The notes beneath the pieces were generated by a model. It was not told where the DNA came from. It did no database searches and saw nothing but the letters and a program-made list of their open reading frames with translations. From the NCBI RefSeq assembly GCF_023156585.1, contig NZ_JALNMI010000001.1:744001-808000 (forward strand): DNA of 64,000 bases, in the 5' to 3' direction. Below, piece by piece: positions 1 through 64,000 of this stretch. Both the position numbers and the translations under genes were made by a program. The stretch comes from Subsaxibacter sp. CAU 1640. Lineage in GTDB: Bacteria > Bacteroidota > Bacteroidia > Flavobacteriales > Flavobacteriaceae. Each line of letters opens with the position of its first letter. Positions within the stretch are counted from its first letter, which is position 1.

Positions 1-603
1 GGTTACTATGTAAATCTTGGAATTGGAATCCCAACGTTGGTAGCCAATTATGTAAGAGATGACATTGAAGTGGAGTTTCAAAGCGAGAATGGTGTTTTGG
101 GCATGGGACCTTTTCCTTTTGAAGGAGAAGAAGATGCAGATATCATCAACGCGGGAAAACAGACGATTACAACGTTGCCAGGTGCTAGTTTTTTTGATTC
201 TTCATTGAGTTTTTCAATGATTCGAGGGCAACACGTTCATTTGACAATATTGGGAGCAATGGAAGTTTCAGAAAATGGTGACATTGCCAACTGGAAAATT
301 CCCGGTAAAATGGTCAAAGGAATGGGTGGCGCTATGGATTTAGTTGCCAGTGCAGAAAATATCATCGTAGCTATGATGCATACCAATCGAGAAGGCGATT
401 CAAAGCTCTTGAAAAAATGTACCTTGCCATTAACTGGTGTAGGTTGTGTGAAAAAAATAGTAACAGACTTGGCTGTTTTGGAAGTTACCGATAATGGATT
501 TAAACTGTTGGAGCGCGCTCCAGGAGTTTCTGTCGAAGAAATTCAGAAAGCTACAGAAGGTAAATTGGTTGTTGAAGGAGATGTTCCCGAAATGATACTA
601 TAG
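1..603 (+). CDS. 3-oxoacid CoA-transferase subunit B (5' end missing)
   Basis: Beta subunit of a two-subunit CoA-transferase of the succinyl-CoA:3-ketoacid / acetoacetate type, which moves CoA between acyl donors and acetoacetate in ketone-body or short-chain acid use. The reading frame is open from base 1 (GYYVNLGIGIPTLVANY...), so the start codon lies outside the window. The glutamate of the SENG motif (codon at 85-87) matches the catalytic Glu of the family, which forms the glutamyl-CoA thioester. The ending, with GVSVEEIQKATEGKL and then the C-terminus, is typical for full-length subunit B (about 215 aa), so only about 15 residues are missing. The alpha subunit is expected just upstream, outside the window. 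A terminator follows at once. Confidence 0.93.
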   Translation, partial: GYYVNLGIGIPTLVANYVRDDIEVEFQSENGVLGMGPFPFEGEEDADIINAGKQTITTLPGASFFDSSLSFSMIRGQHVHLTILGAMEVSENGDIANWKIPGKMVKGMGGAMDLVASAENIIVAMMHTNREGDSKLLKKCTLPLTGVGCVKKIVTDLAVLEVTDNGFKLLERAPGVSVEEIQKATEGKLVVEGDVPEMIL

Positions 604-624
604 ATATAAAATAAAAGTACTGAC

Positions 625-664
625 AATCCCCTCAAACTAAAATCTAGTTTGAGAGGATTTTTTT
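625..664 (+). terminator. Rho-independent terminator after CoA-transferase gene
   Basis: Inverted arms at 625-639 and 645-659 (core CCTCAAACTA pairing with TAGTTTGAGAGG, one bulged base) are followed by a run of T at 658-664. It lies 21 bases after the CoA-transferase stop codon. Confidence 0.85.
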
Positions 665-854
665 ATGTCAAATTATAATTAACTGGTAAGAATACATTGG
701 ATGAAGCAACCAAATTATGTAAGAAAAAACTTCATAATGATTGCTAAATGTTAAATTATTATGTATTTCATCGATTTATAATGTATTTTGACTGATTTAT
801 TCAAAATTAATTTCATCTTTACAAAACCAAATCGAAACAACCGGATTTACCATA

Positions 855-987
855 ACCTAAATTTGTGATAAGCCCCAAATCTATCCTAAATTTAATCAAA
901 GTAAAACTGAATCAACCAAAAACCTAATTTATGATTTGCCCCAAATCTATCGTAAATTTTGACTTATGAATGCAGCCCCAAATCTAC
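855..987. repeat. Imperfect direct repeats around GCCCCAAATCTA in a 480-base spacer
   Basis: The spacer 604-1085 holds no convincing gene. It has three copies of GCCCCAAATCTA, starting at 872, 938 and 975. The first two belong to a longer imperfect repeat of about 38 bases (855-893 and 922-960: ACCTAA..., ATGAT or GTGATA, GCCCCAAATCTATC, then TAAATTT). The third copy is shorter. Spacing is 66 and 37 bases. The role is unknown. Confidence 0.7.
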
Positions 988-1069
988 CAAAACCTACTTC
1001 TTTTGAAAGCAAATTGTTCACAACCTTTCAAAATACTTTAAAATTGATGAAAGGCATTCTAATGCTCAC

Positions 1070-1111
1070 CAAAAAAATATTCATGCTATAATCCTTTGGG
1101 AATAGCATGAA
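1070..1111 (-). terminator. Terminator overlapping the end of the peptide ABC ATPase gene
   Basis: Perfect 10-base arms TTCATGCTAT (1080-1089) and ATAGCATGAA (1102-1111) with a 12-base loop. On the minus strand the stem is followed by ATATTTTTTT (1080 down to 1070). The stem contains the last codons and the TAG stop (1086-1088) of the minus-strand gene, so the terminator is partly coding. Confidence 0.8.
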
Positions 1112-2777
1112 TTAATTTTTTGGTATAATCGGTTTTTGGATTGCTATAAATCTCATCGGCATCAGCCATTTCTTCGATTTTTCCCTTGTTCATCACCACT
1201 AATTGATCTGACATGTATTTAACGACTGATAAATCGTGTGAGATAAATATGTAGGTAAAACCAAAATTCTCTTTCAAATCGTTCAGAAGATTCAACACTT
1301 GTGCCTGAACCGAAATATCCAATGCCGAAACCGATTCGTCACAGACTATCAATTTTGGTTGTAGGGCAATCGCTCTGGCAATACCGATGCGTTGACGCTG
1401 CCCGCCAGAAAATTCGTGAGGATATCTGTTAAAAGCGCTTTCATCCAAACCAACTTTTTGAAGTAAATCCAAGACCATCTGCTTTCTTTCATCATTAGAA
1501 ACACCAATGTTATGCACTTCCATAGGCTCCATAATTGCCTTACCAACAGAAATTCTCGGATTTAACGAAGCATAAGGGTCCTGAAAAATGATCTGAATTT
1601 CTTTCCGAAGCTTCCGAATTTCAGATGAATTTAAATTAGTGATGTCCATTCCACGATATAAAATGGTGCCAGCCGTTGCTTTGTCAAGTTGAAGAATTGC
1701 ATTGGAAAGTGTCGACTTTCCACAACCAGATTCACCTACCAATCCCAAGGTCTCGCCTTCGTAAAGTCTGAAACTTATATCATCAACAGCTTTAAAGGAT
1801 GTGGATTTTCCGAACCAACCATAATTTGAAAGATATTCTTTTTCCAGATTGATGATTTCCAGCAAAGGAGATTTTGAATATAATTTTTGGTGAACTGCAG
1901 CGCGCTGCTGGTGTGAAATGATTTCAGAACGAGGTTTGTCTTCCATAAAATCTTTAATGGTTGGAAGACGATTGAGCCTTATGTCCAATGACGGTTTTGA
2001 ACTTAAAAGGGCTTTGGTGTATATATGTTGAGGCTGGTGAAAAATGCTGTTTACAGAACCTTGTTCAACAATTGAACCTTTATACATTACCAAAACGCGG
2101 TCAGCGATTTCAGAGATTAAAGAAAGATCATGCGAAATGAATATGATGCTCATACCAGTTTCTACCTGCAAGTCTTTAAGCAAGGTCAAGATGTCTTTCT
2201 GGACAGTAACGTCTAAAGCAGTTGTTGGCTCGTCTGCAATCAAGATTTTTGGTTTGCATGCAATCGCCATTGCAATCATTACGCGTTGCTTTTGACCACC
2301 AGAGATTTGATGAGGATAGGCATTGTAAACTCGAACTGGTAATGGCAGTTTTACTTTTTCAAAAAGTGAAAGCGTTTCCTCTTTGGCTTGTTTTTTAGAA
2401 AGCGATGTATGTTGCAATAGAATTTCTTCAACCTGTCTTCCACATCGCATTGATGGATTCAAGGAACTCATAGGTTCTTGAAAGATCATTGAAATCGCGT
2501 TTCCTCTAATATGTTGAAACTCTTTTTGCTCAAGGGTAACCAAATTTGTGCCTTTAAATTCAACAGAACCACTTGTGATCTTTGATATTTTTTTTGGCAA
2601 AAGGCCTAAAATGGCAAGAGAAGAAACTGATTTTCCGGATCCTGATTCGCCAACAACACCAAGAATTTCATTTGGATATAAATCAAATGAAATATTATGT
2701 ATTACCTCTTTCTCAATTCCTTCGGATAAAAATGAAATTGACAGGTCGTTAACAGCTAGAATTTTATCATTTGGCAT
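1086..2777 (-). CDS. Dipeptide/oligopeptide ABC transporter ATPase, duplicated (DppD-DppF type)
   Basis: Cytoplasmic ATPase of a peptide/nickel-type ABC importer (or, as with GsiA and YejF, of a related oligopeptide system), with both ATPase halves fused in one chain of 563 aa. Half 1 has Walker A GESGSGKS near residue 43, signature SGGQKQR and Walker B LIADEP. After it comes an oligopeptide-type C-terminal stretch. Half 2 has Walker A GESGCGKST, signature SGGQRQR and Walker B IVCDES. All catalytic motifs are intact in both halves. ATG at 2777 gives the usual N-terminus. It is an orphan: no permease or binding protein is within reach, so its membrane partners must be encoded elsewhere. The substrate cannot be read from the sequence. 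Confidence 0.92.
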   Translation of the reverse strand: MPNDKILAVNDLSISFLSEGIEKEVIHNISFDLYPNEILGVVGESGSGKSVSSLAILGLLPKKISKITSGSVEFKGTNLVTLEQKEFQHIRGNAISMIFQEPMSSLNPSMRCGRQVEEILLQHTSLSKKQAKEETLSLFEKVKLPLPVRVYNAYPHQISGGQKQRVMIAMAIACKPKILIADEPTTALDVTVQKDILTLLKDLQVETGMSIIFISHDLSLISEIADRVLVMYKGSIVEQGSVNSIFHQPQHIYTKALLSSKPSLDIRLNRLPTIKDFMEDKPRSEIISHQQRAAVHQKLYSKSPLLEIINLEKEYLSNYGWFGKSTSFKAVDDISFRLYEGETLGLVGESGCGKSTLSNAILQLDKATAGTILYRGMDITNLNSSEIRKLRKEIQIIFQDPYASLNPRISVGKAIMEPMEVHNIGVSNDERKQMVLDLLQKVGLDESAFNRYPHEFSGGQRQRIGIARAIALQPKLIVCDESVSALDISVQAQVLNLLNDLKENFGFTYIFISHDLSVVKYMSDQLVVMNKGKIEEMADADEIYSNPKTDYTKKLIHAIPKGL

Positions 2778-2947
2778 AGTATAAAAGTAGTCAATTTCTT
2801 CAACAGTGACGAGGAAAAACCGTAAACTGAAATATTTTCACGAAAACGTTATCGTATTTATTAACAATATGGTTTAAATTCTAAAAATTCTGTTAAATTC
2901 GACTCCATTAACCCTTAAAATTAATAATAATTTAAATCGAAAAAACC

Positions 2948-5900
2948 ATGACAAAAAATCTACTTTGTATCCTCATGTTTTTGAGTGTTACAGTGTCATT
3001 TTCGCAAAAAGCGAATTTTTGGCAAAAGTCCCAAGTCAACAGTTCCCGTGTAAAGGTTGACAAAAAAAATCTACCCCTAAATCAGACCTATAGTTTAAAC
3101 ATCGAGGGTCTAAAACAAGTGTTGGAATTAGCTCCTGAAAGGAGCTCAAATTCTAAATCGTCAAATGTTATTGTATCGTTTCCAAATCCCGATGGGCAAA
3201 TGGAACGCTTCAGAATCATCGAGGCTTCCGTAATGGATGCTGAACTTCAGGCAAGATATCCTGAAATTAGATCATATGCTGGGCAAGGGGTCGACGATCC
3301 TACTGCTGTGATTCGCTTTAGCATTTCTCCATTGGGTTTTCAAAGTATGAGGTTGTCAGCTAATCAGCCAGCTTCGTTCATTGAACCAATAACTCAAGAT
3401 TTGACAAGTTACTCTGTTTATAAAAGAGCCGATATTAGAACTGCTTATAATGATTTTGAGTGTAAAGTAACCGATGTTATGAACAAGAACATTAATGGTG
3501 TAGCTATGCGAAATGCAGATGATGGTGTGTTGAGACGTTACCGATTGGCAATGTCGGTTACTGGAGAATACACACAATATTTCGGTGGAACCAAAGCTTT
3601 GGCTCTTTCAGCGATTAATGCCACTATGACTCGTGTTAACGGTGTATTTGAAAATGATTTCAATGTAACAATGGTGCTTATTTCAAATACAGATGCAGTT
3701 ATTTATACAAGTGCCAGTTCTGATCCATATAGTTCAAATGATTCTCAATGGAACAGTCAGTTGCAAAGCACTTTGAATAGCGTTATCGGCAATTCCAACT
3801 ATGACATCGGACATTTGATGGGTGCAACCGGTAATAATGGAAACGCCGGTTGTATTGGCTGCGTTTGTGTAACTAATCAAAAAGGTAGCGGCTATACTAC
3901 CAGTACTGTTCCAACAGGAGATAATTTCGATATTGATTTTGTGGCACACGAAATGGGACATCAGTTTGGTGCAAACCACACTTGGACGTTCAATGGAAAC
4001 GAAGGCACCGACGTGCAAATGGAGCCTGGTTCGGGATCAACTATTATGGGCTATGCAGGTATCACTGGAGCAACGTACGATGTTCAAGCTCACAGTGACC
4101 CTTACTTCCATGCAATATCTATAGAGCAAGTAACTGATTATGTAAAAACTACTAGTTGCCAAACAAACATTAGCACAGGTAATGCAGCACCAACAGCAAA
4201 TGCTGGTTCTAATTACACAATACCTAAAGGAACACCTTTTGTGCTAACAGGGTCTGGTTCTGATGCCAATTCTAGTGACGTTCTAACCTATTGTTGGGAA
4301 CAAATTGATGAGAATAATGCCGTTACAAAATTGCCAAGCACCACTGCCACTGCTGGTGTGGCCTTTAGATCTTATTCGCCTTCAACAGATACTAAACGTT
4401 ATTTTCCAAATCTGGCAACCATAAAGGCAGGTGCAACTTCATGGAAATGGGAAGCCGTGCCAAATGTTGCAAGGACGTTGAATTTTAGATTGACTGTTCG
4501 TGATAACAAAGCCGGTGGGGCTAGCAACAAAAGTGATGATACTGTAATCACTGTTAATGGAACTGCAGGGCCTTTTGTAGTTAATTCACCAAACACTAAC
4601 GTGACTTGGAATGCTGGAACTACGCAAACGGTTACTTGGAGTGTTGCTGGAACCACTGGAAATGGCGTGAATGCTGCCAATGTAGATATTCTTTTATCGA
4701 CAGATGGCGGAAACACATATCCAATCACTATTCTTGCAAATACTCCAAATGACGGTTCACAAGCCATTACAGTTCCCAACAATCCGGGAAGTCAAAACCG
4801 CATAATGGTTAAAGGCTCTAACCACATCTTTTTTGACATTTCAAATACCAATTTTACAATTGGCGGAGCGGTCTCTTGTACAGCTACAGTTCCAACAGGG
4901 TTGTCGGCCTCTAATATTGGCTCATCAACGGCTACTTTAAATTGGAATTCGGTAACAGGTGCAACCTACGATTTACAGTATCGCATTGTTGGAACATCAA
5001 CTTGGACAACAGTTGCTGTCACTGGAACTTCTACTAATTTGACGGGGCTAACAGCATCAACACAATATGAAGCACAAGTAAGAAGCAAATGTTCTGGAGG
5101 AAGCAATTCGGCTTACAGTAGTTCTGTAAATTTCACTACTACAGCCGTTCAATTGAATTATTGTACCTCTGCAAGTACCAATACCAATGACGAGTATATT
5201 GGTAGGGTTCAGCTAAACACTATCAACAATCCTTCTGGCGCTCAATTCTATTCAGATTTTACGTCTATTTCGACTAATTTATCGAAAGGAACTCAATACA
5301 CCATCACATTAACACCTACTTGGACGGGAACGGTTTATAATGAAGGTTATTCGGTTTGGATTGATTATAACAGAGATGGTGATTTTGATGATTCAGGTGA
5401 ACAAGTTTGGACAAGAGCTGCAACCAATACAACACCAGTAAGTGGAAGTTTCACAGTGCCTACAGGTGCTACAACAGGTGCAACTCGAATGAGAGTTTCA
5501 ATGAAATACAACGCCATTCCAACAGCTTGTGAAACATTTCAGTATGGCGAAGTTGAAGATTATACTGTTAACATCCAAGGAGCAGCGCCTGACACTACAG
5601 CGCCGTCAACACCAACCAATTTAACCGCAAGTGGAACAACCCAGACCACCACAAATTTGTCTTGGACGGCTTCCACTGATAACGTAGCCGTGACAGGATA
5701 CGACGTGTATCAGGCTTCTACTGTAATAGCGACCGTGACTGGTACAACTTACCAAGTAACAGGTTTGTCACCAAATACAGCTTATTCATTCAGGGTAAGA
5801 GCAAAAGATGCAGCAGGCAATATTTCCGGATATAGCAACACAGTAAACGTTACCACATTGTCTAATTCGGTCACCTATTGCACTTCTCAAGGAAACAATA

Positions 5901-6565
5901 CAAATGATGAATATATTGATAGAGTACAACTGGGAAGCATCAATAATTTATCAGGAAATAATGGAGGCTATGGCAATTTTACAAATCTATCAACAACTCT
6001 TATAAAAGGAACAAGCAACTCCATTACCATTACACCAAGATGGACTGGCACAGTTTATAATGAAGCTTATCGGGTTTGGATTGATTACAACCAAGATGGT
6101 GATTTCAATGATTCAGGTGAGCAAGTTTATAACAGAACAAGAACCACTGCCACTCCGATTTCAGGAAGTTTTACCGTGCCAACTTCGGCATTAAATGGAG
6201 CTACAAGAATGCGTGTCTCTATGAAGTACAATGCTTCTCCAACATCTTGTGAAACATTCACTTATGGTGAAGTTGAAGATTACACTGTCGTAATTTCGTC
6301 CTCTGCAAGAGAAGAGGTTGAAGGCGTTATTTTGGCTAGTACAGAATTTTCAGTATATCCGAACCCTGTTAAAGGTTCTCAACTGAACTTGAAAGTTCAA
6401 GGAATTGAACCAAACCAAGTTACAATCTTTAACGCTTTAGGACAAGTAGTTGCAAAGCAAGTTTTCAGTAATGCATTAGACGTTTCTAATTTACAGGGAG
6501 GAATCTATGTGATTGAAATAAGCGATGACAATCAAAAATTGACAAAGCGATTTATAAAGCAATAA
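2948..6565 (+). CDS. Secreted reprolysin-like zinc metalloprotease with Fn3/GEVED domains and T9SS tail
   Basis: Exported multidomain metalloprotease of 1205 aa. A signal peptide (about 1-19) and a propeptide-like region precede a metzincin catalytic domain with HEMGHQFGANH at 334-344 (three zinc His and the catalytic Glu) and the Met-turn in STIMGYAG (Met367). Next come an Ig/cadherin-like region (about 410-635), Fn3 (about 644-735), GEVED (about 737-877), a second Fn3 (about 884-972), a second GEVED (about 977-1119), and a type A C-terminal sorting domain (from about 1134, YPNPVKG...). The family is carried through the outer membrane by T9SS and the tail is removed. The GEVED and Fn3 modules probably bind surface or substrate. 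It is the upstream member of a tandem pair. The natural substrate is unknown. Confidence 0.93.
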   Translation: MTKNLLCILMFLSVTVSFSQKANFWQKSQVNSSRVKVDKKNLPLNQTYSLNIEGLKQVLELAPERSSNSKSSNVIVSFPNPDGQMERFRIIEASVMDAELQARYPEIRSYAGQGVDDPTAVIRFSISPLGFQSMRLSANQPASFIEPITQDLTSYSVYKRADIRTAYNDFECKVTDVMNKNINGVAMRNADDGVLRRYRLAMSVTGEYTQYFGGTKALALSAINATMTRVNGVFENDFNVTMVLISNTDAVIYTSASSDPYSSNDSQWNSQLQSTLNSVIGNSNYDIGHLMGATGNNGNAGCIGCVCVTNQKGSGYTTSTVPTGDNFDIDFVAHEMGHQFGANHTWTFNGNEGTDVQMEPGSGSTIMGYAGITGATYDVQAHSDPYFHAISIEQVTDYVKTTSCQTNISTGNAAPTANAGSNYTIPKGTPFVLTGSGSDANSSDVLTYCWEQIDENNAVTKLPSTTATAGVAFRSYSPSTDTKRYFPNLATIKAGATSWKWEAVPNVARTLNFRLTVRDNKAGGASNKSDDTVITVNGTAGPFVVNSPNTNVTWNAGTTQTVTWSVAGTTGNGVNAANVDILLSTDGGNTYPITILANTPNDGSQAITVPNNPGSQNRIMVKGSNHIFFDISNTNFTIGGAVSCTATVPTGLSASNIGSSTATLNWNSVTGATYDLQYRIVGTSTWTTVAVTGTSTNLTGLTASTQYEAQVRSKCSGGSNSAYSSSVNFTTTAVQLNYCTSASTNTNDEYIGRVQLNTINNPSGAQFYSDFTSISTNLSKGTQYTITLTPTWTGTVYNEGYSVWIDYNRDGDFDDSGEQVWTRAATNTTPVSGSFTVPTGATTGATRMRVSMKYNAIPTACETFQYGEVEDYTVNIQGAAPDTTAPSTPTNLTASGTTQTTTNLSWTASTDNVAVTGYDVYQASTVIATVTGTTYQVTGLSPNTAYSFRVRAKDAAGNISGYSNTVNVTTLSNSVTYCTSQGNNTNDEYIDRVQLGSINNLSGNNGGYGNFTNLSTTLIKGTSNSITITPRWTGTVYNEAYRVWIDYNQDGDFNDSGEQVYNRTRTTATPISGSFTVPTSALNGATRMRVSMKYNASPTSCETFTYGEVEDYTVVISSSAREEVEGVILASTEFSVYPNPVKGSQLNLKVQGIEPNQVTIFNALGQVVAKQVFSNALDVSNLQGGIYVIEISDDNQKLTKRFIKQ

Positions 6566-6588
6566 GTTAGGCTACTTCAGATTAATTT

Positions 6589-6622
6589 TAAAAGTCCAGA
6601 TATTATGTCTGGACTTTTTTAT
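6589..6622 (+). terminator. Rho-independent terminator after first metalloprotease
   Basis: Arms AAAAGTCCAGA (6590-6600) and TCTGGACTTTT (6608-6618) with loop TATTATG, then more T. The stem and loop are nearly identical to the terminator after the second metalloprotease (11656-11690). Confidence 0.88.
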
Positions 6623-6780
6623 TTAAAATATCGAATAATATGTTGACGATCATAATCTTCATTTAAAATTGAAATATCATGGTTGTTCATCTATAATTTT
6701 AAGTTTTTATGACAAACTTTCTCAAATTTTATTACTATTGTAAATAGACTAATAGCAATTTTTGTTAAAAGCCCCTAGTT

Positions 6781-9700
6781 ATGAAGAACATTACTACATT
6801 TTTCGCCATTTTTTTGATTGGCAATTGCTTGTTTTCTCAAAATAATTTTTGGAAAAACTCAAGCTCAATGCCTACTAATACAACATTTAAACAGAGAGTT
6901 TCAACACCAACCAAGTATAGAACTGTTGTTTTAGACACAGAGACCTTTCTTGATTATGCTAATGGTGCTAATGGTAGATTCAGTGATAATGCAGTATCAA
7001 ATTTGATCATTACCTTGCCACTTCCGAATGGTCAAAACGAAACATTTACTCTTGAAGATTCTGAATTAATGCATCCAGAATTAGCAGCAAAATTCCCTCA
7101 ATTAAAAACCTATTCAGGTAAAGGGCTTACCGACAAAACGGCAATTTTAAGACTTACGTATTCGCCATATTTCGGCTTGAGTGGGATGATTTTATCTGGC
7201 AAGCATAGTACGGTTTATATAGATCCAATCACTATTGACAATCGCTATTACATGTCTTACTACCGTAATGATTTACCACAATCCATGATAGATTTTGAAT
7301 GCTCAACCGAAGACACCATTTTAAATCGTGTTGAAGATTCAAATAATAATAGCGAACGAGTTGCAGCGTTGGGAGATTGTAACTTAAGACGTTATCGTTT
7401 GGCACAATCGTGTACTGGAGAATATGCGCAATATCACATTTCTCAAGCAGGTGGAACAACTGGTACGACAGTTGGAGATAAGGCCATTGTACAAGCCGCA
7501 ATGAATGTGACCATGAACCGTGTAAACGGTATTTATGAAAGAGATTTGGGCATAACCATGCAGTTTGTACCAAATAATGATTTAATCATTTATCTAAACG
7601 CATCCACAGACCCATGGACAAATGAATGGAACACTAGAACAGCTCAAACAATTGATTCTCAAATAGGAGTTGCAAACTATGATATTGGGCACAATTTCAA
7701 TACAACTGGCGGGGGGAATGCTGGGTGTATTGACTGTGTTTGTCTAGCAGTAAGCCAAAGTGGAACACATAAAGGGAGAGGATATACAGGTCGTTCAGCA
7801 CCCATTGGAGATCCCTTTGATATTGATTATGTGGCTCATGAAATGGGACATCAGTTTGGTGGCTATCATGTGCAAAGTAGTTCGAATTGTCGATCCGGAA
7901 GTGGTTCTTCTGAAGTTGAGGTGGGAAGTGGCAGTACCATCATGGGTTATGCAGGAATATGCAATCCGAATGTCCAAAGTAACAGTGATGACTATTTTGC
8001 CTATGTGAATATACGAGACATAGTGACATCTATTAACTTTGGTAACGGAAGTAGTTGTGCACAACTAATTTCTTCAGGAAATGGTGGGCCAAATGCAAAT
8101 GCTGGGTTGGATTATTCAATACCTATTTCAACACCTTTTAGGTTAGAAGGAACAGCATCAGATCCTGACGATTCAGGTTTAACCTATTGTTGGGAACAGA
8201 ATGATCCAGAAAACCCAAGTTCTTCTGGAGCTCCTACTTCTACAAGGACTGTTGGCCCAATGTTTCGCTCTTTGCAGCCTGTGGCTGTACCTCATCGCTA
8301 TATTCCAAACATTAATGCGATAGTTAACAATACTACACCAACTTTCGAAGTACTACCTTCAATATCAAGAAGTATGGATTTCTCATTTATCGTTAGGGAT
8401 AATAATACAAATTCAGGGTGTACGGCAAGTGATTTAATGACTGTTACAACTGTGGCCGCTGCTGGACCATTCGTGGTGACTTCTCCTAATACAAACGTTA
8501 CTTGGAATGCTGGCTCTCTTCAAAATATTACTTGGAATGTCGCTGGAACTACTGCGGCGCCCATCAGTTGTACAAATGTTGATATCTATCTTTCTACTGA
8601 CGGTGGTTTCACTTACCCAATAACAATAGCTACAAATACACCAAATGATGGTTCAGAACAATTAGTGATTCCGAATAATCCTGGAAGTCAATGTAGAATC
8701 ATGGTAAAAGCTTCCAATAATATATTCTTTGACATATCCAACTCAAACTTCACGATTGGACCTCCAACACCTTGTACCTCCACCGTTCCAACTGGATTGA
8801 CCGCCTCAAATGTGGCAATCAATTCAGCAACTTTAAGTTGGAATCAAGTTTCGGGAGCCACTTATGATTTGAGATATAGGATTATAGGAAACTCAACATG
8901 GATAACCCTTTCTGTGTCGGCATTAACAACAAATTTGACAGGGCTTAATCCGTCTACAAATTATGAAGCACAAGTTAGAAGCAAATGCAGCGGTGGCTCA
9001 AATTCCTCATATTCTGCATCATTGAATTTCACAACATTAGCGATACCTGCATGTACGGGTGCACAAATAGCAACCTATCCATATTTAGAAACATTCAATT
9101 CTGGAATTGGAGCATGGACACAAGGAACAGGAGATAACAGTAATTGGACCTTGGATGCAAACGGAACACCAACAGCAAATACCGGGCCTTCTAATGACAT
9201 TACGGGTGGCGGTAATTATCTTTACTTTGAGGCGAATGGTTTTTCTTCGGGTAATACTGCCATTCTCATCAGTCCATGTTATGATCTATCAAGTCTTTCT
9301 ACCGCGTACTTCTCTTTTTATTATCATATGTATGGGAATTCCATGGGAACTTTAAACTTGGAAATCACTACGGACAACGGTGGCAGTTGGACTAATGTAT
9401 TTACACGTTCTGGTAATCAGGGAAATGTGTGGAATATTGAAAATATCAATTTAAATGGTTATTTAGGTCAAACAGTCAAATTCAGATTTATAGGTGTTAG
9501 AGGAACGGGTAATACCAGTGATATGGCTATTGACCATATTGGCCTTTCGACTCAAGCCAATGTTGTTTATTGCAATTCTAATGGCAACAATACTGCAGAT
9601 GAGTATATTGGAAGGGTTCAATTGAATACTCTTGACAACAATAATTCCGGACCAGGCACCACAAGTACAGGATACTCTAATTTTACATCAAATGGTACTT

Positions 9701-11640
9701 TGACAACTAATTTGATTCAAGGAACTCAATACACAATAACAATTACACCTGTTTGGACCGGAACTGTTTATCCTGAAGGTTATGGTGTTTGGATTGATTA
9801 TAATAAAGACGGAGATTTTAATGATAGTGGCGAACAGGTATGGACACAGTCCGCATCAACGGCATCTCCAGTCTCCGGCACTTTCGTAATACCTACTAAT
9901 ACCAGCTATGGATCAACAAGAATGCGAGTGTCTCTTAAATATAATGGTACGCCTTCATCCTGTGAATCATTTGCATATGGTGAAGTTGAAGATTATACGG
10001 TCAATCTATCTTATAATGGCTTGTTGTTTACAAATAATGCTTGGACACCAAATGCTCCGTCGGCTTCAACTTCGGCATTGAATGCCTTGGTATTGGATGG
10101 TACTTTTAATTTGAATAGCCCTATTGCGTTGAATAATCTTACCATTAACAATGGTGCAACGATGAACGTTCAGCCAGGACAATCGGTTGAATTGAATGGA
10201 AATTTGACAAGCAACGGGAATTTTATCCTGAATTCAAGTTCGACTCAATATTCAAGCTTAATTCCGAATGGAACGGTATCGGGAAATGTCGCCTATCGTC
10301 GTCACGTTAATATCAACCAATCTTCTGGAGGGAATGATTTAATCTCTGCACCTTTAATAGGTCAGACATTTGGAGATTTTGCTGCTGCTAATTCAAATAT
10401 TGTTTCGAACCCAAATAACGCAACCGAAAAGTTGTTTGGTCATTTCGATAAATCAACAGGAACTTACCTTACTTATGATACAGCCATTCCTGCTGAAGCT
10501 TCTACGGTGTTGAGTGCAGGAATTGGATATCGCGCAGCCTCTACAGATGATGGCACTTTTGAATTTGTAGGAACGGTCAGTACAAGTGTGGTCAATTCCG
10601 CAATTTCGAATAGCGGACCAGCTTTTGCTCCTTGGAATTTAATAGGAAACCCATATCCTTCATATATCAAACTTTCTGACTTTTTGAATGCAAATATCAG
10701 TGAGTTTTTACCAACAAGTGCCGCAATCTATGGCTATGATGGTAATGCGGCTGACGGTTGGAAAATTATGAACCTTGCATATTCATTAGCAAACCCTAAT
10801 ACTATCATAACACCTGGGCAAGGCTTTTTGGTAACGTCAAAAGTAGGTGGTGGTACTATGGTTTTCAATCCGAGCTTTAGAACAATTGCTTCAGGAAATG
10901 CCATTCTTGATGATGATTTTATCGAAGGAAGGGAAGTTGATAGCGGTACTATTAGTTATTTGAGCTTGACAATGAGTACAGCTTCAAACAGTTCCAAGAC
11001 AGATTTTTACTTTACAGACAATGCTTCAAGAAGTCTTGATATAGGTTATGATGCCAACGTTTTTAATGGTGTAGCGCCAAATTATGCTATCTATTCTCAC
11101 TTGGTAGAGGACAGCGTAGGTAACGACCTTGCCATTCAATCGGTAAGTTTTAACGATGTGAATGAAAGTTTGATTATTCCTTTGGGCGTGAATGCTAGCC
11201 AAGGACAGCAAATTTCAATTGGGATACAAGAGAATACATTGCCAAGCGATGTTGATGTGTATCTCGAAGACCAGTTGACCAATACATTTACCTTGTTGAA
11301 TACAAATGAATATAGTTTTACAGCGAATAACAATCTGTTGGGAATAGGAAGATTCTATTTGAGGTTTGGAGCTTCCACACTTGGTAATGCAGAAAATAAT
11401 TTAGAAGAATTGCTTATTTATGCGACCTCTTCACCAAAGCAAATCATTATTAAAGGAATGCTTTCTGAAAGCACGAAAGCGATTGTTTATGACATTCAAG
11501 GAAGACAGATGTTGTCGACTTCTCTAGTAGAAAACGTGATGGTTCAAAATATTGATGTGAATAGCTTGAGTTCAGGAGTATATATCGTGAAGATTCAAGG
11601 CAAAACCACCAATATTAGTCGAAAGATTGTAGTCAAGTAA
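6781..11640 (+). CDS. Secreted reprolysin-like zinc metalloprotease with Fn3, MAM-like and GEVED domains and T9SS tail
   Basis: Paralogue of the upstream protease, 1619 aa. Signal peptide (about 1-20, ending FSQ); metzincin domain with HEMGHQFGGYH at 353-363 and Met-turn STIMGYAG (Met388); Ig/cadherin-like region closely similar to that of its neighbour; Fn3 (about 666-755); a MAM/jelly-roll-like module (about 759-925, absent from the first protease); one GEVED (about 930-1078); a long region of about 460 aa without a clear family; and a T9SS type A tail (about 1545-1619, with the usual GVYIVKI near the end). The catalytic half is conserved and the C-terminal half is rearranged, which points to duplication followed by domain shuffling. 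It has its own 215-base upstream region and its own terminator, so it is probably transcribed separately. Confidence 0.92.
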   Translation: MKNITTFFAIFLIGNCLFSQNNFWKNSSSMPTNTTFKQRVSTPTKYRTVVLDTETFLDYANGANGRFSDNAVSNLIITLPLPNGQNETFTLEDSELMHPELAAKFPQLKTYSGKGLTDKTAILRLTYSPYFGLSGMILSGKHSTVYIDPITIDNRYYMSYYRNDLPQSMIDFECSTEDTILNRVEDSNNNSERVAALGDCNLRRYRLAQSCTGEYAQYHISQAGGTTGTTVGDKAIVQAAMNVTMNRVNGIYERDLGITMQFVPNNDLIIYLNASTDPWTNEWNTRTAQTIDSQIGVANYDIGHNFNTTGGGNAGCIDCVCLAVSQSGTHKGRGYTGRSAPIGDPFDIDYVAHEMGHQFGGYHVQSSSNCRSGSGSSEVEVGSGSTIMGYAGICNPNVQSNSDDYFAYVNIRDIVTSINFGNGSSCAQLISSGNGGPNANAGLDYSIPISTPFRLEGTASDPDDSGLTYCWEQNDPENPSSSGAPTSTRTVGPMFRSLQPVAVPHRYIPNINAIVNNTTPTFEVLPSISRSMDFSFIVRDNNTNSGCTASDLMTVTTVAAAGPFVVTSPNTNVTWNAGSLQNITWNVAGTTAAPISCTNVDIYLSTDGGFTYPITIATNTPNDGSEQLVIPNNPGSQCRIMVKASNNIFFDISNSNFTIGPPTPCTSTVPTGLTASNVAINSATLSWNQVSGATYDLRYRIIGNSTWITLSVSALTTNLTGLNPSTNYEAQVRSKCSGGSNSSYSASLNFTTLAIPACTGAQIATYPYLETFNSGIGAWTQGTGDNSNWTLDANGTPTANTGPSNDITGGGNYLYFEANGFSSGNTAILISPCYDLSSLSTAYFSFYYHMYGNSMGTLNLEITTDNGGSWTNVFTRSGNQGNVWNIENINLNGYLGQTVKFRFIGVRGTGNTSDMAIDHIGLSTQANVVYCNSNGNNTADEYIGRVQLNTLDNNNSGPGTTSTGYSNFTSNGTLTTNLIQGTQYTITITPVWTGTVYPEGYGVWIDYNKDGDFNDSGEQVWTQSASTASPVSGTFVIPTNTSYGSTRMRVSLKYNGTPSSCESFAYGEVEDYTVNLSYNGLLFTNNAWTPNAPSASTSALNALVLDGTFNLNSPIALNNLTINNGATMNVQPGQSVELNGNLTSNGNFILNSSSTQYSSLIPNGTVSGNVAYRRHVNINQSSGGNDLISAPLIGQTFGDFAAANSNIVSNPNNATEKLFGHFDKSTGTYLTYDTAIPAEASTVLSAGIGYRAASTDDGTFEFVGTVSTSVVNSAISNSGPAFAPWNLIGNPYPSYIKLSDFLNANISEFLPTSAAIYGYDGNAADGWKIMNLAYSLANPNTIITPGQGFLVTSKVGGGTMVFNPSFRTIASGNAILDDDFIEGREVDSGTISYLSLTMSTASNSSKTDFYFTDNASRSLDIGYDANVFNGVAPNYAIYSHLVEDSVGNDLAIQSVSFNDVNESLIIPLGVNASQGQQISIGIQENTLPSDVDVYLEDQLTNTFTLLNTNEYSFTANNNLLGIGRFYLRFGASTLGNAENNLEELLIYATSSPKQIIIKGMLSESTKAIVYDIQGRQMLSTSLVENVMVQNIDVNSLSSGVYIVKIQGKTTNISRKIVVK

Positions 11641-11655
11641 AAATTTTCAAACACT

Positions 11656-11690
11656 AAAAAAGGTCCAGATATAATGTCTGGACCTTTTTT
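11656..11690. terminator. Bidirectional terminator between convergent genes
   Basis: Arms AAAAAAGGTCCAGA and TCTGGACCTTTTTT with loop TATAATG. The A and T tracts on either side let it work for the plus-strand metalloprotease and the minus-strand exonuclease. The right tract touches the stop codon of the exonuclease gene (11690-11692). Confidence 0.88.
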
Positions 11691-12400
11691 TAAATATGCT
11701 TGATGTCGCTTTCATCTAAAATGTCATCGCCTCGCAGCCTTAAAAAGATTTGTGCAACGGCAATAGTGTCTTTTTCGCAATAAGTGATGATGCGGTCAAT
11801 GTCTTGTTCCTCATAATAAACTCTGGCCACATCACTACCGTCGATATCATCTTTAGGAGATGGAATGTTGAGGACGTTGGTCAAAAGTTTTAAGGATGTA
11901 TAGGTTTTATAATCTCCGAATTTCCAAAGTTCCAAAGTGTCAAGATGAGGTACTTCCCAAGGTTTTTTGCCAAACAAATTGAGTTTGTAAGGCAGCTCGA
12001 TATTATGGATAATCATTCGTCTGGCAATGTATGGAAAATCAAATTCCTTTCCATTATGGGCGCACAGTAAGTGTTTTGCTTGACTGAAATGTGACAGCAA
12101 CAAATTTTTGAAGTCCTTTAATATTTTGATTTCTTCACCGTAAAACGACGTGACTCGAAATGTTCTGATATCACCCTGAATATTAAAATAACCCACAGAA
12201 ATACAAACAATTTTACCAAACTCCGCCCATATACCAGCGCGCTCATAGAACACTTCTGCAGATACGTCGCCACGTTGATATTGAGATTTCAATTCCCAAA
12301 GTTGTTGTTTCGTTTCATCCAACTCCGAGAAGCGCTGTGTTTCAGGAACGGTTTCAATGTCTAGAAACAGAATGTCCTCGAGATTTAATTTGGAAATCAT
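11690..12400 (-). CDS. Predicted 3'-5' exonuclease, PolB-exonuclease-like (RNase H fold)
   Basis: DEDD-type 3'-5' exonuclease homologue of 236 aa, related to the proofreading domain of family B DNA polymerases but without a polymerase part. Motif I is LDIETVPE near residue 13 (Asp and Glu). Motif II is AHNGKEFDFPY with the second Asp. Motif III is YCEKDTIAV, giving the Tyr-x3-Asp form (DEDDy). These four acidic residues are what the family uses to hold two metal ions. Its start overlaps the end of the upstream serine hydrolase gene by 4 bases (ATGA), so the two are translationally coupled. The physiological substrate is not evident. Confidence 0.85.
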   Translation of the reverse strand: MISKLNLEDILFLDIETVPETQRFSELDETKQQLWELKSQYQRGDVSAEVFYERAGIWAEFGKIVCISVGYFNIQGDIRTFRVTSFYGEEIKILKDFKNLLLSHFSQAKHLLCAHNGKEFDFPYIARRMIIHNIELPYKLNLFGKKPWEVPHLDTLELWKFGDYKTYTSLKLLTNVLNIPSPKDDIDGSDVARVYYEEQDIDRIITYCEKDTIAVAQIFLRLRGDDILDESDIKHI

Positions 12401-13548
12401 TGTGCCATCATTTTATAAGCTTCATCAATATAAACAGAAATATCATTTGTGAAGGAAGCAACAGCATCACCAGCACCTTTGGAATGTCCTAAACGAACGA
12501 TAATCACATTATCATCTGGCTCAACAATGACGTATTGCCCTAAATGACCACGCATCATAAAGAAACGCTTATCACCAGCGTCTTTTAACCACCAGCCATA
12601 ACCATATTGCGGGCTTTCGGCAAAGCGAGGCGTCACCATTTTAGCGACGTGTGTGGAGTCTAAAATCTGTTTACCATTCCATTTACCGTGGTCTTTAAAA
12701 AGTTTTCCAAAGCGCGCAAAATCTTTTGCGTTACTGGCAATGCAGCAATAAGCTTTCACTAAATCGTGGTCATCACTGTCCACTTGCCACAGCGTGGAAT
12801 TCTCGCTTCCCAATGGTTTCCAAAAAGATTCAGAAAGGTAATTGTAAAGTTTTTTGCCTGTTGCTTTTTCTATCACCATAGCCAATAATTGTGTGTCACC
12901 ACTGGCATATTTCCATTTTGTTCCAGGTTGTTCAACAACCTTAAGTCCTAAAATGACTTTTTCCAAGTCATCATCAAAATAGGCTCGTGTGGTAATGGAA
13001 AAAGGCGAATAATAAGCTTCATCCCAGTTGGTGCCAGAAGCCATAGACGATAAATCTCCAACCGTCATTTTAGCAGCCAAGCCTTCGCTGAATTCTGGAA
13101 AAAAGTCTCCCACTGGCTGGTCTAGGCTTTTGATATATCCTTCCTCGATGGCTTTGAACATCAATCCGGATACATAACTTTTTGCCATTGAAAAGGAGTT
13201 GGATTTTGAATCCTCGCCAAAGCCATCATAATAGTTTTCAAACCAAATACTATCGTTTTTGATGATGACGTAAGCGATGGTTCCGTTTGATTTATTGATG
13301 TTTTGAAGCGCATCGGTTGCCTTTACTGAATTGTAATTTTTATGGTTTGGCCAAGGTTGTGGAGTGGCATTTGCAATGGTTGCATTGTCAAAATGTTTGT
13401 AATCTTCTAAATAGGCTGTTGTATGGCCTTTCATATAGATGGTCCGAACTGCTTTAATTAAATAATCGGTGTCGGTTATGTAAAGGGTTGCCACGAGAAG
13501 TACAACAATAATCAGAAGCCATTTAAGGAACTTTTTCAGGAACTTCAT
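12397..13548 (-). CDS. Membrane-anchored serine hydrolase, beta-lactamase (class C) / PBP-like
   Basis: Serine hydrolase of the beta-lactamase/esterase superfamily, 383 aa. One N-terminal transmembrane anchor (about 8-26) puts the catalytic domain outside the inner membrane. The SxxK motif is SMAK with the nucleophile Ser120 and Lys123. The second motif is YAS at 214-216 in place of YxN, common in esterase-like members, and the third lies in GHLGQY. Members of this group include esterases, D-aminopeptidases and peptidoglycan enzymes; nothing here points to antibiotic hydrolysis. It is the first gene of a two-gene unit with the exonuclease. The gap to ogt upstream is 126 bases and shows no feature. 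Confidence 0.88.
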   Translation of the reverse strand: MKFLKKFLKWLLIIVVLLVATLYITDTDYLIKAVRTIYMKGHTTAYLEDYKHFDNATIANATPQPWPNHKNYNSVKATDALQNINKSNGTIAYVIIKNDSIWFENYYDGFGEDSKSNSFSMAKSYVSGLMFKAIEEGYIKSLDQPVGDFFPEFSEGLAAKMTVGDLSSMASGTNWDEAYYSPFSITTRAYFDDDLEKVILGLKVVEQPGTKWKYASGDTQLLAMVIEKATGKKLYNYLSESFWKPLGSENSTLWQVDSDDHDLVKAYCCIASNAKDFARFGKLFKDHGKWNGKQILDSTHVAKMVTPRFAESPQYGYGWWLKDAGDKRFFMMRGHLGQYVIVEPDDNVIIVRLGHSKGAGDAVASFTNDISVYIDEAYKMMAQ

Positions 13549-13674
13549 AATAGGAGTTTAGTTGAATAAATATAGTAAATAATTGTGTTAGCGATTGAAG
13601 CGGCATCCTTTTTTGAAAAAAAAGATATAGCGAAAAGCGCGACGGTTTTTTAATAAAAACCGAACACCATAATA

Positions 13675-14148
13675 TTAAAAAAGTGTTTGCTGCTTGTAAG
13701 GACTCTCGTGCTCCAAAAGGCATTGTTTGCGATGCAAACCACCCGCATAACCTGTTAAACTTCCGTCGGAACCAATAACGCGATGGCAAGGTACTACAAT
13801 CCAAAGCGGATTTTTACCATTGGCATTGGCAACCGCTCGTATGGCTTTTTCGTCGCCAAGTTGTTTTGAAAGTTCTAGATATGAAAGACTTTTTCCGTAG
13901 GGAATGGTTTGCAATTGCTCCCAAACCTTCTTCTGGAAAGAAGTGCCATTTGGATTGAGCTGAAGGTCGAAATGTTTGCGAGAACCTTCAAAATATTCCT
14001 GAAGTTGATATACGCAGTCTTGCAAAACTTCTGGAATGATATCGGTTTCTGTCTCTTCTGAATTAAGTATGCTTATTGCAGAAATGCCGTTCTCATCACC
14101 GCTTATCTTGGTGTAGCCTAGAGGTGATTTGATAATGCACGCTTCCAT
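13675..14148 (-). CDS. ogt: Methylated-DNA--[protein]-cysteine S-methyltransferase
   Basis: Suicide repair protein that takes the alkyl group from O6-alkylguanine (and O4-alkylthymine) onto its own cysteine. It is 157 aa, of the usual Ogt length without an Ada domain. The acceptor is Cys121 in VVPCHRVIG. The helix-turn-helix part (KKVWEQLQTIPYGKSLSY) and the arginine-finger region (KAIRAVANANGKNP) are present. Its ATG shares one base with the stop of the upstream CNNM gene (TAATG), which suggests coupled translation. Confidence 0.96.
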   Translation of the reverse strand: MEACIIKSPLGYTKISGDENGISAISILNSEETETDIIPEVLQDCVYQLQEYFEGSRKHFDLQLNPNGTSFQKKVWEQLQTIPYGKSLSYLELSKQLGDEKAIRAVANANGKNPLWIVVPCHRVIGSDGSLTGYAGGLHRKQCLLEHESPYKQQTLF

Positions 14149-15254
14149 TAGTCCTCTACGTCAGATTCAGGAGTATTTGGCTTTAAATCTGATTCGTCTT
14201 TAATCATTCCTAAACGTTTGGCACGTCTTTCCCAACTTTTTCGAGCTTGGTGCTGCAGGTCTTCCACATTGTCACTCTCATCCATGATTTCGAGGCCCAA
14301 AAGTGTTTCTATAACATCTTCCATCGTTACCAGCCCTGATACAGTACCGTATTCATCAACTACGATTGCCATATGATTTTTGCTCTCAACCAATTTTTCA
14401 AAAAGAGTAGGAATAGGTACTTTTCGCTCTACCAATATGATGTCCCTTCTTATGTCTGCCAATGTTCTATCGTCATGGTCCAGTGCCATTTCTTTGTAAA
14501 CATCATCCTTCAGAACCAAACCTGTAATGTTATCGGGATTACCAGAATAAATGGGAATGCGTGACACCCTTAAGTTTTGATTTTCGTCAAAAAAAGCCTT
14601 GATGGATTTTTTTTCATCTTCAGAGAGCATTATTGTCCTGGGAGTCATAATGTCTTTGGCTAAAATCTTTTTGAAATTGATAAGGTTTTTAATGACTTTA
14701 CTTTCAGATTCTTGAAACACACCTTCTTCGTGGGCAATATCTGCCATTGCCAAGAAACTGTCCCTACTGACCGTACTAACATGTGCGTTCTTACCACCAA
14801 TAAGTCTGGTGGTCAATTGTAATACCCAAAGGATGCCAGAATATTTTAAAGGAAAAATCAAAACATTCAATGCTTTGGAAGTAAAATTTGCAAGATTTTT
14901 CCAGTAAGTGGCTCCAATGGTTTTCGGAATAATTTCTGATAGGACCAAAATCAAGAATGTCATAACCGCAGATACAATCATAATGGCATTATCACCATTT
15001 CCAAAGACCTTTTCTGCCTGAACCCCGACCAAAATGGCTCCAACGGTGTGGGCGATGGTATTTAGAGTTAGAATTGCAATGAGAGGTTTGTCAACGTCCT
15101 TTTTTAAGGCTTCCAATGCTTCAGCATAGTGTTTGCCTTCTTTCTTTTTTACATTGATAAAAGTTGGTGTCACACTTAATAAAACCGCTTCCAATATAGA
15201 GCACAAAAAGGAAAAGAAAATAGATATTAGGGCATAAAATATAAGGAGGGTCAT
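14148..15254 (-). CDS. CNNM (DUF21) transmembrane protein with CBS pair
   Basis: Integral membrane protein of the CNNM/CorB family, 368 aa. An N-terminal DUF21 domain has four hydrophobic segments (about 3-25, 60-80, 88-108 and 125-150). A CBS pair follows (about 195-315: DIMTPRTIML, then VDEYGTVSGLVTMEDVIETLLG). CBS pairs of this family bind adenine nucleotides and steer Mg2+ export. The C-terminal CorC_HlyC domain is missing: the chain ends in a short charged tail, as in the shorter CNNM subgroup. Older annotations call such proteins hemolysins, for which there is no support here. Mg2+ or Co2+ transport is inferred from the family. Confidence 0.88.
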   Translation of the reverse strand: MTLLIFYALISIFFSFLCSILEAVLLSVTPTFINVKKKEGKHYAEALEALKKDVDKPLIAILTLNTIAHTVGAILVGVQAEKVFGNGDNAIMIVSAVMTFLILVLSEIIPKTIGATYWKNLANFTSKALNVLIFPLKYSGILWVLQLTTRLIGGKNAHVSTVSRDSFLAMADIAHEEGVFQESESKVIKNLINFKKILAKDIMTPRTIMLSEDEKKSIKAFFDENQNLRVSRIPIYSGNPDNITGLVLKDDVYKEMALDHDDRTLADIRRDIILVERKVPIPTLFEKLVESKNHMAIVVDEYGTVSGLVTMEDVIETLLGLEIMDESDNVEDLQHQARKSWERRAKRLGMIKDESDLKPNTPESDVED

Positions 15255-15333
15255 CTTTTACAATTTGATGCTAATTTAATGAATATTATATTGAATGTTG
15301 TTGAAGGATTAAAAGTTTTGACATTAATAAAGG

Positions 15334-15741
15334 CTAACTTTCTAATATAATGCTTGTGTTTGGAATTCCATATTGAGAGATACGCTCAATAAAAGTCACG
15401 AGGTTTTTATTGTTTTTGAAGTAACCCAAGATACAGAGGCTGTCCTCGCCAGTGATGCGGTCGCAGCGATGCACTTCATCTAAATGGATGATTTGATTGT
15501 AGGCGGTGCGCACAGTGCTCGATTGATGTATTTTTAGGTTGATATAGCCCTTGACATTGGTGCCTAGCTTCTCGTGATTGAGTTTTAGAGAATAGCCAAG
15601 AATGATGCCTTTTTCTTCCAATTGCTTTACTCTTTTGCCAACCGCAGGCGCAGAAAGTTCAACGGATTTGCCGATGGTTGCGAACGGTTCTCGGGCATTC
15701 TGACGCAACATTTCAATAATTTTTCTATCTATATCGTCCAT
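15334..15741 (-). CDS. Lrp/AsnC family transcriptional regulator
   Basis: Feast/famine-type regulator of 135 aa, slightly shorter than the usual 150. The N-terminal winged helix (MDDIDRKIIEMLRQNAREPF... SAPAVGKRVKQLEEKGII) binds DNA. The C-terminal RAM domain (about 60-135) forms the multimer and senses amino acids; GEDSLCILGYF is its central strand. It lies 82 bases after hemB on the same strand, so it may be read through from the haem operon or have its own promoter. Its target cannot be read from the sequence. Confidence 0.9.
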   Translation of the reverse strand: MDDIDRKIIEMLRQNAREPFATIGKSVELSAPAVGKRVKQLEEKGIILGYSLKLNHEKLGTNVKGYINLKIHQSSTVRTAYNQIIHLDEVHRCDRITGEDSLCILGYFKNNKNLVTFIERISQYGIPNTSIILES

Positions 15742-15823
15742 TTTGAATCGTACCTATTAAATTCAATATTAGTTAATTATGTAACTAAAAATAAGAAATT
15801 AATTCCGATTCAAATCAGAAATT

Positions 15824-16810
15824 CTATAAAAGTTTCACAACATCTTTTGCAAAATAACTCGCGATAATATCTGCGCCTGCACGTTTGATGGCTGTTACCT
15901 GTTCCATCATCACGGCATCGTGGTCGAGCCATCCTTTTTCGGCAGCCGCCTTCAGCATCGCGTACTCACCAGAAACTTGATAGACCGCCACCGGAACATC
16001 AACAGCATTTTTGATTTCTCGAACAATATCCAAATAACACAAACCTGGCTTTACCATCACGATATCTGCACCTTCGTCAATGTCCATTTCGGTTTCTCGA
16101 ATGGCTTCGATGCGATTCGCATAATCCATTTGATAGGTTTTTTTGTCTTTGGGAATGTCTTTCATATCGACTGGCGCCGAATCCAAAGCATCACGAAAAG
16201 GTCCATAAAATGCCGAAGCATATTTGGCAGAATAGCTCATAATCCCTGTATTGATATACCCTTCCTCTTCCAAAGCTTCTCGAATGGTCAGAATTCGGCC
16301 ATCCATCATATCACTTGGTGCCACAAAATCGGCACCAGCTTTTGCGTGCGACAAACTCATTTCTGCCAAAATATTCGCTGTCTCGTCATTAACTATCAAT
16401 CCGTTTTGAATAATGCCATCGTGTCCGTAAGACGAATAAGGGTCTAAAGCCACATCTGTCATCACCAACATATCAGGGCAGGCATTTTTCACGGTCTTGA
16501 TGGCGCGCTGCATCAATCCATTAGGATTTAAAGCTTCGGTGCCTTTGTTGTCTTTGAGATTGTCAGGTACTTTTACGAACAATAACACCGACTTCAACCC
16601 AAGGTTCCAAAGTTCCTTGACTTCCTTTTCCAATAAATCGAGACTATATCGGAAATAATTGGGCATAGAAGCGATTTCTTCCTTTACGTTTTTGCCTTCC
16701 ACCACAAACAATGGCACTAAAAAATCGTTTGGCGTAATGATAGTTTCCCTGACCAAAGAGCGAATGCTTTCGTTGGTGCGTAGGCGACGGTTTCTTCTGT
16801 ATGGATACAT
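15824..16810 (-). CDS. hemB: Delta-aminolevulinic acid dehydratase (porphobilinogen synthase)
   Basis: Condenses two 5-aminolevulinates to porphobilinogen, the second committed step of tetrapyrrole synthesis. It is 328 aa. Both Schiff-base lysines are in their motifs: YSAKYASAFYGP and IVMVKPGL. The metal and substrate region TDVALDPYSSYGHDG is present; it carries Asp rather than the Cys triad, which marks the Mg-dependent, not Zn-dependent, form. It is the last hem gene of the minus-strand haem operon, but is cut off from hemF by a four-helix-bundle cassette. The left heptamer array of that cassette ends 3 bases before the hemB ATG and occupies its ribosome-binding region. Confidence 0.97.
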   Translation of the reverse strand: MYPYRRNRRLRTNESIRSLVRETIITPNDFLVPLFVVEGKNVKEEIASMPNYFRYSLDLLEKEVKELWNLGLKSVLLFVKVPDNLKDNKGTEALNPNGLMQRAIKTVKNACPDMLVMTDVALDPYSSYGHDGIIQNGLIVNDETANILAEMSLSHAKAGADFVAPSDMMDGRILTIREALEEEGYINTGIMSYSAKYASAFYGPFRDALDSAPVDMKDIPKDKKTYQMDYANRIEAIRETEMDIDEGADIVMVKPGLCYLDIVREIKNAVDVPVAVYQVSGEYAMLKAAAEKGWLDHDAVMMEQVTAIKRAGADIIASYFAKDVVKLL

Positions 16811-16813
16811 AAT

Positions 16814-16841
16814 TTTAGTTTACTGTTTACGGTTCACAGTT
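16814..16841 (-). repeat. Left heptamer array of four-helix-bundle cassette 1
   Basis: Read on the minus strand (away from the small gene) there are four contiguous 7-base units of the form AACNNNN: AACTGTG (16835-16841), AACCGTA (16828-16834), AACAGTA (16821-16827) and a decayed AACTAAA (16814-16820). The array begins inside the TAA stop (16840-16842) of the four-helix gene and ends 3 bases before the hemB start codon. It is inverted with respect to the array at 17216-17247. Confidence 0.8.
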
Positions 16842-17199
16842 ATAAGGTTTCAGAGATTTTCTTTATTAAGGATGCTAGCATTTTTTTAATTTCGATAATT
16901 TGAGATGATAATTTTTCATACTTAAATTCATCAATATATTTTAAATCTTTGGAGACCAAAATGAGATATTCCATTTCGTGGGCAGAACCCGATGCGATGT
17001 AAAGAAAGCGAATTAATTCTTTTTGAGTCTCTCTACCACAACCTTCAGCAATATTAGTAGGAATAGAAATCACAGATCTGTTTATTTGTGATATCAGATT
17101 GAACTGTTCTTTTTTAGGAAAATTTTCAGTTAATGAATATAGCTCTAGCACAAGTAGATGTGCTTTTTGCCAAACCTTATATTTCCTGTAATCAATCAT
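16840..17199 (-). CDS. Four-helix-bundle protein, S23/IVP family (cassette 1)
   Basis: Small helical protein of 119 aa of the family found in 23S rRNA intervening sequences (TIGR02436, 'S23' or IVP) and related to the Avd accessory protein of diversity-generating retroelements. The family core is visible: W at 10, FPKKEQF, LISQINRSVISIPTNIAEG at 35-53, then FLYIASGSAHEMEYL. Proteins of this group form pentameric barrels and bind nucleic acid through a basic face. No reverse transcriptase, variable repeat or rRNA is nearby. The gene sits between hemF and hemB inside the haem operon, bracketed by inverted arrays of 7-base repeats (16814-16841 and 17216-17247), which suggests a mobile or formerly mobile unit. 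The function is unknown. Confidence 0.9.
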   Translation of the reverse strand: MIDYRKYKVWQKAHLLVLELYSLTENFPKKEQFNLISQINRSVISIPTNIAEGCGRETQKELIRFLYIASGSAHEMEYLILVSKDLKYIDEFKYEKLSSQIIEIKKMLASLIKKISETL

Positions 17200-17215
17200 T
17201 TTCTAAAGATTTTTG

Positions 17216-17247
17216 TTCTGTAAACAGTTAACCGTTAACTGCCAACC
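17216..17247 (+). repeat. Right heptamer array of four-helix-bundle cassette 1
   Basis: Read on the plus strand (away from the small gene) the units are a decayed TTCTGTA (17216-17222), then AACAGTT (17223-17229), AACCGTT (17230-17236), AACTGCC (17237-17243) and AACC (17244-17247). The period is exactly 7. The TAA stop of hemF (17228-17230) falls inside this array, so the last four HemF residues (AVNG) are array-encoded. Confidence 0.8.
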
Positions 17248-18142
17248 AATTTATAGGCTTTCTCAACACTTCAATCAACTTTTCCTCTTCACTCCCTTTT
17301 TCAGGTTGATGGTCGTATCTCCATTGCACGTGAGGAGGCAAACTCATCAATATGCTTTCGATGCGTCCATTGGTTTTGAGTCCGAACAAGGTGCCTTTAT
17401 CGTGCACCAAATTGAATTCCACATAACGTCCACGACGGATTTCTTGCCAGTCTCTTTGTTCTTTTGAATACGATACATCTTTTCGTTTTTCCACAATCGG
17501 GACATAACATTCCAAGAAACTGTTGCCAACTTCCGTTACAAAAGCATACCATTGCTCCATCGACATCTCGTCGTTTGCTTTACAATAGTCGAAAAACAAA
17601 CCACCAATACCGCGAGCTTCGTTGCGATGGGCATTCCAAAAGTAGTCATCGCATTTTTGCTTGTAGTCTTTATAAAAATCTGGATGATGCTTATCGCAAG
17701 CCGTTTTACAAACTTGGTGAAAATGTTTGGCATCTTCTTCAAACAGATAATAAGGCGTTAAATCTTGTCCGCCACCGAACCAGGAATCGACAATGGTTCC
17801 ATTTTTATCATACATTTCGAAATAGCGCCAATTAGCGTGAACCGTTGGCACCATCGGGTTCTTCGGATGGAGCACCAAACTCAAACCGCAAGCAAAAAAA
17901 TCAGCATCCTTCACTCCAAAATACTGTTGCATACTTTGCGGAAGTTCGCCGTGAACTGCAGAAATATTGACACCACCTTTTTCGAAGACAGCGCCATTTT
18001 CTATCACTCTTGTGCGTCCGCCACCGCCTTCAGGACGTTTCCAAAGGTCTTCCTTGAAAGTTGCTTCACCATCAATTTCCTCCAATTTTGAAGTGATTTG
18101 ATTCTGCAGATTTTGAATATATTGATAGAATTTATCTTTCAT
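17228..18142 (-). CDS. hemF: Oxygen-dependent coproporphyrinogen III oxidase
   Basis: Cytoplasmic enzyme that decarboxylates two propionates of coproporphyrinogen III to vinyls with O2, giving protoporphyrinogen IX. It is 304 aa, normal for HemF. Conserved stretches include RPEGGGGRTRVIENGAVFEK, NWRYFE, the WFGGGQDLTPYY signature, and RGRYVEFNLVHDKGT. No oxygen-independent HemN is in the window, so the pathway as seen is aerobic. Its start overlaps the preceding GNAT gene by 11 bases. The stop codon lies in a heptamer repeat, so the C-terminal four residues are probably a by-product of the cassette insertion. Confidence 0.97.
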   Translation of the reverse strand: MKDKFYQYIQNLQNQITSKLEEIDGEATFKEDLWKRPEGGGGRTRVIENGAVFEKGGVNISAVHGELPQSMQQYFGVKDADFFACGLSLVLHPKNPMVPTVHANWRYFEMYDKNGTIVDSWFGGGQDLTPYYLFEEDAKHFHQVCKTACDKHHPDFYKDYKQKCDDYFWNAHRNEARGIGGLFFDYCKANDEMSMEQWYAFVTEVGNSFLECYVPIVEKRKDVSYSKEQRDWQEIRRGRYVEFNLVHDKGTLFGLKTNGRIESILMSLPPHVQWRYDHQPEKGSEEEKLIEVLRKPINWLAVNG

Positions 18143-18671
18143 TTGTCAATTCGTAAAGTTCCATATCTAATGGAGATTCATTTAAGGGCGTAAACTCTTT
18201 CGGCAAGGTTTCTTTCCAGACAAATCCAGAATTCAAGGCAACGTTCACACTGCTTAAATTGCTTTTGTGGGAAATGATTTGAAGCGTTTTTAAACCCAAT
18301 TCTTCAATGGCATATTGAGACGTCGCTTTGATGGCTTCGCTCATCAACCCCTTTCCTTTGGCACGTTTTCCGATACAATAAGCAAATTCACCTTGTTTTG
18401 CGTCCCAATCGATATTTTTAAGAATCACTAAACCAATAATGTTGATGGCATATCGGTCTTTTATTGTAAATACAAACTCCGATTTAGCTTCTGCAGTTGC
18501 CATTTTCCCTTTGATATAGCTTCGTGTACTCTCTAGAGTGCGATTGGCAGCGAGGGTTTTTGGCAAAAATCGAATGAAACGTTCGGTATTGGAAACCAGC
18601 AACTTGTTCAGTTGTAGCGCATCATCTGGTTTGAGGTGTTGAATGCATATTTGATTTGAACTATGCACCAT
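18132..18671 (-). CDS. GNAT family N-acetyltransferase (RimJ/RimL-like)
   Basis: Acetyl-CoA-dependent N-acetyltransferase of 179 aa. The core fold is recognised by FVFTIKDRYAINIIGLVILKNIDW (beta2-beta3, here in part), the acetyl-CoA loop with GKRAKGKGLMSEAIKA (a Q/RxxGxG/A-like turn), and LKTLQIISHKSNLSSVNVALNSGF (motif B). This pattern is that of RimJ/RimL proteins, which acetylate N-termini of ribosomal proteins or small molecules; the substrate is not known. It overlaps hemF by 11 bases and the EI24-like gene by 11 bases, so it is firmly part of the haem operon without an obvious role in it. Confidence 0.88.
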   Translation of the reverse strand: MVHSSNQICIQHLKPDDALQLNKLLVSNTERFIRFLPKTLAANRTLESTRSYIKGKMATAEAKSEFVFTIKDRYAINIIGLVILKNIDWDAKQGEFAYCIGKRAKGKGLMSEAIKATSQYAIEELGLKTLQIISHKSNLSSVNVALNSGFVWKETLPKEFTPLNESPLDMELYELTNER

Positions 18672-19422
18672 GGATTTTAAGTTTATTCTCGGCCTTCAAA
18701 AGCGCAACCGTTTCAGTGGATGCGGCTGTGACGGATAGTGGCAACACCAAAATAAATCCAATCACAGGTATCAACAAAAACAGAATAAAAACAATACCAT
18801 TTCCAATGGCCAAACCTCTGTGTTGCTTCACAAATTTGATGCTTTCACTGTAGCTAAAATGACGTTCGAGCGTGTAGTCCATATTTCCAAATCCTGCGTA
18901 GTAACCTTGAGTCAAAATCAACAAAATGGTAGAAACAAATCCTAAAATCGGAATAAAGCCAATAATCAATATGGGAATCGTCAGTAATATTTCCATTCCT
19001 AAATTTCTCATATTGATGCGAATGCCTCGCCACAGTTGTTCCGAAAAACTTGTCTTTCTAAATTCGTGATGATTAACTCCCAATAAATGCGCTTCGATTT
19101 TTTCTGAAACAGGACTCATAAAAGGAGCCGACAGCGCCATCACGACGTGTTTGTAAATGATAATTCCAACAAGTAGAATCAGGATGCCGCTCAATATTTT
19201 ACTTAAGAAAAAGAACGTCTCTTTTCCCCAATCCCAAATCCAAAGTTTTGAGAAATAGTAGCCAAAATCATCTGCAAAGGTATAAGCTGAAACCAATACG
19301 ATAGTGGCAACCACAATGCTAATAAGAATAGGAATGCCGAAATATTTCCAAAGACCAAGTTTAGAAATCATTCCAATGCTTCCTGCATATGCTTTTATCC
19401 CTTTGAAAATGTTACGAATCAT
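18661..19422 (-). CDS. EI24 / CysZ-like membrane protein
   Basis: Integral membrane protein of 253 aa with about five to six hydrophobic segments (about 25-50, 68-95, 140-175 and 198-230). The pattern, including ALSAPFMSPVSEKIE and QGYYAGFGNMDYTLER, matches the EI24 family, whose bacterial member CysZ carries sulfate. Sulfate transport has not been shown for this branch and the genes around it are for haem synthesis, so the cargo is open. It lies 34 bases after hemE. Confidence 0.85.
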   Translation of the reverse strand: MIRNIFKGIKAYAGSIGMISKLGLWKYFGIPILISIVVATIVLVSAYTFADDFGYYFSKLWIWDWGKETFFFLSKILSGILILLVGIIIYKHVVMALSAPFMSPVSEKIEAHLLGVNHHEFRKTSFSEQLWRGIRINMRNLGMEILLTIPILIIGFIPILGFVSTILLILTQGYYAGFGNMDYTLERHFSYSESIKFVKQHRGLAIGNGIVFILFLLIPVIGFILVLPLSVTAASTETVALLKAENKLKIHGA

Positions 19423-19456
19423 ATGCTGATTTGTGATGTGATATGATGATTTGTCT

Positions 19457-20491
19457 TTATTTGTTTTGAACTGGATACTCTTTCACAGCATCAATAAACG
19501 CCTTGGCATTGTCCAACGGAATATTTGGTAAAATCCCGTGACCTAAATTTACGATATATTTGTCTTTGCCAAATTCATTAATCATCTGATGTACCATCTT
19601 TTTGATTTCTGAAGGAGGCGAAAATAATCTCGAAGGGTCAAAATTTCCTTGAAGAGTGATGTTTCCACCTGTCAAATAGCGAGCATTTCTTGCGGAGCAA
19701 GTCCAATCGATACCTAAAGCCGAAGCGTTGGATTTTGCCATATCGTGCAAAGCAAACCAGCAACCTTTTCCGAACGCAATCACTGGAGCATCATCTTTTA
19801 GGGCCTCGATAATCTGGTTGATGTATTGCCAAGAAAACTCTTGATAATCCGTCGGAGACAACATTCCTCCCCAAGAATCGAATATTTGAACAGCATCGCA
19901 ACCAGCAGCTACTTTTGCTTTTAGATAAGCAATTGTGGTATCTGTAATTTTTTGTAATAGTTGATGTGCCGCTACAGTGTTTGTAAAACAAAATTCTTTG
20001 GCTTTGTCAAAGTTTTTACTGCCTTGACCTTGCACACAATAGCATAAAATTGTCCAAGGAGAACCAGCAAAACCAATCAAAGGGACTTCATCATTGAGCA
20101 ATTCCTTGGTGGCCTTAATCGCTTGCATCACATAATTCAATTCGACATTCACATCAGGAATGATGACATTGTCGACATCTTTTTGGTTGCGAACCGGATT
20201 TGGCAAATAAGGACCAAAGTTTGGTTTCATTTCCACTTCAATGTTCATCGCTTGTGGAATGACCAAAATATCGCTGAATAAAATAGCAGCGTCCATACCA
20301 TAACGTCTGATGGGTTGTACAGTGATTTCACTAGCCAATTCTGGCGTTCTACAACGCGTAAAAAAGTCGTATTTGGCTTTTATTTCTTGAAACTCGGGCA
20401 AATATCTACCGGCTTGACGCATCATCCATACAGGAGGACGTTCCACAGTTTCGCCTTTTAGGGCTCTTAAGTATAAATCGTTCTTTAACAT
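19457..20491 (-). CDS. hemE: Uroporphyrinogen decarboxylase
   Basis: Removes the four acetate carboxyls of uroporphyrinogen III to give coproporphyrinogen III. The N-terminal signature [16 protein letters not shown] carries the substrate-binding Arg and Gln. [11 protein letters not shown] and GFAGSPWT are also conserved, as is the C-terminal [20 protein letters not shown]. The frame runs on to a TTG at 20512, but the family usually begins (M)-K-N-D-L, so the ATG at 20491 was chosen; this also keeps the start out of the palindrome at 20502-20521. An ATG at 20494 is almost as good. Length is 344 aa. Confidence 0.95.
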
Positions 20492-20501
20492 CATTTTTGT
20501 C

Positions 20502-20521
20502 ATTCCCTCCAAGGAGGGAAT
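20502..20521. repeat. GC-rich palindrome upstream of hemE
   Basis: Perfect 9-base arms ATTCCCTCC and GGAGGGAAT around AA. It lies directly before the hemE start in an otherwise AT-rich spacer. On the minus strand the right arm reads as a purine-rich GGAGGG just ahead of an ATG at 20503, which could be mistaken for a Shine-Dalgarno site. It may instead be an interspersed repeat or a folded leader. Confidence 0.7.
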
Positions 20522-20580
20522 CTTATTAAATTAAACTAAAATTACGTAGGTCTCGACTCCGCTCGACCAGACAAGGAATT

Positions 20581-22155
20581 TCAATTATAGTTTTCGTTTA
20601 CCAACTCAATAACACTTTCCACCGTTGGTATTTTTGCCACGCGTACATCATCAAAATGTTTTCGTGCTTCTTCGGCAGTAGTTTCGCCAATGCAATAGGC
20701 TATTTTGTCGCAAGGATTGTTTTTTCTATAACTTTCTACCGTTGACGGACTGTAAAACATAACACCTTCAACATTCGCATCTATTTTTTCTGAATCCAAA
20801 ACCGTTTGATAAGCTTCGACTTCATTCACTGTAATTTGGTTTTCTTCAAGAATTGTTGGCAATTCATCCAAACGTTGGTTACTACAGAAATAAGTCACTT
20901 CAGTGCCATCGATGAATTCAACCAAATAATCAGCCAATGCTTTTGCATTATTTTCCGAATGCGTAACCTTACCAATTTTTGATTCAATCAATCGTTTGGT
21001 TCTTCGACCTACGCAATAGATGTTCTTGAACTGCAATTCTTCTTTTGGAACAGCAGTCACAATCGCCTCCACAGCATTTTGGCTCGTGATTATGACGTTG
21101 TTGATTTTCGATTTTAAAACAGGTTTAGGAATTCTGTTCAGATTAATTCTTAAAAAATCAGAACTATCAACTTTTACATTCTTAAAGAGATGTCGTTGTG
21201 CTTCAGTCAAACTTTTTGTGGAAAACACTTGGGTTTCCTTATCGACATATTTCAAATCATCCATCAACCGATTGCCACCACGTTCCAAAATAAAATTTGA
21301 GCAGTATTCAGCAATGTTGTGATGTTTTCCAAGCGATTCTTTTCGTGTAACTTCAATCTTTTTAGACCCATCGAGACTCAACAACACACCTTGAAATGAA
21401 ACTTCTTCATTTTTGATGACTGCCAAAGCGCCAATAGGAGCCGAACATCCACCTTCCAAAAGGTTCAAAAATTTGCGCTCAATCGTGGTGCAAATCTCGG
21501 TTTCTTCGTGATTGATGGCTTTACAGATCTCAATGACTTCATTGTCATCACTTCTTGCTGCAACCATAATAGCACCTTGTGCAGGAGCGGGAACCATCCA
21601 ATCGAGATTGATGGCTTCCTGTGGACGTAAACCAATCCTGCCAATGCCAGCTGCTGCAAAGATAGCCGCATTCCAATCATCGTTTTCTTCCAGTTTTTGC
21701 AAGCGTGTATTCACGTTGCCACGAAGCCCAACCACAGTGTGCGTTGGATAGCGATTCAACCATTGTGCTTTGCGTCGCAAACTTCCGGTGGCGATGATAG
21801 CATTTTTTTGAGACAAAAACTCTTCATTGTTTTTAAAGACAAGTGTATCTCTGACATTGCCACGCTTTAAAACAGCTACTTGAACAATATCTGTTGGTAA
21901 AACTGTTGGCACATCTTTTAAGGAATGAACAGCGATGTCAATGTCGTCATTGAGCAACGCGATATCCAAAACTTTGGTAAAAACGCCAGTGATGCCGAGT
22001 TCATTGATAGGTCTGTCAAGTGTTAAATCGCCTTCTGACTTAACAGGAACCAATTCGGTTTTATGACCGAGATGTTCCAACTGGTGTTGTACAGCTTTGG
22101 CTTGCCATAGTGCCAATTCACTATCGCGCGTACCAATACGTATGATTTTAGACAT
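20581..22155 (-). CDS. hemC: Fused hydroxymethylbilane synthase / uroporphyrinogen-III synthase
   Basis: Two enzymes in one chain of 524 aa. Residues 1 to about 305 are HemC, which joins four porphobilinogens to hydroxymethylbilane: RIGTRDSELALWQA at the start, HSLKDVP, ATGSLRRKAQ, PAQGAI, and Cys237 in LLEGGCSAPIGALA, which holds the dipyrromethane cofactor. Residues about 310-524 are HemD, which closes and flips ring D: NNVIITSQNAVEAI, FKNIYCVGRRTKRLIE, and MFYSPSTVESY. HemC alone is about 310 aa, so the extra 215 aa are a full HemD domain and not an extension. The fusion fixes the supply of an unstable intermediate. The start overlaps the end of hemA by 8 bases. Confidence 0.93.
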   Translation of the reverse strand: MSKIIRIGTRDSELALWQAKAVQHQLEHLGHKTELVPVKSEGDLTLDRPINELGITGVFTKVLDIALLNDDIDIAVHSLKDVPTVLPTDIVQVAVLKRGNVRDTLVFKNNEEFLSQKNAIIATGSLRRKAQWLNRYPTHTVVGLRGNVNTRLQKLEENDDWNAAIFAAAGIGRIGLRPQEAINLDWMVPAPAQGAIMVAARSDDNEVIEICKAINHEETEICTTIERKFLNLLEGGCSAPIGALAVIKNEEVSFQGVLLSLDGSKKIEVTRKESLGKHHNIAEYCSNFILERGGNRLMDDLKYVDKETQVFSTKSLTEAQRHLFKNVKVDSSDFLRINLNRIPKPVLKSKINNVIITSQNAVEAIVTAVPKEELQFKNIYCVGRRTKRLIESKIGKVTHSENNAKALADYLVEFIDGTEVTYFCSNQRLDELPTILEENQITVNEVEAYQTVLDSEKIDANVEGVMFYSPSTVESYRKNNPCDKIAYCIGETTAEEARKHFDDVRVAKIPTVESVIELVNENYN

Positions 22156-23407
22156 TGGTTGAAGATTCTAACTGAAACACTTTTTTGATGAGTTCAAGAC
22201 TTTCATCAGTAGAAAAATCGTCATTTTTTAGATGATAAGCAAAGTGATTCGTTATTTTTTGAATGATGTTATTGCTGATTAATTCGGCTTGCGCTTCATT
22301 GAAATCAGTATATTTTTTGCGTTGTGTTTCCAGTTCGGCATTCTTCATATCCAGAAGTTTATGCTTCAAAGCATTGATGGTAGGCGCAAACTTTCGAGTG
22401 TCGAGCCAATTGATAAAATCAAGTTTTACTTCTTCCAAAATTTGCTCCGCAAGCGGAATGTAGGCTTTTCTTTTCTCCAAAGTATCATCTGTTATTTGAG
22501 ATAAATCATCCAAATGAATCAAATGGACATTACTCAACTCTAACACATTTTGATGCACGTTTCGAGGAATGGACAAATCTAAAATCAACAGAGGTTTTTC
22601 CGTTTGAATACACTGCTTGTCAACTGTAGGGTTTTGAGCACCTGTTGCCACAATCAAGATATCTGAAGTGTTGATTTCTTCTTGTAAATTGGCGTAATCT
22701 TTCACCAATAAGTTGAATTTCCCAGCAACTTCTTCAGCTTTGTTTTTAGTACGATTGATTAAGGTGATGTGTTCGTTTTTGGTATGTTTTACCAAATTTT
22801 CGCAGGTATTTCTACCAATCTTACCAGTTCCGAAAAGCAAAATGTTCTTGCTTGAAACATCTTGAACAGTTTTCAAGATATATTGCACAGAAGCAAAGGA
22901 AACTGAAGTGGCGCCAGAAGATAAATCGGTTTCGGTTTTGATACGTTTGCTGGCTTGAATCACGGCATTGATTAGTCGTTCTGTAAAAGCATTGAGCAAT
23001 CCCATGTTTTTGGAAACTCTCGCACTAGCTTTCAACTGGCTAATAATTTCAAAATCACCGAGAATTTGGCTGTCAAGCCCAGAACCTACACGAAACATAT
23101 GCGAAATGGCCTCTTTATTTTTATAAACGTAAGCTACCTTCTGGAATTCTTCAACCGTTCCTTTTGTGTTATCGCACAACAATTGAATCAATTGAAAAGG
23201 ATGTTCTGCAAAACCATAAAGCTCTGTTCTATTACAAGTAGAGGTAACAATCAAACTGTCGATGCCGTTGTTTTTTGCTTGATTGAGCAAAGCATTTTTA
23301 GAATCGTCATCCAAGCTAAAATGGCCTCTGACGTCAGCATCGGCTTTTTTATAGCTCAAACCAATGGCATAAAAATAAGTTCCTCGTGTCACGTGAATGT
23401 GCTCCAT
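22148..23407 (-). CDS. hemA: Glutamyl-tRNA reductase
   Basis: NADPH-dependent reduction of glutamyl-tRNA to glutamate-1-semialdehyde, the first and usually rate-setting step of the C5 haem pathway. It is 419 aa. The catalytic Cys58 is in TSTCNRTELYG. GSGLDSQILGDFEIISQLK is also conserved. The NADPH domain has FGTGKIGRNTCENL, and a helical dimerization tail follows. This is the promoter-proximal gene of the haem operon. A TTG / TATTTTTG promoter lies 24 to 55 bases upstream, and the AraC-type gene at 23613 is divergent. The partner hemL is not in the window. Confidence 0.97.
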   Translation of the reverse strand: MEHIHVTRGTYFYAIGLSYKKADADVRGHFSLDDDSKNALLNQAKNNGIDSLIVTSTCNRTELYGFAEHPFQLIQLLCDNTKGTVEEFQKVAYVYKNKEAISHMFRVGSGLDSQILGDFEIISQLKASARVSKNMGLLNAFTERLINAVIQASKRIKTETDLSSGATSVSFASVQYILKTVQDVSSKNILLFGTGKIGRNTCENLVKHTKNEHITLINRTKNKAEEVAGKFNLLVKDYANLQEEINTSDILIVATGAQNPTVDKQCIQTEKPLLILDLSIPRNVHQNVLELSNVHLIHLDDLSQITDDTLEKRKAYIPLAEQILEEVKLDFINWLDTRKFAPTINALKHKLLDMKNAELETQRKKYTDFNEAQAELISNNIIQKITNHFAYHLKNDDFSTDESLELIKKVFQLESSTNV

Positions 23408-23430
23408 ACTGGTTTTTGGAAATACGGAAA

Positions 23431-23462
23431 CAAAAATAGAAATGTCAATTTAATAAAAACAA
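23431..23462 (-). promoter_or_regulatory. Promoter of the haem operon (Bacteroidota type)
   Basis: On the minus strand TATTTTTG (complement of 23431-23438) matches the TAnnTTTG -7 element. TTG (complement of 23460-23462) sits 21 bases upstream, in the -33 position. The hemA ATG is 23 bases downstream. Confidence 0.55.
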
Positions 23463-23532
23463 CGCTAGAAGAACTTAAAGTATCGTTTTTGGTTTTTTAG
23501 ACCGTAATTTCTGAAAACAATGATAAATGTCA

Positions 23533-23540
23533 TATTTTTG
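23533..23540 (+). promoter_or_regulatory. Candidate -7 element of the AraC-type gene
   Basis: TATTTTTG fits TAnnTTTG, 72 bases before the start codon at 23613. No convincing -33 element was found at the expected distance. This leaves a leader of about 65 bases. Confidence 0.35.
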
Positions 23541-23612
23541 CAGTGTTTACAATGCTTTGAAAGTTTTTTGTTTAGAATCAATCTAAATAAGATGAAATTA
23601 ATTTGATAGTTT

Positions 23613-24497
23613 ATGGATTTGAAAAATGTCGCTAAAGGTTCTTTTGAGGAAACGAAAATTGATGATGACTTTTTCGTTTTAACTTATAGAAATGAGACCA
23701 ATCTAATTGAAACAGTGGAACGTGACATCGATAGCAGTTTCATCCAGTTTCATTTCTGTTTGAAGGGTTTGAGCAAGTTCATTTTTAACGAAGGACGTTA
23801 TGCCTTGGATATTTCGGAAGAAAATTCATTGTTGCTTTATAATCCGCAGCGCGACTTGCCAATTCATCTCGAAATGAATCCAAATTCTTGGTTGGTTACA
23901 GTTTTGATTTCCATCAAGAAGTTTCACGCTTTGTTTTCTCAAGAAGCAGATTATATCACATTTTTAAGTGATGACAACAAGGACAAAAAGTACTACAAAG
24001 ACGGAAAGATTTCGCCATCTATGGCTATTGTATTGACACAATTGATTCATTTCAATTTAAATTCATCCATAAAAAATCTGTATTTTAAAGGCAAAGCGTA
24101 TGAATTATTGAGTCTTTATTTCAATAGAAGCGAAGATGCTGATATTGAACAATGTCCGTTTTTGGTAGACGAAACGAATGTCATCAAAATAAGAAAAGCC
24201 AAAGATATTGTCATTTCTAGAATGGCTGAACCACCTAGTCTTCAGGAACTTTCGGAAGAGATTGGTTTGAATCTGAAAAAACTGAAAGAAGGTTTTAAAC
24301 AGATTTATGGCGATTCGGTTTACAGTTTTTTGTTTGATTACAAAATGGAAGTGGCAAGAAAACTTTTAGAATCAGGTGAACACAACGTCAATGAAGCAGG
24401 TTTGAAAGTGGGTTACAGCACCTCAAGCCACTTTATTGCCGCGTTTAAAAAGAAATATGGGACGACTCCGAAGAAATATCTGATGTCACTCAATTAA
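23613..24497 (+). CDS. AraC family transcriptional regulator
   Basis: Regulator of 294 aa. The N-terminal part (about 1-185) is a ligand-sensing domain of no clear subtype, with HFCLKGLSKFIFNEGRYAL resembling a cupin strand pair. The C-terminal AraC domain (about 195-294) has two helix-turn-helix units: PSLQELSEEIGLNLKKLKEG and NVNEAGLKVGYSTSSHFIAAFKKKYGTTPKKY. It is divergent from hemA and just before the hemH group, so control of haem or iron genes is a fair guess. It ends in a tail-to-tail overlap of 4 bases with the TraB-like gene. Confidence 0.9.
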   Translation: MDLKNVAKGSFEETKIDDDFFVLTYRNETNLIETVERDIDSSFIQFHFCLKGLSKFIFNEGRYALDISEENSLLLYNPQRDLPIHLEMNPNSWLVTVLISIKKFHALFSQEADYITFLSDDNKDKKYYKDGKISPSMAIVLTQLIHFNLNSSIKNLYFKGKAYELLSLYFNRSEDADIEQCPFLVDETNVIKIRKAKDIVISRMAEPPSLQELSEEIGLNLKKLKEGFKQIYGDSVYSFLFDYKMEVARKLLESGEHNVNEAGLKVGYSTSSHFIAAFKKKYGTTPKKYLMSLN

Positions 24498-27400
24498 AAT
24501 TCGAAATCGTAAGAACTATTGATGCGTTTTCGGGTTTTGTGCGAAACTAATTTTTGAATATCCTCGACAAATTCTTCTTCTGTTTTTGAGTCATTCAAAC
24601 GCGTGCCATTGGTGCCAGATTCGTCATATATTTTTAAAGCCAATGCTTCCTTTTCAGGTTTTTGGAAAGTGACATAATGCAGAAATTCGTTATCGCCATA
24701 ACTACTTGTACGTTTGAGTTTAAAAACATAGACATCAACAGCCACATTGTTATCGGTCAGAATTTCTTTTTTCGTTAAAAATGAAATGGAATCTCTTTCT
24801 TCAGAAAATCGTGCTCTTGTGAAAACTCTTGACTTGGCAATACTTTGTTGGGAAATTTTATTTTTAAATTTTTCAGTCAATAGTCCTTTGTCATCCAATG
24901 CAGATGCCAGAGCCCAATGGTTCTTTTCGTTGAGAATTGTTTTTTGACTTAAGGCTAGAGGTATTTGCTCATCTGCCTCCGTAAGGAGTGTAAAATAATT
25001 GTTGATTGCAATGTCGTCGTCACTTTGTATCAATTTTTCAAAAAAGTCTTTGGCTTGCTTGTCTTCGCGATAAGGGAAAATGATGGTTACATAACTCTCA
25101 AGATCGCTACTGTTGTTATTGTAGCTAGAAAAATTGTTTCTTCCCAAATACCGTTTCACTTCAATCTTACCATCGGTAATGATTTGGTTTTTATACTTTT
25201 TATAGGCTTTTGGCTTCACAAGATTGCTGTCCACCACTTTTGCCAAAAGCTCATAAATAGGGTTTTTATATTCTTCAATCGCACTGAATTGTAAAATTTT
25301 TGGGAACAATTCGCCTACCAATTGCAACGAATCCTTTCGAAATCTAAATATTGAATTGATATTTTTTGAATCAAGAGGCAAATCTTGTTCCATTAAGGAT
25401 AACAGTTTGTCATAAGATGCTTTATCTTTTTTCTTTAGGTATGATTTCAAAATAGTAGATTGAACTTCGGGTTCTGCGTATGACTTCTTATACAAATCTT
25501 CCAAAAACGTACGTGCTTTTGGGTCAGAAAGTTGTCCAAGCTCGTTAATGAGATGGAGTTTTATTTTCGCTTGATTCTTTTGATATTCGTGGGAGTCGAT
25601 AGCATTGATAAGTTGGTCGACATGCTGATTTTTAAAGATCAATCTGGAATAACCATTCAAAACCAAACTATCATTTTCTTCAAGTGCCTCAAAAAACCAA
25701 GCCGTTTTGTCCTTAAAAACAGATTCCCCTAAAAGAGTGTCCATAGGCGTGAAGGAATCATAGAATTCGGTAACAAAGGGGGAAGGAGAAGAGATTGAAT
25801 CCGTAAGGGATTTTAGTTCATACATGACGCCTTCCTTTAAGATGTGTTTTACCAAAATCGCTTTTGCACTTGTACTATCTTTCAAAGCGTAAGAATACGT
25901 ATAAATGTCATCGCTGGCACTTTTCTTTTGATTGGTAATGACGATATCTTTTTCTTGCTTGTATCTGCTTGTGAATTTAAGACTTTTGTCAATGTTATTC
26001 CAAATACTGTCAACAGATTCCATCATGTGCAAATCATGGTATTTGGTTCTTGTGATTGTTATCTGTTCATTAGCTTTTGTGGTATAAACCGCTTGTTTAG
26101 TTTGCATTTCGTAAGGCTTTTCATTTCTGTCGAAATAAAACCGATTGTTTGGTGGTGATTTGGTCTGGGAATTGGCTGAAAAGTATAATGATGTGTCAAT
26201 TACTTTTTCATAATCTGGGTAAACGATAGGTTTAAATTTGAAGGATTCAAAAAATGTATCTGCCTTATTTATATCAGAACCATAATATCCCAACAAGTAA
26301 TAACTTTCATCTTTAATGACACTTTTTAAATGCAAACGCTTTGTCGTTGTAGAATCAATAACGGCTTCAGACTGGTAAGCTTTGTAAGTTCCGTCTATAT
26401 GCTGGCCACTAGCTTCCTCGAGATCTAAATTTTCATAGAATGCATCGTGCGTGTACTTGGCCTCAAATCCATCTTCTTCAATATAATAAATGTCAAAAAC
26501 AGGTGACTCTTCCAAGAAATAATAATCATCTTTATAAATACCCTGTAGAACTTTTTTTCCTGCATTTTCAAAATTATCAGAGATGTGATACACTGGAAAA
26601 TCGACATGATATTTTTGATAGGGTGACGAGAAATTTTCAAAACCATCTTTCTGTGTTTTGAATTGAATGGAGCCAAATATTTCCTGTTCATTCACAAGGA
26701 CATAATCCTTGATGCCGCCAAATTTGACAATGACAATTTCCAACGGCGTTCGGTAAATATGATATTTTTGATAGTCACCTTTTTTGGTTTTGTTAAGAAT
26801 GCTGATTCCTGGGAAAGGTGTGGTCAATGCTTCTTTTTTAATAATATCTCCTGGAATATCTTCATAGAGTAGGTCATTGATTTTATCCAAGGTCATCGGA
26901 TCTTTTTCAGGCAGATAATCATATGTGTTGAGCCTTGTTAAGGTAATATAGGCGCCATTGGTCATGTCTGGTGCTACATAAAACTTCTGGCCATTAATGG
27001 TGAATTCCCTCAATTTGTCAAAAGATTTAATGCTGATAAATTGATCTGGCGTGGTCTGAACAGTAAGATTAGGTTTAGTGAAAAGGCTTTCAAGAGCTTC
27101 TTTTTTTGTCGTTCCAACATCTGTTTGCTTTGACTTCAATGGTTTTACAGTATAACCTCTTTCTACAAGCATATTTATCATGCCTTGATCACCTGGAAGG
27201 TGCGCGGCTCCAACACCAGCAAATACAGATTTTTCGTGCATCAACGAGTCAAGAACCTTTACCATATTCTCGTTTCGAATGTAAAGCATGTGTCGTCGGT
27301 AATATTCTGTATTCACAGCAGAACCAATAGAGTCGAGCAAATCTAAATTGCGCTCTCTATATAAATTCTCCTGCAACAGATAAGGATTTTCTTCAGAATA

Positions 27401-27979
27401 TAGTTTTTGCAGCCAAGCATCTGGCTTTCTTTTCATGGCATTCGAACGTGCTTTGGAAGTCAAATAGTTTGATTCAGCAATATCCTCAAGTCCCACAATA
27501 GGCTTATTTTTCTTTTTTCCAGCCTGATAAATAAACATATCTAAATAAGTTTCCTCTTCAAAATTATCTGCTCCAGGATCTTTTCTATATAAATAACCAT
27601 TGATGATATTGTTGTCGAACCTAATGGCGCTTCTCACCATAATTTCATCAGGACTGGATAATTCAAATAGTTGCGTATAAAAATCGCTTCGATACGAACG
27701 AGAATTGTTTTGCTGCCCCAGTGTCATATTCTCATAATTAAAATCGAGCCATGTGGTAGGGTCAGATTCCAGTGCCACACATTCGCTTTTATCCAATACC
27801 TCGAAAAACACATCATCAAGTCTGAATGCAACCTTCTTGCTTACATGCATTGTTCCATACAGGTAAGAGGACTTTTCCAAGCCGTTACCAGAGATTTCCC
27901 ATAACAGATTTTGATATTTCTGTTGGGAAAACATGTTGACACAAAAGCATAGAAAAATAAGTAAGAAGCGGTTTTTCAT
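24494..27979 (-). CDS. TraB/GumN family protein with very long C-terminal extension
   Basis: Exported protein of 1161 aa with signal peptide (about 1-18). Residues about 20-295 form a TraB/GumN domain of the Tiki-related type: YLYGTMHVSKK near the start, CVALESDPTTW, and GVGAAHLPGDQGMINMLVERGY at the end, which hold the two GxxH-like motifs of that putative metalloprotease fold. The remaining 860 or so residues are not recognised. They are rich in charged residues and alternate beta-rich stretches with a helical part (about 760-930, with FLEDLYKKSYAEPEVQ...) that looks like an alpha-solenoid. Typical GumN proteins are about 300 aa, so the extension is the remarkable part. No catalytic activity is claimed. 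Confidence 0.8.
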   Translation of the reverse strand: MKNRFLLIFLCFCVNMFSQQKYQNLLWEISGNGLEKSSYLYGTMHVSKKVAFRLDDVFFEVLDKSECVALESDPTTWLDFNYENMTLGQQNNSRSYRSDFYTQLFELSSPDEIMVRSAIRFDNNIINGYLYRKDPGADNFEEETYLDMFIYQAGKKKNKPIVGLEDIAESNYLTSKARSNAMKRKPDAWLQKLYSEENPYLLQENLYRERNLDLLDSIGSAVNTEYYRRHMLYIRNENMVKVLDSLMHEKSVFAGVGAAHLPGDQGMINMLVERGYTVKPLKSKQTDVGTTKKEALESLFTKPNLTVQTTPDQFISIKSFDKLREFTINGQKFYVAPDMTNGAYITLTRLNTYDYLPEKDPMTLDKINDLLYEDIPGDIIKKEALTTPFPGISILNKTKKGDYQKYHIYRTPLEIVIVKFGGIKDYVLVNEQEIFGSIQFKTQKDGFENFSSPYQKYHVDFPVYHISDNFENAGKKVLQGIYKDDYYFLEESPVFDIYYIEEDGFEAKYTHDAFYENLDLEEASGQHIDGTYKAYQSEAVIDSTTTKRLHLKSVIKDESYYLLGYYGSDINKADTFFESFKFKPIVYPDYEKVIDTSLYFSANSQTKSPPNNRFYFDRNEKPYEMQTKQAVYTTKANEQITITRTKYHDLHMMESVDSIWNNIDKSLKFTSRYKQEKDIVITNQKKSASDDIYTYSYALKDSTSAKAILVKHILKEGVMYELKSLTDSISSPSPFVTEFYDSFTPMDTLLGESVFKDKTAWFFEALEENDSLVLNGYSRLIFKNQHVDQLINAIDSHEYQKNQAKIKLHLINELGQLSDPKARTFLEDLYKKSYAEPEVQSTILKSYLKKKDKASYDKLLSLMEQDLPLDSKNINSIFRFRKDSLQLVGELFPKILQFSAIEEYKNPIYELLAKVVDSNLVKPKAYKKYKNQIITDGKIEVKRYLGRNNFSSYNNNSSDLESYVTIIFPYREDKQAKDFFEKLIQSDDDIAINNYFTLLTEADEQIPLALSQKTILNEKNHWALASALDDKGLLTEKFKNKISQQSIAKSRVFTRARFSEERDSISFLTKKEILTDNNVAVDVYVFKLKRTSSYGDNEFLHYVTFQKPEKEALALKIYDESGTNGTRLNDSKTEEEFVEDIQKLVSHKTRKRINSSYDFEF

Positions 27980-28077
27980 GATGTGATAATTAGGTTACGA
28001 AGTAAATATATCCATTTCAGAAGTATTTTAAAATCAGAAATGAGTTAAATCTCCTACATTATTAGTGAACGGCTTAT

Positions 28078-28113
28078 TTTGGCGAGTATTATAAAAATAG
28101 TGTCGTATTTTTG
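28078..28113 (+). promoter_or_regulatory. Candidate promoter of hemH
   Basis: TATTTTTG at 28106-28113 fits the -7 element. TTTG at 28078-28081 is the nearest -33 candidate, with a spacing of 24, which is longer than usual. Transcription would start near 28119. Confidence 0.45.
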
Positions 28114-28143
28114 TGACAAATACTCTTTAGAGTGATAATAACA

Positions 28144-28173
28144 GAAAGTAGAACGGAAACGATTTCTACTTTC
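28144..28173 (+). promoter_or_regulatory. Inverted repeat in the hemH leader
   Basis: Perfect 10-base arms GAAAGTAGAA (28144-28153) and TTCTACTTTC (28164-28173) around a 10-base loop. It lies between the predicted transcription start and the ATG, 13 bases before the start codon. No T-run follows, so it is not a simple terminator. It could be an operator or a hairpin that controls translation. Confidence 0.6.
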
Positions 28174-28186
28174 GAAGGAATAACAT

Positions 28187-29221
28187 ATGAAAAAAGGAGT
28201 TTTACTCGTCAATTTAGGGTCTCCTGACAGTCCCGAACCAAAAGATGTCAAAAAATATTTAGGAGAGTTTCTGATGGATGAGCGCGTGATAGACATTCCG
28301 CTTATTGCAAGAACGGCTTTGGTAAAAGGCATCATCCTGAAAACACGTCCAAAGGCTTCTGCGGCTGCTTATAAAAAAATCTGGTGGGAAGAAGGCTCGC
28401 CATTGATTGTTATTTCCGAAAGATTGCAGCATAAAATTCAAAACAAGACTGATTTGCCTGTGGCCCTGGCGATGCGCTATGGCAGTATGACCATCAAAAA
28501 AGGTCTTCAGGAATTGGTTGATAAAGGTGTTGAAGAAGTGTTTTTGATGCCGTTATATCCACAGTTTGCTATGGCTACCACTGAAACCATTCTGGTTTTG
28601 GCAGAAGAAATTAGAAAGACTGACTTTCCAAATCTTAAAATATCAGATTTAAAAGCATTTTATAATCGTGAAGATTACATCAAGGTGCTTTCAAATTCCA
28701 TCAAAAAGCACTTAACAGATAAAGAATTTGACCATTTGCTGTTTTCATACCATGGTGTACCAGAACGTCACATTCGAAAACGCGACATCACAAAATCACA
28801 TTGCAAAATTGATGGCAGCTGTTGCATAACACCTTCTCCTGCGCATGAGTTTTGCTACCGTCATCAATGTTTGGAAGTCACAAGATTAGTGGCTCAAAAA
28901 TTGGGTTTAAAGCCAGGAACCTATTCAACATCATTTCAATCAAGATTAGGATTCGACCCTTGGTTGCAACCATATACGGATTTGACGATTGAGCGTTTGG
29001 GGAAAGAAGGTATCAAAAATATGGCAATTGTAACTCCTGCTTTCGTTAGTGATTGTTTAGAAACTTTGGAAGAAATCACCATAGAAGGCCAAGAAATTTT
29101 CCACGAAATGGGTGGACATGAATTTACAACAGTTCCGTGTTTGAATGATGACGATGAATGGGTAACGTTGTTGTCGCAATGGATTAATGAGTGGGCAACT
29201 TCTAAAACAACAACCGCATAA
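28187..29221 (+). CDS. hemH: Ferrochelatase with internal cysteine cluster
   Basis: Inserts Fe2+ into protoporphyrin IX, the last step of protohaem synthesis. It is 344 aa. The metal-inserting His189 is in FSYHGVPERH, and the conserved acidic face is FVSDCLETLEEI near residue 285. Between them is an insertion, compared with the E. coli enzyme, holding Cys206, Cys212, Cys213, Cys223 and Cys228. Some bacterial ferrochelatases carry a [2Fe-2S] cluster on internal cysteines of this region, so an iron-sulfur form is likely, though inferred. It starts the plus-strand unit hemH, MATE, hemJ and shares one base with the MATE start codon (TAATG). Confidence 0.96.
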   Translation: MKKGVLLVNLGSPDSPEPKDVKKYLGEFLMDERVIDIPLIARTALVKGIILKTRPKASAAAYKKIWWEEGSPLIVISERLQHKIQNKTDLPVALAMRYGSMTIKKGLQELVDKGVEEVFLMPLYPQFAMATTETILVLAEEIRKTDFPNLKISDLKAFYNREDYIKVLSNSIKKHLTDKEFDHLLFSYHGVPERHIRKRDITKSHCKIDGSCCITPSPAHEFCYRHQCLEVTRLVAQKLGLKPGTYSTSFQSRLGFDPWLQPYTDLTIERLGKEGIKNMAIVTPAFVSDCLETLEEITIEGQEIFHEMGGHEFTTVPCLNDDDEWVTLLSQWINEWATSKTTTA

Positions 29222-30573
29222 TGGCAAAAGTGTCTTCAGTCGATTTAGGGTCTCAACCCATCAGTAAATTGCTTGTAAAACAGGCGGTACCAGCATCCAT
29301 TGGGATTTTGGTAATGTCGCTAAATATATTGGTAGATACCATTTTTGTCGGCAATTGGATTGGCTCCATCGCCATTGCAGCTATCAATGTGGTCTTGCCA
29401 GTCTCTTTTTTTATCGCTGCTCTGGGAATGTCTATTGGCATTGGCGGTTCTTCGATTATTTCAAGAGCTTTAGGCGCAGATAATTATGAAAAGGCACTCA
29501 AAACCTTTGGAAACCAGATTACTTTAACTCTGGTGTTGACCTTGTCCATGGTTTTTTTAGGATTGACATTTGCCAATTCTATTATTGATTCCTTTGGTGG
29601 TAAAGGCGATATTTTTGAACCTGCAAAAATTTACTATCAAATTGTACTTTATGGTGTACCAGTGTTGGCGCTTTGTATGATGGGAAACACGGTAATTAGG
29701 GCCGAAGGCAAACCAAAGTTTGCCATGTACGCCATGATGATTCCTTCTGTCAGTAATTTGCTGATGGACTATATCTTCATCAATCTTTTGGATTTCGGAA
29801 TGGAAGGAGCGGCTTGGGCAACAACCTTGTCTTATGTTATCTGTTTTCTTTTTATTCTTTGGTTTTTTATATCGAAAAACTCAGAACTAAAAATCAGTTT
29901 TTCGCACTTCGGATTTAATTTCCCAATCGTCAAGGAAATAAGTTCTTTGGGGTTTGTCACTTTGGCAAGACAGGCAGTTGTGAGCATCACGTATCTGTTT
30001 ATGAACAACATTCTCTATGATTTGGGAGGTGAAGTTTCTGTAACTTCTTATGCGATAGCTGGTCGAATGTTGATGTTCGCAATGTTTCCTGTGCTTGGAG
30101 TCACCCAAGGGTTTTTGCCCATTGCAGGCTATAATTATGGAGCCGCAAATTACCATCGCGTAAGGGAAACGATCAACACGGCCATCAAATATGCCGCAGC
30201 ATTGGCTAGTTTGGTATTTATATTGTTGATGGTTTTTCCAGAAAGCATTTCCAAAATGTTTACCTCTGATACCGCAGTATTGGCGCAGTCTTCTCACGAT
30301 ATGCGTTGGGTTTTTGCCGCTACACCTATTATCGCTTGGCAATTGATTGGAGCAGCTTATTTTCAGGCCATTGGAAAAGCAACGCCAGCATTATTGTTAA
30401 CCCTTTGTAGACAAGGTTTTTTCTTTATACCTCTTATCCTGATTTTACCAAAGTTTTATGGGGAATTAGGTGTGTGGATGTCGTTCCCAATTTCAGATGT
30501 TTTGGCAACCATTGTTACGGCGTATTTTTTGAATAAGGAAATCAGGAAGAATTTAGTTCCAAATATCATTTGA
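29221..30573 (+). CDS. MATE family efflux transporter
   Basis: Twelve-helix cation/drug antiporter of the multidrug and toxic compound extrusion family, 450 aa. Two MatE repeats are seen. The first begins at LVKQAVPASIGILVMSLNILVDTIFVG. The second begins near EISSLGFVTLARQAVVSITYLFMN and contains LGVTQGFLPIAGYNYGA. Its start codon overlaps the hemH stop and hemJ follows after 4 bases, so it is translated with two haem enzymes. Export of a porphyrin or other pathway product is conceivable but not shown; by sequence it is an ordinary MATE. Confidence 0.93.
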   Translation: MAKVSSVDLGSQPISKLLVKQAVPASIGILVMSLNILVDTIFVGNWIGSIAIAAINVVLPVSFFIAALGMSIGIGGSSIISRALGADNYEKALKTFGNQITLTLVLTLSMVFLGLTFANSIIDSFGGKGDIFEPAKIYYQIVLYGVPVLALCMMGNTVIRAEGKPKFAMYAMMIPSVSNLLMDYIFINLLDFGMEGAAWATTLSYVICFLFILWFFISKNSELKISFSHFGFNFPIVKEISSLGFVTLARQAVVSITYLFMNNILYDLGGEVSVTSYAIAGRMLMFAMFPVLGVTQGFLPIAGYNYGAANYHRVRETINTAIKYAAALASLVFILLMVFPESISKMFTSDTAVLAQSSHDMRWVFAATPIIAWQLIGAAYFQAIGKATPALLLTLCRQGFFFIPLILILPKFYGELGVWMSFPISDVLATIVTAYFLNKEIRKNLVPNII

Positions 30574-30577
30574 GACT

Positions 30578-31126
30578 ATGGAATACTATAACTACATTAA
30601 ATCGTTTCATCTCATTTTTGTGATCACTTGGTTTGCAGGCTTGTTCTACATTCCACGCTTGTTTGTGTATCAAATTGAAGCGTTCCATAAACCATCACCA
30701 GAAAAGGAAATTCTCGGAAAACAGTTAAAGTTGATGGCAAAACGTCTTTGGAACATCATTACATGGCCTTCTGCAATTCTCGCAACGATTTTTGCCATTT
30801 GGCTATTGATTTTACAACCGTTTTGGTTACAACAAGGTTGGATGCACATGAAATTGACATTCGTAGTATTGCTTATCATTTATCACTTAAAGACACATCA
30901 GTTTTATAAGCAATTGCAGCGCGATGAGGTCAAAAAGACATCAAATTTTATGCGAGTTTGGAACGAAGGTGCGACCTTCATTTTGTTTTCTGTAGTGTTC
31001 TTGGTCATTCTCAAAAATGCTATCAATTGGGTGTTTGGCGTTATTGGTATCATTGTTTTGGGAATTCTGTTAACCTTGGGATTCAAGATTTATAAAAACA
31101 TCAGGAATAGAAATCCCGAAGATTAA
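30578..31126 (+). CDS. hemJ: Protoporphyrinogen IX oxidase, HemJ type
   Basis: Membrane protein of the UPF0093 / CopD-like family, 182 aa, with about four to five helices. The first helix carries the conserved His (His11, SFHLIFVITWFAGLFYIPRL), followed by the RLFVYQ turn. The second conserved site is WMHMKL with the essential Lys. HemJ oxidizes protoporphyrinogen IX to protoporphyrin IX and binds a b-type haem. It fills the gap between HemF and HemH, since no HemG or HemY is present in the window. A somewhat longer C-terminus (a last helix plus a charged tail) is present. Confidence 0.9.
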   Translation: MEYYNYIKSFHLIFVITWFAGLFYIPRLFVYQIEAFHKPSPEKEILGKQLKLMAKRLWNIITWPSAILATIFAIWLLILQPFWLQQGWMHMKLTFVVLLIIYHLKTHQFYKQLQRDEVKKTSNFMRVWNEGATFILFSVVFLVILKNAINWVFGVIGIIVLGILLTLGFKIYKNIRNRNPED

Positions 31127-31187
31127 AAATTCCAAAACACAAATTCCAAAACATACTAAAAATGGATAGTTGGAATTTGGAATTTTG
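31127..31187. repeat. Heptamer inverted repeat without a protein gene (downstream of hemJ)
   Basis: It begins with the base after the hemJ stop. The left arm is two 14-base units, AAATTCCAAAACAC (31127-31140) and AAATTCCAAAACAT (31141-31154). After 15 bases the right arm is TTGGAAT twice (31170-31183) and TTTG. Nine bases, AAATTCCAA (31141-31149) and TTGGAATTT (31170-31178), pair perfectly. Period 7 or 14 and inverted layout match the cassette flanks, but no gene lies inside. It may also act as a terminator for hemJ. Confidence 0.65.
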
Positions 31188-31254
31188 TTATTGTGATTTC
31201 ACCAAAAAGGTTTTTGGTGCGATTATTGTTATCTTTAGCCAATTGTCCTTCTGA

Positions 31255-32706
31255 ATGAGATCAAGAAAACTATCCTTACGAGTTCGTATTTTCATTGCCA
31301 TGATTCTCTTGGTGCTCATCGCATCCATTTTAATTGCAGGTGTTACCATTTACCAGTATAATGAAGAAGCGCATGATTATCACACCGAACGTTTGGAGCG
31401 TAAGGAAGAGAACATTCGAAGAAATATCGATTTTGTTATTCGGGAAACAACTTACCCTGTTGAGACGGAAAAAATCTCGTTAATTTTCAAGGATGAGATT
31501 TATAAGATTGCAGATATCCATCAATTGGAAATTAATCTTTATGACCTTGAAGGAGGTTTGCTGAAATCTTCAAAAGCCAGTATTGAAGGTGATTCGCTGC
31601 CAAAATGCTTGAGCGCTACCATTCTCAATGAATTGTCCAATACGGCGGAACATCGCTACGTTGATAAAACTCAAAAAAACGAAAAAACATATCAATCCTC
31701 GTATACTTATATCACAGACAAAAAGTTCAAACCGCTTGCCATTCTTAATTTGCCATATCTCGAAAATGACGATTTTCTAAATAAAGAGTTAAATGAATTC
31801 CTAACCCGTTTGAGCTATGCCTACATTTTCATGCTTATCATTGCAGTGATCTTGGCGTTTTTGCTTTCAAAATATATTACAAAAACCCTTAAAACGGTGA
31901 GTGACAAAATCAACGCGACAAGACTTGAAAAGCATAATAAAAAGATTGAGATTGACTCTTCAAGCGAAGAAATAGCTACTTTGGTCAATTCTTATAACAG
32001 CATGATTGATGAATTGGAAGAAAGTGCTGTAAAATTAGCTACTTCAGAGCGCGAACAGGCTTGGCGCGAAATGGCAAAACAAGTGGCGCATGAAATAAAG
32101 AATCCGTTGACACCTATGCGACTAAGTGTTCAAAGTTTTCAGAGAAAATTTGACCCAGAAGATCCAAACATTCATCAAAAGGTAGATGAGTATAGCAAGA
32201 CCTTGATTCAACAGATTGATACGATGAGTTCCATAGCTTCAGCCTTTTCAAACTTTGCGAAGATGCCTGCACAGCAAAATGAAACTTTGAATGTAGTGCA
32301 AGTGGTAAAGTTGGCGTTGGATATTTTTAGTGAAGATTACATTGTGTTCACTGCTGAAGACGAAGAAATCATAGCAAAATTTGATAGAACTCAATTAATT
32401 CGAGTGGTGACCAATTTGGTCAAAAATGCCATTCAAGCTATTCCGGAAGATAAAACTCCAAAAATTGATGTAAGTGTGATATCTGAAGACAATTATGTAA
32501 CGATCCTTGTCGCTGACAATGGTATTGGTATTTCAGAAGAAAACAATTTGAAGATTTTTGAACCAAAGTTCACCACAAAGAGCAGTGGTATGGGACTAGG
32601 GCTTGCCATGGTAAAAAATATCGTGGAAACTTATAACGGAAGTATTACCTTTACATCTCAATTAGGAGAAGGCACTACTTTTAAGGTAACCCTTCCGAAG
32701 GAATAA
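31255..32706 (+). CDS. Sensor histidine kinase, NtrY-like
   Basis: Membrane-bound two-component kinase of 483 aa. Helix 1 is at about 12-30, an extracytoplasmic sensor loop at about 31-183, helix 2 at about 184-204, then a HAMP-like linker. The HisKA phospho-acceptor is His279 in QVAHEIKNPLTPMRLSVQ, the NtrY form. The GHKL ATPase has NLVKNAIQA (N box), VADNGIGI (G1) and GMGLGLAMVKNI (G2). No response regulator gene is adjacent, so its partner is encoded elsewhere. The 128-base gap to hemJ holds the heptamer repeat. Confidence 0.92.
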   Translation: MRSRKLSLRVRIFIAMILLVLIASILIAGVTIYQYNEEAHDYHTERLERKEENIRRNIDFVIRETTYPVETEKISLIFKDEIYKIADIHQLEINLYDLEGGLLKSSKASIEGDSLPKCLSATILNELSNTAEHRYVDKTQKNEKTYQSSYTYITDKKFKPLAILNLPYLENDDFLNKELNEFLTRLSYAYIFMLIIAVILAFLLSKYITKTLKTVSDKINATRLEKHNKKIEIDSSSEEIATLVNSYNSMIDELEESAVKLATSEREQAWREMAKQVAHEIKNPLTPMRLSVQSFQRKFDPEDPNIHQKVDEYSKTLIQQIDTMSSIASAFSNFAKMPAQQNETLNVVQVVKLALDIFSEDYIVFTAEDEEIIAKFDRTQLIRVVTNLVKNAIQAIPEDKTPKIDVSVISEDNYVTILVADNGIGISEENNLKIFEPKFTTKSSGMGLGLAMVKNIVETYNGSITFTSQLGEGTTFKVTLPKE

Positions 32707-32720
32707 AAATCATAACAATC

Positions 32721-33503
32721 ATGTCTTACCAAAACATCCTATCAGAATTCAATGATGGTATTACGTATATTACTATCAACCGTCCAAACAAACTGAATGC
32801 GCTCAATAAAGACACTATAAACGAATTGAACCAAGCATTCAAAGTAGCAGATAAAGACAAAAATACTAAAGTGATTATCGTTACCGGAAGCGGAGATAAA
32901 GCATTCGTTGCAGGAGCAGACATCAGTGAATTTGCTGATTTTGATGTCGAAAATGGAGGGAAATTGGCAGCAAAAGGACAAGAGTTGTTGTTTGATTTTG
33001 TTGAGAATTTATCAACGCCTGTCATTGCTGCTGTGAATGGATTTGCTCTTGGAGGTGGTTTGGAATTGGCGATGGCATGTCATTTTAGGGTGGCGAGTGA
33101 TAATGCCAAAATGGGCTTGCCAGAAGTGTCCTTGGGAGTCATTCCAGGTTATGGTGGTACACAACGCTTGCCACAATTGGTTGGAAAAGGGAGAGCAATG
33201 GAACTGGTGATGACGGCTGGAATGATTGACGCCAACCAAGCTTTGACTTATGGATTGGTAAACCATGTGACCACTCAAGATGAATTAATGCCGTTATGCG
33301 AGAAAATTGCTGGCAAGATAATGCGAAACTCATCTGTAGCTATCAAAGGAGCCATAAAAGCCATCAATGCAAATTACAAAGATGGTGTAAACGGTTTTGA
33401 GGTCGAAATCAAACAGTTTGGGAAGTGTTTCGGTACTGAAGATTTTACAGAAGGAACCACAGCCTTTTTGGAAAAGCGTAAAGCAGACTTTCCAGGCAAA
33501 TAA
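32721..33503 (+). CDS. Enoyl-CoA hydratase/isomerase family protein
   Basis: Crotonase-fold enzyme of 260 aa that most likely hydrates short-chain trans-2-enoyl-CoA (for example crotonyl-CoA). The oxyanion hole is formed by AGADISEF and FALGGGLELAMACHF. Both catalytic Glu of hydratases are present, in GGGLELAM and GLPEVSLG. The usual CDF after the first Glu is CHF here. It follows the kinase by 14 bases. Beta-oxidation or butanoate metabolism is inferred from the family. Confidence 0.92.
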   Translation: MSYQNILSEFNDGITYITINRPNKLNALNKDTINELNQAFKVADKDKNTKVIIVTGSGDKAFVAGADISEFADFDVENGGKLAAKGQELLFDFVENLSTPVIAAVNGFALGGGLELAMACHFRVASDNAKMGLPEVSLGVIPGYGGTQRLPQLVGKGRAMELVMTAGMIDANQALTYGLVNHVTTQDELMPLCEKIAGKIMRNSSVAIKGAIKAINANYKDGVNGFEVEIKQFGKCFGTEDFTEGTTAFLEKRKADFPGK

Positions 33504-33609
33504 ACCATCATTTTTCTTATTTCTACAATTTGTAGCCATCAATCCTTTGATTGGGTCGTAAATTTATGGTGTAGTCTTATCTAAAGTTACACTCATAAAT
33601 CAATATGCA

Positions 33610-34683
33610 ATGAACCCAAATCCTCCCATAAAAGGTCGTGGAGCGCAACTGAACACACCCAATAAATTTTTCGAATTGAGTCACGAAATGCGTGATGATT
33701 TTTTGGAATATTGTGCCATTGAAGGCGAAGAAGCCGATAGCAACAAAACACTTTATCTCGAAGTTTTCCCCAAAACCATAGTCAACAAAGTTGAAAGTCC
33801 AGATGTTGGGATGATGTATTCCATGAATATGTACCAAGGCTGTGAACATGGTTGTATTTATTGTTACGCTAGAAACACGCATGAATTTTGGGGTTATAGT
33901 GCTGGCTTGGATTTTGAGAGACGTATTCTGGTAAAAAAAGAAGCGCCAAAACTTTTAGAAGGGCAACTGAAAAAGAAGTCATGGCAAGCTTATCCGATAG
34001 TCATGTCCGGAAATACTGATTGCTACCAACCAGCCGAAAAGCAGTTTGAGCTTACGAGAAAATGTCTGGAAGTATTTTTGAAATACAAACATCCTGTTGG
34101 AATTATCACCAAAAACGCCCTTATTCTCCGTGATTTGGATATCTTGAAGAAATTGGCAGAAGACAACTTAATCGCTGTCAATGTATCGATTACATCACTT
34201 TCAGAAGACACCAGAAGAGTGCTGGAACCGCGAACCGCAACCATCAAAAAACGATTGGAAACAGTAGAGATACTTTCCAAAAACGGGATTCCTGTAAATG
34301 TGATGATCGCTCCCATCATTCCATCCATCAATAGCCATGAAATTCTTCCACTGGCAAAAAAAGTTTCAGATGCAGGAGCCTTAAGTATAGGTCATACCGT
34401 CGTCAGGCTTAATGGAGCCATCGGTGAAATATTTGCAGATTGGATTAAAAAAACAATGCCAGACAGAGCTGACAAGGTCTTGAGCCAAATTGAAAATTGC
34501 CATGGTGGAAGCCTCAACGATTCCAAATTTGGAACACGGATGAGAGGCGAAGGGGAAATTGCCAAACAAATAAATGATTTGATGAAATTGGCAAAAAAGA
34601 AATATTTCAAACATAAATCAATGCCACAATTAAATGTTCAATTACATGAGCAGGTTAAAGATGGGCAGTTAAAATTGTTCTGA
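33610..34683 (+). CDS. Radical SAM protein, PA0069 family
   Basis: Protein of 357 aa with the SAM-cluster motif CEHGCIYCYAR (CxxxCxxC) near residue 78, followed by a TIM-barrel with VMSGNTDCYQPAEKQFELTR and VNVSITSLSEDTRRVLEPR. The latter resembles spore photoproduct lyase-like (SplB) and Rv2578c/PA0069 proteins. No function has been assigned to this branch with certainty; DNA repair is sometimes suggested because of the SplB likeness. ATG at 33610 yields the family N-terminus (PPIKGRGAQLN). Confidence 0.9.
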   Translation: MNPNPPIKGRGAQLNTPNKFFELSHEMRDDFLEYCAIEGEEADSNKTLYLEVFPKTIVNKVESPDVGMMYSMNMYQGCEHGCIYCYARNTHEFWGYSAGLDFERRILVKKEAPKLLEGQLKKKSWQAYPIVMSGNTDCYQPAEKQFELTRKCLEVFLKYKHPVGIITKNALILRDLDILKKLAEDNLIAVNVSITSLSEDTRRVLEPRTATIKKRLETVEILSKNGIPVNVMIAPIIPSINSHEILPLAKKVSDAGALSIGHTVVRLNGAIGEIFADWIKKTMPDRADKVLSQIENCHGGSLNDSKFGTRMRGEGEIAKQINDLMKLAKKKYFKHKSMPQLNVQLHEQVKDGQLKLF

Positions 34684-34689
34684 AGGAAA

Positions 34690-34720
34690 AATAAAAAAGG
34701 GGAGCTTCTCAAACTCCCCT
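34690..34720 (-). terminator. Terminator after the 201-aa secreted protein gene
   Basis: On the minus strand, arms AGGGGAG and CTCCCCT (34714-34720 and 34698-34704) with a 9-base loop are followed by TTTTTT (34698 down to 34693). It is 32 bases after the stop of the minus-strand gene and also just after the plus-strand radical SAM gene. Confidence 0.8.
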
Positions 34721-34751
34721 AGCAACTAAACACTATAAATAAAACAGATTC

Positions 34752-35357
34752 CTAAATAGAAAGTGTATCGTTAAATGTTCTTCCATCTAATCGCATCACG
34801 ATTTTGTAATCGCCTTTTTTCTCTTTTAAAAGCGTATAGACACGTTCGATGACTTTTTTATTGTCAATGGTCTCTGAAAAAATCAATTCGTTATCAGATG
34901 CACCATTATATGAACTGTAATAGATTTCAACATCAAGAGGCTTATCATCTACAGACAATCTGGACAAAAGAATTTTATTGTCTTTAAACCTTACGAAAGG
35001 CTTAAAAATACTTTCTTGCTTGTCCTTGATAAATTCTACTTCATCCATTGATACTTTAAAAGGGATGATTTCAATCTGCAGTTCTTTTTCTAATTCAAAA
35101 ACATAATTCCCATCAGGTAGTGAGGTCAAATCAAACTCTTTGGCATAGCTTCCAGTTTGTTTGATTTTTTCTTTGTACAAAATAATTCCTGTATCACTTT
35201 TAATGGTCAATTGTTGCCCTTTCTTAACGGATACAAATGACACGGTAGCTTTCTTAACATCTCTTTTTGATGTGATCGGTTCGTTGTTTGAAGCATAACC
35301 TATCATACTAACTATCAAAGCGATAAATAGGATGCTTTTTTTAATTTCTTTTTTCAT
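34752..35357 (-). CDS. Secreted protein of unknown function, beta-sandwich-like
   Basis: Protein of 201 aa with a signal peptide (about 1-22). The mature part has a beta-rich stretch: VSVKKGQQLTIKSDTGIILY, then FDLTSLPDGNYVFELEKE, which resembles the strand pattern of T9SS tails and of Ig-like adhesin modules, though no true sorting domain is present. A second half ends with VMRLDGRTFNDTLSI. It is monocistronic, with a terminator. I do not recognise a specific family. A periplasmic or surface role is the most that can be said. Confidence 0.75.
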   Translation of the reverse strand: MKKEIKKSILFIALIVSMIGYASNNEPITSKRDVKKATVSFVSVKKGQQLTIKSDTGIILYKEKIKQTGSYAKEFDLTSLPDGNYVFELEKELQIEIIPFKVSMDEVEFIKDKQESIFKPFVRFKDNKILLSRLSVDDKPLDVEIYYSSYNGASDNELIFSETIDNKKVIERVYTLLKEKKGDYKIVMRLDGRTFNDTLSI

Positions 35358-35502
35358 GATTTGGATTTTTTTAAAAGGTTACATGGCAAATGTATGATGA
35401 GAAAGGCTTCATTAAAACATCATGGTTATCTAATTTATGTTCAAAATTAACCCTCACAAACACAACTAAAACGTTTTATGTTAATTTAGCATATAAAAAT
35501 GA

Positions 35503-35510
35503 TAAATTTG
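35503..35510 (+). promoter_or_regulatory. Candidate -7 element of the cupin-AraC gene
   Basis: TAAATTTG fits TAnnTTTG, 51 bases before the start codon at 35561. No clear -33 element was found. Confidence 0.35.
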
Positions 35511-35560
35511 CACATGTTTAGTTTTTGCTAGAACTGTAATTTTGATTAAAACTTTAAGGA

Positions 35561-36439
35561 ATGCTTAATGTAAAACCGGCTTTTGAAAAAGTAAGTACAA
35601 GCTTTGGAAGTTCACTCTTGGTAAAACACCATACTGATGCCGAAGCTCCAAAAAAGAGAAATGCCTTTTGGCACTTTCATCCAGAGATAGAACTTGTCTA
35701 TGTCAATAAAGGTCAGGGGAAGAGACATATTGGCAATCATTTGTCATATTTTAACAATAGCCAACTCATATTGCTAGGCTCAAACTTACCGCATAACGGA
35801 TTTACCGATAGACTCACAAGTAGTGGTTCAGAAACCTTGATACAGTTTAAGCCAGATTTTTTGGGTGAAAATTTTTTCAAGACACCTGAAGCTTATGAAA
35901 TTGCTCAATTATTTGAACGAGGAAAAAAAGGAATTCTCTTTAAACCTGATACTAAGAAGAGAGTTGGGCCGAAAATTGAAAACCTTATTGCGTATGAAGG
36001 GTTTGAAAGGATCGTGAAGTTTTTGGAAATTCTCGATGATTTATCAAAATCAAAAGATTACACCTTGTTAAATGCCGATGGATATGCCTTTGAAACAAAG
36101 CTTCAGGACAGTCAAAAAATTGACATTGTTTACAAACACATCAACAATAATTTTAAAAGTCACATTAGCCTTGAGGAAATCGCAGATAAAGTAAGTATGA
36201 CCGAGCCTGCATTTTGTAGATATTTTAAAAAGGCAACAGGAAAGACATTTACAAAGTTGGTCAATGAATATAGAGTGGTTCACGCTACCAAATTATTAAC
36301 TGAAAGCCAAATGAGCATTACCGACATTTGCTTTGAATGTGGCTTTAACAACTTTTCGCACTTTAATAAGTTGTTCAATGAATTTACGGGCCAAAGCGCT
36401 TCAACCTATAGAAACACTATAAAACAAATGGTACAATAG
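35561..36439 (+). CDS. Cupin-AraC family transcriptional regulator
   Basis: Regulator of 292 aa with an N-terminal cupin ligand domain (about 25-110: WHFHPEIELVYVNKGQGKRHIG and SNLPHNGF carry the cupin His/Glu pattern) and a C-terminal AraC domain (about 190-290). The helix-turn-helix motifs are ISLEEIADKVSMTEPAFCRYF and MSITDICFECGFNNFSHFNKL. Proteins of this build usually sense sugars or other small molecules and control nearby catabolic genes; no such genes are adjacent. It converges with the HD-domain gene, with a single base between the stop codons. Confidence 0.9.
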   Translation: MLNVKPAFEKVSTSFGSSLLVKHHTDAEAPKKRNAFWHFHPEIELVYVNKGQGKRHIGNHLSYFNNSQLILLGSNLPHNGFTDRLTSSGSETLIQFKPDFLGENFFKTPEAYEIAQLFERGKKGILFKPDTKKRVGPKIENLIAYEGFERIVKFLEILDDLSKSKDYTLLNADGYAFETKLQDSQKIDIVYKHINNNFKSHISLEEIADKVSMTEPAFCRYFKKATGKTFTKLVNEYRVVHATKLLTESQMSITDICFECGFNNFSHFNKLFNEFTGQSASTYRNTIKQMVQ

Positions 36440-36440
36440 C

Positions 36441-37097
36441 TTACTTTTTGCCATCCCATTCTGCATAAAACTGCTCAAGATACAGTTCCATAAATTGATG
36501 ACGCATATCGGCAATTTTTTTACCTGTTTTGGTATTCATTTTGTCTTTTAAAAGAAGCAATTTCTCATAAAAATGATTGATTGTAGGAGCAGTAGAAGCT
36601 TTATATTCTTCTTTGGACATTTTTAAATTAGGCTGAATCGAAGGGTCAAATAAGGTTCGATTTTTAAATCCACCATAATTAAAAGTTCGTGCAATACCAA
36701 TCGCCCCAAGTGCATCCAATCGATCGGCATCCTGAATAACATCTAATTCTGCCGACTTAAATTTTTGAGGCTCATTCCCACCCTTGAACGAAATGTTTTC
36801 AATGATTTTGATGATGTGCTCAATAATATTGCTGTCAACGTTGATGCCAAACAGAAACTCCCGAGCTACTTTTGGGCCAATAGTTTCATCGCCATTGTGA
36901 AATTTACTGTCCGCAATGTCGTGTAGCAAAGCACCGAGTTGTACCACAAAAACATCAACATTTTCATTTTTTGAAATAAGCAAAGCATTGTTGAGAACAC
37001 GCTGTATATGAAACCAATCGTGGCCACCTTCAGCAGCGGCCAATTGTTGCTTTACGAATGCAATTGTTTTTTCAATCTGTAAATTTTGTTCTTTCAT
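36441..37097 (-). CDS. HD domain phosphohydrolase
   Basis: Protein of 218 aa with the HD signature: GHDWFHIQRV supplies the first His, ALLHDIAD the HD pair, and DVIQDADRLDALGAIGIART a downstream Asp. It belongs to the YedJ/YpgQ-like HD group, some of which hydrolyse nucleotides. The substrate is unknown. It follows the acyl-ACP desaturase on the same strand, but a terminator lies between, so it is likely a separate unit. Confidence 0.88.
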   Translation of the reverse strand: MKEQNLQIEKTIAFVKQQLAAAEGGHDWFHIQRVLNNALLISKNENVDVFVVQLGALLHDIADSKFHNGDETIGPKVAREFLFGINVDSNIIEHIIKIIENISFKGGNEPQKFKSAELDVIQDADRLDALGAIGIARTFNYGGFKNRTLFDPSIQPNLKMSKEEYKASTAPTINHFYEKLLLLKDKMNTKTGKKIADMRHQFMELYLEQFYAEWDGKK

Positions 37098-37103
37098 AAG
37101 TTG

Positions 37104-37137
37104 AAATAAAAATTCCCTTCAGTTTTGAAAGGAATTT
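37104..37137 (-). terminator. Terminator of the plsC-desaturase operon
   Basis: On the minus strand, arms AAATTCC (complement 37131-37137) and GGAATTT (complement 37110-37116) with a 14-base loop are followed by TTATTTC. It lies 16 bases after the desaturase stop codon. Confidence 0.6.
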
Positions 37138-37153
37138 AGATTAAAAGTTGATT

Positions 37154-38143
37154 TTATCTTAAAACGGCAGGCTCTACCCATTTAAATTGGTACGAATTCT
37201 CTGGAATTTTCATTCGTTCAGCCAAACGTCTCATCCTACCTGGAAGTTTCATCAAATAATCTCTGGCTTTTTCGGCCTCTTCAGAAAGATTTGTAATATT
37301 ACCAAGTTCCCAACGCTTAATAAGTTTCTCTAAAATATCGACATAATCGGCAGATGTATAAACGCCAATGCGCTGCGCCGTGTTGGAAAACTCTTCGAAA
37401 GCTGTACTGATTTTATCACCAGATTCTCTTAAAAAATGAGCAGGCATTGTAATTTTTTGCTTCATCATAGTTTGAAATGCCAACATCATTTGATTTGGGT
37501 CCACAGCAAAAATTCGCTCCACAAATTCAGAGTAAGCGTGATGATGACGCATTTCATCACCAGAAATGATATTGCACATTTTAAACAACTGCTTATTACC
37601 CTTTTCTTTGGCCATTTTGGCAACGCGATTGTGTGAAACATAAGTCGCTAACTCCTGAAAACTCGTATACACAAAGTTTTTATAGGGATCTCTATCGGTT
37701 CCTATATCAAAACCATCAGCAATTAAATATTGAGTGGTTTTTTCGATCTCCTTCATATTCACTCTGCCAGAAAGATATAGGTATTTGTTCAACACATCGC
37801 CATGACGATTCTCTTCGGCAGTCCAATGTTTCACCCATTTTCCCCAAGCATTTCGTTCTACCTGGTCTATACCTTCCACATCCATCAACCAGGATTCATA
37901 GGTAGGTAAAGCTTCTTCGGTAATCATATCGCCAACCAAAACAACCCAAAAATCATAAGGAAGTTCTTTCGCAAGTTCACGTATTTCTCTTACTTCCTCA
38001 AAAAAATTGTCACTTTCCGAATTGGGCAAGAAATCTGTAGGCTGCCAAATTTTTTCAATTGGAATAAGGTATTTTTCTATCAGAGATTCGACGTCTTTTT
38101 CCAAGTGCCTCATCACTTCCAATCTCACATTTTTTAAAGACAT
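37154..38143 (-). CDS. Acyl-ACP desaturase (stearoyl-ACP type)
   Basis: Soluble di-iron desaturase of 329 aa that makes a double bond in acyl-ACP. The two iron-binding motifs are EENRHGD and DEMRHH, each of ExxH form, separated by about 80 residues. The upstream Glu ligand is in LVGDMITEEALPTY. It lies 11 bases after a plsC-like acyltransferase on the same strand, so membrane lipid synthesis with unsaturated chains is the likely shared role. Desaturation position cannot be read from the sequence. Confidence 0.92.
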   Translation of the reverse strand: MSLKNVRLEVMRHLEKDVESLIEKYLIPIEKIWQPTDFLPNSESDNFFEEVREIRELAKELPYDFWVVLVGDMITEEALPTYESWLMDVEGIDQVERNAWGKWVKHWTAEENRHGDVLNKYLYLSGRVNMKEIEKTTQYLIADGFDIGTDRDPYKNFVYTSFQELATYVSHNRVAKMAKEKGNKQLFKMCNIISGDEMRHHHAYSEFVERIFAVDPNQMMLAFQTMMKQKITMPAHFLRESGDKISTAFEEFSNTAQRIGVYTSADYVDILEKLIKRWELGNITNLSEEAEKARDYLMKLPGRMRRLAERMKIPENSYQFKWVEPAVLR

Positions 38144-38154
38144 ACGTTGCTATT

Positions 38155-38892
38155 TTACGGGTGAATATTTGAAGAAATGACCTTTTCAACCAATGGAATC
38201 AAGTCTTCCTTATTAGCAAAGGTAGCGATTTTGATAGGTTGATGCACGGTAAACGTCAGATGATTTCCGATTCCCATAGGAAATTTTCCATATCTCAACA
38301 TTTTCCAAGAATTGTTGATACTGATGGGAACAATCGTTGCAGAGGGTATTTTTTTAATCAATAATTCCAAACCTTTGGTTTGAAATGGTTTAGGAATGCC
38401 AGTTTTGCTTCGAGTGCCTTCAGGAAAAATAACGGCAGCTCGTTTATTCTCTTCTATATATTCTGCAAATTTAATAATGGCAGGTAATGACTGCCTTGGG
38501 TTTTTTCTATCAATCAAGGCAGAACCTCCGTGCCTCAAATTATAGGAAACGCTTGGAATGCCTTTGCCCAACTCTTTTTTTGCAATAAACTTTGGATGGT
38601 GTTTTCGCATATACCACATAATAGGCGAGATGTCGTACATACTTTGATGATTTGCGACAATGATAAGCGGTTGGTCGGTATCAATTTTATAAGGATTGGT
38701 AAAAGTGAAACGAGTGCCCAAAACGTTCAGGCAACGCATCAACCAAAACTGTAACCAATCGACTGTGATTTTGTGTGCTTGATACCCGAAAACATTCAGG
38801 CTAAACCATTGTATCGGATGAAAAATGACAAGCGTCAATCCGAAAAAAATAAAATATAAAACCGTTAATGGGTAAGCCAATACTTTTTGCAT
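38155..38892 (-). CDS. plsC: 1-acyl-sn-glycerol-3-phosphate acyltransferase
   Basis: Membrane-bound acyltransferase of 245 aa that makes phosphatidic acid from lysophosphatidic acid. An N-terminal membrane segment (about 8-30) precedes the four conserved blocks: NHQSMYD (block I, His and Asp), the Arg-containing block II SALIDRKNPRQS, FPEGTRSKTG (block III), and block IV with TIVPISINN. It is the first gene of a two-gene unit with the desaturase. Confidence 0.92.
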   Translation of the reverse strand: MQKVLAYPLTVLYFIFFGLTLVIFHPIQWFSLNVFGYQAHKITVDWLQFWLMRCLNVLGTRFTFTNPYKIDTDQPLIIVANHQSMYDISPIMWYMRKHHPKFIAKKELGKGIPSVSYNLRHGGSALIDRKNPRQSLPAIIKFAEYIEENKRAAVIFPEGTRSKTGIPKPFQTKGLELLIKKIPSATIVPISINNSWKMLRYGKFPMGIGNHLTFTVHQPIKIATFANKEDLIPLVEKVISSNIHP

Positions 38893-38928
38893 AAGGCAAA
38901 ATTAGCAAAAAGCATTTTTAAATTATCA

Positions 38929-39327
38929 CTAATAAACAGGAATACATTGATTGTTTTCACATTCAAAACCAACTGGTGGTTGAGGAGTGGAACAATCAGA
39001 AGCCATATTGCAGTTGAGATTGTAATTGGCTTCCATCTGATTGTATTCAGCCACAAGCGATTGTAAGGTCAGTGTATCAATAGATGTTGAATAGATTAAA
39101 AAATCCCAAGGTCCACCGCAAGGCTTGCTTCCAAAGGAAATGTAACGACATTCAAATCCGCCGCCACAAACAGAAGTGTTTGCCAAAGATTCTATGCTGG
39201 TTTTAAATTCCAATAATTCTAGCTTCGTGTTCTCACAATAATCAGCAGTATCATCCTTATCACACTTCATAGCTGTAAGTAGTATAAACAATGAAGCAAA
39301 GCCTAAAATCAATGTCGTTCTTTTCAT
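38929..39327 (-). CDS. Cysteine-rich exported protein of unknown function
   Basis: Small secreted protein of 132 aa. The ATG at 39327 (MKRTTLILGF) was preferred to a TTG 24 bases upstream. The hydrophobic leader ends TAMKC, which resembles but does not meet the lipobox rule (Lys before Cys), so lipoprotein status is uncertain. The mature part has nine cysteines, in CGGGFEC, CGGPW and a final CENNQC motif, suggesting disulfides in the periplasm or outside. No family is recognised. A gap of about 37 bases separates it from plsC. Confidence 0.7.
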   Translation of the reverse strand: MKRTTLILGFASLFILLTAMKCDKDDTADYCENTKLELLEFKTSIESLANTSVCGGGFECRYISFGSKPCGGPWDFLIYSTSIDTLTLQSLVAEYNQMEANYNLNCNMASDCSTPQPPVGFECENNQCIPVY

Positions 39328-39473
39328 CTGTTTAGATTTATTTTTTTTCAATGGTCAGATGCAATTCGCCACGGATCATCTCAATGGGTTTTCCCGCAGG
39401 TGAGGGATGATGGCTCATTTCATATAGCCTTTTTATCTAAAGATGCTAATTTGCAAAAAAGGTTGCGTAAAAC

Positions 39474-39505
39474 CACAAAAAAACCACGAATTTTTCGTGG
39501 TTTTA
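39474..39505 (-). terminator. Terminator after the bacilliredoxin gene
   Basis: Arms AAAACCACGAA and TTCGTGGTTTT (39480-39490 and 39494-39504) with a 3-base loop; the A-run at 39474-39480 is a T-run on the minus strand. It is 31 bases after the stop of the minus-strand gene. The spacer 39328-39473 beyond it shows no gene. Confidence 0.82.
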
Positions 39506-39535
39506 TATTCTATCAGTTATGAAATGATAAAATGC

Positions 39536-39946
39536 TTAACAGTATTCGTTATAAGCATCCGTCAAGTTTTCGGCAATCATTTCTGCAGGACGACCTTCAA
39601 TATGATGGCGCTCGAGCATATGCACCAATTCTCCATCTTTGAACAAAGCCATACTTGGTGAGCTCGGAGGAAATGGAACCATATGAGCTCTTGCAGCATC
39701 AACCGCCTCTTTGTCCACGCCTGCAAAAACAGTGACAATGTGGTCTGGACGTTTTGCGTTTTGCAAACTCATACGCGCTCCTGGTCTGGCATTGGCTGCG
39801 GCACAACCGCAAACAGAGTTCACAACGACCAAGGTGGTACCATCTTTTGCTAATGCTGATTCAACATCTGCTGCTGTATATAATTCTTCAAAACCAACTT
39901 TGGTCAAATCCTCTCGCATTGGTTTTACTAATTCTGCTGGATACAT
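39536..39946 (-). CDS. Bacilliredoxin, BrxA/BrxB family
   Basis: Thioredoxin-fold protein of 136 aa with the family's CGC active site (Cys46-Gly-Cys48 in VVNSVCGCAAANARPG). Bacilliredoxins remove bacillithiol from oxidized proteins. Members in bacteria without bacillithiol exist, so the thiol partner is uncertain here. The conserved C-terminal MLERHHIEGRPAEMIAENL is present. A -7 like TATCTTTG (complement of 39981-39988) lies 34 bases upstream. Confidence 0.93.
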   Translation of the reverse strand: MYPAELVKPMREDLTKVGFEELYTAADVESALAKDGTTLVVVNSVCGCAAANARPGARMSLQNAKRPDHIVTVFAGVDKEAVDAARAHMVPFPPSSPSMALFKDGELVHMLERHHIEGRPAEMIAENLTDAYNEYC

Positions 39947-40031
39947 ATATTTAAATTTTTATGATGAATAATTCTATGTGCAAAGATACCAATTGTGTAA
40001 CAAACTATCAGACTATTCTACTAACAAATAG

Positions 40032-40039
40032 TATATTTG
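40032..40039 (+). promoter_or_regulatory. Candidate -7 element of the TerB-DnaJ gene
   Basis: TATATTTG fits TAnnTTTG, 25 bases before the start codon at 40064. No -33 element was seen at the normal distance. Confidence 0.35.
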
Positions 40040-40063
40040 ACGATAACTAAAATCTATACTTAA

Positions 40064-40852
40064 ATGAGTTTTTCAAAATGGATTGGAGCTTCGCTTGGTT
40101 GGTCATTTGGAGGTCCTATCGGAGCCATTATTGGGTTGGTATTGGGAAGCATTGTAGATTCCTTTTCAGATAACGGAACGCCATTGCTCAAAGATTGGGA
40201 TACCAAAAGAAAAAGAGAACCGACTTATAAACGCCAGACACGCACGCAACAGCAACAGCCAAAACCACAAACAAAACCTGGTGATTTTGAAGTGAGTCTA
40301 TTGATTTTGGCTTCAGTTGTTATTAAAGCTGATGGCATTCAAGACCAACGAGAATTGGATTATGTGAGACAGCATTTCGTGAGTATGTACGGAAAAGAAC
40401 GTGCCAACCACGCTTTTAAATTGTTCAAAGGCATCAATCAACAAGAGATTCCTGTTCGGCAGGTATGCATTCAAATTCATCAAATGATGGACCATCCATC
40501 CCGTTTGCAGTTATTGCATTTCCTTTTTGGTATAGCCAAAGCAGATGGTATGGTGACGGACAATGAAGTCACCCAAATTTTTACCATCGCAGGGTATTTG
40601 GGCATCAGTTCGCGCGATTTTGAAAGCATCAAGGCAATGTTCTATAACAGTACAGATAATGCCTATAAGATTTTAGAAATCACAAAAGACGCCACGGTCG
40701 ATGACATAAAGGCTGCTTATCGCAAAATGGCAAAGAAATATCACCCAGACAAAGTCATTCATTTAGGTGAAGAACATCGGAAGGGTGCCGAGGAAAAATT
40801 CCGACAGGTACAGGAAGCTTATGAAAAGTTGCAGAAAGAGAGAGGGTTTTAA
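40064..40852 (+). CDS. DjlA-like co-chaperone: TerB domain plus J domain
   Basis: Protein of 262 aa. A glycine-rich hydrophobic N-terminus (about 5-32) probably anchors it in the membrane, as in DjlA. A Pro/Gln-rich linker (about 50-75) and a TerB-like domain (about 80-190) with acidic motifs [12 protein letters not shown] and [14 protein letters not shown] follow. The C-terminal J domain (about 200-262) has the HPD triad in KKYHPDKV, which stimulates DnaK. This is the domain order of DjlA. The client is unknown. Confidence 0.9.
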
Positions 40853-40902
40853 GTTATAAGTAAGGCATAAAAATTGATGGTAATAAATAAAGCCAATCAA
40901 TT

Positions 40903-41328
40903 ATGAAAAACACACTTACCTTTTTAGCTATTTTCCTAGTTCAAGTTGCAGTTTATAGCCAACTGTCAATTGAAGGCACCTATCAACTCAAAGTTGACGC
41001 AACAAATGCAACTTTACAAAGAACACTGACCCTCAATTCTGATGGAACATTTGTGTTTCATAGCTATGAAAAACACGAACAAGGATTGCCAAAAGAGAAG
41101 AATTTTTATGGTAAAGGCACTTGGACAGTAGAAAAAAATGTGATTATTTTTAAAACTAAAAGTTCTGATTTAGACGAGAAGTATCAATTGGATTTGACTG
41201 GAACTCAAGCGAGGTTTGATAGAAAGTCTCCACGAGACAAATCTGATAGGGATATTAAAACGTCTTTAAGGTTTTTTGCATCTGAAATTTTTTGGATAAA
41301 AGGGATGACGCTTATTAAGACCGATTAA
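40903..41328 (+). CDS. Small secreted protein, lipocalin-like, paralogue of 55836-56276
   Basis: Exported protein of 141 aa with signal peptide (about 1-19, ending VYSQ). The mature part starts SIEGTYQLKVDATN, has LTLNSDGTFVFHSYE and GKGTWTVEKNVIIF, and ends LRFFASEIFWIKGMTLIKTD. This layout is seen in small flavobacterial 'copper resistance protein NlpE-like' or lipocalin-like proteins, but the family is not certain. It shares order and motifs (IEG-Y, ADGTF, GTW, SLKFY, LIKT) with the protein at 55836-56276. It ends head-to-tail with the metal permease gene, without a gap. Confidence 0.75.
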   Translation: MKNTLTFLAIFLVQVAVYSQLSIEGTYQLKVDATNATLQRTLTLNSDGTFVFHSYEKHEQGLPKEKNFYGKGTWTVEKNVIIFKTKSSDLDEKYQLDLTGTQARFDRKSPRDKSDRDIKTSLRFFASEIFWIKGMTLIKTD

Positions 41329-42489
41329 TTATCCCCTAAACAAAAAGAAATCATCTTTCATATCTTCAATCTGTGCATCTTCATTGGTAATGATGTAATT
41401 GATGGCTTTTGAAGTAAACTCATCACCTTTTTCGGTAAGCGACACGATGTTGTTGTCTATGGAAACCATATTATTTTTTAGTGCCAAATCCAATACGGTT
41501 TTGCTACGGATTTTCTGCCAATTGATGTGTTCGTTGAGGTGATTGACGTGGCGCTCTCGCTCTTCATCGTGGTTTTTTAAATGCAGGAGGAATGTTAATA
41601 ACAAAACCTCAATGCGCTGTTGTTTTTCTCTATACATCACCGCAATGAGTCCTTTGCTCGGAGCAAAGAGATACACCATCAAGAACAGAACACCCAACAT
41701 GGTAGTAATGGAGCCAGCAATGGAGGCATCGAGCCAATGCGCAAACCAATAGCCTGATAGGGCACTAAAGATTCCGAAAAGGATGGCGAGCGCCAAGAGT
41801 TTCTTTAAATCGGTTGTCAACAGATAAGCTGCTGCGGCAGGTGCAATCATTAAGGCAACAACCAAAATCGCTCCAACAGCATCAAAGGCACCCACTGTAG
41901 TCACAGAAGATACGGTCATCAAACCATAATGAATCAGCATAGGTGAAAAACCCAGCGACGCCGACAAGCCTGCATCAAAAGTGCTTATTTTTAATTCTTT
42001 GAAAAAGGCAATCAATAAGGCGATTGTAACGATTAGGATAATTCCGATAATCCAAAGTGATTTAGGGCCAACATCTGTCCCGCCAATAAACAAACGGTCA
42101 AAAGGAGCAAAGGCAAGTTCGCCGAGCAACACGGCATCTACATCCAAATGCACATCATTCGCGTTCTTGGCAATCAGAATCACACCGATACTGAACAATA
42201 AAGGAAATACCAATCCGATGGCTGTATCTTCCTTAACCAGTCCTGTTTTTTGAACATACTCCACTAATGTCACTGTAATGACACCTGTGATGGCAGCCAA
42301 CAGAATCAATAACGGTGAGTTGAGGTCTTGCGTGATAAAAAACCCGATGACGATTCCCGGTAAGATGGAATGGCTGATGGCATCACTAATCATTGCCATT
42401 TTCCGAAGAACTAAAAATGTTCCGGGAATGGCGCAAGCAACTGCTACCAAGCAAGCAATGAGCTGTATTTCAATTTGTGCGCTACTCAT
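41329..42489 (-). CDS. Metal ABC transporter permease with C-terminal winged-helix tail (2)
   Basis: Inner-membrane permease of the ZnuB/MntB/TroC family, 386 aa, with about eight to nine helices. ISDAISHSILPGI is the loop that meets the ATPase. After helix 9 (about residue 275) there is a cytoplasmic extension of about 110 aa with a winged-helix look like the N-terminal part of DtxR/MntR (KIRSKTVLDLALKNNMVSID, then VSLTEKGDEFTSKAI). The ATG at 42489 was preferred over a TTG at 42531; it overlaps the stop of the sister permease by 8 bases. Mn2+, Fe2+ or Zn2+ is possible; the DtxR-type regulator of the operon favours Mn or Fe. Confidence 0.9.
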   Translation of the reverse strand: MSSAQIEIQLIACLVAVACAIPGTFLVLRKMAMISDAISHSILPGIVIGFFITQDLNSPLLILLAAITGVITVTLVEYVQKTGLVKEDTAIGLVFPLLFSIGVILIAKNANDVHLDVDAVLLGELAFAPFDRLFIGGTDVGPKSLWIIGIILIVTIALLIAFFKELKISTFDAGLSASLGFSPMLIHYGLMTVSSVTTVGAFDAVGAILVVALMIAPAAAAYLLTTDLKKLLALAILFGIFSALSGYWFAHWLDASIAGSITTMLGVLFLMVYLFAPSKGLIAVMYREKQQRIEVLLLTFLLHLKNHDEERERHVNHLNEHINWQKIRSKTVLDLALKNNMVSIDNNIVSLTEKGDEFTSKAINYIITNEDAQIEDMKDDFFLFRG

Positions 42490-43615
42490 CGTCTTTGTTT
42501 TGTTGATTAAATAAATTGGACGCGGTGTCAAAACCCTTTTGTGTCAAACTCCACATTGTCCCATCAATTGTGACGTAATCCTTATCGACCAATTTTTGAA
42601 GCGTCTTGCGAGTAAACCCTTGAAAATTGTTCAATATTTTGATGGTATGCGGATGCGAAATGCTATCGTGTGTTTTGGCAATATGATACATAAATGCCAA
42701 TGTTTTCTTCTGTTCTAAATCCCTTCGATTTGCAATAAACCGAATTTGACGAAACAACAACCCTCTACTTGGTGAAAAAATGAAGGATACAATAACGAAA
42801 ACTGACGCCACGATCACTATAACTGGACCAGTTGAAAGATTGTTTTGGCTGGCACTGATAGCAGTTCCAAAAACACCTGAAAAAGCTCCAAAAAGTGCTG
42901 CTAAAAACACCATTCTGCTCAAACTGTTGGTCCATTGTCTTGCAGCCGCTGCAGGTGCCAAAAGCATTGCACTCATTAACACAACGCCTACAGTCTGAAG
43001 TCCCAAAACAATCGCCAATACAATAAAACTGGTAATCAAGACATCAATGGTTTTGATGTTAAAACCTAATGTTTTGGCATAGTCTTTATCAAATAATAAT
43101 AGCTTGAATTCTTTCCAAAACAACAATAAAACAATTAAACACAATCCAGTCACGATGGCCATAAGCCATACGTCACTTTCAACCAAAGTGGCAGCCTGTC
43201 CGAATAAATACTTGTCCAAGCCAGCTTGATTGGCATTTGGCTGTTTTTGAATGAATGTGAGCAATAACATTCCAAAACCAAAAAAGAGCGATAAAATCAA
43301 TCCCAAAGCCGTATCAGATTTTAAATGGGTTTTGGTGATGATACCTCGAATCCAGAATGTTCCAATCAATCCGCTAATCAAGGCACCTATCAACAGTGTG
43401 TTGGTGTCTTTGGCTCCCGTAATTAGAAAAGCAATGGCAATTCCAGGAAGTGCCGCGTGAGAAATAGCATCGCCCAAAAGACTTTGCTTTCTCAACACCG
43501 CAAAACTACCCAACATACCTGTCACAGCACCCAAAATAGCCGTCCCAAGAGTGATGGTGCGTAACGTGTAGTCGTTGAAAACAAGTTGTATGTAGTCTAG
43601 AAAGTCGATAGTCAA
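42482..43615 (-). CDS. Metal ABC transporter permease with C-terminal winged-helix tail (1)
   Basis: Permease of 377 aa, paralogue of the next gene, with which it likely forms a heterodimer. SLLGDAISHAALPGI is the coupling motif. The C-terminal 100 aa (from about 275) hold a winged-helix-like part: SHPHTIKILNNFQGFTRKTLQK, then DYVTIDGTMWSLTQKGFD. The only usable start is TTG at 43615, because an in-frame stop lies just upstream; that stop is in the heptamer array of cassette 2. Its native leader has thus been replaced, and the start may have changed with it. Translation efficiency from this TTG is uncertain. Confidence 0.88.
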   Translation of the reverse strand: MTIDFLDYIQLVFNDYTLRTITLGTAILGAVTGMLGSFAVLRKQSLLGDAISHAALPGIAIAFLITGAKDTNTLLIGALISGLIGTFWIRGIITKTHLKSDTALGLILSLFFGFGMLLLTFIQKQPNANQAGLDKYLFGQAATLVESDVWLMAIVTGLCLIVLLLFWKEFKLLLFDKDYAKTLGFNIKTIDVLITSFIVLAIVLGLQTVGVVLMSAMLLAPAAAARQWTNSLSRMVFLAALFGAFSGVFGTAISASQNNLSTGPVIVIVASVFVIVSFIFSPSRGLLFRQIRFIANRRDLEQKKTLAFMYHIAKTHDSISHPHTIKILNNFQGFTRKTLQKLVDKDYVTIDGTMWSLTQKGFDTASNLFNQQNKDDE

Positions 43616-43616
43616 T

Positions 43617-43633
43617 AGAGGTTAGAGGTTAGA
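43617..43633 (-). repeat. Left heptamer array of four-helix-bundle cassette 2
   Basis: Minus strand reads AACCTCT twice (complement of 43624-43630 and 43617-43623), after a partial unit up to 43633. It encodes the last residues and the TAA stop (43622-43624) of the four-helix gene and stops one base before the TTG start codon of the permease. Inverted relative to the array at 44013-44080. Confidence 0.75.
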
Positions 43634-43999
43634 TGATTTCTGTTTTAAGTGCTTTTGCAGACTCGTAATCATTTTTGAAAGTTCGACCAATTTTTGTCTT
43701 ATTTCAATATTTTTATCAGCAGTTATGTAGTTTTGTCTCAAGGAAATTGTTGAACAAACTACACATTCATTTACAGAATCTAAAGCCATCTGAAGAAAAC
43801 GATTGAATTGCTTATCAGTATCCGATGAGCCTTCTGCTATATTAAGTGCAATAGATATTGATGCTCGTATGAATTGAGATGCAAGCGTAAAGCGTTCACT
43901 GTTTGGAAAGTTTTCACAAACTCTATAGGTTAAATCAACAAAATCCAACGCTTTGTTGTAAACCTTTAGGTCTTCAAATTTAAATTTGTACGTTTCCAT
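43622..43999 (-). CDS. Four-helix-bundle protein, S23/IVP family (cassette 2)
   Basis: Protein of 125 aa of the same family as the one at 16840-17199. Shared motifs are FPNSERFTLASQFIRAS, SIALNIAEGSSD and FLQMALDSVNE. Identity between the two is clear only in these core segments, so they are old relatives and not recent copies. It lies between the ATPase and permease genes of a metal ABC operon, flanked by inverted heptamer arrays. Its own stop codon falls in the left array. A role in metal transport is unlikely; the position is better explained by insertion. Nucleic-acid binding is inferred from the family. Confidence 0.9.
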   Translation of the reverse strand: METYKFKFEDLKVYNKALDFVDLTYRVCENFPNSERFTLASQFIRASISIALNIAEGSSDTDKQFNRFLQMALDSVNECVVCSTISLRQNYITADKNIEIRQKLVELSKMITSLQKHLKQKSSNL

Positions 44000-44012
44000 T
44001 ATTCATTTTTTT

Positions 44013-44080
44013 ACTAACCACTAACCACTAACCACTAACCACTAACCACTAACCACTAACCACTAACCACTAACCACTAA
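44013..44080 (+). repeat. Right heptamer array of cassette 2: nine perfect ACTAACC units
   Basis: ACTAACC is repeated nine times without error (44013-44075) and followed by a tenth partial unit ACTAA. The array ends exactly where the stop codon of the ABC ATPase gene begins (44081-44083). It starts 13 bases before the four-helix start codon on the minus strand, so it forms the whole leader of that gene. A perfect array of this length is prone to slippage and should vary between isolates. Confidence 0.95.
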
Positions 44081-44869
44081 TTACTCTTGAATACTCACCT
44101 TATAATTAATTCCATACGTTTTCGTCAGATTATCATCATTAAAAATATCCTTTACGGGACCAGTGGCAATTTTTTTCACATTTAAAAAAGTGACCCAATC
44201 AAAATATTCCGGAACTGTTTGTAAATCGTGATGTACCACAATCACTGTTTTGCCAGCCTTTCGCAATTCTTTTAAAATATTGATAATGGCAATTTCTGTT
44301 GTGGCATCAACACCTTGAAAAGGTTCATCCATAAAATAGATGGATGCATCCTGTACCAATGCCCTCGCCAAAAAAATACGCTGCTGTTGCCCACCCGAAA
44401 GCTGGCTGATTTGACGATTTTTAAAGGGGAGCATACCAACTTTCTCCAATGCTTCCAGTGCAGCCTTTTTTTCGTTTTGACCTGGACGTTTAATCCAACC
44501 CAAATTGCCATAAGTTCCCATCATCACAACATCGAGCGCAGTGGTGGGAAAATCCCAATCGACGCTTCCTTTTTGAGGCACATAGGCAACAAGCGAGCGT
44601 TGTGAATCATAGGGTTTTCCATAAATTCTCACGCTTCCAGCTATGGGTTTTAAAATTCCCAATATGGCTTTGATTAAGGTGGATTTTCCTGCACCATTAG
44701 GCCCTACAATCGCCATCAAAACACCTTCCGGAATTTCCAAATCGATATCCCAAAGGACAGGTTTGTAGTTGTAGGCAACAGTCAAATCATCTACTTTAAC
44801 TGCCAAAACTCCTGCGGAGGCAGGTGTTCCATTTTTTTCACCTAAATTTTTATTTTGAACCTCTTTCAT
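44081..44869 (-). CDS. Metal ABC transporter ATP-binding protein
   Basis: ATPase of a ZnuC/MntB/TroB-type importer, 262 aa. Walker A GPNGAGKS near residue 57, Q-loop [14 protein letters not shown], signature [13 protein letters not shown], Walker [13 protein letters not shown] and the switch His in VVHHDLQTV are intact. The N-terminus carries about 20 extra residues ([20 protein letters not shown]) encoded in part by a GC-rich palindrome (44811-44824, CCTGCGGAGGCAGG). This extension is unlike the family and may come from an inserted repeat or from a start chosen too far upstream. It is separated from its permeases by cassette 2. Confidence 0.93.
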
Positions 44870-44921
44870 CTTTTATATTTTAAGTGTGAAGGTCTTCGTG
44901 CTTCAAACCCCAACCTTCAAG

Positions 44922-45833
44922 CTACTTCAATGCGTTTACAATCGTATTGACATTATACTCAAACATCCCAATATAAGTGCCTTCTGTCGTACCAGCCGTT
45001 CCAAGGGCATCAGAATATAAGGTTCCGCCAATGGCAACCTCGTGACCTTTGGATTCGACAGCAGCTTGCAGAGCCTCGATGGTGCGTTTCGGCACCGAAC
45101 TTTCCACAAAAATGGCATTGACTTGTTTCTCAATAATAAAAGCGGCTAATTTCTGAACATCCTGCACACCAGCTTCCGTCGCAGTCGAAAGCCCTTGCAA
45201 ACCAACAACCTCAAAACCATAATTTTTCCCAAAATAGTTGAAGGCATCGTGTGCCGTTACCAATATTCGCTTATCTTTTGGGAGTGTTTGGATGGTGCTA
45301 TTAATGGTTGTTTGAAGCGCATCTAATTTTGATAAATAGGCAGCTTCGTTATCAGCATAATTGGTAGCATTTGTTGGATCTTTTTCCGAAAGAACTGCCG
45401 TCACTTTTTTTGCGAACGTTTTGAAATAATCGATGTTGAACCAAACGTGAGGGTCATAATTGGAAGCAAAATAATCTGAACCTATTAAGGTAGATTTGTC
45501 CAATTCTTCCGCCAATGCAATAGGTGTTTTTCCGCTACGCTCCATTTTTTCAAAGACTTCAACAAGCTTCCCTTCGAGATGTAAACCGTTATAAAAAATG
45601 ATATCGGCTTCGACCAATTTGGTCACATCGCCTTCACTCGCTTTGTAGAGATGAGGGTCCACGCCACTTCCCATTAAACCTTTGACGTTGATATGGTCGC
45701 CACCAATGTTTTTGACCAAATCGGTAATCATCGTTGTCGTTGTGACTATATTCAGTTTGCCGTTGCTGTTGGACTCTTTTTTACAGCCAAGAAAAACGGA
45801 ACAGATGAATAGTATATAAAGGATGTTTTTCAT
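44922..45833 (-). CDS. Metal ABC transporter substrate-binding lipoprotein (TroA family)
   Basis: Cluster 9 (TroA/ZnuA/MntA) metal-binding protein of 303 aa. Lipobox FLGC with Cys17 as the lipidated residue. Metal ligands expected in the family appear in SGVDPHLYKAS (His), DPHVWFN (His), a Glu in IFVESSVPKR and an Asp near the C-terminus (LYSDALG). The His-rich loop of zinc-specific ZnuA proteins is absent, which favours Mn2+ or Fe2+. It is in the middle of the operon led by the DtxR-type regulator. Confidence 0.92.
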   Translation of the reverse strand: MKNILYILFICSVFLGCKKESNSNGKLNIVTTTTMITDLVKNIGGDHINVKGLMGSGVDPHLYKASEGDVTKLVEADIIFYNGLHLEGKLVEVFEKMERSGKTPIALAEELDKSTLIGSDYFASNYDPHVWFNIDYFKTFAKKVTAVLSEKDPTNATNYADNEAAYLSKLDALQTTINSTIQTLPKDKRILVTAHDAFNYFGKNYGFEVVGLQGLSTATEAGVQDVQKLAAFIIEKQVNAIFVESSVPKRTIEALQAAVESKGHEVAIGGTLYSDALGTAGTTEGTYIGMFEYNVNTIVNALK

Positions 45834-45835
45834 AA

Positions 45836-46642
45836 TTAGTTATTTTTTGATGGAATTCTAAAGCTTAAACCTGCACTCAAGAGCAAATCTTGTCCTTTTG
45901 TGATACTGGTTCCCACAGTGGCATCCAATTGTAAATTATTGTTGACCAAATAGGTAAAACCTGCATCCCAAAGATGGTTGGCTTTACTGTTTTCAGGAAA
46001 GTCGCCATATAATTCTCCGTAAATGCCCAACTTTTCTGTAAGGCTGTGCCCGTAAGCGAGTGTGTAGATATAAGATGCTTCGGAAGAGTCGTCACCCCAA
46101 GCGGCTCCAAGATTGTAGGATAGACTTGAATTTTCAGACAAGGTATGAGCAAACGAAAATCGAAAATCGACGCCTGTCGTCTCTGGTTTGTAATCGGTTC
46201 CAGCGGTAAATGGAAGGAATAAATGACCTAGGAAGCCTATTTCTGGCATACATCCTTGTTCTTCGACTATAGTGGTTTTGAAACCCAATAAAAGAGGACT
46301 GAAGCCACTGGTCACATCATCTAAAGTAGTTCCATCCACCTTGGTTTTGCCTTCAACGAAATCCCAACCGACACGTAATTCTAGATTTTTGAGCAAACCG
46401 TAGCGAAGCAAGGTAGTATTGTAGGTGTAGGATTCTGTCTTAATTGAATTGTCTTCAAAAGTCTCGTAAAAGGAGCCTGTTTCAACTTGCAAAAAGCCTT
46501 TGGGCATCGCCGTGGGAGATTCTGTGGCATCTGGTCGGTCTGTTATTAATGCACCAAGAGTGTTGTCTTCTTGTGACAGCATCATCGTAGAAAAGAATCC
46601 CAAAATAGCAGAGCATATAACGTTGTTAAATTTCATTGACAT
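45836..46642 (-). CDS. Outer-membrane beta-barrel transporter (MetA-pathway/phenol-degradation type)
   Basis: Protein of 268 aa with signal peptide (about 1-23) and a barrel-like body of alternating strands ending in aromatic-rich segments: TDRPDATESPTAMPKGFLQVETG at the start (positions about 33-55), which is the mark of the 'MetA-pathway' transporter family, then repeated short strands and a last strand QDLLLSAGLSFRIPSK. It overlaps the regulator gene by 17 bases (or 11 with the second ATG) and the binding-protein gene follows after 2 bases, so it is part of the metal operon. Passage of the metal, or of its ligand, across the outer membrane is therefore likely but inferred. Confidence 0.82.
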   Translation of the reverse strand: MSMKFNNVICSAILGFFSTMMLSQEDNTLGALITDRPDATESPTAMPKGFLQVETGSFYETFEDNSIKTESYTYNTTLLRYGLLKNLELRVGWDFVEGKTKVDGTTLDDVTSGFSPLLLGFKTTIVEEQGCMPEIGFLGHLFLPFTAGTDYKPETTGVDFRFSFAHTLSENSSLSYNLGAAWGDDSSEASYIYTLAYGHSLTEKLGIYGELYGDFPENSKANHLWDAGFTYLVNNNLQLDATVGTSITKGQDLLLSAGLSFRIPSKNN

Positions 46643-47282
46643 AAATTATATTTGAAAAGTCTTCATTCAGAAGTATAGTGTTGTTATTAATGGAGATCTG
46701 CGTCATTCTATTTTTAGAAAATTGTTTAATGACCATAACAGCATTACCATATTTTAATCCATTTTGTGCGCAAAAATCAAAAAACTCCTTGTCGTCACTC
46801 ATCAATCTTGAGATGTTATACGTCTTTCCTTCCATAGATTCTGACAATGAAATGGACGAGTCTTCAGTAGTGATTATTCCATTCTCATTAGGAATAGGAT
46901 CACCATGTGGATCAAATTTCGGATTGCCCAAATACTCGCTGATTTTGTTTGCTAAAAAATCAGAGGTTTCATGTTCCAATAATTCAGCTTCGCGATGAAT
47001 CTCATGCAGGCTCATGTCAAAGGTTTTAAATAGAAATGCTTCCCAGAGGCGATGTTTCCTCACGACATTGATGGCCATTTTTGTACCTTTTTCTGTTAAC
47101 TGTAAGGCTTGATATTTTTCATAAAAAAGCAGATCCTTTGATGCAAGTTTCTTGGCCATATCAGTGGCTGCAGCATTGGAAATTCCTAATTTTTTAGCAA
47201 TATTTCCTGGCTTGGTGTCATTGTGGTCGTGAAGATCATTATTGTAAATAGCCTTTATAAAGTTTTCAGTAGCTACAGACAT
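46626..47282 (-). CDS. DtxR/MntR family metal-dependent transcriptional regulator
   Basis: Regulator of 218 aa. Winged helix at 1-70 (TENFIKAIYN, GNIAKKLGISNAAATDMAKKLAS, LTEKGTKMAINVVRKHRLWEAFL), a dimerization/metal domain at about 72-140 (LHEIHREAELLEHETSDFLANKI), then a FeoA/SH3-like C-terminal domain (about 150-218). The metal-binding E/H/C pattern is of the DtxR/MntR kind. It is the first gene of the metal ABC operon and has a 16-bp palindrome beside its promoter, so it is probably autoregulated with Fe2+ or Mn2+ as co-repressor. Confidence 0.93.
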   Translation of the reverse strand: MSVATENFIKAIYNNDLHDHNDTKPGNIAKKLGISNAAATDMAKKLASKDLLFYEKYQALQLTEKGTKMAINVVRKHRLWEAFLFKTFDMSLHEIHREAELLEHETSDFLANKISEYLGNPKFDPHGDPIPNENGIITTEDSSISLSESMEGKTYNISRLMSDDKEFFDFCAQNGLKYGNAVMVIKQFSKNRMTQISINNNTILLNEDFSNIIYVNEI

Positions 47283-47303
47283 TTACCTATGCTTTAAATT
47301 AAA

Positions 47304-47319
47304 TTTAAGTATACTTAAA
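47304..47319. promoter_or_regulatory. Palindromic operator of the DtxR-type regulator
   Basis: TTTAAGTATACTTAAA is a perfect 16-base palindrome. It lies 22 bases before the start codon of the regulator and directly downstream of the predicted -7 element (47327-47334), covering the transcription start. This is where a repressor of its own operon would be expected to bind. DtxR-type operators are palindromes of similar size. Confidence 0.7.
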
Positions 47320-47326
47320 ATATTTT

Positions 47327-47357
47327 CAAATGTAGCTAAAAAAATCTGTGTTGTCAA
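47327..47357 (-). promoter_or_regulatory. Promoter of the metal ABC operon
   Basis: On the minus strand TACATTTG (complement of 47327-47334) is a -7 element and TTG (complement of 47355-47357) a -33 element, with 20 bases between. The -33 region lies within the feo terminator stem. Confidence 0.6.
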
Positions 47358-47366
47358 GCACAGATT
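47334..47366 (-). terminator. Terminator of the feo operon
   Basis: Minus strand arms AATCTGTG (complement 47359-47366) and CACAGATT (complement 47343-47350) with an 8-base loop, followed by a T-run (47344 down to 47336). It is 24 bases after the stop codon of the small Cys-rich gene and overlaps the next promoter. Confidence 0.85.
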
Positions 47367-47389
47367 CATAAATTGTCTTAGTTTTGGAT

Positions 47390-47527
47390 TTAATGGCAAC
47401 CGCAATCGCTGCCAGTGCCGCAGCCTTTGTCAGCTTTCACTTTTTTGAAGAAGAATTTTTTTACTAAAAAACTCACGGCCAAGACAAGCGCAGTAAAAAC
47501 CAAAATATTTTGTAGAATAGTGTTCAT
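47390..47527 (-). CDS. FeoB-associated Cys-rich membrane protein (45 aa)
   Basis: Tiny membrane protein of 45 aa. It has one hydrophobic helix (NTILQNILVFTALVLAVSFL, residues 2-21), a basic stretch KKFFFKKVKADK, and a Cys-rich end GCGTGSDCGCH (Cys36, Cys42, Cys44). This is the pattern of the FeoB-associated Cys-rich protein family (FeoC position), found just after feoB. The gene begins 7 bases after the feoB stop codon and the terminator follows. A role in FeoB assembly or iron handling on the cytoplasmic face is inferred from the family and location. Confidence 0.9.
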   Translation of the reverse strand: MNTILQNILVFTALVLAVSFLVKKFFFKKVKADKGCGTGSDCGCH

Positions 47528-47534
47528 TTCTCCG

Positions 47535-49634
47535 TTATTTCAAAAATTGGTAGGCAATCAATGCAATAAGATAAGCAAAAGAACTCATAATCACAAGCTG
47601 CCAAATTGGCCATTTCCACGAATTGGTTTCACGTTTCACAATCGCCAAGGTGCTCATACACTGCATAGCGAAAGCATAAAAAAGCAACAATGAAATTCCA
47701 GATGCAAAATTAAATAAAGGTCCGCCTAGGATTGGATTGACTTCACCTGCCATCCGATTTTTGATTGTATCTTCATCATCACTTCCCACGCTGTAAATAG
47801 TAGCAAGAGTGCCCACAAAAACTTCTCTCGCAGCAAATGAACTGACGATGGCAATGCCTATTTTCCAGTCATAACCCAATGGACTGATCGCTGGTTCTAT
47901 GGCACGTCCTGTAATACCGATAAACGAATGTTCAAGCTTATAAGAAGCAATATGTTGCTGCAACTCATCCTCGTTTAGGTTTTGAGACGCATACTGTTCG
48001 GTAACAATAGATTCAGCATTGTTGAAATTGTCACCTGGCCCATAACTAGCCAAAAACCACAGAATAATGGAAATAGCCAAAATGATTTTTCCCGCACCCA
48101 AAACAAATGACTTTGTTTTTTCTATGACTGTCAAAGCAACATTTTTAAATAACGGCCATTTATAGTTGGGCATTTCGATCACAAAAAATGTTCTACTTTT
48201 TATGTTTAGTATTTTGTTGAGAATGTATGCAGAACCAATAGCGGCAGCAAATCCGATGAGGTAAAGCAGCATCAATGTCAATGCTTGGTAATTCAATCCG
48301 AAAAAGCGTTTTTCGGGAATAACCAACGAGATGATGATGAGATACACAGGAAGCCTTGCAGAGCACGTGGTAAAGGGTGTAACTAAAATAGTGATTAAAC
48401 GTTCTTTCCAACTTTCTATGTTCCGTGTAGCCATGATTGCAGGAATGGCGCAAGCCGTTCCAGAAATAAGAGGCACAACACTTTTGCCACTCAATCCAAA
48501 ACGTCTCATAATCCGATCCATCAAAAACACAACACGACTCATATAGCCACTTTCTTCAAGAACTGAAATAAATAAAAACAAAAAGGCAATTTGCGGGATG
48601 AAAATTACGATACCGCCAAGTCCAGGGATAATACCTTCTGCAAGTAAGTTTGTAAAAGCACCTGCGGGAAGCACGTTTTTAGTCCATTCGCTCAAAAAGG
48701 CAAAGCAACTGTCAATAAAATCCATCGGAACACTTGACCAATCATAAATAGCTTGAAAAATTGTCAAAAGTATAACGAAAAAGATGGCGTATCCCCAAAC
48801 TTTATGAGTCAAAATGCGATCGAATCGAATGCGTAAGTCTTTTGCTGATTTCAAATCAATCTTTTGACCTATTTTTAAGGTATCATTTATAAACTGATAT
48901 CTTTTAATGGTTTCTCTTTGCTGCAGGCGTTTTAGATCACTTTTTGATTTGGTTTTAAAATCAGCCACAGAGTCTATTTCGTTACGGTCTGTTTTACCAA
49001 AATTCACATCTTGAGTAATAACCAGCCAAAGCTTGTACAGCAACTGATTTGGAAAGGCTTTTCGAAGACCATCAAAATAATCCTTATCAATTTCGGAAGC
49101 ATTCATGCATGGTTCAACAGATAATTCTTTGAAGTTTGCGATGAGTTCTTTAAGATCGTCAATGCCAAGGTTCTTTCGGGTACTGACCAAGGCTATTTTT
49201 GTTTTGAGCCGCTCTTCTAGCAATTCAATATCAAGAGTAATACCCTTTCGAGTCATCCTGTCCGACATATTGATGACTAATATAGTAGGGATCTCAAGAT
49301 CCTTGATTTGTGTAAATAATAAAAGGTTCCGCTTTAAATGCTCAACATCACTAATGACTACAGCCACATCAGGAAAATCCTTGTCGTTTTTGTTCAACAG
49401 CAATTCAATGACTACGTTTTCATCCAGTGATGAAGCGTTTAAGCTATAAGTGCCTGGTAAATCTATGATATGGGCTTTCACGCCACGAGGCAATTTGCAG
49501 ATACCTTCTTTTTTCTCTACGGTAATGCCAGGATAATTGCCAACTTTTTGGTTTAAGCCAGTTAAAGAGTTAAATACGGAGGTTTTTCCCGTGTTAGGAT
49601 TCCCGATGAGGGCCACGTTGATTTGCTTGCTCAT
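47535..49634 (-). CDS. feoB: Ferrous iron transport protein B
   Basis: Fe2+ importer of the inner membrane, 699 aa. The N-terminal GTPase domain has G1 GNPNTGKTS (about 10-18), G3 DLPGTYS and G4 NMSD; a helical GDI-like part follows to about residue 270. The membrane part has two Gate regions, with conserved VVPLISGTACAIPAIMATR (the metal path Cys) and FAAREVFVGTL. Its start overlaps feoA by 4 bases. Neighbouring DtxR-type control and the small Cys-rich partner complete the unit. Confidence 0.96.
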   Translation of the reverse strand: MSKQINVALIGNPNTGKTSVFNSLTGLNQKVGNYPGITVEKKEGICKLPRGVKAHIIDLPGTYSLNASSLDENVVIELLLNKNDKDFPDVAVVISDVEHLKRNLLLFTQIKDLEIPTILVINMSDRMTRKGITLDIELLEERLKTKIALVSTRKNLGIDDLKELIANFKELSVEPCMNASEIDKDYFDGLRKAFPNQLLYKLWLVITQDVNFGKTDRNEIDSVADFKTKSKSDLKRLQQRETIKRYQFINDTLKIGQKIDLKSAKDLRIRFDRILTHKVWGYAIFFVILLTIFQAIYDWSSVPMDFIDSCFAFLSEWTKNVLPAGAFTNLLAEGIIPGLGGIVIFIPQIAFLFLFISVLEESGYMSRVVFLMDRIMRRFGLSGKSVVPLISGTACAIPAIMATRNIESWKERLITILVTPFTTCSARLPVYLIIISLVIPEKRFFGLNYQALTLMLLYLIGFAAAIGSAYILNKILNIKSRTFFVIEMPNYKWPLFKNVALTVIEKTKSFVLGAGKIILAISIILWFLASYGPGDNFNNAESIVTEQYASQNLNEDELQQHIASYKLEHSFIGITGRAIEPAISPLGYDWKIGIAIVSSFAAREVFVGTLATIYSVGSDDEDTIKNRMAGEVNPILGGPLFNFASGISLLLFYAFAMQCMSTLAIVKRETNSWKWPIWQLVIMSSFAYLIALIAYQFLK

Positions 49635-49861
49635 AAAATAACCTCAATTAAAATATGAATAGCGGTCTCTTTTCTAATCGCCAAATGTGTTCCACTGATA
49701 TTAAGATACATCGGATCCGCAAACGGAGCAACTTGAACAAGTTCTACAAAATTACCAGGCAAACATCCCATTTCCAGTAGCTTTAATGGAATATGGATGG
49801 AGGAAACATCAGTAATGATGCCTCTTTGCCCACGTTTAATCTGGTCTAATGTAGTCTGCAA
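49631..49861 (-). CDS. feoA: Ferrous iron transport protein A
   Basis: SH3-like protein of 76 aa that helps FeoB. Typical family features are IPLKLLEMGCLPGNFVELVQVAPFADP and HLAIRKETA. The only in-frame start that fits the family length is a TTG at 49861; an in-frame stop lies three codons upstream. It overlaps feoB by 4 bases and leads the feo operon. TACTTTTG (complement of 49888-49895) 26 bases upstream is a possible -7 element; an AT-rich stretch 49867-49883 (TTTAGATTGATTTTAAA) lies between. Confidence 0.92.
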   Translation of the reverse strand: MQTTLDQIKRGQRGIITDVSSIHIPLKLLEMGCLPGNFVELVQVAPFADPMYLNISGTHLAIRKETAIHILIEVIL

Positions 49862-49887
49862 GCTTATTTAGATTGATTTTAAAGAAG

Positions 49888-49895
49888 CAAAAGTA
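49888..49895 (-). promoter_or_regulatory. Candidate -7 element of the feo operon
   Basis: Minus-strand TACTTTTG fits TAnnTTTG and is 26 bases before the feoA TTG. No -33 element at the normal spacing was found. The stretch 49867-49883 just downstream (TTTA ... TAAA ends) is a weak candidate operator. Confidence 0.35.
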
Positions 49896-49939
49896 ATGCA
49901 AATATTCAGTGTAAAAAAATCGTAAGGAGAAAAGTCTGT

Positions 49940-50608
49940 TCAGTCTTCTTTCTTAAGGGTAGCGATATCCTCAAGTAAGCGCTCTATATCTTCCGGCTTG
50001 GTACCGTCATAATAACCTCGTATTTGCCTTTTTTTGTCAATCAACATAAAATTTTCAGTATGGATCATGTCATAGGCATCGCCTGTTCCGTCTGTTTTAA
50101 CCGCTAAATAACTCTTTCTGGCAAGGTTATAAATTTGCTTCTTGTCACCTGTTACCAAGTTCCATTTAGCATCATTGACGCCTTTTTCTAAAGCATATCG
50201 TTTTAATTGTGCTACACTGTCGATTTCTGGTGTCACGGAGTGCGATAAAAGCATCACATCATCATCCTTGGCAATTTTACTTTGAATCAATACCATGTGA
50301 TCGGTCATAATTGGGCATATAGTTTGGCAAGTGGTAAAGAAAAAGTCAGCTACATAAATTTTGTTTTTGTAGTTGTTTTGTGTAACGGTTTCGCCATTCT
50401 GGTTGATGAGTTTAAAATCTGCTATGGTGTGATATTTGCTGACATGCTGTATGGTACTATCCACCATTTCCGAATTGACGCGTGAGGGCTGGTATATAGG
50501 TAGCACTTTCTTCGGCTTCAAAATCGAATAAAAAATGGAAACTATTACGAGTGACAGAATAAGAAAGAAAATCCAGAAAAACTTAAACTGCTTAAAAAAG
50601 GACAACAT
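49940..50608 (-). CDS. SCO family protein (SCO1/SenC)
   Basis: Membrane-anchored thioredoxin-fold copper chaperone of 222 aa for the CuA site of cytochrome c oxidase. One N-terminal helix (about 8-28). The copper site is CQTIC in FFTTCQTICPIM (Cys-x3-Cys) and the His of DMIHTENFMLID. The start is divergent from the M1 peptidase gene. TATTTTTG (complement of 50644-50651) lies 35 bases upstream as a possible -7 element. Confidence 0.93.
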   Translation of the reverse strand: MLSFFKQFKFFWIFFLILSLVIVSIFYSILKPKKVLPIYQPSRVNSEMVDSTIQHVSKYHTIADFKLINQNGETVTQNNYKNKIYVADFFFTTCQTICPIMTDHMVLIQSKIAKDDDVMLLSHSVTPEIDSVAQLKRYALEKGVNDAKWNLVTGDKKQIYNLARKSYLAVKTDGTGDAYDMIHTENFMLIDKKRQIRGYYDGTKPEDIERLLEDIATLKKED

Positions 50609-50701
50609 TTGCTGAAATTAAGGGTTTGTGTAAGATTTGGGGGCAAAAATACGACACATATATAATAAATTGGGTATTTTTAACAACCTTAATAAGAATC
50701 T

Positions 50702-52639
50702 ATGCGACTATTTTTACGCTCTTTAATCATCTTGGTTTCTTACTGTTCATTTGGCCAAACGCTAGACCCATCTTTTAATTCCATAAGAGAGGCAGAAGCC
50801 AAAGCGGCCTTGAACCGTATGCAGTTTCGGGCAAATCCAAATACTGGGAATTACGATGTCAAATACCATCGGCTTGAATTTAATGTTGACCCGACTCAAG
50901 CTCAAATAAATGGAGATGTAACAACCTATTTTGAAGCGAAGTCACCTATGAATGAAATTACATTTGATCTGGCAAATAACATGATTGTATCGCAGGTCTT
51001 GCAAAGAGGGAATCCGTTGGCCTACACGCAAAATGCGAATGACGAACTGGTGATCACTTTGCCTGCGACTCAAAACGCTGGAGTCTTGGATTCTTTAACT
51101 GTTAGTTATTCAGGCAACCCAGTCAGTTCTGGTTTTGGCTCGTTTGAAGTAAACACGCATTCTGGAAAACCCGTGCTTTGGACATTGTCTGAGCCTTACG
51201 GTGCAAAGGGTTGGTGGCCATGCAAACAGGACTTGATAGACAAAATTGAGGAAATCGATGTATACATCACTTCTCCACAATTTAATCCAGATGGTGATGA
51301 GTACGTTTCTGTATCCAATGGTTTGGAACAAGGTCAAGTAATAAATGGATCAAATAAAACCACGCATTTTCACCATCAGTATCCCATTCCGGCATACCTT
51401 ATAGCTATTGCGGTAACCAATTATTCAGTGTATTCGCATAATGTTCCAAATAACGGGAACCCTTTTGAGATAGTAAACTATGTGTATCCAGAAAACTTGG
51501 CAAATGCTCAAAACAGCACGCCTGTAACCGTTGATATCATGAATCTTTTTTCAAATCTGTTTCAAGAGTATCCATTTTCTGATGAAAAATATGGCCATGC
51601 CCAATTCGGATGGGGAGGTGGCATGGAGCATACGACAGTGTCATTCATGGGGGGTTTTGGTAGGGGCTTAATAGCACATGAATTGGCTCATCAATGGTTT
51701 GGTGATAAAGTTACCTGTGGTAGCTGGAAAGATATTTGGCTCAATGAAGGTTTTGCTACCTATCTTTCTGGACTTACGGTAGAAAATCTTGACGGCAACG
51801 ATGACTTTAGAAGTTGGAAGCAGCAAACTGTAAATTATATAACCTCACAGCCCGATGGCGCTGTATATCTTTCAGATACGGATACTTTGAGCGTTGGTCG
51901 TATTTTTAGTGGAAGATTATCCTACGATAAAGGGGCAATGGTGTTGCACATGTTAAGAAAGAAATTGGGAGATACTGATTTTTACCAAGGATTGCAAAAT
52001 TATTTGAATGATCCTGACCATGCGTATGGATATGCAAAAACTGCCGATTTAATGAATATCTTGCAAGCTACAAGCGGAACTGATTTAACCGAATTTTTTA
52101 ACGATTGGATTTATAATCAAGGATATCCGACCTATTCAATCCAGTGGCACCAACCTACTGCTGCAGAGTTTGCAGTGCGCATCTCTCAAACCCAAAGTCA
52201 TCCTTCGGTCAGTTTTTTTGAAGCACCAGTGCCACTCCGTTTAATAGGTACACAGGGCGAGGTGATTGACATGGTGTTTGATAATACGGTCAATCAAGAA
52301 CTTTTCACAAGAACAGTTAATTTTACAGTAGCAAATGTTATTTTCGATCCAGAATCTGATTTGATTTCTAGAGACAATTCAGTAGAGTTAAACGTAAATG
52401 AACAATCCCTAGAACTACCATTCAAAATATTTCCAAACCCGGCATCTCAAACTCTTTATATTCAAAAACCAGAAGGCATGGTCATTTCCGAAGTGCGCAT
52501 CTATAACACTTTGGGTCAGTTATTGAGTCAGTCATCATTTACACCTGTAATGGACGTCTCCCATTTATCTACAGGTTTGCTTATGCTGCAGTTTGAAACC
52601 AATACAGGAACAATAACTAAATCATTGTTAAAAAATTAG
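50702..52639 (+). CDS. Secreted M1 family aminopeptidase with T9SS tail
   Basis: Zinc aminopeptidase of 645 aa. Signal peptide (about 1-18), an N-terminal beta-domain, then the catalytic domain with HELAHQWFG (His326, His330) and the third ligand Glu349 (NEGFATY), exactly 18 residues after the second His. The exopeptidase motif GAMEN appears as GGMEHTT. The usual C-terminal helical domain is absent, and a type A T9SS sorting domain (about 565-645, with FPNPASQTLYI) takes its place, so the enzyme is exported to or beyond the cell surface. It degrades peptides outside the cell, by family. Confidence 0.93.
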   Translation: MRLFLRSLIILVSYCSFGQTLDPSFNSIREAEAKAALNRMQFRANPNTGNYDVKYHRLEFNVDPTQAQINGDVTTYFEAKSPMNEITFDLANNMIVSQVLQRGNPLAYTQNANDELVITLPATQNAGVLDSLTVSYSGNPVSSGFGSFEVNTHSGKPVLWTLSEPYGAKGWWPCKQDLIDKIEEIDVYITSPQFNPDGDEYVSVSNGLEQGQVINGSNKTTHFHHQYPIPAYLIAIAVTNYSVYSHNVPNNGNPFEIVNYVYPENLANAQNSTPVTVDIMNLFSNLFQEYPFSDEKYGHAQFGWGGGMEHTTVSFMGGFGRGLIAHELAHQWFGDKVTCGSWKDIWLNEGFATYLSGLTVENLDGNDDFRSWKQQTVNYITSQPDGAVYLSDTDTLSVGRIFSGRLSYDKGAMVLHMLRKKLGDTDFYQGLQNYLNDPDHAYGYAKTADLMNILQATSGTDLTEFFNDWIYNQGYPTYSIQWHQPTAAEFAVRISQTQSHPSVSFFEAPVPLRLIGTQGEVIDMVFDNTVNQELFTRTVNFTVANVIFDPESDLISRDNSVELNVNEQSLELPFKIFPNPASQTLYIQKPEGMVISEVRIYNTLGQLLSQSSFTPVMDVSHLSTGLLMLQFETNTGTITKSLLKN

Positions 52640-52680
52640 GGAATACAATGGCAATAGTTTTCTAAATGGTGCTAAAACAC

Positions 52681-52688
52681 TACTTTTG
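52681..52688 (+). promoter_or_regulatory. Candidate -7 element of rseP
   Basis: TACTTTTG fits TAnnTTTG, 29 bases before the rseP ATG. A TTTT at 52658-52661 sits 19 bases upstream in the -33 position. Confidence 0.45.
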
Positions 52689-52717
52689 CAGCTTATAATT
52701 TTTTTGAATAGACATAC

Positions 52718-54061
52718 ATGGAGTTTGTTATAAAAATCTCTCAATTTTTATTGAGTCTTTCGCTGTTGATTGTCCTACACGAGTTGGGGCATTTCATCCC
52801 AGCAAAATTGTTTAAGACACGAGTAGAAAAATTCTACTTGTTTTTTGATATAAAATTTTCATTGTTCAAAAAGAAAATCGGCGAAACGGTCTACGGAATT
52901 GGCTGGTTACCCTTAGGCGGTTATGTCAAGATAGCCGGTATGATCGATGAAAGTATGGACAAAGAACAAATGGAGCAGCCACCGCAGCCTTGGGAGTTCC
53001 GTTCCAAACCTTCTTGGCAAAGACTGATCATTATGTTAGGTGGTGTAACGGTCAACTTTATTTTGGCCTATGTCATTTACGTATTTGCTTCTTTTGCTTA
53101 TGGCGATACCGACACGCCTGTGAGCAGTTTAAAAGATGGTTATTGGATTGAAAGCCCACTATTAAAAGATCTTGGCTTACAAACAGGTGACAAGGTTTTA
53201 AAAATCAATGATCAAAAAATTGTGAACGATTCAGACATCGCTGCCAATTTAATCAAGGCCAATTCCATAACGGTAGAAAGAAACAATGAGGAAAAAGTAA
53301 TTGCATTGCCTGAAGATTTCTTAGGACAACTGTCATCAAGACAAACAAAAACCTTGTTTGAACCCCGTATTCCTTTCATGGTCGCAGAAGTTGCAGATTC
53401 TTCAGTAAACAAATCCGTAGATCTAAAAGAAGGTGATATCATTAGCGCAATCAATGGACAAGAATTAAAGTATTACGACCAGGTAGAAAGCCTAAAGAAA
53501 AATATTACCAAAGGAGAAGATGTACAGGTTGTGATATTGAGGGATGGCCAAACCTTGACAAGAACATTAAAATTAAGCGATAAAGGAGAATTCGGCATAC
53601 GTCCAGGATATGATGGTAAGAGATTTTCAGAAATGGGCTATTTTGACGTTATCAAAAAAGAATACACTTTTGGCGAAAGTTTTGGTGCTGGTTGGGACAA
53701 GTTCACAAAAACCATAAGCTCCTATGGAGACCAGTTAAAAGCAATTTTCACGCCTAGTACCGGTGCCTATAAAGGTGTAGGAGGCTTTAAAGCTATCTTC
53801 GACATTTTTCCATCGGTATGGAGTTGGCAGGCATTCTGGATGCTGACAGCCTTTCTATCCATTATGTTAGGAGTATTGAACTTATTGCCAATTCCTGCAT
53901 TGGATGGAGGTCATGTCATGTTCCTATTATACGAAATGATTTCAGGTCGTAAACCATCAGAAAAGTTTTTGGAAAAAGCACAAATGGTTGGGTTTTTCAT
54001 TTTAATAGCCCTTGTGCTATTTGCCAACGGGAATGATATTTTCAAAGCAGTATTTAAATAG
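52718..54061 (+). CDS. rseP: RIP metalloprotease RseP (site-2 protease)
   Basis: Intramembrane zinc protease of 447 aa. HELGH at 21-25 in the first helix and LDGGH at 395-399 in the third core helix form the zinc site (two His, Glu and Asp). Between them are about two PDZ domains (about 125-310), the first ending with EVADSSV... and the second with GDIISAINGQEL. It releases anti-sigma factors or signal peptides from the membrane. The gene is monocistronic, followed by tRNA-Asn. Confidence 0.95.
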   Translation: MEFVIKISQFLLSLSLLIVLHELGHFIPAKLFKTRVEKFYLFFDIKFSLFKKKIGETVYGIGWLPLGGYVKIAGMIDESMDKEQMEQPPQPWEFRSKPSWQRLIIMLGGVTVNFILAYVIYVFASFAYGDTDTPVSSLKDGYWIESPLLKDLGLQTGDKVLKINDQKIVNDSDIAANLIKANSITVERNNEEKVIALPEDFLGQLSSRQTKTLFEPRIPFMVAEVADSSVNKSVDLKEGDIISAINGQELKYYDQVESLKKNITKGEDVQVVILRDGQTLTRTLKLSDKGEFGIRPGYDGKRFSEMGYFDVIKKEYTFGESFGAGWDKFTKTISSYGDQLKAIFTPSTGAYKGVGGFKAIFDIFPSVWSWQAFWMLTAFLSIMLGVLNLLPIPALDGGHVMFLLYEMISGRKPSEKFLEKAQMVGFFILIALVLFANGNDIFKAVFK

Positions 54062-54082
54062 TGATATTTTTTAAAGAATATA

Positions 54083-54113
54083 TTTGTTGAATATAAAAAA
54101 TACAATATATTTG
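54083..54113 (+). promoter_or_regulatory. Promoter of the tRNA gene (canonical Bacteroidota type)
   Basis: TTTG (54083-54086), 19 bases, then TATATTTG (54106-54113): a full match to the TTTG / TAnnTTTG pattern. The tRNA begins 25 bases after the -7 element. Confidence 0.75.
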
Positions 54114-54138
54114 CAACCTCAAAAAACGAGACATACAC

Positions 54139-54213
<75 letters not shown>

Positions 54214-54216
54214 TTC

Positions 54217-54246
54217 AAAAGCCAAACGAAAGTTTGGCTTTTTTTA
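54217..54246 (+). terminator. Terminator of tRNA-Asn
   Basis: Arms AAAAGCCAAAC and GTTTGGCTTTT with loop GAAA, then more T. It starts 4 bases after the tRNA. The stretch 54247-54373 beyond it holds nothing recognisable. Confidence 0.9.
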
Positions 54247-54373
54247 TTTTACGTAATGCTCAGATCTTGATACGATTTAAATTAACAATCTATAATTTGC
54301 AGAAACGGAAGGTTACTTTTGATTAGGTCTTGAAATATTAATGAGTTTTTACTTGACCTGAAAATGTTCCATC

Positions 54374-54410
54374 AAAAAAGCCTTAATCATTTTTCGATTA
54401 AGGCTTTTTT
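54374..54410 (-). terminator. Bidirectional terminator after the AraC-type gene
   Basis: Arms AAAAAAGCCTTAATC and GATTAAGGCTTTTTT around ATTTTTC. It is about 32 bases after the stop of the minus-strand gene at 54442 and would also stop transcripts from the tRNA side. Confidence 0.88.
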
Positions 54411-54441
54411 AAGTTAAGCAGTTGAAATGCTTAAGTATATA

Positions 54442-55455
54442 TTAGGCTGATACAGCTAACTTATTTTTTTTGTAATGCATCGGTGAACAGTTATATCGCT
54501 CTTTAAAGATTTTGGAGAAATAACTTCTGCTTGAAAAACCAAGGCTATAAACGATTTCAGAAATGTTCAAATCGGTGTTGGAAATCAACTCCTCTGATTT
54601 CGTCAAACGTACAGAACGAACGTATTCACAAACAGTAAGCCCATGCTTAAATTTAAATCCTTCTTGCACCTTCGCTGCAGACATTCCTACTTTTTTAATC
54701 AAAGTATCAATTCGGTGTTCTAGGTCCGGATAGTTATTGATATATTCTGTTAATTCTTCTACTGCCGCAATATCTGATTTTGTCAAACTCGTGGTCGCCA
54801 TATCAGCATTTGCAAGATCATGTTGGTGATTTTCTATTTCTAAAGCTAAAATCACATTTACGATACCTTTAGTCAAAAGAGATCTAACCAATCCTTCTTG
54901 CTTGATAGATTGTAGTTGTTTAATGCTTTCTGCTATTTTCAAGTTATAGCTGCCAGTATACAGATAGTCTTCAGTTTGTTCATCTATAAATAGCTGCTTA
55001 ATATTTCGCATCCATTGAGATGAAGTGCTGACTTCATGAGTTGTATTTACTGAAATAATCGTTGCCACAATATGTGTGTCTTTTTCAACGAGTATAGTAT
55101 TATCTTTAGAATTGATGTTTGTTAAAATACTTGTTTGGAAAGTTTCAATAGTTTCAATAGTGTTGCCATTATCGAATGAGTGAGATAACACACCTTTAGA
55201 ACAATAAATAAAGTTTACATGAGTACCCAATAAAGTTTCGATAGATAATAGTACATCGTCGTTCGTCTCTAAATCCAATTCCAAAACAGAGATACCATCC
55301 TCTAGCACAATAGATCGAATGGTACCGTTTCCTAAACGGTGATCTAGTTCAAAAGTGTACTCATTACCGGATGTGTCTAATGTACCACCAATATTCTCCT
55401 TTAATGTTTTAAAGAATGTGTGAGTGTCGTGAATTTTAGATGCTATAGTGATCAT
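54442..55455 (-). CDS. AraC family transcriptional regulator
   Basis: Regulator of 337 aa. The C-terminal AraC domain (about 235-330) has HTH motifs ERHIDTLIKKVGMSAAKVQEGF-like (residues about 255-275) and LNISEIVYSLGFSSRSYFSKIFKERYNCSP. The N-terminal part (about 1-170) is a sensor of no clear family, resembling the PchR/RhaS-like 'AraC ligand' arrangement only in outline. It is monocistronic, with a terminator and a 380-base upstream spacer, so long regulation at the promoter is possible. Confidence 0.88.
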   Translation of the reverse strand: MITIASKIHDTHTFFKTLKENIGGTLDTSGNEYTFELDHRLGNGTIRSIVLEDGISVLELDLETNDDVLLSIETLLGTHVNFIYCSKGVLSHSFDNGNTIETIETFQTSILTNINSKDNTILVEKDTHIVATIISVNTTHEVSTSSQWMRNIKQLFIDEQTEDYLYTGSYNLKIAESIKQLQSIKQEGLVRSLLTKGIVNVILALEIENHQHDLANADMATTSLTKSDIAAVEELTEYINNYPDLEHRIDTLIKKVGMSAAKVQEGFKFKHGLTVCEYVRSVRLTKSEELISNTDLNISEIVYSLGFSSRSYFSKIFKERYNCSPMHYKKNKLAVSA

Positions 55456-55773
55456 ATCTTTTGGTTTTTTGGTTTTAATAATAAGTGAATGCTCAAGTTG
55501 TTTAGTTTATGCCTTCTTTATCAAAAGGGCTTTTACTCTGGAGTTAGTTCCTTGCAAAATAATTTTTGGGAACGTTCTCGCTACTCTTGCGTACTGCTTC
55601 AATGAATTTGTGGTGGTCTGCATCGGGTTTATTTAATGTTATTAATTTATCTGTTACAAAGAAACAACCCATATCAACTTATTTCGTTATACAATTTTTT
55701 TAAATCGTTACAGAATTACTGGAATAATGAGAAATTGAGTTAAGTTATTGTTAAATTAATAAGATGTTTGTCA
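55456..55773. other. Spacer without a recognised gene
   Basis: The upstream region of the AraC-type gene. It has no convincing reading frame, repeat or RNA. No clear TAnnTTTG element was found on the minus strand. It ends at the terminator of the small secreted protein. Confidence 0.5.
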
Positions 55774-55811
55774 TAAAAAGAAAAAGAGGCCACTCTCAAG
55801 TTAAGCCTCTT
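55774..55811 (-). terminator. Terminator of the small secreted protein gene
   Basis: Minus strand arms AAGAGGC (complement 55805-55811) and GCCTCTT (complement 55784-55790) with a 14-base loop, followed by a T-rich tract TTTCTTTTTA. It is 24 bases after the stop codon at 55836. Confidence 0.75.
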
Positions 55812-55835
55812 ATCAATATATATAGAAGAGTTAAA

Positions 55836-56276
55836 TTACTCTGATGCTGTCACACTACTTTCAGTTTTTATAAGTTCCATGTTTTTTGCATAAAATATAT
55901 TAGACTCATAAAATTTTAAAGATGGTTTTATCAAGTTAAATTGTGGATGTCTTGGAGATACGCTCACAAATCGTGCCTTGTTTTCATCTAACCATTTGGC
56001 AATCTCAACATCGGTTTGTCCTTCCGTATAGAGTGTCAGTAAATGATTATCAAGTACCCATGTACCCTCTACTTCAACCACACGATCTTTGGACCCATTT
56101 ATATAAATACGTTTGTATATAAAGGCAAATGTCCCATCGGCCTTAAGGTCCAGTGTGTAGTCAATGCCTTCTCCGCTGTTGGCGAGCCATTTGTTAGCAT
56201 AGATACCTTCAATGTTTTGAGAATAAGTAAAAATTGAACTAAATAATATTGCGAATAAAAGTATATATGTTTTCAT
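55836..56276 (-). CDS. Small secreted protein, paralogue of 40903-41328
   Basis: Exported protein of 146 aa with signal peptide (about 1-19, ending TYSQ). The mature part starts NIEGIYANKWL, has LDLKADGTFAFIYK, VEGTWVLDNHLLTLYTEG, and ends LKFYESNIFYAKNMELIKTES. The same layout is seen in the 141-aa protein, where each element comes in the same order. A small barrel of the lipocalin type is plausible. The short gene for a DUF5670-like protein lies 16 bases upstream, so the two are probably co-transcribed. Confidence 0.75.
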   Translation of the reverse strand: MKTYILLFAILFSSIFTYSQNIEGIYANKWLANSGEGIDYTLDLKADGTFAFIYKRIYINGSKDRVVEVEGTWVLDNHLLTLYTEGQTDVEIAKWLDENKARFVSVSPRHPQFNLIKPSLKFYESNIFYAKNMELIKTESSVTASE

Positions 56277-56292
56277 GATGTTTTGTTTTTAA

Positions 56293-56439
56293 TTAATCTT
56301 TTTGGGTAACGCCCGCCATTCCAATAAAGCCAGCGATTGGCAATAGAATGTGAACATACCCTTCATAGGAATAAACAAAATAACACAATGCCCAAATGAC
56401 CACCACGATCACTGAAACAACGTAAAAAATAACTTTCAT
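56293..56439 (-). CDS. Small membrane protein, DUF5670/lmo0937-like (48 aa)
   Basis: Protein of 48 aa with two hydrophobic helices: FYVVSVIVVVIWALCYFVYS (residues 5-24) and HILLPIAGFIGMAG (30-43), separated by YEGYV, and a short polar end VTQKD. This spacing matches the small lmo0937/DUF5670-type proteins (MxxxLYTIxVVLVVIWLxGF... HILLxIA), which are often stress-linked. It lies just upstream of the secreted protein and is probably in the same transcript. No function is claimed. Confidence 0.7.
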   Translation of the reverse strand: MKVIFYVVSVIVVVIWALCYFVYSYEGYVHILLPIAGFIGMAGVTQKD

Positions 56440-56720
56440 ATGTAATAAATTATCGTCCATGAGAACTTCCTTTTTGTCCGATTGGATGGTAATTTTGTTA
56501 TTTGATTCTCTGAGGCTCTATGTAGATTTCTAAATAAAATTTACCAATTCTAAATGAAAACTTAATGAAAACTTGAGAATCAATGCAATCAGTTTGTTCA
56601 GAATAAATTTTATATTACAAAGGTCACTAAAAGTGCATACAAGTGCCTTACAGCATTTTTTAAAATGCTTATATTATTTCCACATGTATACAATAGGATG
56701 ATTGAAAAAGATAAAAGTAT

Positions 56721-58511
56721 TTAGTGTACAGGAAGATAAACGGTAAATATCGCACCGTTATTTGGACGGCCTTCGGCCTGTATGAAACCATTGTGATTGT
56801 TCATGATTTTCTTGCAAATCGATAGTCCGATACCAGTACCTGAATAGGTGCCCTTGCTATGCAAACGATTAAAAAGCACAAAGATTTTTTCGGCATAACT
56901 CGGTTCAAAACCAATGCCATTATCGGAGATAGCTATAGTATGGTAAGATTTATATTTAACAGACTTTAACCAAGGCATTTGGCTACTTTTGGTCTTGCTA
57001 TAACAAATGTTAATAATTGGAGCCTCATCCTCTTTGCTATACTTTATAGAATTACTGATAAGGTTCAGAAAGAGCTGTTTAATCTGAAATGGAATAACTT
57101 TCATTTCTGGGATACTCTCAACCTTCACTGTGGCGTGTTTCTCCTCAATGACCTCGGCGAGATCATGTTTGGCAGCTTCTATAAGTTCATTGATATTAGT
57201 AAACTCCATAGAGGTTTCCGAACGATTGGTTCTCGAATATTGGAGAAGGTCATCTATTAAAGATCGCATCCGCGAGGCAGAGGTCTTTATGCGCTCTATG
57301 TACAATTTACCACTGTCTGAAAGTTGGTGAAGTTCTTTATCTTCTAATCTGGAAATAAAAGTTTGTATTTTGCGCAAAGGCTCTTGGAGGTCATGACTCG
57401 CAACGTAGTTGAAAGAAGCCAGTTCTTCATTGTTTCGTTCAAGCTCTGCATTTTTTTCTTCAAGAATACGGTAGTTTTCCTTTTCATCTGTAATGTCAGT
57501 AGTAGTACCTATCAGGCGTTGGTGTCCTTCGGAGTCTTTCCCTAATTTTGCATAGGCCTTAAAATGTTTGAGAGTACCATCTCTTTGAATGATGCGATAA
57601 TGCAAGTAAGGCAAATCTCTGTTGAGATACATTTGATTCACCTGGTCCACAAATCGCTCCTGGTCTTCAGGGTGTACAAACTCCATAAAGTTATCTATGG
57701 TAGGAGCAAAAGACTGTGGTTTTTCACCAAGTAACCTATAAAGATTATCAGAAAATTCAAAGGTTTCTTCATCTACATGCCAAATCCAGTTCCCATATTT
57801 ACTGATCATGGCCGATTGATTCGTCGCTTCCTTAAAAGTTTCAAGCTGCTCATTTTTGGTGCGCAGAACTTTCAAACTTCTGCTTAATTGAGCATAGGTG
57901 ATGAGCAAGATGCATAAGGAGATTATGAGCGTATAATATACCATCAATGGAGCATTCGATAAGCTCTCTGAACTTTCCTCACGACGTTCCTTCAACAATT
58001 CATTCTCATGCATGGTCATCTCATTCACTTTATTTCGGATACTATTCATGATGAAACGGCCACGGGTGAATGCATTACGAAATTCCTGAGTGTGAGTTAG
58101 ACTGTCCTTTGCCATGGCAAGAGTCTGGTCAAAAATGGCCATGCTTTGTCCTATTTTCTCTTGCAACACGGCTATATTGGCATTTTGTTCAGGACTGTCA
58201 GCAGTTAAATTCTTGACATTTTCAAGAGTTTCGGCAAGCTTCTCTCGATTATTTATCAGAGGGCTCAAAAATGTTGTGTCTTTAGAGATGATAAAACCCC
58301 GTTTACCGCTCTCGGCATCTTTTAAAAGAGTGGTCAGTTTTTCAAGTTCAATGTGCACCTCATAAGTGTGCTGTACTAAAATAAAAGATTCGGAAAGATC
58401 CCTGATATATTTATAGGCAAGACCTCCCATACATAAAACAACAAATAACGCTGAACCAAAAAGAATACGAAGAAAACGTTCAGAATTATAAATTGATTTA
58501 AGTCCTCTCAT
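56721..58511 (-). CDS. CHASE3-PAS sensor histidine kinase
   Basis: Membrane kinase of 596 aa. Helix 1 (about 14-35), CHASE3 extracytoplasmic domain (LLKDAESGKRGFIISKD near 60) to helix 2 (about 188-208), a PAS/PAC domain (about 235-345), HisKA with phospho-acceptor His in VASHDLQEPLRKIQTF, and a GHKL ATPase (NLISNSIKYS, ISDNGIGFEPSY, GTGIGLSICKKI). The ATG at 58511 gives the ATGA overlap with the response regulator gene and was preferred to a TTG at 58562. It is the last of three overlapping or abutting genes (AraC-type, CheY-like, kinase). Confidence 0.92.
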   Translation of the reverse strand: MRGLKSIYNSERFLRILFGSALFVVLCMGGLAYKYIRDLSESFILVQHTYEVHIELEKLTTLLKDAESGKRGFIISKDTTFLSPLINNREKLAETLENVKNLTADSPEQNANIAVLQEKIGQSMAIFDQTLAMAKDSLTHTQEFRNAFTRGRFIMNSIRNKVNEMTMHENELLKERREESSESLSNAPLMVYYTLIISLCILLITYAQLSRSLKVLRTKNEQLETFKEATNQSAMISKYGNWIWHVDEETFEFSDNLYRLLGEKPQSFAPTIDNFMEFVHPEDQERFVDQVNQMYLNRDLPYLHYRIIQRDGTLKHFKAYAKLGKDSEGHQRLIGTTTDITDEKENYRILEEKNAELERNNEELASFNYVASHDLQEPLRKIQTFISRLEDKELHQLSDSGKLYIERIKTSASRMRSLIDDLLQYSRTNRSETSMEFTNINELIEAAKHDLAEVIEEKHATVKVESIPEMKVIPFQIKQLFLNLISNSIKYSKEDEAPIINICYSKTKSSQMPWLKSVKYKSYHTIAISDNGIGFEPSYAEKIFVLFNRLHSKGTYSGTGIGLSICKKIMNNHNGFIQAEGRPNNGAIFTVYLPVH

Positions 58512-58954
58512 AAGCGTAATAAAAAATTGTCGCGATTGAGCCCGCTCGTATGATACTGCCAATTTATAGTGACAACATCAGAAAGAATTCGTTTCAGTGT
58601 ATTAAAATCACTTGGCTTCTTGATGTATATATTAGCCCCGTTTACAAAGGTGTTTTCAATATCCTCTTCTGAAGCTGATGTTGAATAAATCGCAACAGCC
58701 ATGTCCTGAAAGCGTTTACTTTTTTTTATTTCTTTTAGGCATTCCAATCCCGATTTCTTGGGCATGTTCAAATCCAAAAATAAGATATTTGGTATGGATG
58801 CATCTTCACAATTAAGAGCTTTCATTAGCGCCACGCCATCCTCATAGGTTTCAACTTGAGTTGTGATCTTCAGTTCATCAAAAGCTTCCGTAAAAAATAG
58901 CCTGTCATCTTCATCGTCATCTGCTAACACGACGTATGTTACATCTTTATTCAT
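58508..58954 (-). CDS. Single-domain response regulator (CheY-like)
   Basis: Receiver domain only, 148 aa. The acidic pocket is ADDDEDDR near residue 10; the phospho-acceptor Asp is in FLDLNMPKKSG; the switch Ser/Thr is in AIYSTSAS; and the Lys is in IKKPSDF. There is no output domain, so it acts by protein contact, as in the Rcp1-type regulators that pair with PAS-GHKL kinases of this kind. ATG at 58954 leaves 5 bases to the AraC-type stop; a TTG at 58963 would overlap it instead. It overlaps the kinase by 4 bases. Confidence 0.93.
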   Translation of the reverse strand: MNKDVTYVVLADDDEDDRLFFTEAFDELKITTQVETYEDGVALMKALNCEDASIPNILFLDLNMPKKSGLECLKEIKKSKRFQDMAVAIYSTSASEEDIENTFVNGANIYIKKPSDFNTLKRILSDVVTINWQYHTSGLNRDNFLLRL

Positions 58955-58959
58955 AGATA

Positions 58960-59526
58960 TCAATTAGTGGGGTTGTTAGCCAATTCCCTTCGCTTGGCTA
59001 TGATACGTTGAAAGGCTGTCGGTGTAATGCCTGTGGTATTCTTAAATTGCGTGCTCAAATGGGCTACACTGCTATAATTAAGCTTAAAGGCAATTTCTGT
59101 CAGCGACAAGTCTGTCTTTGCAATTAAGGATTTTGTGTATTCAATTTTTTGAAGAATGATAAAATTCTCAATGGAGGTATAGGTAACTTCAGAAAATAGA
59201 TTGGAAAGATAGCCGTAACTGTGCCCCAGTTTTTCTGAAAGATAAACCGAACTCTTCACATTTACTTGGCTTTCCTCATTAAAAACCATATCCACTATGG
59301 CATCTTTTAACCTTTGAACCAAGATGATTTTTTGGTTTTCGATAATGTCAATACCATAATGAGCAAATCGTTCGTTCAATTGTTTGATGGATTCGCTTGA
59401 GGCCTTATCATCAATCTCGATTTCCCCAAAACTTGGAATTGTATATCCAATCCCTAGCGAATGCAAGGTGTCTTCAATAACTTTATTGCAAATGCGTGTA
59501 AAATCAAATTTTACAAATATCTTCAT
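58960..59526 (-). CDS. AraC-type helix-turn-helix protein
   Basis: Short AraC-family protein of 188 aa. The C-terminal half (about 85-185) is the HTH domain: SSVYLSEKLGHSYGYLSNLFS and LSLTEIAFKLNYSSVAHLSTQFKNTTGITPTAF. The N-terminal part is a small domain that resembles the sensor part of short flavobacterial AraC proteins. It is the first gene of the unit with the CheY-like regulator and CHASE3 kinase, so it may be an output of that signalling line. Confidence 0.88.
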   Translation of the reverse strand: MKIFVKFDFTRICNKVIEDTLHSLGIGYTIPSFGEIEIDDKASSESIKQLNERFAHYGIDIIENQKIILVQRLKDAIVDMVFNEESQVNVKSSVYLSEKLGHSYGYLSNLFSEVTYTSIENFIILQKIEYTKSLIAKTDLSLTEIAFKLNYSSVAHLSTQFKNTTGITPTAFQRIIAKRRELANNPTN

Positions 59527-59660
59527 GGTCTACTCTAAAAATAGTTAATTGGTTGGATATGACTATGGAAAACATCACTTGATTCGACTTCCATAAGGCA
59601 TACCAAGATAGGCAATAAATGTGCTCGATTTCAATATTTTTTAACTCATTTGCTTTTTTG

Positions 59661-59694
59661 ATATATAAAACCCTGCAGGTCGTACTGCAGGGTT
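59661..59694 (-). terminator. Terminator of the PA2169-type gene
   Basis: Perfect 10-base arms AACCCTGCAG and CTGCAGGGTT (59669-59678 and 59685-59694) around 6 bases, followed on the minus strand by TTTTATATAT. It lies 36 bases after the stop at 59731. Confidence 0.75.
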
Positions 59695-59730
59695 ATAAAT
59701 CAAAGTGCAATTTTTGATAAGGACTTATAT

Positions 59731-60207
59731 TTAAGACTGAATATCTTCCAATCGTTTTACTTTGTTCAAGGTGCCTTGGATGTCACCGAGTTGTGTTTGC
59801 AACTCATGGGTGATTTCCGGAGACAAAGTATGTTTATTCAATACATCCTGATACTCATCCACACTGGCTTTTTCACCTCGGATGACTTCCTCCAATACGG
59901 CTTCATCATCATTACCGGCTAAAGAACTTTTAATATCTATCCAGGCACGATGTAAAGTACCAGTCGTACTACCTTTTTCTTTAGGTGTCTCGCCCAACTG
60001 TCGTAATTTTTGGTCAATAGCCGTAGCAAAGCGGCTGCGTCGTGCGGCTTGATCTTGCAAAAATCCTTTCAAAGCTGGGTTTTTGGCATCCTCCATGGCC
60101 TTTTTATAGCCTTTTTCGGCATCATAGTTTTTCTCTATGATTCCTTGTAGAACATTGACGGTTTCTTTATGTTTTTCTTCTCTATTAGTTTCAAATGTGG
60201 TTTTCAT
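59731..60207 (-). CDS. PA2169 family ferritin-like four-helix-bundle protein (DUF2383)
   Basis: Helical protein of 158 aa. Four predicted helices carry the ferritin-like pattern of DUF2383: ETVNVLQGIIEKNYDAEKGYKKAMED, LKGFLQDQAARRSRFATAID, DEAVLEEVIRGEKASVDEYQ and the last helix up to LEDIQS. Family members are linked to stress; some conserve Glu and His residues for metals, but His ligands are few here, so metal binding is doubtful. It is monocistronic. Confidence 0.88.
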   Translation of the reverse strand: MKTTFETNREEKHKETVNVLQGIIEKNYDAEKGYKKAMEDAKNPALKGFLQDQAARRSRFATAIDQKLRQLGETPKEKGSTTGTLHRAWIDIKSSLAGNDDEAVLEEVIRGEKASVDEYQDVLNKHTLSPEITHELQTQLGDIQGTLNKVKRLEDIQS

Positions 60208-60446
60208 AATATTAAGTTTTTAAGATTATTACATCCACTAATTTACCAACCCTTAATCACAATATGTCTTAATATTTTCTTATTTGGGAGGTGTTTAACA
60301 GGAAGTCTTAAGGAATGTTAAGGCACAGAATACCCTGCTATGTTAAAAATCTGCCAATGTTTTAGAAACTGTAGTCCAAAATAAATGAGTAGCCGTATGT
60401 ATGTTTAATTTGAAGACTTATCCATCACAAAACATACATTGAAGAT

Positions 60447-61871
60447 ATGCAAAACAATATACCATCATCACCAACCGGCTCACAAAATGAGACATCATAT
60501 AATCCGCAAATAATTGAAAATAAAGCATCCGAAACTACAGAAATGTGGAGTTTTTTGGTATTGGGCGGAACGTTTCTAATTATGGCGATAGCCTTGCTGT
60601 TTGTGTATGCATTGCAGCATGATTTTTCTGAACTAAGAATGGAACGAATGAATAACCCATGGGGTATCACTTTTATGGTAGTCAGTGCAGCACTATTACT
60701 CTTTAAAGGTGGAATGTTTATTTATTCACTCTATCTATACATACGTTATAAAGCAATTCCATCAGTGCCTGATGATGAATTGCCAACCTGCACAGTGATT
60801 GTACCTGCGTACAATGAAGGAAAGCAGGTGTATGATACATTAGTGAGTTTGGCAGGTAGTGATTATCCAGAGGGCAAATTGCAGCTACTCGCCATTGATG
60901 ACGGTAGTAAAGACGACACTTGGCAGTGGATGCAGGAAGCAAAAAAAGCTTTGGGAGATAAGGTGTCTATTTTTCAACAGCCTCAAAACAAAGGAAAGCG
61001 TCATGCCCTTTACAGAGGTTTCAATTTAGGTACAGGCGAAATATTTGTAACGGTAGATAGTGACTCTGTAGTGGATGCCGATACACTTCGTAATTTGGTA
61101 AGCCCTTTCATCACAAATCCAAACTGCGGTGCAGTAGCTGGTAACATAAGAGTTCTGAATAACAAGCAAGCTTTGTTGCCAAAAATGCTCGACGTGAGTT
61201 TCGTATTAAGTTTTGAATTTGTACGTTCAGCGGAAAGTCAATTGAATTCAGTATTATGTACACCAGGCGCTTTGGCTGCCTACCGCAGAAAAGCAGTCTT
61301 TGCTTGCCTGCCACAATGGATCAATCAAAGCTTTATGGGCCGTCCATCTGATATAGGTGAGGATAGAGCCATGACAAACATGATCCTAAAACAAGGCTAC
61401 CATGTGTTGTTTCAAAGCAACGCTTATGCTTATACCAACGTACCAGAAAAATACAAAGGATTATATAAAATGTTCATCCGTTGGGGCAGAAGCAATGTGC
61501 GCGAAAATATTGCCATGGCAAAATACGTCTTTACGAATTTCAGAAAAGATAGCAAAGTAGGAACGCGTCTTCTGTTCTTTAGCCAATCATTAGAAATTAT
61601 ATTGAGCTACCCGTTCTTGTTGATTATGTTAGGCTTTGTCATCATGCATCCGGTGCTGTTCATCAGCTCTACCTTGGTGAGTATTTTGATTTATTCCAGT
61701 TTTTCGGTACTGTTCTATGCTAAAAAATATAAACTTTCCGAATCTTTCTGGGCTTATTCCTATAGTATTTTATACACATTTGCCTTATTTTGGATTACAC
61801 CATATGCCATCGCCACTGCAAGCAGAAGTGGTTGGTTAACGCGCGATTTACCGAATAAGCAGATAGCTTAA
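60447..61871 (+). CDS. Membrane-bound family 2 glycosyltransferase (hyaluronan/chitin/cellulose synthase-like)
   Basis: Processive-type glycosyltransferase of 474 aa. Two N-terminal helices (about 35-58 and 73-95). The GT-A domain has TVIVPAYNEG, IDDGSKDDTW near 150, DSDSVVDADTL near 205, the acceptor GEDRAMTNMIL near 304 and RWGRSN near 343 (in place of Q/RxxRW). Three to four C-terminal helices (about 378-460) form the pore. NodC/HAS-like enzymes extend polysaccharides such as hyaluronan or chitin-like chains; the product cannot be read from the sequence. No polysaccharide gene cluster is adjacent. Confidence 0.9.
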   Translation: MQNNIPSSPTGSQNETSYNPQIIENKASETTEMWSFLVLGGTFLIMAIALLFVYALQHDFSELRMERMNNPWGITFMVVSAALLLFKGGMFIYSLYLYIRYKAIPSVPDDELPTCTVIVPAYNEGKQVYDTLVSLAGSDYPEGKLQLLAIDDGSKDDTWQWMQEAKKALGDKVSIFQQPQNKGKRHALYRGFNLGTGEIFVTVDSDSVVDADTLRNLVSPFITNPNCGAVAGNIRVLNNKQALLPKMLDVSFVLSFEFVRSAESQLNSVLCTPGALAAYRRKAVFACLPQWINQSFMGRPSDIGEDRAMTNMILKQGYHVLFQSNAYAYTNVPEKYKGLYKMFIRWGRSNVRENIAMAKYVFTNFRKDSKVGTRLLFFSQSLEIILSYPFLLIMLGFVIMHPVLFISSTLVSILIYSSFSVLFYAKKYKLSESFWAYSYSILYTFALFWITPYAIATASRSGWLTRDLPNKQIA

Positions 61872-61877
61872 AATTAT

Positions 61878-61905
61878 AAAAAGAGGCTTTAACAGCCTCT
61901 TTTTT
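61878..61905. terminator. Bidirectional terminator between convergent genes
   Basis: Arms AGAGGCT (61882-61888) and AGCCTCT (61894-61900) with loop TTAAC; A-run on the left and T-run on the right serve both strands. The T-run contains the stop codon of the minus-strand kinase gene. Confidence 0.85.
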
Positions 61906-64000
61906 ATGAAGGTTTTGGAATGTAGATGTCAAATGTTGCACCTTTCCCAAGTTCGCCACTGGCAACGATGGCGCCTTCATGATTTTCAATAATACGTTTT
62001 ACAATGGCAAGCCCAATACCTGTTCCGCTGTATTCGTCTTTGCTATGAAGGCGTTGGAAGACTTCGAAGATTTTTTCGCTGTAGGTCGATTCAAAACCAA
62101 TGCCATTATCAGAATAAAGAATATGGGTATAAATTTTCTTTTTTGATAAATGGTCAATGCCTAAAGACCCCTGAACTTCATCACAAGAAATGGAAATTTC
62201 GACAGGTGTATCTGCCTTGGCAAATTTGACAGAATTGGTAATAAGGTTATGAATAACCTGTTTAAACTGCACTGGGATAATCCTCACATCGCAGATACTG
62301 TTCAAATGAAAAATCACCTTATTGTTTTCCAACTCCTCACTTAAGGTTTCCTTGACATCTTCGAGGATATCACCAAGACCCATCACTTCAAATGTTACTT
62401 CTTGGGCATTGGTTCTAGAATAGGCAATAAGATCTTGTATCAAATTCTGCATACGATAGGCAGAATTTTGCATTCGGCTAAAGTGTTTCTTGGCATTATC
62501 AGATAGGTTCTCATATTCATTGTCCATTATACGTGAGGAAAATGTTTGAATCTTCCTCAACGGCTCCTGCAAATCATGACTAGAAATGTAAACAAAGGCC
62601 TGTAATTCCTTGTTTATTTTTTCAAGGTCTACATTTTTTTGCTGTAATTCCTTGGTGCGTCGCAGTACCATTTTTTCCAATTCTGCGGTAAACATCTTCT
62701 GCTCTTGGATATCCGTGCTGGTACCTACCCACTGTTTAATGACCCCTTCGGCATCTTTTTGTGGAACGGCACGGCTCAATTGCCAACGGTATTCACCATT
62801 GTGTTTTCTGAAACGTTGTTCAAACAGATAATTTTCTCCAGTCTTTACAGACTGCATCCACCGTTTCATATTGTTTTCCTGATCATCGGGATGTACCATT
62901 TTTACCCATTCATCATTTAAAAGATCTCCTTGCTTAAATCCTGAAAAATCATATAATGCTTGGTTAAAATAGGTCAAATTGCCTTCAGGGTCAGCAGTCC
63001 AGATATATTGCGGCATGGAGTCGGCTAGCAGTCGGAACTTTTCCTCCCGCTCCAAAAGTTGTTGCTGAAAGTTGCGTTCTTCAGTAATGTCTCTGATGGT
63101 TCCCATCACACGTTCTGCCTCACCATCCTCATCAAAGTAAACCTTTCCTCTGGCTTCCATCCATCGAACGGAATGTTCGCCCATATGTATTCGTGACTGA
63201 TAATATAAAGTGCCGGTTTTAAATGCCTGTTGAAATGCTTGCTGCCTTATCAATAGGTCTTCAGGGTGTATATTGGCGGTCATTTCCTGTTGAGACAGTT
63301 CATTTTCGCCATCAAAGCCCAATATTTCATAACAGCGTTGGGAGGCTTCTACTTTACCGGATTTTAAATTGGCATCAAAAATACCGAGTTCACTGCCTTC
63401 AATAATTAATTGCAGTTTCTCTTCATTCTCCTCAATAAGCTGTCTGGCTTCTACCGTGGCAGTAACTTCAGATACCGCAACTATAAAGCCCACGATTTGA
63501 TTGTTCTCATCAAGAGGATGATACACAAAGTTAAAATAGTGTATAGTGGTATCACCTTCTCGATCAAACACGACTGGTAACTCATAGCCATGATAATCTT
63601 CTCCTGTCTTGTAAATCTCTGCTATAATAGGCTTTAAAGTGTCTTCCACTTCGGGCAAGGACTCAAATATAGGTTTCCCTAAAAATTCTTCTTCAGTTTT
63701 ATTAACGAAGTCCAAATAGTTCTCATTGGCCATCTCGGCTACATAATCAGGGCCTCTAAAAATGGCAATGCCCAATGGCGCTTGTTTTACCGATTCGCGA
63801 AAACGCTTTTCGCTGTCCTCTAGTTTTTGATAGGCCTCGTGGATTTCAGTGACTTCAGCTGCTGTGTTCATAACAGCATAGACATCACCTTCTGAATTGT
63901 ATAAGGGCGTAAAACTGTAATTGAAATAATAGGGCTTCACCTCACCATAACGATTGATGTCCACTCGCTGGTTCTTGGCATGAAACTCTTTGCCAGTACG
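61904..64000 (-). CDS. Multi-PAS sensor histidine kinase (5' end missing)
   Basis: Soluble PAS kinase; at least 698 aa, and the frame stays open to the edge of the window, so the start is missing. PAS domains lie at about 1-45 (partial), 55-175, 190-300 and 305-430 of the visible part, each followed by PAC-like segments (for example GTIRDITEER, VGTSTDIQEQ). A coiled coil leads to HisKA with His in SSHDLQEPLRKIQTF, and the GHKL ATPase ends it (NLITNSVKFA, YSDNGIGFESTY, GTGIGLAIVKRI). The transmitter is closely similar to that of the CHASE3 kinase at 56721-58511. No transmembrane segments are seen in the visible part. Confidence 0.93.
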   Translation of the reverse strand, partial: RTGKEFHAKNQRVDINRYGEVKPYYFNYSFTPLYNSEGDVYAVMNTAAEVTEIHEAYQKLEDSEKRFRESVKQAPLGIAIFRGPDYVAEMANENYLDFVNKTEEEFLGKPIFESLPEVEDTLKPIIAEIYKTGEDYHGYELPVVFDREGDTTIHYFNFVYHPLDENNQIVGFIVAVSEVTATVEARQLIEENEEKLQLIIEGSELGIFDANLKSGKVEASQRCYEILGFDGENELSQQEMTANIHPEDLLIRQQAFQQAFKTGTLYYQSRIHMGEHSVRWMEARGKVYFDEDGEAERVMGTIRDITEERNFQQQLLEREEKFRLLADSMPQYIWTADPEGNLTYFNQALYDFSGFKQGDLLNDEWVKMVHPDDQENNMKRWMQSVKTGENYLFEQRFRKHNGEYRWQLSRAVPQKDAEGVIKQWVGTSTDIQEQKMFTAELEKMVLRRTKELQQKNVDLEKINKELQAFVYISSHDLQEPLRKIQTFSSRIMDNEYENLSDNAKKHFSRMQNSAYRMQNLIQDLIAYSRTNAQEVTFEVMGLGDILEDVKETLSEELENNKVIFHLNSICDVRIIPVQFKQVIHNLITNSVKFAKADTPVEISISCDEVQGSLGIDHLSKKKIYTHILYSDNGIGFESTYSEKIFEVFQRLHSKDEYSGTGIGLAIVKRIIENHEGAIVASGELGKGATFDIYIPKPS

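Follow-up and report, generated by a model that had tools for sequence, protein, structure and literature searches.

The small gene unit that splits hemF from hemB in Subsaxibacter sp. CAU 1640 is best explained, though with only a modest margin of confidence, as one copy of a widespread family of mobile S23 cassettes resembling the intervening sequences (IVS) of 23S rRNA. The members share the layout of a heptamer array, an S23/IVP gene and an inverted heptamer array, together roughly 400–450 bp. Their arms are matched to each other and mostly private to each cassette, they are biased towards the sense orientation, they are present or absent in one piece at plasmid sites, and relatives have gene-less and decayed derivatives at these sites. 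The unit's behaviour is that of a mobile or removable cassette; how it is mobilised, and what the S23 protein does, are inferred. S23 genes are, according to PMC4990558, without a known function, and the solved structures related to them by sequence are 2gsc and 2rld.

Within the window (the whole stretch of 64,000 nucleotides that was analysed), cassette 1 carries a gene for an S23/IVP four-helix-bundle protein of 119 aa (16840..17199, minus strand; PF05635, TIGR02436), placed between hemF (17228-18142, minus strand, PF01218) and hemB (15824-16810, minus strand, PF00490). This protein, P0001, matches PF05635 with 135.8 bits (cut-off 33.8, E=8e-40) and TIGR02436 with 130.6 bits (cut-off 24; home genome G000, G000:C1:760855-761175). 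The 3' heptamer array (16814..16841, minus strand) lies between the S23 stop codon and the hemB start and reads TTTAGTT-TACTGTT-TACGGTT-CACAGTT in plus-strand letters, giving the minus-strand units AACTGTG, AACCGTA, AACAGTA and AACTAAA; the S23 stop codon (16840-16842) is overlapped by the innermost unit of this left array. The 5' array (17223..17247, plus strand), inverted with respect to the 3' array, reads AACAGTT-AACCGTT-AACTGCC-AACC and contains the hemF stop codon (17228-17230). The significance of the flanks of both window cassettes was judged against dinucleotide shuffles of 75-nt flanks, 2000 each. Each flank of cassette 1 scores 15/21 for matches at lag 7 (p=0.0020 on the 5' side of the gene, p=0.0010 on the 3' side), and the inverted-repeat score of 14 has p=0.0020. 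A predicted minimum free energy (MFE) fold of the cassette RNA contains 24 arm-arm pairs, which is a prediction only. A preliminary description had claimed the first three heptamers of each array as listed here, a 119-aa S23/IVP-type gene splitting hemF from hemB, and inverted arrays on both flanks; the first claim held on direct reading, the second on the profile matches to PF05635, PF01218 and PF00490, and the third, for cassette 1, on the shuffle p-values.

It had also proposed that a second cassette shares this design, which held for the period on both sides; the inverted-repeat score alone was not significant in dinucleotide shuffles (p=0.93). The S23/IVP gene of cassette 2 encodes 125 aa (43622..43999, minus strand; PF05635 E=1.6e-29, TIGR02436 97.5 bits). 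Its 5' array (44013..44080, plus strand) is a perfect ACTAACC x9.7 (TRF, 100% matches; lag-7 21/21, a score reached in 0/2000 shuffles) and ends where the upstream ABC-transporter gene has its stop codon, and its 3' array (43616..43633, minus strand; TRF) is TAGAGGT x2.6 (lag-7 13/21, p=0.028). The heptamers of the two window cassettes differ. In each unit the PF05635 gene is the sole ORF of gene length, and the cassette unit contains no transposase or other nuclease gene. A genome search found six S23 genes in the home genome, five of which have period-7 arrays; the sixth (L001), whose arms are inverted copies (p=0.0095), shows no period-7 signal and has its best lag at 9. The window also holds a gene-less inverted heptamer array at 31127..31187 (strand not given; AAATTCC AAAACAC AAATTCC ... 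TTGGAAT TTGGAAT; TRF 31127-31153 and 31170-31185), which begins directly after the stop codon of the ORF at 30578-31126. By eye, its units look like those of an S23 cassette in another genome (L266, genome G010). Elsewhere in the window, a Flavo-1 sRNA (RF01705) was matched at 13583-13648 on the plus strand with 53 bits.

The period of seven is a general property of S23 flanks. S23 genes turned up in 89 of the 120 family genomes sampled, with a maximum of 17 per genome. For the study of flanks, the six genes of the home genome were joined by 23 loci of three congeners, 23 of the 30 loci taken from two family members rich in S23, and the 80 best among 381 relatives from named genomes, whose record labels include Planctomycetota, Poribacteria, Chloroflexi, Deltaproteobacteria, a cyanobacterium (Plectonema) and Kuenenia. 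The best lag-7 match averages 14.56/21 on the 5' side (n=102) and 13.83/21 on the 3' side (n=101), against means of 8.7-9.8 for the other lags from 4 to 12 at S23 flanks and a lag-7 background of 9.04 in 3622 windows distant from the gene. When lags 5-13 were compared across several phyla, lag 7 was the sole best in 105 of 124 S23 genes and tied in 5, and 14 cassettes had a best period of 6, 8, 9 or 12. A lag-7 score of at least 14/21 is reached on one or more flanks in 104/124 cassettes and on both in 53/124, compared with 5.3% and 0.27% of control window pairs (n=3014). At one locus (L042, about 3000-3450) an apparent tandem duplication was seen, the 3' flank of one S23 gene adjoining the start of a second.

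The arms of a cassette match their own partner and, on average, not those of other cassettes in the same genome. Across five genomes, the mean inverted-repeat scores for own and other arms are 19.0/12.0 (6 cassettes), 18.6/10.1 (10), 17.1/10.0 (7), 16.3/9.6 (15) and 17.0/9.2 (8), and the own arm is the best or tied best in 3/6, 8/10, 6/7, 12/15 and 7/8, for a total of 36/46. The predicted RNA duplex is -36.4 kcal/mol between own arms and -24.5 when arms are swapped, with the own arm lowest in 32 of 46 rows. In whole-cassette MFE predictions there are 20.8 arm-arm pairs in the native cassette and 9.3 with a swapped arm, and at least 12 such pairs are predicted in 34/46 native and 34/92 swapped folds. 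The order of variant units is mirrored only modestly: in register it scores 13.66 against 12.57 when permuted (n=64; better in 42, worse in 19; Wilcoxon p=3.6e-5), and the mean per-cassette p is 0.49. In a mixed set of 100, only 19 cassettes score strictly highest with their own partner, because the clade of P0001-like proteins has a common heptamer theme. A weaker match is seen among 32 orthologues located at hemB (own/other 13.75/11.14, Wilcoxon p=0.0022; own strictly best in 4 rows). Among these, own arms beat swapped arms in 157 pairs and lose in 42 at 60-70% S23 identity; no own-arm advantage is found at 70-80% identity (better 29, worse 36) or in the remaining class above 70% (better 11, worse 14).

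Cassettes sit in short gaps and nearly always read with their neighbours. Orientation was assigned by a mechanical ORF rule in which an ORF of at least 100 aa counts as a neighbour. Of 125 cassettes, 111 run in the same direction as the genes on both sides, 3 run against both, 6 have a mixed arrangement and 5 had no neighbour, so that 111 of 114 cassettes between co-directional genes are in sense. The sense rows are 44 + 37 + 32 = 113, minus two counted in both the hemB and the six-genome sets. The 32 hemB orthologues are all sense and are not independent; when they are left out, 79 are sense and 3 antisense (79/82), and the six-genome paralogue set is 44/44 sense. The background is 290 of 347 other adjacent gene pairs co-directional. 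One plasmid cassette (L383) is antisense to both its neighbours. Median gaps are only 46 nt upstream and 41.5 nt downstream of the S23 gene, so the arrays essentially fill the intergenic space, and some upstream genes terminate within the array. Annotated records place S23 genes in cas and conjugation operons of plasmids. Two were observed within CRISPR-Cas operons: between cas10/cmr2 and cmr3 in Picosynechococcus PCC 7003 (L387 1471-1827), and between cas6 and cas4 in Pseudanabaena galeata (L384 1501-1860).

At the hem locus the cassette is an old resident. Among 79 loci picked for similarity to P0001, 32 have the S23 relative directly upstream of hemB, and at these a lag-7 score of at least 14/21 is found on one or more flanks in 27, on both in 13 and on neither in 5. 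The identities of hemB and S23 correlate (Spearman 0.59), and the hemF-hemB cassette is for that reason considered old and largely vertical. hemB itself was found in 111 of 120 family genomes, and 30 hemB loci were read; the S23 gene of cassette 1 is absent from the other 29, three of which (L111, L118, L134) bear repeat-like scars as judged by eye. For P0001-like genes from non-Bacteroidota hosts, neither hemB nor hemF was reported in the flanks that were fetched.

Evidence that the cassette is gained or lost as a unit comes from plasmids, where ten distinct sites were fetched and alleles without the S23 gene were found at 7/7 of those tested. In one allele comparison, the cassette is present at the same site in Trichormus variabilis plasmid C and a Scytonema plasmid, and plasmids of Aulosira, Fremyella and Nostoc linckia (~97% identity) are without the S23 gene and both arrays. 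The 5-bp sequence GTAAT brackets the insert at this site and is single copy in the empty allele. Since that allele has no repeats, the arrays come with the S23 gene. Nostoc ATCC 53789 provides a reciprocal pair, pNsp_a and pNsp_c being occupied at adjacent junctions and each empty at the other's site, and further tested sites are in Nostoc edaphicum, Picosynechococcus PCC 7003, Calothrix brevissima and Aulosira plasmid 2. A target duplication of fixed length was sought at these seven plasmid sites and not found in the four that were readable: one has 5 bp, another 5 bp that is ambiguous, a third 3 bp, and the fourth no duplication and a loss of about 8 nt; the three remaining junctions could not be resolved to the base. 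Deletion between short direct repeats would yield the same empty allele. Derivatives were recognised by eye: at the Trichormus site, a gene-less inverted array in a Brasilonema plasmid and a gene relic in Nostoc C052_E, and at the N. edaphicum site a repeat-bearing stretch without the gene in Nostoc ATCC 53789. On the Nostoc N6 plasmid pNPM1 (L411 634-1200), an S23 gene was seen to be split by an insert ending in CTCCTGA-type repeats.

Two chromosomal junctions were compared among relatives. Their genes, which we take to be trpG, trpD, fadA and an acyl-CoA dehydrogenase gene, were recognised from translations with no profile run. Between trpG and trpD, G000 has a full cassette, its congener G001 a gene-less inverted array, and the congener G002 a relic of about 14 S23 codons; G016 has long gene-less arrays, several other genera have short clean junctions, and a trpD match was not found in a fourth congener, G003. 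Between fadA and the acyl-CoA dehydrogenase gene, one S23 clade is present in G001, G003, G008 and G009, a second clade with a different repeat is present in G002, G016 and G010, and G000 and others are without a cassette. This latter pattern is partly inherited, because G002 and G016 are mutually closest at the downstream gene (83%), and the pattern at the chromosomal sites as a whole requires more than one gain, loss or replacement. A Myroides pair (L062/L063) was considered as a recent copy and rejected, as the identity spans the whole overlap.

The heptamer core tracks the protein clade and not the host, across phyla. In the 5' arm of the P0001-like clade, AGC/AGT occurs in 31 of 37 arrays from non-Bacteroidota hosts (10.5 expected from shuffled units) and in 51 of 61 from Bacteroidota hosts (15.2 expected), compared with 20 of 56 (13.4 expected) for the other S23 clades of six surveyed genomes. 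As the repeat core tracks the protein, recognition of the heptamer by S23 is suggested; there are no binding data, and joint transfer of gene and repeat would also produce the pattern. A universal AG core for all heptamers was rejected: it is found in 37 of 60 arrays of the paralogue set, where 30.6 are expected, and only the P0001-like clade shows it clearly. A base skew is also seen, with G > C in 127/173 arrays and C > G in 29/173 when read in 5'-arm orientation. The idea that a period of seven serves to place stop codons in all frames was unsupported in the paralogue set, where 13, 11 and 14 arrays have TAA, TAG and TGA, against 14.2, 11.5 and 11.7 expected; in the full set, in which one clade is dominant, TAA occurs in 47 (32.9 expected) and TAG in 37 (28.6 expected). 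The S23 protein is under purifying selection: of seven orthologue pairs, six give a dN/dS of 0.05-0.11 and one is saturated; for cassette 1 against its orthologue L013 the value is 0.06.

Arrays without a gene are common. In 400 kb of G000 sampled without an S23 gene there are 6 strong arrays (17/21), which by extrapolation gives roughly 50 gene-less arrays in the home genome against its six cassettes. At the same threshold, with 200 kb sampled from each, four other S23-bearing genomes have 0, 2, 2 and 0, and four S23-free genomes 0, 0, 0 and 1. At 16/21, outside long ORFs, 21 arrays were found in 1200 kb of five S23-bearing genomes and 1 in 800 kb of the four S23-free genomes, with G000 alone supplying 12 of the 21; at 15/21 the counts are 34 vs 9, and with 19/28 they are 24 vs 4. 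The sole S23-like stretch in these samples, L212, contributes no array at 16/21. Among S23-bearing genomes array density did not track S23 number, with few arrays in G057 (13 S23 genes) and G102 (7). Patterns of the forms TTAGANN and GTTNACN each occur at more than one locus in G000, G001 and G002 and at none in G003, with up to 16 and 18 hits per genome against 0-3 for reversed-pattern controls, and none of the 24 loci of these arrays away from S23 cassettes has an S23 match. Three side observations may be recorded here. The S23-free genome G035 (L170-L179) has 36 period-9 arrays in 200 kb, far above the other sampled genomes. In the home genome, a run of GGTTGCAACAAATTATGGCAT-like units of about 30 bp by eye adjoins a gene-less heptamer array (L155, about 18012-18262). 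In a long gene-less array (L361 1472-1690, reverse strand), the heptamer shifts from GTTTACA through GTTTTCA, GTTGTCG and GTTGTTG to GTTGATG, and this stepwise change is possibly a record of heptamer drift.

Among known systems, the closest is the 23S rRNA IVS, of which the Coxiella example is 428 nt long, carries an S23 ORF, has a 28-bp terminal stem and is excised by RNase III (PMC4990558). The cassettes share with it the PF05635/TIGR02436 protein, a similar size, complementary ends around one ORF and a sporadic distribution; they differ in lying between protein genes and in having arms built for the most part of 7-bp tandem arrays, which as a rule are not shared between copies. No rRNA was found by Rfam in the 64-kb window, and cassette 1 does not lie in an rRNA gene. 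Tandem intergenic units of 7 bp are also a feature of the TAACTGA arrays known in Beggiatoaceae, cyanobacteria and five Bacteroidetes (MacGregor, 2015; PMC4679880); these are direct repeats of one heptamer, often near start codons, whereas the heptamers described here differ between cassettes and bracket a gene in inverted pairs. The same paper describes other heptamers in some Bacteroidetes intergenic regions, as well as relatives without arrays, and searching its main text for 'four helix', 'S23' or '23S' returned nothing. The Avd protein of diversity-generating retroelements (DGR), which PF05635 resembles (PMC10053308), is a distant relative, with bAvd (PF22296) scoring 34.7 bits for P0001 and 30.2 bits in a second match, both below the cut-off of 40. 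No reverse transcriptase was found among the six genes neighbouring the two window cassettes, the only ones scanned, which belong to haem, GNAT, CysZ-like and ABC-transporter families. By analogy, the REPIN/RAYT system (PMC3116915) likewise has one gene-bearing form and many gene-less inverted intergenic forms; the cassettes, unlike it, are without a Y1 (RAYT) transposase and have 7-bp arrays and no REP palindromes. Unlike an IS or MITE DNA transposon, the cassettes have inverted ends that are not conserved between copies.

In the open-access literature searched (titles and abstract starts), no paper was identified that links S23 genes to heptamer arrays. The preliminary description knew of no heptamer-bounded, intergenic form. 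Two outcomes that it had named as refuting a cassette were tested. For the first, the same gene at hemF-hemB in distant genera without repeats, 27 of the 32 hemB-located loci proved to be repeat-bearing and five not; for the second, the absence of a 7-base period from other family members, seven was the sole best lag in 105 of 124 and tied in five. The clean empty sites it had named as support were found at the seven tested plasmid sites and at two chromosomal junctions in relatives. Its inference of a mobile or domesticated cassette is supported with limits, namely the old hemB copy, the commonness of gene-less arrays, the variable duplications and the lack of any known mobilising enzyme. Both words apply, because the cassette at hemB is an old resident.

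The mechanism we propose is inferred from the anatomy of the cassettes and the 23S IVS precedent. Cassettes would enter and leave short gaps between operon genes, almost always in sense, and, having no promoter of their own, would be transcribed by read-through from the host operon, for which there are no expression data. In the operon RNA the complementary arms may fold into a long-range stem bracketing the S23 message, as the ends of the 23S IVS do, and RNase III or a similar enzyme may cut at this stem, although no processing data exist. The S23 oligomer may recognise the heptamer of its own clade and thereby act on the element through processing, protection or mobilisation; binding data are again lacking. 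The copy at hemF-hemB is an old resident, inherited largely vertically. The sense bias, the absence of conserved ends and the lack of a fixed duplication argue against an ordinary transposon. The sense bias would be explained if insertion took an RNA or co-transcriptional route, or if read-through expression were selected for.

The rival that survives best, and remains possible, is that hypermutable intergenic heptamer repeats arise independently, by slippage and hairpin template-switching in the manner of TAACTGA repeats, with S23 as a surviving passenger and arm matching as a mutational by-product. In its favour are the scatter of gene-less arrays from the same heptamer families across G000, G001 and G002, the occasional unit sizes of 6, 8, 9 or 12, the shrinking of the contrast between S23-bearing and S23-free genomes at 15/21 (34 in 1200 kb vs 9 in 800 kb), and the known occurrence of TAACTGA arrays in Beggiatoaceae, cyanobacteria and five Bacteroidetes (PMC4679880). 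Against it are the empty Trichormus-site allele without repeats, the contrast at 16/21 (1 in 800 kb S23-free vs 21 in 1200 kb S23-bearing), and the tracking of the heptamer core with protein clade across phyla. A second rival, which we regard as unlikely, is an immobile, vertically inherited operon gene with a repeat-based regulatory hairpin (an mRNA stabiliser or attenuator) controlling the haem genes. The position directly upstream of hemB in 32/79 loci, the correlated identities (Spearman 0.59) and the strong purifying selection are in its favour; against it are the other 29 family hemB loci read without a match to the cassette 1 S23, the lack of any reported hemB or hemF near P0001-like genes of non-Bacteroidota hosts, the S23 genes in plasmid cas and conjugation operons, and the one junction that holds two S23 clades with different repeats in relatives. 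A third rival, a MITE-like DNA element that carries S23 as cargo and is moved in trans by a conventional transposase, would fit the inverted ends, the gene-less derivatives and the 3-5-bp flanking duplications at some sites, and is likewise unlikely, as the ends differ between cassettes in one genome, the duplications are not fixed, and a sense bias of 111/114 is unexpected for DNA transposition without selection.

The preferred reading of a mobile, IVS-like cassette family can be extended to a bolder one, which we regard as possible but clearly less likely than not and for which there are no binding data. In this extension, S23 cassettes would be cross-phylum mobile elements at the RNA level that use an RNA or co-transcriptional step to enter operons, in sense and at stop/start junctions. 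The S23 oligomer would recognise the heptamer array of its clade, carried and rebuilt by the element on both sides, and would mobilise gene-less arrays in trans; the 23S rRNA IVS would be a specialised branch. The results suggest an undescribed family of tiny mobile elements. They tie S23 genes of unknown function to a repeat structure, to operon junctions and to empty and occupied alleles, and so provide a testable mobile-element hypothesis. They also offer an origin for puzzling intergenic heptamer arrays, and a natural series in which S23 protein clades are paired with repeat sequences.
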